Program-made: the position numbers and the translations under genes
IMG/VR virus record: IMGVR_UViG_3300022743_000112
Span: 1-28,330 of that record
Length of the DNA stretch: 28,330 nt
Direction: 5' to 3' (one strand)
Source of the DNA: a virus
In this document: one piece after another, positions 1 through 28,330 of the stretch
Position numbering within the stretch: the first letter of the stretch is position 1
Layout of the letters: each line of letters begins with the position of its first letter
Notes under the pieces: generated by a model
What the model saw: the letters and a program-made list of their open reading frames with translations, nothing else
Told to the model about the DNA's origin: nothing
The model's database searches: none

Positions 1-506
1 GAACTGCATTTGAATACTTGATTGAAAAGGGTCATGGTAACAGAGAATTGATCAGACCCATAAAATTCAATGGGCCAATGCCCGCAGTACTAAGCGTTCT
101 ACAATATAAATCTGATAGACCAGGCACAGAATTTGGCATCATGCCAATTGCAGTTGCACGTTCACTGCTAGAAACTGGTAAGATCAAAGCCATTGGATTT
201 ACTGGCACTCGCAAGATGCCACAATACCCAGATGTGCCTCTACTTAACACTGTTGCGCCGGGCATTAACGTATATGCTGCGTGGAGCATCCAACTTCCAC
301 CAAACACACCCAAAGAAATCATTGATTGGTACACTAGAGTATTTGGTGAAGCTGTTCGTAGTGAAGAATATAAAGAGTGGTGTAGACTAAACATTATTTT
401 CTATGAAGAAAGTGAATTGACCACTGCAGGCTTGCGCAAGCACATGACTGAATTACGAACAACGTTCTTGCCAGTGCTAAGTAAACTTGACTTATCAAAG
501 GACTAA
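1..506 (+). CDS. TctC/Bug-family substrate-binding protein, 3' part
   Basis: The reading frame is open to the window edge (codons from base 3), so this is the C-terminal ~168 residues of a longer gene. The visible part carries features of tripartite tricarboxylate receptor (TctC/Bug) proteins: a segment reading GIMPIAVARSLLETGKIKAI, then a 'TRKMPQYPDVPLL' stretch matching the family's 'R.p.lPdvPt' region, then 'LPPNTPKEII' matching the pagtP motif, and a final amphipathic helix. Known family members are periplasmic receptors for small carboxylates. The N-terminus is outside the window, so a signal peptide cannot be judged. It is followed at zero distance by the next gene (TAA then ATG) and is the first visible gene of a four-gene operon. 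Phage carriage of such a receptor is unusual; its substrate cannot be inferred. Confidence 0.72.
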   Translation, partial: TAFEYLIEKGHGNRELIRPIKFNGPMPAVLSVLQYKSDRPGTEFGIMPIAVARSLLETGKIKAIGFTGTRKMPQYPDVPLLNTVAPGINVYAAWSIQLPPNTPKEIIDWYTRVFGEAVRSEEYKEWCRLNIIFYEESELTTAGLRKHMTELRTTFLPVLSKLDLSKD

Positions 507-1136
507 ATGAAGTACATATTTGTAGCCGGAGCTCCGGGCAGTAAATGGAGCAGCGTGGTAAAGAACATCTATTTTAGCGACAGTGTTGACTACAGTGATT
601 ATTCGCAAGATCGCACCTACTATCATGATGCTTCTGGCACAACTCAACTTATGCATCTTGGTGCATACTTTGATCCTGGCATGGAGTTCGGGGACTGGTT
701 CGGGCACAGCTTTGGCGAACGTACAAAAGAAGAACACGAAGCAGAATTTGATAGACCATTTGACGGAGAAGGTGTCAGAATCATCAAGAGTCATTGGTTC
801 AGCTATCGTCAGAATATTGAATTCTTGCGCAAGACTTGGCCAGAGTGCCCCATTGTTCTAGTGCAACGCCCCGACGATGCGTGTCTTGGATGGTGGGTAA
901 AGTGCGGCCACTTTAATATCACATATCCCAACTATCAATACTATGAAAATCTACGTTTGATGGCTGGGACTATAGCAGCGCAGAACGAAGGCATACAATG
1001 GGCCAACGACAGATTAAAGCCACACAGAGTCTACAATAACACTCGTTTGGCAATGATTCTTGACTTAAAACAACCACCAGATGAATACAAACAGAGCTAT
1101 ATTGATCACGATGTAGAAGTGAGTGTATTGCTATGA
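507..1136 (+). CDS. Sulfotransferase-like P-loop protein
   Basis: The 209-residue protein opens with a beta strand and a GAPGSKWSSVV loop (residues 8-18) that resembles the PAPS-binding loop of sulfotransferases (GAPRSGTT-like). A second motif, RIIKSHWFSY near residue 92, matches the strand that follows in this fold, and IVLVQRPDD near residue 117 fits the family's conserved Arg/Ser region. It starts directly after the upstream stop and overlaps the next start by ATGA, so translation is probably coupled. Sulfotransferases move sulfate from PAPS to hydroxyl or amine groups; the substrate here is unknown. It could be another P-loop kinase-like protein that has lost activity, because the canonical Thr/Ser pattern is imperfect. 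Confidence 0.5.
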   Translation: MKYIFVAGAPGSKWSSVVKNIYFSDSVDYSDYSQDRTYYHDASGTTQLMHLGAYFDPGMEFGDWFGHSFGERTKEEHEAEFDRPFDGEGVRIIKSHWFSYRQNIEFLRKTWPECPIVLVQRPDDACLGWWVKCGHFNITYPNYQYYENLRLMAGTIAAQNEGIQWANDRLKPHRVYNNTRLAMILDLKQPPDEYKQSYIDHDVEVSVLL

Positions 1137-1783
1137 TTAGTAACTGGGATGAGACAAAAGCTAAAAGTAATTACCACTTTGACGCAAAGCGCGTAGATCG
1201 CCGTGAAGACGTTATACGCTATCTGGGACATATCACTCCTACTTGGACTGACAGTGTTGCGGAAATCATTGCAACATCAAAGCCCGCAACTTGGGCCACT
1301 CGTGGTTATAAGGGCGAAGGGGTTGCCCCACCCAGAGAGGATCAAGTCAAAGAAGACTATGACCTTGAACGCAGTGGCTACGGTAAAGACTATCAAATCA
1401 CTCACTTGAATTGGACTATACCACCAGAGTTGAAAAAGATCAGTGACGATTTTGGTCTTGAAGACTGCATGGAGCGCATCCATGTTCAGAAGCCCGGAGA
1501 AGTTTGGAACATACATCTTGATAAGTTACAAAAATGGTGCCCTGAAGACCCCAGCAGAGTCATGCGTATCTTTATTGCACTGACTGATTGGGCTCCTGGG
1601 CAGTTTTGGGAGTACGGCAACTACCACTACAATCAATGGCGCGCAGGTGACGTTACAAGTTTTGATTGGGCCAATATCCCCCACAGTACTGCCAATGCTG
1701 GTATGCAGCCAAGAGTCACATTTCAATTGACTGGCGTGGCTACTGGTAAAACTTATGATTATTTGTCTCAACTACCCAAATGA
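1133..1783 (+). CDS. 2-oxoglutarate/Fe(II) oxygenase-like protein (Asp/Asn hydroxylase type)
   Basis: The 216-residue protein has a C-terminal half that looks like a double-stranded beta-helix oxygenase: an HLD (HxD) metal motif in 'WNIHLDKLQ' near residue 124, a strand-rich segment, a distal His in 'ANIPHSTANAG' near residue 186 and an Arg ten residues later in 'QPRVTFQLTG' that would bind 2-oxoglutarate. This spacing matches the HxD...H...R set of aspartyl/asparaginyl hydroxylases and related enzymes. The N-terminal half has no motif I recognise. It overlaps both neighbours by ATGA, so it is made together with two sulfotransferase-like proteins. The three may act on one substrate, such as a surface glycan or small metabolite, but nothing in the sequence shows which. 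Confidence 0.55.
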   Translation: MISNWDETKAKSNYHFDAKRVDRREDVIRYLGHITPTWTDSVAEIIATSKPATWATRGYKGEGVAPPREDQVKEDYDLERSGYGKDYQITHLNWTIPPELKKISDDFGLEDCMERIHVQKPGEVWNIHLDKLQKWCPEDPSRVMRIFIALTDWAPGQFWEYGNYHYNQWRAGDVTSFDWANIPHSTANAGMQPRVTFQLTGVATGKTYDYLSQLPK

Positions 1784-2406
1784 AAAATTTGTTAATCATT
1801 ACTGGGCCTCAAGGGTCTGGTAATCATCTTTGGTCAAAAGTATTTGCCGCTGCTGAGGGCATCTACGGGTGGCCAGAGTTAAAAGATATATACTGGGTGC
1901 CGCATGATAAAGAACCATTTGCTGAGGCATGGCATGACGCTGAATTACTAAAACACATGGTGACTGGTGAGTACGCTGTGACTAGTATTAGTTGTCCGTA
2001 TGCATATCATGGGACCACTGTTGAACCCAAGTATAGGGAGTTTATCAATGCTGCAACAGATTTGGGCTACAATGTTAAAGTGGCCATTATTGGACGAGAT
2101 CAAACAGTTCTACGCCATCAGCAAGAGCGAGTGCGTGGAACTCATAGCTTGCACCGTTTTGAGCAGCATCTTGATTATCTTGGCACTTTGGATCCTGTGT
2201 TCCTAAGTACAGAGTTGCTGTACCTGTACGGCATGAGTTATGTACGAAGTTTATCTAGATTGTTGCAAATGCCAATCAGCGTTAGCGAAACAGATTTGGA
2301 TGATATCCTAGCACAGGACCCTAATGCCAAGTATTTTCACGCAGCAGACGCACAGCCACTTGATGATTATGTAAGAACGGTCAGCGGTTTGACTGCAAAG
2401 GCATAA
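1780..2406 (+). CDS. P-loop NTPase / sulfotransferase-like protein
   Basis: The 208-residue protein begins LLIITGPQGSGNHLWSKV, giving a Walker-A-like GPQGSGNH loop at residues 9-16 after a hydrophobic strand. The Asn-His in place of Lys-Thr is more like sulfotransferase-type loops than true kinases. A second strand, 'VKVAIIGRDQTVLRHQQERV', resembles the region that follows the 3'-phosphate-binding Arg in sulfotransferases. The gene overlaps the upstream oxygenase by ATGA and closes the operon; its TAA stop is part of the late promoter box at 2402-2409 that drives the next gene. It may be a distant paralogue of the gene at 507, but the two share only the fold-level pattern by eye. Confidence 0.45.
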   Translation: MKNLLIITGPQGSGNHLWSKVFAAAEGIYGWPELKDIYWVPHDKEPFAEAWHDAELLKHMVTGEYAVTSISCPYAYHGTTVEPKYREFINAATDLGYNVKVAIIGRDQTVLRHQQERVRGTHSLHRFEQHLDYLGTLDPVFLSTELLYLYGMSYVRSLSRLLQMPISVSETDLDDILAQDPNAKYFHAADAQPLDDYVRTVSGLTAKA

Positions 2407-2409
2407 ATA
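2402..2409 (+). promoter_or_regulatory. T4-type late promoter box CATAAATA
   Basis: CATAAATA matches the T4 late consensus TATAAATA at seven of eight positions. It contains the stop codon of the upstream gene. The predicted RNA start is near 2415, giving a leader of about 50 bases before the DctP-like gene, which has an AAAGGAAA ribosome site. Confidence 0.6.
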
Positions 2410-2464
2410 ATAGTAGCGTCACTCGGCGCGCACACATTAAAACCCCCATGAAAAGGAAACTAAA

Positions 2465-3406
2465 ATGAAACACGTTAAATGGGTTATCGCACACGAACCT
2501 ATCGGATTATTCTTAAAAGTTGCCGAACGTTTTGCCAAAGAAGTCAATGAGAAGACCAATGGTCTTTTCAATATTGAAGTTCTAAGTCTAAGCGACTATG
2601 CGACAAAATACAATGATGGCAAAGCTGTTAGCAAGTACGACTTGATGGACTTGATCAATAGTGGCGCTATTGAAATGTCACACATCTACACAACATGGTT
2701 GGGTGACTACAATCAAGACTTACATGCTCTTGACTTGCCATTCATCTTCAAAGACCACGAACACGCTGACCGCGTACTTGAGGGTACAGTTGGACGTGAA
2801 TTGCTTGATGGCGTTAGCGCAAACAGCAATATCAAGGGTCTTGCATTCACATACAGCGGTGGTTATCGTATCGTCCCTGCAAACTTCAAAGCTGACACCG
2901 TTGACAGCTGGAAGGGTCGCAAAGTCCGCACAAGTCGCAGCCCAGTTGCAGTTGATACATTCAAATTGCTCGGCGCTGAACCAATGGAACATATCAGTCT
3001 TGAAGCCATGAACGACTACGCTGACAAAGGCGTTATTGAAGCTGGTGAAAGCACATACGTTCGTGTATTCCCGTTGAATCAACACAAGAGCTTCAAAGTT
3101 GTTAATGACACAGCCCACAGCTTGTTCTTGACTAGCATCATCGTTAACCAAGACTTCTTTGCAGAGTTTGATGCAGATGTTCAGCAAATTTTAAGTACAG
3201 CAGCATTTAATGCAGCACGTACCGAACGCCGTGAAAGCGTTGCTGATATTCCAAACATTCTTGCTGAGTGTGAAGAAAACGGTGTTGAAGTTGTCCGTAT
3301 GAGTGATGCTGAATTGGCAAAATTCAAAGCAGTGACAGCAGACGTATACGCAATGTATGACGACTATTTCACCACTGGTCTTGTAGACAACATCAAAAAC
3401 AGTTAA
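2465..3406 (+). CDS. DctP-family (TRAP) solute-binding protein without signal peptide
   Basis: The 313-residue protein has the order of features of TRAP transporter receptors: an N-terminal alpha/beta lobe, 'LDLPFIFKDHEHADRVLEG', a 'DSWKGRKVRTSRSP' segment that holds the conserved carboxylate-binding Arg, and 'LGAEPMEHISLEAMNDYADKG' matching the family's 'lGa.P......e...al..G' signature. Family members are periplasmic and bind organic acids. This copy starts directly at the first strand (MKHVKWVIAHEP) with no signal peptide, so it should stay in the cytoplasm or virion. Start ATG 2465 is supported by AAAGGAAAC just upstream. No TRAP membrane subunits are nearby. The second receptor-type gene (TctC-like) lies in the preceding operon. 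Confidence 0.75.
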   Translation: MKHVKWVIAHEPIGLFLKVAERFAKEVNEKTNGLFNIEVLSLSDYATKYNDGKAVSKYDLMDLINSGAIEMSHIYTTWLGDYNQDLHALDLPFIFKDHEHADRVLEGTVGRELLDGVSANSNIKGLAFTYSGGYRIVPANFKADTVDSWKGRKVRTSRSPVAVDTFKLLGAEPMEHISLEAMNDYADKGVIEAGESTYVRVFPLNQHKSFKVVNDTAHSLFLTSIIVNQDFFAEFDADVQQILSTAAFNAARTERRESVADIPNILAECEENGVEVVRMSDAELAKFKAVTADVYAMYDDYFTTGLVDNIKNS

Positions 3407-3416
3407 ACTGTATCTC

Positions 3417-3441
3417 TTGCTGGGCACAGGTTGCCCAGCAA
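3417..3441 (+). terminator. Strong hairpin after the DctP-like gene
   Basis: TTGCTGGGC and GCCCAGCAA form a perfect 9-bp stem around a 7-base loop, eleven bases after the stop codon. What follows is TTCTCCCC, not a run of T, so it is either a weak terminator or an mRNA 3'-end stabiliser. The next gene starts 25 bases later with its own ribosome site. Confidence 0.5.
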
Positions 3442-3466
3442 TTCTCCCCATAAACAAAGGAAAATT

Positions 3467-3712
3467 ATGTCAACCTCTATCTCAGAGAGAATCCCTCGCA
3501 GCCTTGCCAAAGTACTTACTTGGCGCATCATCATGATCATCCAATACTTTGCTATTGGATATTACACAACAGGCAGCATCGCATTTGGTGCAGCCCTTGC
3601 TGGTTTCACTACTATCGTGAACAGCACACTATATTTCTTGCACGAACGTGCTTGGAATTCAACAGATTGGGATCGCAAGGTCAAAGAGAAAGATGTAGAG
3701 GCAGTGGCATAA
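3467..3712 (+). CDS. DUF2061 small membrane protein
   Basis: The 81-residue product matches DUF2061 (PF09834): 'SLAKVLTWRIIMII', a hydrophobic segment with a TTGS turn, a second hydrophobic segment, and the hallmark 'LYFLHERAWN' near the C-terminus. Two transmembrane helices are predicted by eye. ATG 3467 is chosen over an upstream in-frame ATG because it has AAAGGAAAA at the right distance and because DUF2061 domains begin about here; the longer form would read through the hairpin at 3417-3441. The function of the family is unknown. The stop codon is embedded in the next late promoter. Confidence 0.8.
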   Translation: MSTSISERIPRSLAKVLTWRIIMIIQYFAIGYYTTGSIAFGAALAGFTTIVNSTLYFLHERAWNSTDWDRKVKEKDVEAVA

Positions 3713-3728
3713 ATACATTACTATGCCA
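3705..3728 (+). promoter_or_regulatory. Hairpin over the start codon of the 3723 gene, late promoter inside
   Basis: TGGCATA (3705-3711) and TATGCCA (3722-3728) pair perfectly over 7 bp around a 10-base loop. The ATG at 3723-3725 is inside the right arm. The late promoter box overlaps the left arm and loop, so RNA begun from it would lack the left arm and leave the start codon open. Confidence 0.5.
3708..3715 (+). promoter_or_regulatory. T4-type late promoter box CATAAATA
   Basis: CATAAATA lies over the stop codon of the DUF2061 gene. The expected RNA start, near 3721, is only about two bases before ATG 3723, so the late transcript would be nearly leaderless. No Shine-Dalgarno sequence is seen before ATG 3723. 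Confidence 0.6.
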
Positions 3729-4304
3729 ACAAGCCTTAAAGACATTATTGACAATACCCAAGACATTTACATGACCGACAGTGCCATTAGTACACTGTTG
3801 GACTTTGAACGTGTCATTGATGAATTAGATATCTATACATTTGACCACTGGAAACAAGGTGAACTTGTTGCAGGTCCCGAGTATGAAAAGTACTTTGTGA
3901 CCTGTACTTTCATGTGGCCCTATAAAAATAAGCCAGACACCCGTGGTGCTAAGAGATTAGCAGACTACGATTGTGTGGTCAAATACAAGCACGATGTACT
4001 AGAATATCCGATCAAGCTAAAGAGTCCAAGCGACTTTGTTCCAGGTACAAAAGTGCCAAAGATGGGTAAAGCTCCTGTATGGTTGTTGACTATTACTATC
4101 CCCAAGAAGCTGATGCAAGAAATCACACAAGGTTCTCTAGAACTTGAAAGTGAAACAGTTGATGCCGAGGACATTGATCAAAGTTATGAAACAGGTCTTG
4201 ACGACAAAATGTATCAAACTACACAAGATCAAGCTGGTGGCGCCCCAGCTCCAGCAGTGCCAGGCGCAGCTCCTGCAGCGGCCCCATTACCAGGAGGAAT
4301 CTAA
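3723..4304 (+). CDS. Phage hypothetical protein with Pro/Ala-rich tail
   Basis: The 193-residue protein is not one I can assign to a family. It is acidic and soluble: an N-terminal helical part (to about residue 40), a mixed region with 'FVTCTFMWPYKNKPD' and 'APVWLLTITIPKKLM', then a glutamate-rich linker and a low-complexity tail of Ala, Pro and Gly (about residues 165-193). It is preceded by a late promoter and a hairpin that covers its ATG, and it ends TAATG into the next gene, whose AGGAGG ribosome site lies within its last codons. The pair is therefore made together, probably late in infection. A virion or assembly role fits the timing but is an inference. Confidence 0.7.
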   Translation: MPTSLKDIIDNTQDIYMTDSAISTLLDFERVIDELDIYTFDHWKQGELVAGPEYEKYFVTCTFMWPYKNKPDTRGAKRLADYDCVVKYKHDVLEYPIKLKSPSDFVPGTKVPKMGKAPVWLLTITIPKKLMQEITQGSLELESETVDAEDIDQSYETGLDDKMYQTTQDQAGGAPAPAVPGAAPAAAPLPGGI

Positions 4305-4843
4305 TGTTACGTGAAGGTTTAGAACAAGGTGATTTGAAGCGTCTTGTACATGACGAATTGCATATTGATGAATTCAAAAGCAAGTTGGGTCGTGACGAAG
4401 ACGTTTGTGTTGTCAGTTTCAAGTGCAAGGGCAAAGAGCCAGCAAATGATCTAGTTAACTTTATTGAAAAAGGTTACAATTGGGTTATTGATGCTGACGT
4501 TAGCAGTGGTGAAATGGATGACGGTGACTATATTGTGTTCATTGAATGTGAACGTGATGCAAGTATCCCACGCAATATCATTTTGATGATGAACGAACTA
4601 TTAAACGTTACTGGGCAGAAAATTGGTCAGTGGCGAGTTCGTTACTACAAAGGCGCAGAAGAATATCCCCTAACTCTTTCTTCTCTGGAAAAGCTGATTC
4701 CAACAAACCCAACTGAATACAAGAAACGTTTCGGGGATGACGATCTTGAAGCAATGAAAGCAGCGGCTAATGTCAAGACTGACAAAAAGGCACCAAAGAA
4801 CGACTTTACCGAAAGTCTCAGAGCAGCGGCTGGTCTCATCTAA
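4304..4843 (+). CDS. Phage hypothetical protein, acidic
   Basis: The 179-residue protein has no motif of known function. Visible features are an N-terminal 'HDELHIDEFKSKLGRDEDVCVVSF' segment, a likely compact alpha/beta core with 'FIEKGYNWVIDADVSSGEMDDGDY', a 'WRVRYYKG' strand, and a Lys/Ala-rich C-terminal tail ending 'FTESLRAAAGLI'. I recall similar proteins from other T4-like phages of aquatic bacteria, always unnamed, but I cannot check this. It is translationally coupled to the upstream gene (TAATG with AGGAGG at 4292-4297). It is followed by the hairpin and late promoter that control the endolysin gene. Confidence 0.72.
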   Translation: MLREGLEQGDLKRLVHDELHIDEFKSKLGRDEDVCVVSFKCKGKEPANDLVNFIEKGYNWVIDADVSSGEMDDGDYIVFIECERDASIPRNIILMMNELLNVTGQKIGQWRVRYYKGAEEYPLTLSSLEKLIPTNPTEYKKRFGDDDLEAMKAAANVKTDKKAPKNDFTESLRAAAGLI

Positions 4844-4846
4844 CCA

Positions 4847-4887
4847 AAAATCTCCTATCTGCTAAATAACAGTAGACAGGAGATTTT
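4847..4887 (+). promoter_or_regulatory. Endolysin translational switch: hairpin hiding the ribosome site, with a late promoter in it
   Basis: AAAATCTCCT (4847-4856) pairs with AGGAGATTTT (4878-4887) over 10 bp; after one A/C mismatch, TCTGCT (4858-4863) pairs with AGTAGA (4871-4876), leaving a 7-base loop. The ribosome site AGGAG (4878-4882) is in the right arm, seven bases before ATG 4890. The late box GCTAAATA (4861-4868) sits at the tip, with an expected RNA start near 4874, past the whole left arm. Read-through RNA would hide the ribosome site; late RNA would not. T4 lysozyme gene e is known to work this way. Confidence 0.8.
4861..4868 (+). promoter_or_regulatory. T4-type late promoter box GCTAAATA
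   Basis: GCTAAATA matches the late consensus TATAAATA at six of eight positions, with the TAAATA core intact. It lies in the loop of the hairpin upstream of the endolysin gene and should start RNA near 4874, giving a leader of about 16 bases that carries AGGAG. Confidence 0.6.
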
Positions 4888-4889
4888 CA

Positions 4890-5519
4890 ATGAGCGATTT
4901 CGCACTATCATTAGACCAATTAAAAGAAATAGTACCCGGTAATCCGTATATTGAGCACTGGCATGAAGCCTTTTGCGAGATTTTACCCGATTACGATATT
5001 GACACCCCTCAACGCATTGCGGCATTCTTGGCACAATGTGCTCACGAGAGTGGTGGATTCAAAGCAATCAAAGAAAACTTAAACTACAGACCAGAAACTC
5101 TGTTGAAGTTGTTTAAGAAGTATTTTGACTTGCCAACTGCACAACATTATTGCAGTCTTCCGAACAAACAAGAAGCAATCGCAAACAGAATCTACGCTAA
5201 TCGTATGGGCAATGGCCCAGAAGAATCAGGTGATGGCTATCGTTACTGCGGTCGTGGTCTTATCCAGTTGACTGGTAAAGACAATTACACACGCTATGCA
5301 CAAAGCACAGATCAGACAGTTGAAGAAGCGTCAGAACATCTAACAACATTTGAAGGTTGTGTACAAAGTGCTGCTTGGTTCTGGGAAGCAAACAACTTAA
5401 ATCAATACGCAGACTCAGGTGATATTCTTACCATGACCAAGCGTATCAATGGCGGTACAATTGGTCTTGAAGACCGTGTCAAGCATTACAATCATGCTTG
5501 CCATGTTCTAGGAGCGTAA
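4890..5519 (+). CDS. GH19-type endolysin (chitinase-like lysozyme)
   Basis: The 209-residue protein is a compact glycoside hydrolase family 19 domain, the fold used by many phage endolysins to cut peptidoglycan. Visible signatures are 'AFLAQCAHESGGFKAI' with the catalytic Glu at residue 53, 'YRYCGRGLIQLTGKDNY' near 112, a Trp-rich 'SAAWFWEANNLNQ' segment and 'MTKRINGGTIGLEDR' near the C-terminus. The length suits a single-domain endolysin, with no cell-wall-binding domain. There is no signal peptide, so export would depend on the holin two to three genes downstream. Expression appears gated to late times by the hairpin and internal promoter just upstream. It opens the lysis cassette 4890-6870. 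Confidence 0.9.
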   Translation: MSDFALSLDQLKEIVPGNPYIEHWHEAFCEILPDYDIDTPQRIAAFLAQCAHESGGFKAIKENLNYRPETLLKLFKKYFDLPTAQHYCSLPNKQEAIANRIYANRMGNGPEESGDGYRYCGRGLIQLTGKDNYTRYAQSTDQTVEEASEHLTTFEGCVQSAAWFWEANNLNQYADSGDILTMTKRINGGTIGLEDRVKHYNHACHVLGA

Positions 5520-5521
5520 GC

Positions 5522-5983
5522 ATGTGGCTTTTGCACTTTCTTCCAGATAGTTTCATACAATTCATTGTGCATACTATCCTGTTTGCAGGTGTTGTTGGCT
5601 GCATTCTAAGTTTTTACTTTGTTAATAAGGTTCTGAGATTCTGGCCACCATTTGCGGGCTATTACAAAATGGCACAGATTGCCAGCGTTGTATTGCTTGT
5701 AAGCGGTATCTACTTTGAAGGTGGCTATAGTGCAGAGATGCAATGGCGCGAACGTGTCAAAGAAGTTGAAGCAAAAGTTGCGGCAGCAGAAGTTGAAAGC
5801 AAAGATGCCAACGATAAGTTGAACAAAGCCAAAGCAGCAAAGGTGAAAGTGATTCAAGGTAAACAGATTGTTGTTAAACAATATATTGACCGTGAAGTTA
5901 CAAAATACGATGCAACTTGCAAGATCCCAGAAGCAGTCGTCAAAGCACACAATGCTGCTGCCAAGAATGAGGAGCTGAAATGA
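5522..5983 (+). CDS. Inner-membrane spanin (Rz-like)
   Basis: The product is 153 residues from ATG 5522; a longer in-frame start inside the endolysin gene is less likely because this ATG follows the endolysin stop by two bases and a GGAGCG lies just upstream. Two hydrophobic segments (about residues 12-35 and 50-66) are followed by a long, charged Ala/Lys/Glu-rich coiled coil (about 72-125) and a tail with 'KYDATCKIPEAVV'. This is the layout of an i-spanin: membrane anchor plus periplasmic coiled coil, ending in the small 'P..vv...N' element often seen in Rz. It overlaps by ATGA a lipoprotein gene that would be its outer-membrane partner. Most i-spanins have one membrane helix; two are unusual here. 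Confidence 0.75.
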   Translation: MWLLHFLPDSFIQFIVHTILFAGVVGCILSFYFVNKVLRFWPPFAGYYKMAQIASVVLLVSGIYFEGGYSAEMQWRERVKEVEAKVAAAEVESKDANDKLNKAKAAKVKVIQGKQIVVKQYIDREVTKYDATCKIPEAVVKAHNAAAKNEELK

Positions 5984-6285
5984 ATAACGATTTCAAATGG
6001 ATGGATCGTGCATTGAGACTGATAGCTTTGTTGGCCGTTGTTTGTTTAGTCTTGTTTCTTGTTGGATGCAGTACTGTAGTACCAGTAACAGCCAAGTTCC
6101 CAGAGAAGCCACAAAACGTAGAAGCATGTCCTCAACTTGAGACTGTGCCAAACGATGTTAAGTTAAGCGGTCTTACTGCTACAACCACAAAGAACTATAG
6201 CTCATACTATGAGTGTGCTGTTAAAGTTGATACGTGGAACGAGTGGTACGAAAAACAAAAAAGAATATTCGAAAATATAAAATAA
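5980..6285 (+). CDS. Outer-membrane spanin lipoprotein (Rz1-like)
   Basis: The 101-residue protein has an N-terminal basic region, a hydrophobic helix and a lipobox LVGC with the modified Cys at about residue 30, so it should become an outer-membrane lipoprotein. The mature part starts with 'STVVPVTAKFPEKP', has a Cys in 'EACPQLETVP' and another in 'YYECAVKVDTWNEWYEKQK', and lacks a long Pro-rich stretch. With the i-spanin immediately upstream (ATGA overlap) it should join inner and outer membrane and break the outer membrane after the endolysin has acted. The ribosome site is AGGAGCTGA, repeated almost exactly before the next gene. Confidence 0.78.
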   Translation: MNNDFKWMDRALRLIALLAVVCLVLFLVGCSTVVPVTAKFPEKPQNVEACPQLETVPNDVKLSGLTATTTKNYSSYYECAVKVDTWNEWYEKQKRIFENIK

Positions 6286-6294
6286 GGAGCTGAG

Positions 6295-6870
6295 ATGAGT
6301 CAAGGAAAAGAAAAGAAAAACAGTGATTGGATGCAACAACTATGGCGTCCAATGATGGGTTGGATGTATATGTTAATCTGTACACTAGACATGGCAATTT
6401 TTCCAGTGCTATGGTCTTTGTTACAAGCAGTACAACACCAACAAATTACACAATGGAATCCGTTGACCCTTCAGGGTGCGGGCCTATTCCACATTGCAAT
6501 GGGTGCAGTGTTGGGTATTAGTGCGTTTGGTCGTACACAAGAAAAGTTGGCTGGTACTGCTGCCAACCCAACAGCAACAGTCACGACTACAAATTCAAAC
6601 ACAGGAGGTGGAAATGGTAACTCCAATGGATTTGGCGGGTCGTCAGGCTTTGGCTCTCCGTCAGCAGGAGGATTCGGCAGCTCGCCGAGTGGATTCGGTG
6701 CACCAGCATCAAGTGGCTTTGGCGGAGGCGGGTTTGGAAGCTCATCTACGCCAGCAGCAACAAGCGGCTTTGGTGGCAGTTCAAGTTTTGGAGCAACAGC
6801 GACTCCAGCGCTAACAGCAAGTGGTAAGAAAATCGTCCCAGATGATCCGAACGCTTTCCCATTACAATAA
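6295..6870 (+). CDS. Holin-like membrane protein with Phe-Gly-rich tail
   Basis: The N-terminal ~80 residues hold two to three membrane segments: 'LWRPMMGWMYMLICTLDMAI' with 'FPVLWSLLQAV', and 'GAGLFHIAMGAVLGISAFGR' followed by a Gln-Glu-Lys. The 'RP...W' start and 'LfHiaMGAVLGisA..R.QEK' end resemble the 'holin of 3 TMs' family. It closes the lysis cassette. From about residue 100 to 175 the protein becomes a low-complexity tract of Gly, Ser, Ala and Phe with about ten GFG or SFG units, then ends 'KKIVPDDPNAFPLQ'. That tail is not a usual holin part. It may be a flexible cytoplasmic or periplasmic domain. The ribosome site AGGAG at 6285-6289 supports the start. Confidence 0.72.
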   Translation: MSQGKEKKNSDWMQQLWRPMMGWMYMLICTLDMAIFPVLWSLLQAVQHQQITQWNPLTLQGAGLFHIAMGAVLGISAFGRTQEKLAGTAANPTATVTTTNSNTGGGNGNSNGFGGSSGFGSPSAGGFGSSPSGFGAPASSGFGGGGFGSSSTPAATSGFGGSSSFGATATPALTASGKKIVPDDPNAFPLQ

Positions 6871-6873
6871 ACT

Positions 6874-6930
6874 ATGAAACACGAACACGAAGAATGTCCT
6901 GTATGTGGTGGTAAACATCCAAAAAATTAA
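6874..6930 (+). CDS. Tiny Cys/His peptide (18 residues)
   Basis: ATG 6874 opens an 18-codon frame reading MKHEHEECPVCGGKHPKN. CPVCGGKH has the CxxC...H pattern of half a zinc finger, which is unlikely in random sequence. It fits exactly between the holin stop (three bases upstream) and the ribosome site of the next gene, whose AAGGAAAA follows its stop. No clear Shine-Dalgarno precedes it, so it may be translated by coupling to the holin gene, or not at all. Confidence 0.4.
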   Translation: MKHEHEECPVCGGKHPKN

Positions 6931-6940
6931 GGAAAATAAA

Positions 6941-7138
6941 ATGAAACAATTATTAGCAATCATGATCGCAGCATTTGCATTAACTGCCTACGCGGGTGGC
7001 GAATCAAAACAAGTCTGCACTGACGTTACTGACAAGGCAGGTAAAGTCGTAAAGAACAAAGACGGCTCAACCAAGCAATCTTGCAAAACTATCAAAGTTC
7101 ACAAAAAGGTAGAGGGCGATAAAGTCCCAACTAAGTGA
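6941..7138 (+). CDS. Small exported protein
   Basis: The 65-residue product from ATG 6941 has a clear signal peptide (MKQLLAIMIAAFALTAYA, cleavage before GG) and a short, strongly basic mature part with two cysteines in 'KQVCTDVTDK' and 'KQSCKTIKVHKKV' that could form one disulfide. AAGGAAAATAAA precedes the start; the upstream in-frame ATG near 6905 would lie in front of the signal peptide and is rejected. It sits just after the lysis genes and ends two bases before the next ATG. I do not recognise the family. A periplasmic role at lysis or in superinfection exclusion is possible. Confidence 0.75.
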   Translation: MKQLLAIMIAAFALTAYAGGESKQVCTDVTDKAGKVVKNKDGSTKQSCKTIKVHKKVEGDKVPTK

Positions 7139-7139
7139 T

Positions 7140-7412
7140 ATGAAAGTTTCTATTTCGTTAGACAAAGACTCTATCAAATTGGGCCAACCTGTGACTATCA
7201 CGTATAGCGCACAAGGCTTCATGGATACTCAACTAACTATCCCAAACATCCCTGTGATTGATTTGGGTAGCGGTGATCAAAGTGGTACTATCAAAGTAAT
7301 ACCAATGATGGATGGAGATTTCCAAGTTTCTATCAGCGGTAACGGTGATGCTCGTATTGGCAGTGACAGTACTTGTGTAGTCACTGAGTCAGCTACGTGT
7401 AGTGTAACTTAA
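7140..7412 (+). CDS. Small Ig-like beta-sandwich protein
   Basis: The 90-residue protein has alternating strands and turns typical of a single Ig-like or bacterial beta-sandwich domain: 'SISLDKDSIKLGQPVTITYS', an aromatic-poor core, 'SGTIKVIPMMDGDFQVSISG' and a final 'STCVVTESATCSVT' with two cysteines. No signal peptide is present. The start overlaps by one base the space after the upstream stop (TGATATG), suggesting coupling. Ig-like domains are common on phage virion surfaces, where they bind host glycans weakly; this role is an inference. Its stop codon overlaps, on the opposite strand, the stop of the BKACE gene. Confidence 0.65.
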   Translation: MKVSISLDKDSIKLGQPVTITYSAQGFMDTQLTIPNIPVIDLGSGDQSGTIKVIPMMDGDFQVSISGNGDARIGSDSTCVVTESATCSVT

Positions 7413-8269
7413 AGACCAAGAATCGCCCGAGCTTCTGCGGGAGTTGCGGGTTCATTGCCCAAGTCACGAACAATACGCACAGCCTTTTCAACAAGCTGTG
7501 CGTTTGTTTTTGCCAGCTCACCCTTACTCAAGTAGATATTGTCTTCAAGACCCACACGAGCATGTCCGCCACTGATTGTACTCAGTGCGACAAAGGGCAT
7601 TTCCATTGCACCAATACCAAATGCATACCATGTTGCGTCTCTGGGCAACATTTGTTTAGCATACTCAAGCGTTGCGGGTGTTGCACTCCACCCCCATTTC
7701 ACTCCTGTAGCAATTTGCCACAAAGGGTCCCCTTTGATTGTGCCTTCACTGATTAGCATCTTGGCAATCTCAAGATCACCGCTGTCAAAGATTTCAAGTT
7801 CTGGCTTGACTCCCACTGCTTGCACAGCTATGGCCATAGCACGAGCAGTATCAATAGTATTTACCGTAATATTTTGCGGACCACGATTCATAGTATTCAA
7901 GTCAAGACTACAGATATCTGGCTTAAGTGTAACAATGTGTTCTACACGTTTTGCTGGGCTTTGAAATGCATAGCTTGGCTTGCCGAATATCACGCTTGAA
8001 TGCCCTGTTGCCCCGGGACCAGTGGTCAGGTTGATAAGAACTTCGGTATTACGATCTTTGATTCTGTCAACAACTTCTTTGTACAAATCAATGTTCATGC
8101 TTGGCTTGGCAGATTCTGGATCACGAACATGTATATGCACTACCGCTGCGCCCGCAGCAGCAGCTTCCAATGCACTGTTTGCAATCTGTTCGGGGGTTAC
8201 TGGCAAGTAAGGAGTTTGATCAACTGTAGTACCAGCACCAGTTACTGCACAAGTCAAAATAGTTTTCAT
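7409..8269 (-). CDS. BKACE-family beta-keto acid cleavage enzyme (DUF849)
   Basis: The 286-residue protein is a full-length member of the BKACE/Kce family, zinc TIM-barrel enzymes that take a beta-keto acid plus acetyl-CoA to acetoacetate plus a new CoA ester. Visible family marks are the start 'KTILTCAVTGAGTT', zinc ligands His45 and His47 in 'VVHIHVRDP', 'LINLTTGPG', 'LDLNTMNRG', 'KPELEIFDSGDL' and 'SGGHARVGLEDNIY', where Glu242 would be the third ligand. All appear intact, so the enzyme is probably active. It is the last gene of a three-gene minus-strand operon and overlaps the dehydrogenase by ATGA. The substrate cannot be told from the sequence; carnitine- and lysine-related keto acids are known substrates in the family. 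Confidence 0.88.
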   Translation of the reverse strand: MKTILTCAVTGAGTTVDQTPYLPVTPEQIANSALEAAAAGAAVVHIHVRDPESAKPSMNIDLYKEVVDRIKDRNTEVLINLTTGPGATGHSSVIFGKPSYAFQSPAKRVEHIVTLKPDICSLDLNTMNRGPQNITVNTIDTARAMAIAVQAVGVKPELEIFDSGDLEIAKMLISEGTIKGDPLWQIATGVKWGWSATPATLEYAKQMLPRDATWYAFGIGAMEMPFVALSTISGGHARVGLEDNIYLSKGELAKTNAQLVEKAVRIVRDLGNEPATPAEARAILGL

Positions 8270-8982
8270 ATTGAGCGCCCACCATCAACTGGGACAATTG
8301 TTCCGTTTATAAATTTGTTGTTGATCATACTAACTACAACCCCCACAATGTCTGCGGGACTTGCTACACGTTTCAACGGAGTGGTTGAAACGACTACTTC
8401 TCTAAGATCACTACTTGAATTAGATGAGTCAATGAACCCTGGAGCCACTGCTACCACCCGAGTCTTGGGTGCCATGACCAATGCTAGGTTTCGGGTAAGA
8501 CTATCCACCCCTGCTTTGGCAGCAGCATAGGCCAGATTACTTCCACCTCTACGGAATGCGGACGCAGAACTAATATTGACAATCACAGAGTCGTCGTTGA
8601 GATGTGGGTTAAACGTCTTGATTGTAGCAAACACTGCACGTAATTGTACCGAAACTACTTTGTCAAACACATCGTCTGCTAGTTCAGCAAAATTATCATG
8701 TTGTATGTGTTTTGTCCATCCCGCACAGTTCACAAGAACGTCGATACCACTAAATTCACTGACTATCAAACTTCTGGCTTTTTCTAACTCTACAGAGTCA
8801 GTGATATCACAGGATATTGCAAGTTTTGCATCTGTTTCTAATGCATCCATTTTTTGCGAATGGAATGTAGATTCCGCAGACCTGCTTAATACTACTACAG
8901 CGTAATCCATTTTTGCAAGTTCTTGAGAGACTGCGTACCCTAGATTACCAAATCCGCCGACAACTACTGCAACCTTTTTCAT
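8266..8982 (-). CDS. Short-chain dehydrogenase/reductase (SDR)
   Basis: The 238-residue protein is a classical SDR. The cofactor loop is GGFGNLG (residues 9-15), a variant of TGxxxGxG; 'VNCAG' near 84 is the NAG motif; Ser138/139, Tyr152 and Lys156 (in 'NLAYAAAKAG') form the catalytic set; 'APGFIDS' and 'NGTIVPVDGGRSI' are typical C-terminal marks. Such enzymes oxidise a hydroxyl or reduce a ketone using NAD(P)H. It overlaps both neighbours by ATGA, between an acid:CoA ligase and BKACE. In that setting it could make or reduce the beta-keto group. It is related to FabG-type 3-ketoacyl reductases, but I cannot state the direction or substrate. Confidence 0.88.
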   Translation of the reverse strand: MKKVAVVVGGFGNLGYAVSQELAKMDYAVVVLSRSAESTFHSQKMDALETDAKLAISCDITDSVELEKARSLIVSEFSGIDVLVNCAGWTKHIQHDNFAELADDVFDKVVSVQLRAVFATIKTFNPHLNDDSVIVNISSASAFRRGGSNLAYAAAKAGVDSLTRNLALVMAPKTRVVAVAPGFIDSSNSSSDLREVVVSTTPLKRVASPADIVGVVVSMINNKFINGTIVPVDGGRSI

Positions 8983-10343
8983 AATAATTCTTTAGCCTTT
9001 TCTGTTAATAAGTTTCTATCAATCTTACCCACCCCTGCTAGTGGCATGGTATCTATTTTCCAGATGTTTCTTGGTATCTTAAATCTTGGTAGATGTTCCA
9101 ACAACAATTCTTTTACGTGAGTTTCGTCAAATTCTCCAACACAAAATGCATGTGGTTTGAACCCTTTAATTTCGTCGGGTAACATAACTACACACGACTG
9201 TAGTATACCCGGAAGCGAATCCAGTACTGACTCGATCTCTAGCGGATAAACTTGTTCGCCTCCGACTTTGTACATATCATCTGCCCGACCCAGGTAAAAA
9301 TAAAATCCACTGTCATCCATACGAAATCTATCACCAGTGTTCAACCACCCATCAACTACTTTTGATATATCCATCTGATGGTATTGACGACTCATACTGT
9401 TGCTTCTAAGATGTAAAATCCCATCTACTATCTTATAGTCAATTGTCTTGAGCGGATATCCGCAACTAAGCGGGGGTTCTTCTAATCCTTCTGGGGCAGG
9501 TCCGAACGCATTCCCGAACTCTGTTAACCCATAACGTGATCTTACCTTTGCATTATAAAATACAGTCTTGGCACGGTCATATAGATTTTGAGTCAATGGG
9601 CTAGTTGCTGTTATTATAACCCTAACGAACCCAAAATCGTATTTGCCTATATCTGGATCTTTTACTACTTGAGACAACATACTGGGTATTATTGCCAATC
9701 GCCCGACTCGGTAACGAATGACATTTTTAATGTATTCACTAGCATTGAATTCTGACATGACAATCAATGTACCGCCACTATCCAATACAGTTTCTACATT
9801 TGCTATGCCATTCATATGGTACAAAGGTGTTGCAACAATTCTTGGATTGGTTGCAGCAAACGTATCTACTCTGTGTATGTGCAACGTTGATGCTTGGCGA
9901 TTTCCGTTGGTTAGTATTACTGCCTTGGGCTCACCGGTAGTGCCGCTGGTGAATAAAAACAAACATGGCTTATCAACGTCACATGTATATGAGATATCGC
10001 CAGCAGTCAACTCAATATTTTCTAAATCAGCATCACGATATACTCTTGATGCATCGGATTGTTCAATCAATGATTCTTGCAAATGTGTTGGCAACTTATA
10101 GTTAATCATCACTGCGATATTGTTGGTGCGTCTACATGCCAAATACAATGCGATATAGTTTATTGAATTTTTAGCAATGATGGCCAATTTGTGTCCACCA
10201 TTGTACCCATTTTTCAACAACGTATTGGCAATCATCTGCACACGAACGTCTAGTTCGGCATAGGTCATGCGCTGTTCTTTGTATATCAGTGCAGTTTTTT
10301 GGGGGTCAACGTCAAGAGATTTACCAATGATTTCTGGAAGCAT
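8979..10343 (-). CDS. AMP-forming acyl-CoA synthetase (ANL superfamily)
   Basis: The 454-residue protein shows the adenylation motifs in order: 'FTSGTTGEPKAV' (A3, residues 131-142), 'PLYHMNGIANVE', 'RSRYGLTEFGNAFG' (A5), 'GWLNTGDRFRMDDSGFYFYL' (A7), 'GRADDMYKVGGEQVYPLEIE' (A8) and the catalytic Lys in 'AGVGKIDRNLL' near residue 440. It should activate a carboxylic acid with ATP and load it to CoA or another thiol. At 454 residues it is somewhat shorter than the usual 500-560. It is the first gene of the minus-strand operon. The ATG has no Shine-Dalgarno, and a TAAATA box (plus-strand 10350-10355) lies six bases upstream. Confidence 0.88.
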   Translation of the reverse strand: MLPEIIGKSLDVDPQKTALIYKEQRMTYAELDVRVQMIANTLLKNGYNGGHKLAIIAKNSINYIALYLACRRTNNIAVMINYKLPTHLQESLIEQSDASRVYRDADLENIELTAGDISYTCDVDKPCLFLFTSGTTGEPKAVILTNGNRQASTLHIHRVDTFAATNPRIVATPLYHMNGIANVETVLDSGGTLIVMSEFNASEYIKNVIRYRVGRLAIIPSMLSQVVKDPDIGKYDFGFVRVIITATSPLTQNLYDRAKTVFYNAKVRSRYGLTEFGNAFGPAPEGLEEPPLSCGYPLKTIDYKIVDGILHLRSNSMSRQYHQMDISKVVDGWLNTGDRFRMDDSGFYFYLGRADDMYKVGGEQVYPLEIESVLDSLPGILQSCVVMLPDEIKGFKPHAFCVGEFDETHVKELLLEHLPRFKIPRNIWKIDTMPLAGVGKIDRNLLTEKAKELL

Positions 10344-10349
10344 AGTAAA

Positions 10350-10355
10350 TATTTA
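10350..10355 (-). promoter_or_regulatory. Possible late promoter box for the minus-strand metabolic operon
   Basis: Read on the minus strand the sequence is CTTAAATATTTACT followed by the ligase ATG. TAAATA is present but the flanking bases match the late consensus less well than the other boxes. The plus-strand TAAATATTTA (10346-10355) is a perfect palindrome, so part of the match may be chance. Confidence 0.25.
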
Positions 10356-10357
10356 AG

Positions 10358-10392
10358 TTGACATTGACAAACCATTTTATTTCTTTTACAAT
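10358..10392 (+). promoter_or_regulatory. Sigma70-type promoter, apparently leaderless
   Basis: TTGACA (10364-10369) and TACAAT (10387-10392) are 17 bases apart, near-perfect for bacterial sigma70. A second TTGACA lies directly before the first (10358-10363). The RNA start would fall at about 10398-10400, at or on the ATG of the next gene (10398), and no ribosome site is visible. Confidence 0.7.
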
Positions 10393-10397
10393 GTCAC

Positions 10398-10649
10398 ATG
10401 GAATATTTTTATGGCGGAGGAGGGAATCCTGATCCGTATTTTAGATTTAGATTCAAGGTAAGCGAAGTCACTGAGGAAATGTACCATTGGTGCGACAAAT
10501 ACCCAGATGACGGGAGATCATTCTGTCGTTGGCATATTGAGCATCGTGGTATCCCAAGATACCGTCATGGCAACTATGACATAGTTCAAATTGAATCAGA
10601 AAAACCAGCAAAACTTTTTGCACTATTATTCGGAGACCAGATACTATGA
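10398..10649 (+). CDS. Small hypothetical protein before the J-domain gene
   Basis: The 83-residue protein is rich in aromatic and charged residues, with '[20 protein letters not shown]' at the start, '[20 protein letters not shown]' in the middle and '[12 protein letters not shown]' at the end. There is no membrane segment or known motif. It is the first gene behind a strong sigma70-type promoter and overlaps the J-domain gene by ATGA. Gene order suggests early or middle expression. The start at 10398 coincides with the predicted RNA start; no other in-frame start is available before residue 28, so leaderless translation or a slightly earlier RNA start is needed. Confidence 0.65.
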
Positions 10650-11494
10650 CGCACTACGCTACATTAGGAGTAAGCGAAAATGCCACCCAAGAAGAAATTA
10701 AAAAAGCGTACCGCAAACTCGCAAGCCAGCATCACCCAGATAAGGGCGGCGATACAGCGAAGTTCCAAGAAATTGAGGCAGCGTACCGAACCCTATCTGA
10801 TCCAGCTAAACGAGAGCAATACGACCATGATCAAAGAAATCCTGGCGGAAATTTCAGATTCAACGTAAACGGTCAAGACTTTCACAACATGCATCCAGGC
10901 ATGGAAGACATATTCAGACAATTTGGATTTGGATTCCCCGGAGGGTTTACTCAACATTCCAGACAGCCACGTAAAAACAAAGATTTGCAGGTCAGAGTGG
11001 GTGTTAGTTTAGCCAGTACACTGAATGACCAAAAACTCACAATCAGTGTACAGACGACCAAAGGTACCAGAGAAAACGTAGAAATTACTGTACCCAAAGG
11101 GGCGTCAACTGGTACGACCATTAAGTATCCAGGTTTGGGAGATAACTTCTTTGAAAGTCTAGATCGTGGGGATTTGTATGCACAGGTTGTCGTACATCCA
11201 CACCCAAACTTTGAAGTCGCTGACATTGATGTGTTGACAACCAAAACCATAGACTGTTTGACTGCTATGGTTGGTGGCGAATTGACTGTGGAGAACTTTG
11301 ACGGTAGTCAGTTTGTAGTCACTATTCCCCAAGGCACACAACCTGACCAAATGATGCGAATTAAAAATCAGGGACTTTGGTCACTTCACGGCTCGACAAG
11401 GGGCAATTTACTTGTTAGAATACAAGTGTCTGTTCCGAGAAATCTCTCAGATGAACAACTCGAAACAATCCGAAAAATCAAATCAACTCTATAA
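10646..11494 (+). CDS. DnaJ-like co-chaperone (type II, CbpA-like)
   Basis: The 282-residue protein has an N-terminal J domain (about 3-62) with the essential HPD at residues 30-32 in '[20 protein letters not shown]', a short Gly/Phe region ('[11 protein letters not shown]', about 92-102) and two C-terminal beta-barrel domains ('[20 protein letters not shown]', '[19 protein letters not shown]', '[16 protein letters not shown]'). There are no CxxCxGxG zinc repeats, so it is a type II J protein. It should recruit and stimulate host DnaK. It lies between a small hypothetical gene and a ClpA-like unfoldase, which suggests a chaperone/protein-remodelling module. The stop codon lies within a TATAAATA late box. 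Confidence 0.9.
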
Positions 11495-11497
11495 ATA
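11490..11497 (+). promoter_or_regulatory. T4-type late promoter box TATAAATA
   Basis: A perfect eight-base match to the T4 late consensus, overlapping the stop codon of the J-protein gene. The RNA start is expected near 11503, giving a short leader with GGAAG before ATG 11524 of the ClpA-like gene. Confidence 0.7.
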
Positions 11498-11523
11498 TTT
11501 GTGAGGTCTAATTGGAAGATAAG

Positions 11524-13791
11524 ATGATTCAACCAAATCCCGAAATCGAAGTTATTATCGATGCGGCGACAGCAAAAGCAAAACACTACAATCACGAATA
11601 TGTAACTCTTGAGCATATTCTTTACGGCATCGTAACCTATGAACCGTTTGGAAAACTCATTGAGAATTACGGGGTTGATGTACCAGCCATGACTCAAGAT
11701 ATTGAAACATATCTTGATCAGCAAACACATCTAATCAGTATTGATGCCACTACTCCCCGAAGAACACACAGCGTAGAGCGCGTATTGAACCGTGCGCTGA
11801 CACAAGTGCTGTTTAGTGCGCGCCGTAGTCTCACAGTGATTGATTTGGTGATTAGTATCACCCAAGAAACAAACAGTCACGCTGCCTACTTCTTGTTAAA
11901 GTATGGCATTGAAGATCGTGACAATTTGATTGAATACTACAATCGCTTTTATAATGCCAAGAGTGGTCGTAAAAACGCAAACGACAAAAAGGCCACAGAT
12001 ATTCTAGACGAGTATTGTACCGATCTTAATGCACAGGCAACTGAGGGCAAGATTGATCCAGTAATCGGACGCGAATACGAACTTGAAGAAATCTCACAAG
12101 TTCTGGCCAAACGCAACAAATCAAACGTACTCTTGGTAGGCGATCCTGGCGTTGGCAAGACTGCTATCGCAGAAGGTCTTGCGCTCAACATCGTTGAAGG
12201 TCGTGTGCCAGAATATCTCAAAGACTATCACGTTTACAATCTTGATATCGGCAGCTTGCTTGCTGGTTCAAAGTATCGTGGCGAGTTTGAAGAAAAATTC
12301 AAAGACGTTATCAAAGCATTGCAGGTCAAGGGCAAGTGTATCTTGTTTATTGACGAAGCACATCAAATGCAAGGTGCCGGTGCAGGCACACAAAGCAGTG
12401 TTGACTTTGCCAACATGATCAAGCCAGCATTGACCAAAGGTGCAATCAAAGTCATTGCCAGCACAACATGGGAAGAGTACAATCAAAGTTTTGAGAAAGA
12501 TCGTGCGTTGATGCGCCGATTCTATCGTTTGGGCGTTGATGAACCAACTCCCGCTGTTGCCAAGGATATCTTGCGTGGTCTGCGTGATCACTTTGAAAAG
12601 TTCCACGGTGGCGGAATCAGTGACGAAGCAATTGATTCAGCAGTTGACTTGAGCGTTCGCTATCAAAGCGATAAGCGCTTGCCAGACAAAGCCATTGACT
12701 TGATTGATACGGCCTGTGCAAAATTGAAAATCACCAGCACTGATTGGACCTGTGAAAAAGCAAACATTGTTGATGCTATTGCTAAGGCAGTGAAGATTCC
12801 CGCTGAACAAATCGGTAGTGAAGCTGTTAAGAATCTTGAGAATCTTGACACTAATATCAAGACCAAGTTGTATGGTCAAGACAAAGTTGTTGATGATGTG
12901 CTTGAAAAGATTTATGTCAGTCGTGCTGGCTTGAAGTCTGTTAACAAGCCCATTGGTAGCTTTTTGTTCTTGGGCCCAACTGGTACTGGTAAGACAGAAT
13001 TGAGCAAGTTGTTGGCTGACAACTTGGGTATGAAGCTGATTCGTTATGACATGAGTGAATATCAAGAAAAGCACACAGTGGCTAAATTGATTGGTGCGCC
13101 TCCTGGCTATGTTGGCTACGATGATGGCAACTTGGGTGGCGGATTGCTGATCAGTGATCTTGAAAAGACCCCCAACAGCATCGTCTTGTTTGACGAGATT
13201 GAAAAGGCTCACCCAGACGTTAGCAATATCTTGTTGTCACTGATGGATGAAGGTATTGTTACAAGTAGCAATGGTAAGAAAGCTGATGCACGTAACGCAA
13301 TCATTATCATGACCAGTAACTTGGGTGCGGCGGCTGGTGAAGGCAATGCTATCGGTTTTGGTCGTGATTTCCAGAAGACTGGTGAAGACGACAAGGCAGT
13401 TAAAGACTTCTTCAAGCCCGAGTTCCGCAATCGTATTGATGCAATCTGTAAGTTCAACAAACTTGATCAATTGAGCGTCAAGAAGATTGTTGCCAAGTTT
13501 GTCAATGAATTGAATGACTTGATGACAGACAAGAACATTCGTGTTCGTTTGACAGAAGCCGCAGTTGATCATTTGGCTGTTGTCGGTTACGATGCAAAGA
13601 TGGGCGCACGTCCGTTGAGTCGCAAGATCAATGAACTTATCAAAGTTCCGTTGAGCAAGAAAATCTTGTTTGAAGGCGTTGCTCCTGGTAGCACTGTGGT
13701 AGTGGATTACGTCAATGATGCAATTGAATTTTCAACTACGACTACTCCACATCCTCAAGTAGACGAAAATGGATTCATTGTACTGGGCTAA
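11524..13791 (+). CDS. clpA-like: ClpA-like AAA+ unfoldase with ClpP-docking loop
   Basis: From ATG 11524 the protein has 755 residues, nearly the length of E. coli ClpA. In order: a Clp N domain ('HEYVTLEHILYGI' near 25); first AAA+ domain with Walker A GDPGVGKT (about 206-213), Walker B 'CILFIDEAHQM' and pore-type 'SKYRGEFEEK'; then directly, with no ClpB-type coiled-coil insertion, the second AAA+ domain with Walker A GPTGTGKT (484-491), pore loop 'GAPPGYVGYD', Walker B 'IVLFDEIEKAHPD', an IGF tripeptide (about 610-612) and 'FFKPEFRNRID'. The IGF/IGL loop is what ClpA and ClpX use to dock on ClpP. No ClpP gene is in the window, so it may use the host's. ATG 11524 is chosen over TTG 11512 because GGAAG precedes it. 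Confidence 0.88.
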   Translation: MIQPNPEIEVIIDAATAKAKHYNHEYVTLEHILYGIVTYEPFGKLIENYGVDVPAMTQDIETYLDQQTHLISIDATTPRRTHSVERVLNRALTQVLFSARRSLTVIDLVISITQETNSHAAYFLLKYGIEDRDNLIEYYNRFYNAKSGRKNANDKKATDILDEYCTDLNAQATEGKIDPVIGREYELEEISQVLAKRNKSNVLLVGDPGVGKTAIAEGLALNIVEGRVPEYLKDYHVYNLDIGSLLAGSKYRGEFEEKFKDVIKALQVKGKCILFIDEAHQMQGAGAGTQSSVDFANMIKPALTKGAIKVIASTTWEEYNQSFEKDRALMRRFYRLGVDEPTPAVAKDILRGLRDHFEKFHGGGISDEAIDSAVDLSVRYQSDKRLPDKAIDLIDTACAKLKITSTDWTCEKANIVDAIAKAVKIPAEQIGSEAVKNLENLDTNIKTKLYGQDKVVDDVLEKIYVSRAGLKSVNKPIGSFLFLGPTGTGKTELSKLLADNLGMKLIRYDMSEYQEKHTVAKLIGAPPGYVGYDDGNLGGGLLISDLEKTPNSIVLFDEIEKAHPDVSNILLSLMDEGIVTSSNGKKADARNAIIIMTSNLGAAAGEGNAIGFGRDFQKTGEDDKAVKDFFKPEFRNRIDAICKFNKLDQLSVKKIVAKFVNELNDLMTDKNIRVRLTEAAVDHLAVVGYDAKMGARPLSRKINELIKVPLSKKILFEGVAPGSTVVVDYVNDAIEFSTTTTPHPQVDENGFIVLG

Positions 13792-14476
13792 TCTCAACAG
13801 CAACATCAAGCACGAGACTACCAAGAAGCAATACTACAGTCGCTACTTGTGGCGACTGGTGTATAAAATCAAGAAAGTATGTTTGGCCAGTGACAAGCAT
13901 GTTTCTGATGTATCTGCTTATGTAAAGGCCAAACAAGAAGATGCTCAACGTTGGGCTGATCGTGCGTTTAATACTCATAGACTGCAGGAATGGTCAGAGG
14001 TTGATGCTGAGTTGCTTGACCATGTGCGCACTGTGATGAACAACTTCAAAGATACCATGAAGTTTCGGTGTGAATGGAATACCATGCAGATTTATGCCGA
14101 GACCGAAGAAGATTTGAAGCGTGTGGCTGCGGTAATCTCACATGACCAAGATATAGTCATTATCAATAGTCCTATTGCAGGCACAGAAGATGCGCTGCGC
14201 AATGGGGTAGTGTACATGAACAAGATCGATTACAAGTACAAGATTATTTTGCGTGATGGTAATTATGACACACAGACCAAACAAAGTATTCTGAATCAAT
14301 TACTACAACGTGACGATGTAAAAATCCCAAGCAATCTTTATAGAGAACTTGGTAAAAAATACCCTGCATTATGGGGCGCATACTTTTACACCAATGATGA
14401 TAGCATCGTGACCATTTTGAGTTTGATTAGTCCTGGATTGGTTGGAAAAATTCACCCCATAGACCACCTCCAATAA
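13769..14476 (+). CDS. Phage hypothetical protein
   Basis: The 235-residue protein overlaps the end of the ClpA-like gene by 23 bases. It is soluble, with a basic N-terminal helical part ('KKQYYSRYLWRLVYKIKKV'), a central helical region, an 'IVIINSPIAG' strand, and a C-terminal part 'YKYKIILRDGNYDTQTKQ' and 'GAYFYTNDDSIVTILSLISP' that ends 'GLVGKIHPI'. I recall similar C-terminal segments from unnamed proteins of T4-like phages, but no function. The last bases hold CCTCC and the late promoter that regulate the next small gene. Confidence 0.72.
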   Translation: MDSLYWANLNSNIKHETTKKQYYSRYLWRLVYKIKKVCLASDKHVSDVSAYVKAKQEDAQRWADRAFNTHRLQEWSEVDAELLDHVRTVMNNFKDTMKFRCEWNTMQIYAETEEDLKRVAAVISHDQDIVIINSPIAGTEDALRNGVVYMNKIDYKYKIILRDGNYDTQTKQSILNQLLQRDDVKIPSNLYRELGKKYPALWGAYFYTNDDSIVTILSLISPGLVGKIHPIDHLQ

Positions 14477-14500
14477 ATAGTAGTATATTATGCAAGGAGG
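14467..14500 (+). promoter_or_regulatory. Late promoter between CCTCC and the GGAGG ribosome site
   Basis: CCTCC (14467-14471) is exactly complementary to GGAGG (14496-14500), the ribosome site of the next gene, with 24 bases between. The late box lies in that loop, so only read-through RNA would carry the anti-ribosome-site arm. The stem is short (5 bp) and the loop long, so this is weaker than the endolysin case. Confidence 0.35.
14472..14479 (+). promoter_or_regulatory. T4-type late promoter box AATAAATA
   Basis: AATAAATA matches the late consensus at seven of eight positions and contains the stop codon of the upstream gene. The RNA start is expected near 14485, leaving a 20-base leader with a perfect AAGGAGG. 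Confidence 0.55.
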
Positions 14501-14505
14501 CCAAC

Positions 14506-14682
14506 ATGGCACGTATTCAAGAAGAAGTGATTGTTATCACTGTTAGCAAATTACACAAAGCCGCAGACATTGACACTGCACCAGACACCGACATTGTTGG
14601 TGAGGAAACTATTGCAGCCTTAACACAGGTTGCCGAAGAGTTACTGGGTTCTGGTGTAGTGGTTGAAATCAATAAAGCATAA
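14506..14682 (+). CDS. Small acidic phage protein
   Basis: The 58-residue frame begins MARIQEEVIVITVSKLHKAA and ends 'GSGVVVEINKA'. It has a likely strand-helix-strand layout: 'VIVITVSKL', an acidic linker 'DIDTAPDTDIVGEE', a helix 'IAALTQVAEELL' and 'VVVEIN'. It has the strongest ribosome site in the window, AAGGAGG at 14494-14500, and its own late promoter, so it is probably made in quantity late in infection. That would suit a small structural or assembly protein. I do not recognise the family. Confidence 0.75.
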   Translation: MARIQEEVIVITVSKLHKAADIDTAPDTDIVGEETIAALTQVAEELLGSGVVVEINKA

Positions 14683-14702
14683 ACATTTCAAGAAAGAAAC
14701 AA

Positions 14703-15608
14703 ATGACAGACAAGAAAAAATCTGCTGCTGTTGACCTTATTAAGGCAGCGGCTGCAAAGCAAGCACAACAAGCACAGCAACAACAACCCCAAGGTACTCC
14801 GTTTGACTTTAGTAAGATTCACTTGCACATCGGTATCCCATGTTATGGCGGCATGATGAGCGAACCAACAGTCACGAGTCTGTTGCGTTTTATCTTGTTG
14901 GCACAACAAGCCGGTCTTAACTGGAGTTTGGATACAATGGTCAACGAAAGTTTGATCACTCGTGGTCGTAATAACTTGATGGCCAAGATGATGACCAACG
15001 CAAATGCAACTCACTTTATGTTCATTGATGCTGACATTCGTTTTGAACCAGATAGCATCTTGCGTATGCTTGCTTGCGACAAAGAAGTTATCGCTGGCTT
15101 ATATCCAAAGAAGGCATTGCCAGTTAACTATGTGATTAACTTGAAGCCAGAGACAAAGATTCAGGGTGATATCTTTACTGTTGATACTGCTGGTACGGGT
15201 TTCTTGTTGTTCCGTCGTAGCGTATACGAAAAATTGATTGCTGCACATCCAGAAACCAAGTATGTTGACGATGTGGGCTTGGGCAAGCAATACGAACCAA
15301 TGATGTACAGTATCTTTGACTGTGAAATTGACGAGCGTGGTCACTATCTGTCAGAAGACTGGTTGTTCTGTCGTCGTTGGCAAGCAATCGGTGGCGAGAT
15401 TTGGGCGCACAGCAAAGTGTTGTTGAATCACATTGGACACTATGAATTCTGCGGCGATCTTAGCAAGTTGGACATCGTTGGTCAGGCTAAGAATCAATAT
15501 CACGGTGAAGATCACGGTGTTCCACAGGGCGCGCCACAGGCATTGCTTGATGCGATTGGTATGGCCAAAGCTGGTCAACCAGTGGCAGGTCCCAAGCAAG
15601 AGGGCTAA
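14703..15608 (+). CDS. GT-A-type glycosyltransferase
   Basis: The 301-residue protein has a Gln/Ala-rich N-terminal tail (about 15-32) then a GT-A nucleotide-sugar domain: 'IHLHIGIPCYGG' as first strand, 'ESLITRGRNNLMAKM' and 'THFMFIDADIRFEPDSIL' with the metal-binding DxD at 109-111, then 'EVIAGLYPKK', 'TAGTGFLLFRRSVYEKL' and 'SEDWLFCRRW', typical of the acceptor side. Such enzymes add a sugar to protein, lipid or DNA. In phages they modify virion proteins, host surface or bases; neighbours with carbohydrate-binding-like folds (15611 and 17701) suggest a surface glycan or virion target. The DxD and ED residues appear intact. Confidence 0.8.
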   Translation: MTDKKKSAAVDLIKAAAAKQAQQAQQQQPQGTPFDFSKIHLHIGIPCYGGMMSEPTVTSLLRFILLAQQAGLNWSLDTMVNESLITRGRNNLMAKMMTNANATHFMFIDADIRFEPDSILRMLACDKEVIAGLYPKKALPVNYVINLKPETKIQGDIFTVDTAGTGFLLFRRSVYEKLIAAHPETKYVDDVGLGKQYEPMMYSIFDCEIDERGHYLSEDWLFCRRWQAIGGEIWAHSKVLLNHIGHYEFCGDLSKLDIVGQAKNQYHGEDHGVPQGAPQALLDAIGMAKAGQPVAGPKQEG

Positions 15609-15610
15609 TC

Positions 15611-16087
15611 ATGGCAGACCAAGAAAAAGTTCACATCAAACTTGGTCTGAGTGGTACATACTGGGACAAAAAGCCCCAGTATCGTATCAGCTTTAACGAT
15701 CAAGTGTTAAAAGAAGACGTTATCTCTGCCGCAAGCACAGAAATTGAATATCTTGAGTTTGATGTAGATTATACCACGGACACTGGATCGCTGAAAGTTG
15801 AGTTGTTAAACAAGACTCCAGAAGATACCAAAAAAGACAACTATACAGATCCAGACAATTTCATCATTGTTGCTGATATGTTGTTGAATATCGTTAGTCT
15901 AGAGATTGACGAGATTGATCTTGGGCCTATTCCATACATGAATGGGGTTTACACAACTAAAGTACCAGTGGTATACAATGGTACCCCGACTCAGACCATC
16001 AAAGAATGCATGAATCTTGGCTGGAATGGCGCTTGGACTTTGACTTGGACCAACCCCTTTTACTTGTGGCTGCTTGAAACAATGTGA
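15611..16087 (+). CDS. Carbohydrate-binding-like beta-sandwich protein
   Basis: The 158-residue protein has an N-terminal domain (about 5-75) reading 'IKLGLSGTYWDKKPQYRISF', 'NDQVLKEDVISAASTEIEYL' and 'TDTGSLKVELLNK', a pattern like calcium-dependent xylan-binding domains (CBM36/60). The C-terminal part ('NIVSLEIDEIDLGPIPYMNG', 'WNGAWTLTWTNPFYLWLLET') is strand- and Trp-rich. A shorter relative, 17701-17976, repeats the same first-domain pattern. It starts two bases after the glycosyltransferase stop. I infer a virion protein that binds host glycans, or a glycan-modified structural protein. It is not a certain family match. Confidence 0.6.
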   Translation: MADQEKVHIKLGLSGTYWDKKPQYRISFNDQVLKEDVISAASTEIEYLEFDVDYTTDTGSLKVELLNKTPEDTKKDNYTDPDNFIIVADMLLNIVSLEIDEIDLGPIPYMNGVYTTKVPVVYNGTPTQTIKECMNLGWNGAWTLTWTNPFYLWLLETM

Positions 16088-16088
16088 G

Positions 16089-16096
16089 CATAAATA
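16089..16096 (+). promoter_or_regulatory. T4-type late promoter box CATAAATA
   Basis: CATAAATA lies directly after the upstream stop. The 14 bases GCATAAATACGCTA (16088-16101) recur exactly at 17971-17984 before the gene at 17999. The RNA start is expected near 16102. Confidence 0.6.
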
Positions 16097-16117
16097 CGCT
16101 ATAGGCGTATAATTATG
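16089..16117 (+). promoter_or_regulatory. Hairpin over the start codon of the 16115 gene, late promoter in its left arm
   Basis: ATACGC (16094-16099) pairs with GCGTAT (16105-16110) around the loop TATAG. After a two-base AA bulge, CATAA (16089-16093) pairs with TTATG (16113-16117), which includes the ATG. Total 11 bp. RNA begun from the late box near 16102 would lack the left arm, freeing the start. No Shine-Dalgarno is visible. Confidence 0.5.
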
Positions 16118-17701
16118 TTCATATCTGATTTATTTGAAGCACAACAAAAGCAAACACTGGTATTAATTCCAGGAGGCTTTCACCCATTTCACCCAGGACA
16201 CTTGAGCTTGTATCGTAGCGCAGAAGCTGCGTTTCCAGGTGCAACTATTGTCTACGTAGCAACGGACGACCGTAAAGATCGTCCGTTTCCATTTGCCGAA
16301 AAGCAAAAACTAGCACAGATTGCTGGGGTTAAACCAGATCATTTTCAGCTTGTTCGTAGCCCTTTTGTTGCAAAAGAAGTCACTGACAAATTTGATCCCG
16401 ATAACACAGTATTAGTCTTTGCTCGTAGTGAGAAAGACCGTAACGAACATCCAAAAGCTGGTGGTGTTAAGAAAGACGGCAGTCCAAGCTACTTACAACC
16501 ATACACAAAGGGCGATCTTGCCCCAATGTCACAGCATGGTTACATGGCTTATTTGCCAACTGTGCAATTTGATGCTGGTCCAAGTGGAGTAACAAGTGCT
16601 ACACAGATTCGTAATATGTGGCCACAAGCAGACGATGTTCAAAAGAATGAGATTGTCACAGACTTGTATCCAAGAAATCCTCAAGCCGCTAAACAAATCC
16701 TAGACAAGTATTTGGGTGGTGCTGTTGCAGAAGATCGTCATCCAGATGATTCAATCTACTTGGTCACTAAAAGTGGCGATGTATTGGGCACAATCTATGG
16801 CACATTTGAAGATGCCAAAGAAACAGCGCAGATATATGCAAATAGACATAAGCGCACAGTATATGCAATAAACCCAAACACTCGTGAGCGTATGTGTGCA
16901 GCAGAACCACAAAGAGGTGTGGCGGAAGGCACTGATGATAAAGTAGCAAAACACAATGCCGCGGTCGGCAAAATGACTAAACGCTCATTTGCTAAATTAG
17001 ACTACAATCACCCCGACTTACTAAAGAAAGCACCTAAAGGATATGGGTTCGATGTAAGTCATAAATTGTCAAAACAAGGTGTGGCGGAAGGCAATCGTGG
17101 TTACTTTGACGGCATGCCCTCAGACGACAATGATTACTTTAGAATCCCCAAAGCAGATGCTAAACCAGCAACACCATATCGCGGCGGCAGTGAACCTGCA
17201 CAATCTCACGGTGAAACAAAATACAAAGTGGGCGATACTGTTCCTGTATACATGGGTTCTGCACCCGGCGTAGCAACATTCAAACCCGAAGATGTTGTGC
17301 AGGGCGAGATCATTGAAGCCGATCCTACAGGTGACCTTCACAGATATCGCATCAAACTAGAAAACGGGTTAATCGCAACAATTCCTGAAAAGCGCATTAG
17401 CGTAGCAAAAGCATTCTTAAAGAGTCGTGGAATGTTGCCAGAAAACGCAACTGTAGATCCAAATGTTATTCAGCTAAAGAAGCGTGCCAAACTTGCGCAT
17501 CCATTTGCCAAGAGCGACGAAGAAGCATTGGCATTGTATATTAACGACCGAGAAATCCGAGACGTTGATAATCTTGAAGCAGAACAAAATCGTGAAATGC
17601 ACATGATTGATCGTATTCAAGATGCTGAAAACAAACTGAAACAACAAATTGACCACATTGATCAAGAACTTGCAATGTTGGGTCGTCTAAAGGCAAAATA
17701 A
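16115..17701 (+). CDS. Cytidylyltransferase-like protein fused to repeat-separated modules
   Basis: The 528-residue protein starts MFISDLFEAQ, a leader shared in style with four later genes. Residues 14-200 form a nucleotidyltransferase domain like NadM/cytidylyltransferases: 'LVLIPGGFHPFHPGHL' with HPGH at 26-29 and 'SATQIRN' at 161-167 standing for the ISSTxIR motif. It should join a nucleotide to a small phosphate-bearing molecule. Then come three pieces separated by VAE sites: VAE206, a ~60-residue strand-helix-strand module ('SIYLVTKSGDVLGTIYG'), GVAE271-G, a 54-residue basic piece, GVAE325-G, and a C-terminal half with a beta-barrel-like 'YKVGDTVPVYMGSAPGV' part and a terminal coiled coil. 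The two GVAEG sites are encoded by near-identical DNA. I infer cleavage by a prohead protease. Confidence 0.75.
   Translation: MFISDLFEAQQKQTLVLIPGGFHPFHPGHLSLYRSAEAAFPGATIVYVATDDRKDRPFPFAEKQKLAQIAGVKPDHFQLVRSPFVAKEVTDKFDPDNTVLVFARSEKDRNEHPKAGGVKKDGSPSYLQPYTKGDLAPMSQHGYMAYLPTVQFDAGPSGVTSATQIRNMWPQADDVQKNEIVTDLYPRNPQAAKQILDKYLGGAVAEDRHPDDSIYLVTKSGDVLGTIYGTFEDAKETAQIYANRHKRTVYAINPNTRERMCAAEPQRGVAEGTDDKVAKHNAAVGKMTKRSFAKLDYNHPDLLKKAPKGYGFDVSHKLSKQGVAEGNRGYFDGMPSDDNDYFRIPKADAKPATPYRGGSEPAQSHGETKYKVGDTVPVYMGSAPGVATFKPEDVVQGEIIEADPTGDLHRYRIKLENGLIATIPEKRISVAKAFLKSRGMLPENATVDPNVIQLKKRAKLAHPFAKSDEEALALYINDREIRDVDNLEAEQNREMHMIDRIQDAENKLKQQIDHIDQELAMLGRLKAK
16913..16930 (+). repeat. GVAEG repeat, copy 1
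   Basis: The sequence AGAGGTGTGGCGGAAGGC, in frame as R-G-V-A-E-G. It shares GGTGTGGCGGAAGGC with copies 2 and 3; only the base pair giving Gln/Arg before it differs. It lies between the strand-helix-strand module and the 54-residue basic piece. Confidence 0.8.
17075..17092 (+). repeat. GVAEG repeat, copy 2
   Basis: The sequence CAAGGTGTGGCGGAAGGC, in frame as Q-G-V-A-E-G, 162 bases (54 codons) after copy 1. Identical over all 18 bases to copy 3 in the next large gene. Confidence 0.85.
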
Positions 17702-17976
17702 TGGCTCTAGTTTCTCTTACTGTTGATGTGTATTGCTCTAACAGTGAAGGGGAGCCATCATATCGTATCTATGTAGATGACGAGCTATTAACTGAACGTA
17801 GCTGGACATGGCCTGGATACGAAGTATACATTAAAGAAAACATTGAAGTAGACGTTGAACCCGGAGCGCATAGATTATATGTTCGGGAATGCAACTGTGA
17901 ACCAGTGTTCTACATGCAAAACATGACAGTCAACGGTGAAGTCAATGTTAGAGGTGGCGGTCTGTTTTTTGCATAA
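17701..17976 (+). CDS. Small carbohydrate-binding-like beta-sandwich protein
   Basis: The 91-residue protein is a single strand-rich domain: 'SLTVDVYCSNSEGEPSYRIY', 'VDDELLTERSWTWPGYEVYI', 'IEVDVEPGAHRLYV' and 'NGEVNVRGGGLFFA'. The layout resembles CBM36/60 calcium-dependent xylan-binding domains and repeats the pattern in the first domain of the 15611 protein, so the two are probable paralogues. The Glu/Asp-rich loops could hold calcium. It overlaps the upstream stop by TAATG and carries the next late promoter over its own stop. A virion surface role is inferred. Confidence 0.6.
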   Translation: MALVSLTVDVYCSNSEGEPSYRIYVDDELLTERSWTWPGYEVYIKENIEVDVEPGAHRLYVRECNCEPVFYMQNMTVNGEVNVRGGGLFFA

Positions 17977-17979
17977 ATA
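17972..17979 (+). promoter_or_regulatory. T4-type late promoter box CATAAATA
   Basis: CATAAATA overlaps the upstream stop and is within a 14-base exact copy of the 16088-16101 promoter region. CATAA could pair weakly with TTATG at 17997-18001 (5 bp), again touching the start codon. Confidence 0.6.
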
Positions 17980-17998
17980 CGCTAACGTGGAATAAATT

Positions 17999-19531
17999 AT
18001 GAAACCAAACGATATTTTTAACATTGATGAGTCTATGATGGATGAGGGCTGGAAAGATGCTCTTGCTGGTGGTGCGTTAGCCGCTGGACTTGCATTTGGC
18101 GGTGGCGCGGCACATGCACAATCTGCCCCAGTTGATGCTCCTGCTATGACTGCACCAGCAGGTTCTCTATCAAGTCGTTATACTCAGGGTATTGACTTTA
18201 GTTCAACTCCTTACACTATCAATGCTAATGGAAAAGAATATAAATTTGCCGGTCGTGATGCTGACGCTCCGAGCAAAGGGCAGTCAGTTACAGTTCCAGC
18301 AGCATTAATCGGAATTCGCGGGTTGAGACCAACTAATGTCATTCTAGCAAATGACGGCAAATACTATATTGCTCCAGCTGACGCAAACGAATCTCGTCTA
18401 AACGAGGTCAACCCGCATAATTACGACAGTGACGAAGATTACTATGCTGCATTAAATGCCCCAGCAAAACGCCGTAGTGCTCCGAGCGATTATCCTTATA
18501 GTCAAGAAGACGATGAAGCATACTTCCGTGAAATCTGGCGCAAGAAGCGTGAAGCTGCTAAGAAAGCAGAACAAGATAAAGAGCAAGGTGTGGCGGAAGG
18601 CTCTGAAAATATTCTTCCAAGAGGAACATCCGTAACAGTCCTACATAAAGGCAAGCAAGTACCTGGTAAAATTGTTAGATATGATGCTGGCAAAAATGGT
18701 TATTCAAATGCCTATGTAGTTGATGTTGGTGGATATGAATCTATATTTGTGCCAGCCAGTAAAATCCAAACGCAAGGTGTGGCGGAAGATGAATCTCAAC
18801 CAACTAAGTATCGTGCTACAGTTGAGTATGGTCCTACCGCGGCAGATGCACATTTTGTCACAGTGACGGCAAGTTCAACAGAAGAAGCAGAAGCTAAAGT
18901 TGCTGCATGGTGCAAGAAGAAGGGTGTTCGCAACCCAATGATTACTATCAACGGTGCTGACAAGCCAGTAGCAGAAGACGAAGGTGGGTCACACGCTCCT
19001 GGTACTGGCAAGTGGCTTGCAATGTATTGGGACGGTGTTCAGGGACAGCCAACTGGTCAACGTGAATTTGCCACAAGAGAAGAAGCTGTAGCAGCTTTGA
19101 ACAAATTACCAAAGAACTTTGCTAAGGCAGTTCGTCCAGTTACTGGCACTGATATGAACGAAGCAGAAGGCACGCCAAGCGGCATGGAGCATTTGAATAA
19201 AGAGGTAATCAAGCATATTATCCAACAAGCAGGAACTGAAGGCGCTCATGCTATCATCAAGAGCTTGGGTTGGGGTGACGGTGCCGCAACTGAGTTGTTG
19301 GCATTGATTGTCAAAGATTTGAAACAAGACATTGGTATGGATGAATGCTCAGTACCAAACTATGCTGCGATGTATGAAAGCAAGTTAATGGAAATGGGTG
19401 CTGGTAGCATTGCTACATCCATTGCTGCTCCGACAGCAAGTGCTGGTACATTGTTTGGTGGTAGCTACTCACAGAAGAATAGCCCATTCAAAAAGAACAA
19501 GCCAAAGAAATCTGGGATGATTAAAAGATGA
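17999..19531 (+). CDS. Modular capsid-targeted-type protein with GVAE sites
   Basis: The 510-residue protein matches no family I know. It starts MKPNDIFNIDESMMDEGWKD, with Phe7 and an IDE site at residue 11, like the leaders of its neighbours. Residues ~20-45 are a Gly/Ala hydrophobic segment ending 'AAHAQS' that looks like a signal peptide placed behind the leader. It then runs through a small beta domain, an acidic 'YDSDEDYYAALNAPAKRRSA' region, GVAE200-G, a 60-residue beta-barrel-like piece ('LPRGTSVTVLHKGKQVPGKI'), GVAE263-D, a strand-helix-strand module, VAE326-D, another such module ('KWLAMYWDGVQGQPTGQREF'), and a helical end. The pieces look like separate small domains. It ends ATGA into the next gene. 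Confidence 0.72.
   Translation: MKPNDIFNIDESMMDEGWKDALAGGALAAGLAFGGGAAHAQSAPVDAPAMTAPAGSLSSRYTQGIDFSSTPYTINANGKEYKFAGRDADAPSKGQSVTVPAALIGIRGLRPTNVILANDGKYYIAPADANESRLNEVNPHNYDSDEDYYAALNAPAKRRSAPSDYPYSQEDDEAYFREIWRKKREAAKKAEQDKEQGVAEGSENILPRGTSVTVLHKGKQVPGKIVRYDAGKNGYSNAYVVDVGGYESIFVPASKIQTQGVAEDESQPTKYRATVEYGPTAADAHFVTVTASSTEEAEAKVAAWCKKKGVRNPMITINGADKPVAEDEGGSHAPGTGKWLAMYWDGVQGQPTGQREFATREEAVAALNKLPKNFAKAVRPVTGTDMNEAEGTPSGMEHLNKEVIKHIIQQAGTEGAHAIIKSLGWGDGAATELLALIVKDLKQDIGMDECSVPNYAAMYESKLMEMGAGSIATSIAAPTASAGTLFGGSYSQKNSPFKKNKPKKSGMIKR
18584..18601 (+). repeat. GVAEG repeat, copy 3
   Basis: CAAGGTGTGGCGGAAGGC in frame as Q-G-V-A-E-G, identical to copy 2 in a different gene 1.5 kb upstream. 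It separates an acidic linker from a small beta-barrel-like module. Confidence 0.85.
18773..18788 (+). repeat. GVAE repeat, copy 4
   Basis: CAAGGTGTGGCGGAAG in frame as Q-G-V-A-E, then GAT (Asp) where copies 1 to 3 have GGC (Gly). 189 bases (63 codons) after copy 3. A further protein-level site, VAED at 18968-18979, uses different codons (GTA GCA GAA). Confidence 0.8.
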
Positions 19532-20622
19532 GTATGAAGGATATTTTGGGCAAGTTAGCCCGCATTGACGAGAGCATGAAAAGTGACGCTAAAAAGTCCA
19601 CTGGCCCAAAATTTCCTGGATACTGGAAGGGCACCGACAAAGCCAGTCAAGCCAAGAATAAAATGGTTGGTGGTACAGCAGAAGAAAGCATTCTTAAAGA
19701 CCTTGAGAAAGCCATCATTGAAAGTCCAAGCAGAGACTTAAAAGAAGAATACAAACGCTATAACGCCGAGTGGTGCCAAGTATGTGGTCAAAGCCCATGC
19801 AACTGTACTACAGTAAATGAAAGTGCAATTAATCCACACGATGAGGCACTAGTCAAGCACGTATTACAATTAGCAGAATTCTATATGCAAAGTGAAAACT
19901 TGCGTGGTATGTTTAGTCTTGAAGATTATGTCTATAAAAAATTAGGCATCCAATCTGCAATCAATGAAGCATTCAACAGCAAGCAAGAAGTCATTGCTCA
20001 CTTTGTCAAGCAAGGCAAACCAGCTAGTGCTGGCGCTGCTGCTTGGGAACGTGGATGGCGTGGTCCTAAACAATCAAAGCCAACAAAGGCTCCACAAAAC
20101 ACAAATCAGAAATACTGGTGGCAAGACAAAGACGAGTTGAATGAATATGGTGGTACCGGTGGTTACGGGGCTGCGAGTCAAGCTCCTGCTGGCACTACCG
20201 CAACAACTCCAGATCCAGCGCAGCAACAGGCCAAGATGGATCAACAGCAGATTCAGAAAAGCACAAATCAACTTGCTGGTCAGTTAAACGCTCAAGGTGC
20301 AGCACAAAGTTTGAATAAAGTTAAGTTTAGCGATACAATGACTAAACTTGATGATCAGCCAAACACAGACTTAAATGCTCAAGAATTAAAACAACTTGAG
20401 CCATTGGCAGTTGCAACAAGCAAAGCATTGCAAAACCCACAAACTGCTACGCAGATGAAACAACTCATAAGTAAATCAGACTCTGTTGATAAACAAAAAG
20501 AGTTAAAGGTAAAACAACAACAGCAACAAGCGGGAACTAATACGGCAATGGGTGCCACCCAGACACCAGCTGCTGGCACACAACCGCCCGTAGCACAGAC
20601 GAGCGCAGGACAAACGAAATGA
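19528..20622 (+). CDS. Zinc-knuckle and Gln-rich phage protein with leader
   Basis: The 364-residue protein starts MSMKDILGKLARIDESMK; ATG 19534 would give MKDILGK and an IDE site at residue 13, close to the neighbour's IDES. A Cys cluster 'WCQVCGQSPCNC' (about 87-98) has CxxCx4CxC spacing that could bind zinc. Further xxE sites lie at domain edges (VNE-S, INE-A, LNE-Y). A short basic segment 'AAAWERGWRGPKQSKPTKAP' follows, then a long Gln/Ala/Thr-rich low-complexity C-terminus (about 215-364) that is probably unfolded or coiled. It overlaps both neighbours by ATGA. No family is recognised. A packaged internal protein that contacts DNA or RNA is a fair guess from the basic and zinc-knuckle parts. 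Confidence 0.7.
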   Translation: MSMKDILGKLARIDESMKSDAKKSTGPKFPGYWKGTDKASQAKNKMVGGTAEESILKDLEKAIIESPSRDLKEEYKRYNAEWCQVCGQSPCNCTTVNESAINPHDEALVKHVLQLAEFYMQSENLRGMFSLEDYVYKKLGIQSAINEAFNSKQEVIAHFVKQGKPASAGAAAWERGWRGPKQSKPTKAPQNTNQKYWWQDKDELNEYGGTGGYGAASQAPAGTTATTPDPAQQQAKMDQQQIQKSTNQLAGQLNAQGAAQSLNKVKFSDTMTKLDDQPNTDLNAQELKQLEPLAVATSKALQNPQTATQMKQLISKSDSVDKQKELKVKQQQQQAGTNTAMGATQTPAAGTQPPVAQTSAGQTK

Positions 20623-23600
20623 ATTTATACACATTATTTGAAGACTCAGAAAACAAGAAAGTTAAAGAAGACTTCAATGGTCTACAATATGGTGTTCAGG
20701 AAAATGATGGGCTCAGTGGTTCGTTGTCAACTGATAATGGGGTAGCAGCAGTACAGGGCACAGATAATGATATTAGCCCAATCGGTAGTGGCTATAACGA
20801 GCAAGTAACCGAAGATAATCCGACGGAACTAGACGAAGTAGCAATGAACCCAACAGCATTTGCACAGGCCATTAGTAGCGGTGCAGAAAAGGGTGTTCTT
20901 GTTGGCTTTGAATTTGAAACGCTGATTCCAAAAGCAGCAGTCATGACATGGAAGAATGGGCCTACTCCTATTCCAGTTGGCTATGACCCAAACAGTCTAG
21001 CATGGATTGAAGGCAAAACTACAAACGACTTGTTAGATGGTATCTTACGTGCCATGCCAAACAACAGTAATAGAAATGAAAAAATCATTGATGACTTGTT
21101 CAAGTATAAGACTAGTGTTCAGGGCACTGTGGGTCACAAGAGCATTTGGTCACACTATCGTCAGTGGGTTGATCAGCAAGTCAGACAAGAGTTAGAAGCC
21201 GAAGCCGCTACTGGCGTTAGCCCAGTGATAGCATCGTTAAGAGAACTGCTAAAAGACCGCGCATGGGGCAACCAAGTGGTTGGATTTATGGATGCCAGCG
21301 GTGAACGAGAATACGGTTCCGACGAACAAGGTAACCCAAATAATATCAAGGCCAAACCTTTTGTTCTTCGTGTTCTTAAAGACAAGACTGGCATCGATTT
21401 CAGTGGACGTGTTAAAAAGAGCGAACTAACTCCGGAAGTCATCTTAAAAATTAAAGATGCCATGCAGTATTGCTATCGCATTACACGTGGTCCCGTTGAC
21501 ACACGTTGCAGTCAAGTAAGCAATGCCGCCGATGGTCGTAGAGATGCGCTTTACAGCAATTATGTTCCAGGATGGAGTTACAATCACCAATCGACTCCAG
21601 AGTCCGTAGAATTATTCAAGAATCATTTTGCTCAATTCTGTACTGCCACAATGGGTACTGACAATCTTAAAGAGTTGTTGAAGACCAAGTGGGCATTTAA
21701 GGGTCGTGTAAACAACACAACTGATACACTAAAAGAAAAATTATGGTATTACGTAACTCCTGGAGCAACAGAACCAGCAAGTTTACAACAACGTAGTCGT
21801 TACACTAGCACTGACTACATGGATGGTGCTGAGTTCTTAAAGGCAAACCTCAAAGACGTTTACGGTGACAACATGGTTATTTTCCGTGGTTATCACCAAG
21901 ACACAAAGAAACTTGATCGCTGGTATATTGAACCAGATGGTAGCTTGCGTCCAAATCAGGGCGACTACGCGGCAGAAGTTGTTAGTCCTCCATTAAAAGC
22001 AGATGCTGCCATGACAGCACTGAGAACTTGGTATGAAAAAGCCCGTGCTTTGAATTTGTACACTAACAATTCAACTGGCTTACATATCAACGTTAGTATC
22101 CCAGACAAAATTGACGTATTGAAATTAGCAGTGTTTGCTGGTGATCAACACGTTCTAAAGCAATTCGGTCGTGAAGACAACAGCTATGCACGTAGCGTTA
22201 TCAAGAGTCTTAAAAATCAGGGCAGTTTGCCAACTGTTGGGTCAGGTAGTTTCAAAGAAGCTGAAAAGCAAATGAAAGAGCTAGTGCGAAACATTAGCGG
22301 TGATCACTTTGCAACTGTTAACTTCAACGGTAAGTATGTGTCATTTAGACATGCAGGTGGTAATTATTTAGGTAAGCCAGAAGATATCGCAAATACTGTT
22401 GGACGTTTTGTACGTGCAATGATTCTTGCAGCAGATCCAGCGGCACATCGTGATGAGTATATTGGCAAGTTAGTGAAATTGATGAAGACTCCAGCGGGTG
22501 CTCAGTCCGACAAACTAAGTCTTACTGATATTCGTAGTATCGCTGAACGTGGTATTCCGGTTCAGTATATTGACTTTGTTACTACTGTGGGCAGCACTCC
22601 CGAAGAAGCACAAGCGGCGGCAGAAAAGTATGTCAGAGAAAATTTCACTGGCGGCACTGGTGCAAACAACATTGTGGTTCAGAATGATCCAAGTGCGCGT
22701 GAGCGTCTAGCACAAGACCGTGGATTCGGTGATGTATCAAAGAATCATATCCGTACTACAGGACCAGAGAACTTTTTCCGTGCTACGATTTATCCAACAA
22801 CTCGTCGCAGTCTAAACGTCAGTGCAGACAGATTTACTACTCAGGGCACAGACCGCGGTAGTGCGTTTGGTATGTATGGCAACGGTCACAATAAACACGC
22901 TGTTGGTATTAGAAGTATGAACGTCATCAAGCCAACTGATCCAGGTTACGTAGATGCTGTTAAAGCATTACGTGGTGAGCAGTCTAAACCACTTCCACTA
23001 CCAGGAAGTAAAGCAGCCCCTAAAGCTCGTGCAGCAAGATTTGCAAGCCAACAACCTGCAGGTCAAGAACCCGCAGCACAGCAAGCAGCACAGACTGCGC
23101 AGCAATATGGTATTTGGCATACTAGAGACAATCATTGGGTTGAAAATGGCTATGGGCGGATATCCTCTGATAGCCCTAACGCAGTATTAGATTTTATGAA
23201 CGCCCATAACTTGGCAAACAACAACTATCAGATGCGTCCCATCCCAGCATCGCAGCAAGCACAACCAAGTTCTGACGATGAGAGTGAGCCTGCTGGTGCC
23301 CCACAGTGGGAACTATATCATATCCCCAGCGGTGAGGCTATATCACTGAACAATCGCCCAGTTACATTCACGGCAGATAGATTAAGTCACGCACAAGATG
23401 CTATGGCAGCGTGGATGCGTGAGCGAGGCAGGTCCGGAAATGGATATAATGTTCGTCCAGTCAGTGATGGAGATGACGGCGACGATGAAGAATCTGGAAC
23501 AGATGCTCGTGATACTTATAGATTTGTAAACGCAGATACAGGCCGTGTTCTTGACACAGAGCAAGGGTTGAGTGAAGAATCTGCCTTAGAACGAGCAGAA

Positions 23601-25145
23601 GAACTTGTTCGCCAATACAACGTAGAAGTTGTGGTCTACAACTACAGAGATCAAGAAGTAGAACGAATCAACCCAGACGAGTTAGCCGATGACGATGAAG
23701 ATAATGCTCGTGAAACTTGGACTCTGAACAACGGTGAGATGGTACGACACTATGACCCTTCACAAGTCAACAGTGAAAGAGCTTTTGAACTTGCCAGAGA
23801 GATGTATAGTCAATACAGTCGTCCAGTAACTATCAGTCGTGATGGTACAACTTATGGACACTGGCCTCGTGAAGAACAGCAAGCCGACGGGTATCATGTA
23901 GTTGATAGCTCAGGTAGAGTTATTGGTCAGACACATGCTACAGAAGATGATGCACTTGAGGCTGCGCAATATCTTGCCGATCTTCGTCGAGGAACATACT
24001 ACGTGAATGACCCGGAAGGTCATCGTGTTGGTGGTGCTCGTCCAGACGAGAGTGATGACAGTGACGAAGATGATGAATTAGAAGATGATGGTAGTACCCT
24101 GTATCGCTTTGTTAATATGGAGGACGGAGAGCTACTTGCTACAGAACACTATGCAAGTAACAGCGAAGCGTTTGTAAATGCCCAAGAGCTTGCCAATAAT
24201 GAAGGCATAACCGTTGAAGTGGGTCACGGAGCGAATTATACTCCTCTGCGCAGATTTACTCCAGACCAACAAGAGCAAGAGCAAAGATTTACACTAGACA
24301 CTGACACTGCACAGCAAGTAGTTGTTACGCGAGGGGCAGAAGATGCACAACAACATGCACTTTCTATGGCCAATGAGCGTGGTGAGACAGTTAGAGTACT
24401 GAATGCAGTGGGCGGCGTAGTTGCTACAGTTGCGCCAGCTCAAAGACAAGGAACACAGACTAGACCGCAGTTCTATCGCTTCATGAATCCATCAAATCGC
24501 AATGCAGTTGGTGCTGGGTATTATTCCACCGATCAAGAAGCAGAAGCACACGCTCAACGAATAGCCAACGCTGTACATGGAGAAATCTTGTTACTCGGAG
24601 TAACACCCACTGGTCCTGACAGACGCCTTGGCACGTTCCAACCACAAGTCAATGAAGCACGTATCTTTCACGCTGATGAAAAAGTCAATGTAGTTTACAA
24701 TCCACAAAACAGTGATAAGAAAGTTATTGTTGCCAAAGCAGTAGATCATGCGATGGCAGATAAAGTAATCAGAACTTATTTGCATAGAAATGCAAAGAAT
24801 GCCGCATTGCAAAAACTAAATGCAAATGACTTTTACCTTCAACCAATTAGTCATTATACTAGTGAGGGTATCACAAGTCCGGGCGGTGGCACTACAGACG
24901 ATAGTACAAGTCCGATTCATGGTACGAATGCAAAGATCGCTGATCGCTACGATCCAGAAGATTTTGATGCAATGGTAACTCGTGTTGGGCAAAAGGCTCG
25001 TGCGCAAGAGAAGCGCCAACCAGTTGATCTTGTCAAACTAGCACAGCGTCTACGCCAAGCAGACACTCGCAACACCATGACTGACGAAGATATCATGGAA
25101 AGTCGCATAGATGCTATGAAACGTGCTGGCTACGACTTTCTATAA
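20619..25145 (+). CDS. Giant amidoligase-like protein with eight tandem strand-helix-strand modules
   Basis: The 1508-residue protein has, in order: leader MNLYTLFED with Phe7-Glu8; xxE sites VQE28 and LDE73; an amidoligase-like domain (glutamine-synthetase fold, Amidoligase_2 type) with 'GVLVGFEFETLI' (Glu98, Glu100), 'DYAAEVVSPPLKAD' (449-462), 'NSTGLHINVS' (484-493) and Arg577 in 'SFRHAGG'; a linker; then eight modules of 55-70 residues starting near 829, 896, 966, 1033, 1091, 1161, 1223 and 1285. Each module has a strand with a turn, a helix with E-A-x(3)-A, and a last strand. Acidic or Gln-rich linkers join them. After VNE near 1346 comes a further alpha/beta part and a basic end with an IME-S site. 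Family amidoligases make amide bonds between amines and carboxylates; the substrate is unknown. Confidence 0.72.
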   Translation: MNLYTLFEDSENKKVKEDFNGLQYGVQENDGLSGSLSTDNGVAAVQGTDNDISPIGSGYNEQVTEDNPTELDEVAMNPTAFAQAISSGAEKGVLVGFEFETLIPKAAVMTWKNGPTPIPVGYDPNSLAWIEGKTTNDLLDGILRAMPNNSNRNEKIIDDLFKYKTSVQGTVGHKSIWSHYRQWVDQQVRQELEAEAATGVSPVIASLRELLKDRAWGNQVVGFMDASGEREYGSDEQGNPNNIKAKPFVLRVLKDKTGIDFSGRVKKSELTPEVILKIKDAMQYCYRITRGPVDTRCSQVSNAADGRRDALYSNYVPGWSYNHQSTPESVELFKNHFAQFCTATMGTDNLKELLKTKWAFKGRVNNTTDTLKEKLWYYVTPGATEPASLQQRSRYTSTDYMDGAEFLKANLKDVYGDNMVIFRGYHQDTKKLDRWYIEPDGSLRPNQGDYAAEVVSPPLKADAAMTALRTWYEKARALNLYTNNSTGLHINVSIPDKIDVLKLAVFAGDQHVLKQFGREDNSYARSVIKSLKNQGSLPTVGSGSFKEAEKQMKELVRNISGDHFATVNFNGKYVSFRHAGGNYLGKPEDIANTVGRFVRAMILAADPAAHRDEYIGKLVKLMKTPAGAQSDKLSLTDIRSIAERGIPVQYIDFVTTVGSTPEEAQAAAEKYVRENFTGGTGANNIVVQNDPSARERLAQDRGFGDVSKNHIRTTGPENFFRATIYPTTRRSLNVSADRFTTQGTDRGSAFGMYGNGHNKHAVGIRSMNVIKPTDPGYVDAVKALRGEQSKPLPLPGSKAAPKARAARFASQQPAGQEPAAQQAAQTAQQYGIWHTRDNHWVENGYGRISSDSPNAVLDFMNAHNLANNNYQMRPIPASQQAQPSSDDESEPAGAPQWELYHIPSGEAISLNNRPVTFTADRLSHAQDAMAAWMRERGRSGNGYNVRPVSDGDDGDDEESGTDARDTYRFVNADTGRVLDTEQGLSEESALERAEELVRQYNVEVVVYNYRDQEVERINPDELADDDEDNARETWTLNNGEMVRHYDPSQVNSERAFELAREMYSQYSRPVTISRDGTTYGHWPREEQQADGYHVVDSSGRVIGQTHATEDDALEAAQYLADLRRGTYYVNDPEGHRVGGARPDESDDSDEDDELEDDGSTLYRFVNMEDGELLATEHYASNSEAFVNAQELANNEGITVEVGHGANYTPLRRFTPDQQEQEQRFTLDTDTAQQVVVTRGAEDAQQHALSMANERGETVRVLNAVGGVVATVAPAQRQGTQTRPQFYRFMNPSNRNAVGAGYYSTDQEAEAHAQRIANAVHGEILLLGVTPTGPDRRLGTFQPQVNEARIFHADEKVNVVYNPQNSDKKVIVAKAVDHAMADKVIRTYLHRNAKNAALQKLNANDFYLQPISHYTSEGITSPGGGTTDDSTSPIHGTNAKIADRYDPEDFDAMVTRVGQKARAQEKRQPVDLVKLAQRLRQADTRNTMTDEDIMESRIDAMKRAGYDFL

Positions 25146-25148
25146 ATA
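25141..25148 (+). promoter_or_regulatory. T4-type late promoter box TATAAATA
   Basis: A perfect late consensus match overlapping the stop of the giant gene. The RNA start would be near 25154, the first base of the next ATG, so the message would be leaderless. TTC-ATA can pair with TATGAA across it (25138-25158, one bulged T), covering the ATG weakly. Confidence 0.7.
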
Positions 25149-25153
25149 ACACT

Positions 25154-25597
25154 ATGAACGAATTATCTGAACTACAAAACGCGGCTCGTATTGCATTTGC
25201 AAGCGAGTTTGCATTCTACTTAAAAGCACAAGAGTTTCATTGGAACGTTGAGGGTGTTCACTTTCAACAATTCCACGCATTGTTCCAAACTATCTATGAA
25301 GAAGTTTATGGAGTTGTTGATGACTTTGCTGAAAAGCTACGTGCTCTTGGCTGCTATGCCCCGGGTAGTTTCAGCAAACTGAGCGTACTATCTCGTATTG
25401 ATGACCAAGAGTCTGTGATCTCTGACGGTGAGATGATCCAAACATTGCTTGAAGACAGTGAAAAGTTGAGTATCTTGTTCAAAATGGTCTATGATATCGC
25501 TGAACGTGAAGGCAAACATGGATTTAGTAACTTTCTTGCAGAGCGCATGGATGCACACGCCAAGCATAGTTGGCAGCTACGAAGCGTACTAAAATGA
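25154..25597 (+). CDS. dps-like: Dps-family ferritin-like protein
   Basis: The 147-residue protein is a full-length Dps four-helix bundle. The inter-subunit iron site is intact: His29 (in 'EFHWNVEG'), His41, Asp56 and Glu60 have exactly the 12-15-4 spacing of E. coli Dps His51, His63, Asp78 and Glu82. Dps dodecamers oxidise and store iron and some bind DNA. There is no basic N-terminal tail, so strong DNA binding is not predicted. It stands behind a perfect late box with no leader and overlaps the metallopeptidase gene by ATGA. Unlike its neighbours it lacks the Phe7 leader. A role in guarding DNA against iron and peroxide late in infection is an inference. Confidence 0.88.
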   Translation: MNELSELQNAARIAFASEFAFYLKAQEFHWNVEGVHFQQFHALFQTIYEEVYGVVDDFAEKLRALGCYAPGSFSKLSVLSRIDDQESVISDGEMIQTLLEDSEKLSILFKMVYDIAEREGKHGFSNFLAERMDAHAKHSWQLRSVLK

Positions 25598-25974
25598 TCT
25601 TATACGAGATGTTTGAAAACAAAGAACCTGACCTTAAAGGTACGGGCAATGAGTTCGTTAAGTTCTGTGTCAAACACCTCGGTATCAAAAAATTACCAAA
25701 GATTCGTCTCATACCTGTGATTGGCATGAGTGAACATCCAACATTTGGTACCTTTGATCCAAATACAAATACTATCAGCGTTGCCACTGACGGTCGTCAC
25801 ATCATGGACATTATGCGTACTCTCGCACATGAATTGACACATCACAAGCAACGTGAAGAAAACAGAATTAAACCAGACAGTGGTGAAACTGGCAGTGAAA
25901 TTGAAAACGAAGCAAACGCTCAAGCTGGCGTGTTGATGCGTGACTTTGCTGACCAGAACCCAGGTCTGTTCTGA
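25594..25974 (+). CDS. Small zinc metallopeptidase with capsid-type leader
   Basis: From ATG 25594 (ATGA overlap with the Dps gene) the protein has 126 residues; an earlier in-frame start inside the Dps gene is rejected. Residues 1-8, MILYEMFE, match the leader pattern of the 20619 protein (Tyr4, Phe7, Glu8). The rest is a compact zincin: 'TLAHELTHHKQREEN' with HExxH at 79-83 and 'GSEIENEANAQAGVLM', whose downstream Glu would be the third zinc ligand, as in minimal gluzincins and phage HExxH proteins. All metal residues appear intact. If it is packaged, it could be injected and cut a host protein; it might instead act on virion proteins. Confidence 0.75.
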   Translation: MILYEMFENKEPDLKGTGNEFVKFCVKHLGIKKLPKIRLIPVIGMSEHPTFGTFDPNTNTISVATDGRHIMDIMRTLAHELTHHKQREENRIKPDSGETGSEIENEANAQAGVLMRDFADQNPGLF

Positions 25975-25987
25975 ACCCACCTTAGGG

Positions 25988-26062
25988 CCGTTGTCGTCAA
26001 CGGATAGGGCGAAAGCCCGGGCGTCAAATGGGCGGCTGCTGCCCAGATTCGTGAGTTACGCC
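25988..26062 (+). ncRNA. Candidate structured RNA of three hairpins
   Basis: This gap is clearly richer in G and C than its surroundings and packs several perfect stems: CCGTTG-TCGT-CAACGG (25988-26003); GGGC-GAAA-GCCC with a GNRA loop (26007-26018); and GGCGT/ACGCC (26020-26024 with 26058-26062) enclosing TGGGCGG-CTG-CTGCCCA (26029-26045, one G-U pair). No coding frame fits. It matches no tRNA, hammerhead or other RNA I can recognise. It may be a small RNA, a leader element of the PP-loop gene or an end-of-transcript structure. Confidence 0.5.
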
Positions 26063-26118
26063 AGACTCCGGTCAAAGTGAGCATTTTATTTCCTCAAAAT
26101 TTCCTGTATACTCAAAGA

Positions 26119-27246
26119 ATGTCTCGTTACACTCAATACCACATTGAATCACTGAAAACCAGCGCAATGGTGTTCACGCCATTACGATACTTACAAGTAC
26201 AGGGTGCGGGCGGACATTGGGCAGACATTGGTTTCAATGTTTTGGGACTGCATGATCTTCGTCCAAGACTTGGCACATTCACTAACCCGTGGGGCGCCAA
26301 GAGCAACCCCATTTTCGCAGCAACAGAACTCGTACCAAATCATGAAAAATTAAGCATATTGCTTGATCGCAGAGCCAATGAATTGCTTGATAAGGGTCTG
26401 AGAATTGCAGTCATGTGGAGCGGGGGCATTGACAGCACTTGTGTTCTTTCTTCACTGATCAAACATACTAAAAGTCTGGATCAAATACTAGTCTATCACA
26501 CAGACAAATGTATTGAAGAAAATCCAGAGTTTTACAAGAACTTTATACAAGGCAAAATTGAATGCAGAGATACCACTACTCTGAATGTCACTAATGAATT
26601 TCTTCAAACACATATAGTTACACATGGTGACCCAGGTGACTGTTTATATGGGCCAAGTATGCCCATGTATCAATATTTGTTATCAGATAATCGCCACTTG
26701 CTATCTTGGAAAGACAACAAAAATCTCATCGTACAGGGTATAACGAATCGTGGCAGCAGTAAAGAATTCGCAGAGTGGTACACCAATAAAGTCAGCGACA
26801 ATATACTAGAAGTTGGATTAGATGGAATTAAAACCATTAGTGATTGGTGGTGGTGGCATTACTACAATCTCAAGTGGGAGTTTAGTTTACTAAGACCGTT
26901 TTTTGACACTAGAAGTGCCGAAAAGCGCCCCACGATTACTCAAGAGACATTGCAGAAATACAGTGATGGTACATTTTACAACACAGACTACTTCCAAAGC
27001 TGGAGTTATACCAACTTGGAAAGGCTATGTCGTGATCCATCAAAACACAAAATAGATGCCAAATCATATATTCTTGAACTAGACGGTAATCAAGAGTACT
27101 TTGATAACAAAAGAAAATCTGAAAGCATTGCCGGAGACCCTAGCAAACGCCCAATTTATTTGGACAAAGATTTGAGAGCATTCTATATGCGGGACCCGGG
27201 AGTTCGTGAAGCATTGACTTACTGCTTGGAACAATACAAAGGGTAA
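26119..27246 (+). CDS. PP-loop ATP pyrophosphatase (asparagine-synthase-like)
   Basis: From ATG 26119 the protein has 375 residues; a GTG at 26077 would add 14. The central signature is 'IAVMWSGGIDSTCVLSSLI' with the PP-loop SGGIDS at 101-106, followed by 'QILVYHTDKC' and 'HIVTHGDPGDCLYGPSM', which resembles the sGD.gDelf motif of asparagine synthetase C-terminal domains. There is no N-terminal Cys-type glutaminase domain, so an ammonia or amine donor would be needed, or the protein uses adenylation for another reaction (amide, thiolation or queuosine-type chemistry). TATACT lies at 26107-26112, a possible -10 box that would again give a very short leader. The preceding gap holds the candidate RNA. 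Confidence 0.75.
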   Translation: MSRYTQYHIESLKTSAMVFTPLRYLQVQGAGGHWADIGFNVLGLHDLRPRLGTFTNPWGAKSNPIFAATELVPNHEKLSILLDRRANELLDKGLRIAVMWSGGIDSTCVLSSLIKHTKSLDQILVYHTDKCIEENPEFYKNFIQGKIECRDTTTLNVTNEFLQTHIVTHGDPGDCLYGPSMPMYQYLLSDNRHLLSWKDNKNLIVQGITNRGSSKEFAEWYTNKVSDNILEVGLDGIKTISDWWWWHYYNLKWEFSLLRPFFDTRSAEKRPTITQETLQKYSDGTFYNTDYFQSWSYTNLERLCRDPSKHKIDAKSYILELDGNQEYFDNKRKSESIAGDPSKRPIYLDKDLRAFYMRDPGVREALTYCLEQYKG

Positions 27247-27259
27247 AGCACCAATAAGT

Positions 27260-27288
27260 TTGCTTTAACAACATCATTCAACTACAAT
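27260..27288 (+). promoter_or_regulatory. Sigma70-type promoter for the DsbA-like gene
   Basis: TTGCTT (27260-27265) and TACAAT (27283-27288) are 17 bases apart. The RNA start would be near 27295, and an AGGAG ribosome site follows at 27300-27304. The same TACAAT -10 box appears at 10387. Confidence 0.55.
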
Positions 27289-27310
27289 ATATTTTTCTTA
27301 GGAGAACTTT

Positions 27311-27577
27311 ATGAGCGATTATGACCGCACTTTCAATGGCGAAGCCAAAATTAAACTTACACAACTTATCAATGAAGGTATGAGTGTACTACAAGAGATT
27401 GAAGACTTGAATGCAGGTCTCAATGATACTGTGAAAGCAGTAGCAGAAGAATTGGAAATCAAACCCTCTACGCTGAAAAAGGCACTTAAAGTGGCTCATA
27501 AGGCAAAGTTGGGCGAGACCAATCGTGATCACGATGAATTGAACACCATTCTAGAAACTGTGGGCAAGACATTGTAA
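27311..27577 (+). CDS. dsbA: DsbA-like double-stranded DNA-binding protein (late transcription)
   Basis: The 88-residue protein is close in length to T4 DsbA (89 residues) and follows the same all-helical layout: an acidic N-terminus, 'LTQLINEGMSVLQEIEDLNA', then 'VKAVAEELEIKPSTLKKALK' followed by a basic 'VAHKAKLGE' segment, and a final acidic helix 'DHDELNTILETVGKTL'. T4 DsbA binds duplex DNA and affects late transcription, which fits the many late boxes in this window. The gene has its own sigma70-type promoter and a good AGGAG ribosome site, so it would be made before the late stage. Identity by length and pattern is good, not certain. Confidence 0.65.
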   Translation: MSDYDRTFNGEAKIKLTQLINEGMSVLQEIEDLNAGLNDTVKAVAEELEIKPSTLKKALKVAHKAKLGETNRDHDELNTILETVGKTL

Positions 27578-27678
27578 TCATTGGGCTCCATGGTCAGACG
27601 AGAAAAATATTATTTACTATCAATATAACCATCTTATCTTATGTTATAAGAACTACTGATCATGGGGACATTTTAATT

Positions 27679-27966
27679 ATGAACGACATACTATTAAACA
27701 TATGGGAATGGGTACGTGAAGATTTCAAAAGCAATAAAATTCGCTTTTGTCTTGAAGTCTTTGCTTGGATCGTTAGTATTGGCTGTGCATTGATCATGGC
27801 CATCACTGTACCAAATCCCCCACTCAAGTATCTATATATTCCTTGGGTCACCAGCACTGCCATCTATGCTGCTTGTGCTTTTAGTCGGCGTAGCTTTGGT
27901 ATGCTGGCTAATTATTTGCTGCTGGCCATCATTGATGGAACTGCCCTCATCCGCTGGTGGATGTGA
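27679..27966 (+). CDS. Small membrane protein with three helices
   Basis: The 95-residue protein has an N-terminal charged amphipathic stretch ('WEWVREDFKSNKIRFCLEVF'), then three hydrophobic segments: 'FAWIVSIGCALIMAITV', 'YLYIPWVTSTAIYAACAF' and 'MLANYLLLAIIDGTALI'. It ends 'RWWM'. I do not recognise a family; the fold could be a half-size transporter-like unit similar in flavour to PnuC, but no motif proves this. GGGGAC upstream is a weak ribosome site. The 100-base gap before it (27578-27678) is AT-rich, with no clear promoter. Confidence 0.6.
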   Translation: MNDILLNIWEWVREDFKSNKIRFCLEVFAWIVSIGCALIMAITVPNPPLKYLYIPWVTSTAIYAACAFSRRSFGMLANYLLLAIIDGTALIRWWM

Positions 27967-27976
27967 TAAGTATTAT

Positions 27977-27993
27977 TAGTCTTCGTCGGACTA
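27977..27993 (+). other. Short hairpin after the membrane-protein gene
   Basis: TAGTCT and GGACTA pair over 6 bp (one G-U) with a 5-base loop, eleven bases after the stop codon. No T run follows. It could be an RNA end structure or a processing site. Confidence 0.3.
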
Positions 27994-28013
27994 TAAACAG
28001 ACATGTAGAGCAA

Positions 28014-28033
28014 GTGTAGGCTTCAAACTACAC
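28014..28033 (+). promoter_or_regulatory. Operator-like hairpin before the polymerase genes
   Basis: GTGTAG and CTACAC form a perfect 6-bp stem with an 8-base loop, GCTTCAAA. The GGAGA ribosome site of the 28045 gene starts three bases after it. T4 DNA polymerase represses its own translation by binding a hairpin with an 8-base loop at the gene 43 ribosome site; the geometry is similar here, the loop sequence is not. Confidence 0.4.
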
Positions 28034-28044
28034 ACGGAGAATAT

Positions 28045-28197
28045 ATGAACGAACTAGAATTCGTCCCTTGCGACGATTGTACTAATCCCGACGGGTGCAT
28101 CACTCGTTGCGGCATCCAAGAATTTCTTAACGAAAACAAAAATGTCGCTGAACAGCGCGGTGAAACCCCAGAACAACTATGGGGAGAAGCCGAATGA
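28045..28197 (+). CDS. Small Cys-rich protein upstream of DNA polymerase
   Basis: The 50-residue protein begins MNELEFVPCDDCTNPDGCIT and carries 'RCGIQEF'. Four cysteines in CxxCx5CxxxC spacing could bind zinc or form a small cluster site; the rest is an acidic helical tail ending 'TPEQLWGEAE'. The GGAGA ribosome site is at 28036-28040 and its stop overlaps the polymerase start by ATGA, so the two are made together. Function is unknown; a polymerase cofactor is possible by position only. Confidence 0.65.
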   Translation: MNELEFVPCDDCTNPDGCITRCGIQEFLNENKNVAEQRGETPEQLWGEAE

Positions 28198-28330
28198 GTT
28201 ACGTTGACGCACTGTATGATCGCAATCACGACCGCATTCACGTTGTAGAACGTAAGAATGGTGTGCGAGAATTCCGCGAATACCCAGCAGATTACACATT
28301 TTATTATGATGATCCAAAGGGTAAATTCAG
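28194..28330 (+). CDS. Family B DNA polymerase (gp43-like), N-terminal start, cut by window end
   Basis: The first 45 residues are visible: 'MSYVDALYDRNHDRIHVVER', then a 'REFREYPADYTFYYDD' stretch and 'PKGKF'. This resembles the N-terminal domain of T4-like DNA polymerases, where a short strand-rich start of the type 'D.I.VVER...G.R...eyPa.Y.FYy' is followed by the exonuclease domain. No catalytic motif is in the window, so the call rests on this start and on gene context. It overlaps the upstream gene by ATGA, behind an operator-like hairpin. Confidence 0.5.
   Translation, partial: MSYVDALYDRNHDRIHVVERKNGVREFREYPADYTFYYDDPKGKF

Follow-up and report, generated by a model that had tools for sequence, protein, structure and literature searches.

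A Shine–Dalgarno-hiding hairpin with an internal late-type promoter box precedes a GH19 endolysin gene and other late genes of T4-like jumbo phages

The endolysin locus and its leader hairpin

The sequence analysed here (the window) is a fragment of 28,330 nucleotides from an uncultured virus, positions 1 to 28,330 of IMG/VR record IMGVR_UViG_3300022743_000112. On its plus strand, an upstream late box that we term P1 (3710–3715) is followed by two virion structural genes (3723–4304, phrog_12928; 4304–4843, phrog_13138) and then by a lysis cassette, the first gene of which encodes a 209-amino-acid endolysin (4890–5519). An earlier note on this DNA had assigned the endolysin to family GH19, and profile matches bore this out (PF00182, E = 8e-7; phrog_181 endolysin, E = 1.5e-73). 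Spanin-like and holin-like genes follow: one for a small protein with spanin-like relatives (5522–5983, phrog_4952), whose homologue in relative L006 also matches the Rz-like phrog_312, then an Rz-like spanin candidate (5980–6285, phrog_456, E = 5e-7) and a holin candidate (6295–6870, phrog_3427 and PF11351). A megablast search of the region against named phages returned no matches. Host-like metabolic genes are found elsewhere in the window, at 2465–3406 on the plus strand and 7409–8982 on the minus strand, encoding a DctP-type solute-binding protein, a beta-keto acid cleavage enzyme and a FabG-like reductase.

The interval between the stop codon of the upstream virion gene (4841–4843) and the endolysin ATG at 4890 holds a hairpin, described in the earlier note as a near-perfect 16-bp structure that locks the ribosome site. 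Folding agreed with this description. The left (5') arm (4847–4863) and right (3') arm (4871–4887) form 16 bp, with 4847–4856 pairing with 4878–4887 and 4858–4863 with 4871–4876 around a loop at 4864–4870, interrupted by one A·C mismatch (A4857/C4877), for a folding energy of −18.8 kcal/mol. The Shine–Dalgarno sequence (SD) AGGAG, at 4878–4882 on the plus strand, lies within the right arm. The surrounding region (4820–4920) has a fold z-score of −4.95, with 0 of 200 shuffles equally stable, and none of 100 shuffles of the left arm matched the observed strength of the lock.

Access to the SD depended on where the RNA begins. A folding scan gave an SD opening cost of about 13–14 kcal/mol when the RNA 5' end was placed at or before 4847, and of 0.8 kcal/mol when it was placed at or after 4856; the SD is thus paired in RNA containing the left arm, as in a T4-type lock. 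The folding of long versus short RNA, a check proposed in the earlier note, came out as expected there (13–14 versus 0.8 kcal/mol). Opening cost superseded our first accessibility measure, mean unpaired probability, which blurred the lock because its SD window took in the mismatch. Run on T4 as a positive control, the same scan placed gene e first (14.6 to 0.2 kcal/mol), with I-TevII and I-TevI completing the top three, and also recovered gene 49; the scan is validated by its recovery of these documented locks.

The late-type box and the upstream late box

A TAAATA box (4863–4868, plus strand) sits at the tip of the hairpin, where the earlier note had placed it, with its first T base-paired in the stem. 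The 8-mer at the box is GCTAAATA, not TATAAATA, though in two relatives GCTAAATA ranks with the most frequent forms. TAAATA was not over-represented in the window (13 copies versus 16 expected), and its copies are concentrated outside genes: 11 of the 13 are non-coding (0.6 expected), and every one of the nine plus-strand copies falls at a gene junction. Two relatives of complete size showed the same bias: in one, 83 of 202 copies are non-coding where 24 would be expected, and in the other 110 of 253, where the expectation is 27. The TAA stop codon of the upstream gene supplies the first three bases of six of the nine plus-strand boxes in the window (2404, 3710, 11492, 14474, 17974 and 25143).

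The complete relatives are jumbo phages of 320–374 kb. A gp55-like late sigma factor was found in three of the four large relatives searched (G001, G002 and G004, E = 1e-73 to 1e-81; not found in G003), and is also encoded by PA5oct, RaK2, Phosso and Atu_ph07. Predicted ATAAATA late promoters and a gp55-like sigma are described for the RaK2-like phage CBB (PMC5259590). By analogy with T4 late-promoter geometry (box end plus 6), we propose that the box is used as a promoter with a transcription start at 4874, which would give a 16-nucleotide leader. As judged from sequence and fold, the promoter is positioned such that late RNA would lose the left arm and free the SD.

The P1 box lies about 1.1 kb upstream of the endolysin gene, ahead of the two virion genes, and syntenic relatives, locked and unlocked alike, keep this box at about −1.1 kb. 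It is a likely source of read-through RNA, and its conservation means that such RNA need not be exclusively early and may include late transcripts. P1 itself falls within a hairpin (GGCATA...TATGCC, 3710–3728, plus strand) whose right arm contains the ATG at 3723; with a start near 3721, late RNA from P1 would be almost leaderless, and the AUG opening cost is 7.8 versus 0.4.

Arm co-evolution and the same lock on other late genes

To follow the lock through relatives, we searched for the box and SD context with the left arm not required, which yielded 67 loci. Among these, the left arm was complementary in all ten endolysins at least 84% identical, and was absent from most non-endolysin genes that share this SD context. 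In the ten aligned sequences, the position adjoining AGGAG varies among A, C and T, with a matching U, G or A opposite it. Covariation in MAFFT columns covers the outer stem only because loop lengths differ, and alignment-free arm-swap tests were therefore used. In nine endolysins, right arms paired with their own left arms at −15.2 kcal/mol versus −10.7 kcal/mol with swapped arms, and 0 of 5,000 permutations did as well, which supports the expectation in the earlier note of paired changes in both arms. Structure is therefore kept through compensatory change, as in a T4-type lock. Two control segments outside the hairpin gave a null result. The endolysin set alone had no sense-strand excess of G-U pairs (7 versus 8).

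The lock is present in L082, whose endolysin is just 48% identical, and five syntenic relatives (L085, L087, L089, L090 and L096) have neither box nor hairpin, so the lock is dispensable. A promoter kept without its stem was the pattern named in the earlier note as contrary to its proposal; this was seen in part, in L003, L088, L105 and L132, where the box is kept and the stem is weak or displaced. The L003 endolysin is 86% identical overall, but its N-terminus and leader differ. A different stem (GGGTA...TACCC) lies between the box and the endolysin AUG in L077, L078 and L242, covering the AUG; part of its left arm would be lost from late-started RNA.

The lock was also found on genes unrelated to lysis. 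When left-arm shuffles were applied to the box genes of G001 (354 kb) and G002 (374 kb), 7 of 74 passed the 1% level, with 0.7 expected. Two of the genes concerned were followed through relatives: a head-tail adaptor gene (phrog_211) was locked in the majority of 48 distinct loci, and a gene for an SprT-like protease, assigned by a PF10263 match slightly below cut-off, in eight of nine distinct box-bearing loci. Own arms again outperformed swapped ones, at −16.8 versus −8.9 kcal/mol for the adaptor (n = 48) and −20.0 versus −12.6 kcal/mol for SprT (n = 9), with 0 of 5,000 permutations as good for either. Left-arm identity within the adaptor set falls to 0.05, and the arm-swap effect was kept when the sets were thinned to dissimilar arms (39 of 5,000 for five endolysins). 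G-U pairs were more frequent in sense RNA than in the opposite strand in the adaptor (66 versus 40) and SprT (13 versus 4) sets, a bias that points to selection on the sense RNA. PA5oct, Phosso and Atu_ph07 each carry a single strong lock, that of PA5oct at 135,020. Across seven genomes, strong locks were only modestly enriched at box genes relative to genes that have no box (pooled odds ratio 1.8, with G001 the sole genome to reach significance by itself), so most late genes are unlocked. Within the window, the box at 14474 lies in the loop of a CCTCC...GGAGG hairpin (14470–14510, plus strand). This hairpin precedes a 58-amino-acid ORF at 14506 and forms a weaker lock (5.0 versus 2.6).

An endolysin-only switch is ruled out by this genome-wide scan. 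The earlier note had called the device a lysis timer, a label that does not fit, given that the same lock precedes non-lysis late genes and that a late box is conserved upstream at P1. Its presence on several unrelated late genes of the lineage indicates a general read-through silencer rather than a lysis-specific timer.

Probable read-through silencing and its alternatives

We propose that the lock acts on translation, is released through promoter choice and silences read-through RNA from upstream, a reading to which we give a probability of roughly three in four. The computed hairpin, its dependence on the RNA 5' end, the co-evolution of its arms, the junction bias of the box and the late sigma of relatives all point this way. 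Following this logic, RNA entering from upstream would fold at 4847–4887, hiding the SD and leaving the endolysin untranslated. A gp55-type late polymerase would initiate at TAAATA in the hairpin tip, and the resulting RNA, lacking the left arm, would present a free SD for endolysin translation. The benefit would be the silencing of read-through from upstream promoters, whether early, middle or those of the late P1 unit. Early-versus-late timing may be its purpose; general silencing of read-through is the likely role, and late read-through from P1 must be silenced as well.

Gene arrangement bears on where the silenced RNA originates. Locked genes have a co-directional upstream neighbour more often than unlocked box genes (30 of 32 versus 103 of 146, p = 0.006). 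At the endolysin locus, the gene before P1 is co-directional in eight of nine locked loci versus one of five distinct unlocked loci (p = 0.02, from small numbers and with kinship ignored), the gene just before the P1 unit being usually on the opposite strand in unlocked relatives. This fits silencing of RNA from farther upstream. It also counts against the most serious alternative, in which the lock chiefly keeps lysis-cassette expression independent of the P1 structural transcript, so that a separate box at the hairpin (P2) sets late output and early-to-late timing plays no part. That P1 stands at the same distance in locked and unlocked relatives, and that virion proteins are encoded upstream, would suit such an insulation of dosage, but relatives without the lock cope with an endolysin translated from P1 RNA; we regard it as a possible though rather unlikely explanation.

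The hairpin might instead be shut on idle RNA and opened by ribosomes finishing the upstream structural gene, so that endolysin output tracks translation of that gene. The left arm starts only 3 nt after the upstream stop codon, and a ribosome footprint reaching 4853 brings the 13.7 needed to open the SD down to 4.9, or to 0.6 if it reaches 4855. However, the gap between the stop and the SD complement varies from 6 to 16 nt in relatives, and coupling does not explain the late box, a feature that every locked relative retains at the hairpin tip, so we consider this valve improbable. We think it more doubtful still that the hairpin serves as an intrinsic terminator or 3'-end protector of the upstream virion genes, sharing space with the next promoter by economy. 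Its A-rich and U-rich flanks (AAAAATCTCC...GGAGATTTTC) resemble a two-way terminator and such a stem would hinder 3' exonucleases, but terminator prediction did not call it, the right arm has at least five U at only a minority of loci (endolysin, 2 of 9; adaptor, 11 of 48; SprT, 3 of 9), and the AGGAGNTTTTCAATG context is frequent before late genes that have no hairpin. We reject termination as the main role, a GC-rich stem with a conserved U run not being found. Least probable, to the point of being very hard to credit, is an inverted repeat acting in the DNA, as an operator or cruciform at the late promoter with no role in RNA: the box does coincide with the centre of the repeat, but the arms, unlike those of an operator, vary freely in sequence yet remain complementary, and two of the three sets have the sense-strand G-U excess.

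Read-through silencing, our preferred reading, has precedents in T4. The leader lock of T4 gene e, for lysozyme (McPheeters et al. 1986, reviewed in PMC3014915), likewise places a late promoter within an SD-hiding hairpin ahead of a lysis enzyme. The earlier note had equated the two devices, and their energetics agree closely (14.6 to 0.2 kcal/mol in T4 versus 13.9 to 0.4 kcal/mol here). In contrast to gene e, the enzyme here is of family GH19 and not a T4-type lysozyme or a gene e homologue, the box is at the loop, the virion genes upstream have their own late box, and the phage belongs to a jumbo lineage tied to RaK2, PA5oct and Atu_ph07 through structural proteins. Locks are also documented for T4 soc, 49, I-TevI, I-TevII, I-TevIII and segB and for Aeh1 mobE (PMC3014915, PMC2988022). 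In these, as here, late genes sit in longer units, the SD is hidden in read-through RNA and a late promoter drops the left arm; the genes and lineage differ, with head-tail adaptor and SprT-like genes locked here across many relatives. The suggestion of a second, independent example of a lysis timer is unsupported in that form, because this lineage locks non-lysis genes just as T4 locks soc, 49 and I-TevI. By its computable features, the endolysin lock is a further instance of the translational lock known from T4 e, soc, 49 and I-TevI, although the phage lineage is a different one and the enzyme family is unrelated.

A similar arrangement occurs in cultured Vibrio phages (L493:300–365 and L498:500–565). 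The GH19 endolysin genes of Va1, SRILMA and phiTY18 combine a late-type box with a lock on the SD (11.0 to 2.1 kcal/mol); SRILMA and phiTY18 both have the stem, the comparison resting on two near-identical sequences, and a gp55-like sigma was found in a cultured Vibrio phage bearing this lock. Unlike the hairpin here, the Va1-type lock resembles T4 e in placing the box within its left arm, and the endolysins are only 44% identical to ours. The pairing of GH19 with a lock is thus not confined to this jumbo lineage. No comparable lock was seen for the distant GH19 endolysins of XacN1, PhiW-14, Mel-JY01 and MW202675 (LR756500, with an ambiguous start codon, was left unscored). The endolysin gene of Microcystis phage Mel-JY01 (L497:240–340) has a strong hairpin just upstream, with the SD free (opening cost 0.2). 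CBB and GAP32, RaK2-like jumbo relatives with an ATAAATA motif, resemble the phages studied here in a predicted T4-like late promoter and a gp55-like sigma; the passages of PMC5259590 consulted mention no hairpin or translational lock. We found no report of locks of this kind in jumbo phages in the open-access papers searched.

More tentatively, the lock could be a widespread cis-code in T4-like jumbo phages, by which chosen late genes (for lysis, the head-tail adaptor and an SprT-like protease) would ignore any RNA from upstream, even late polycistronic RNA, each taking its dosage from its own promoter instead of from the operon. The lock known from T4 e is not peculiar to T4: it recurs on a different family of lysis enzyme and on morphogenesis genes of jumbo phages, where compensatory change is strong. 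An SD hairpin that encloses a late box offers a sequence signature for late genes that need silence on upstream RNA, and cultured relatives, PA5oct among them, make the reason for locking these genes open to test.
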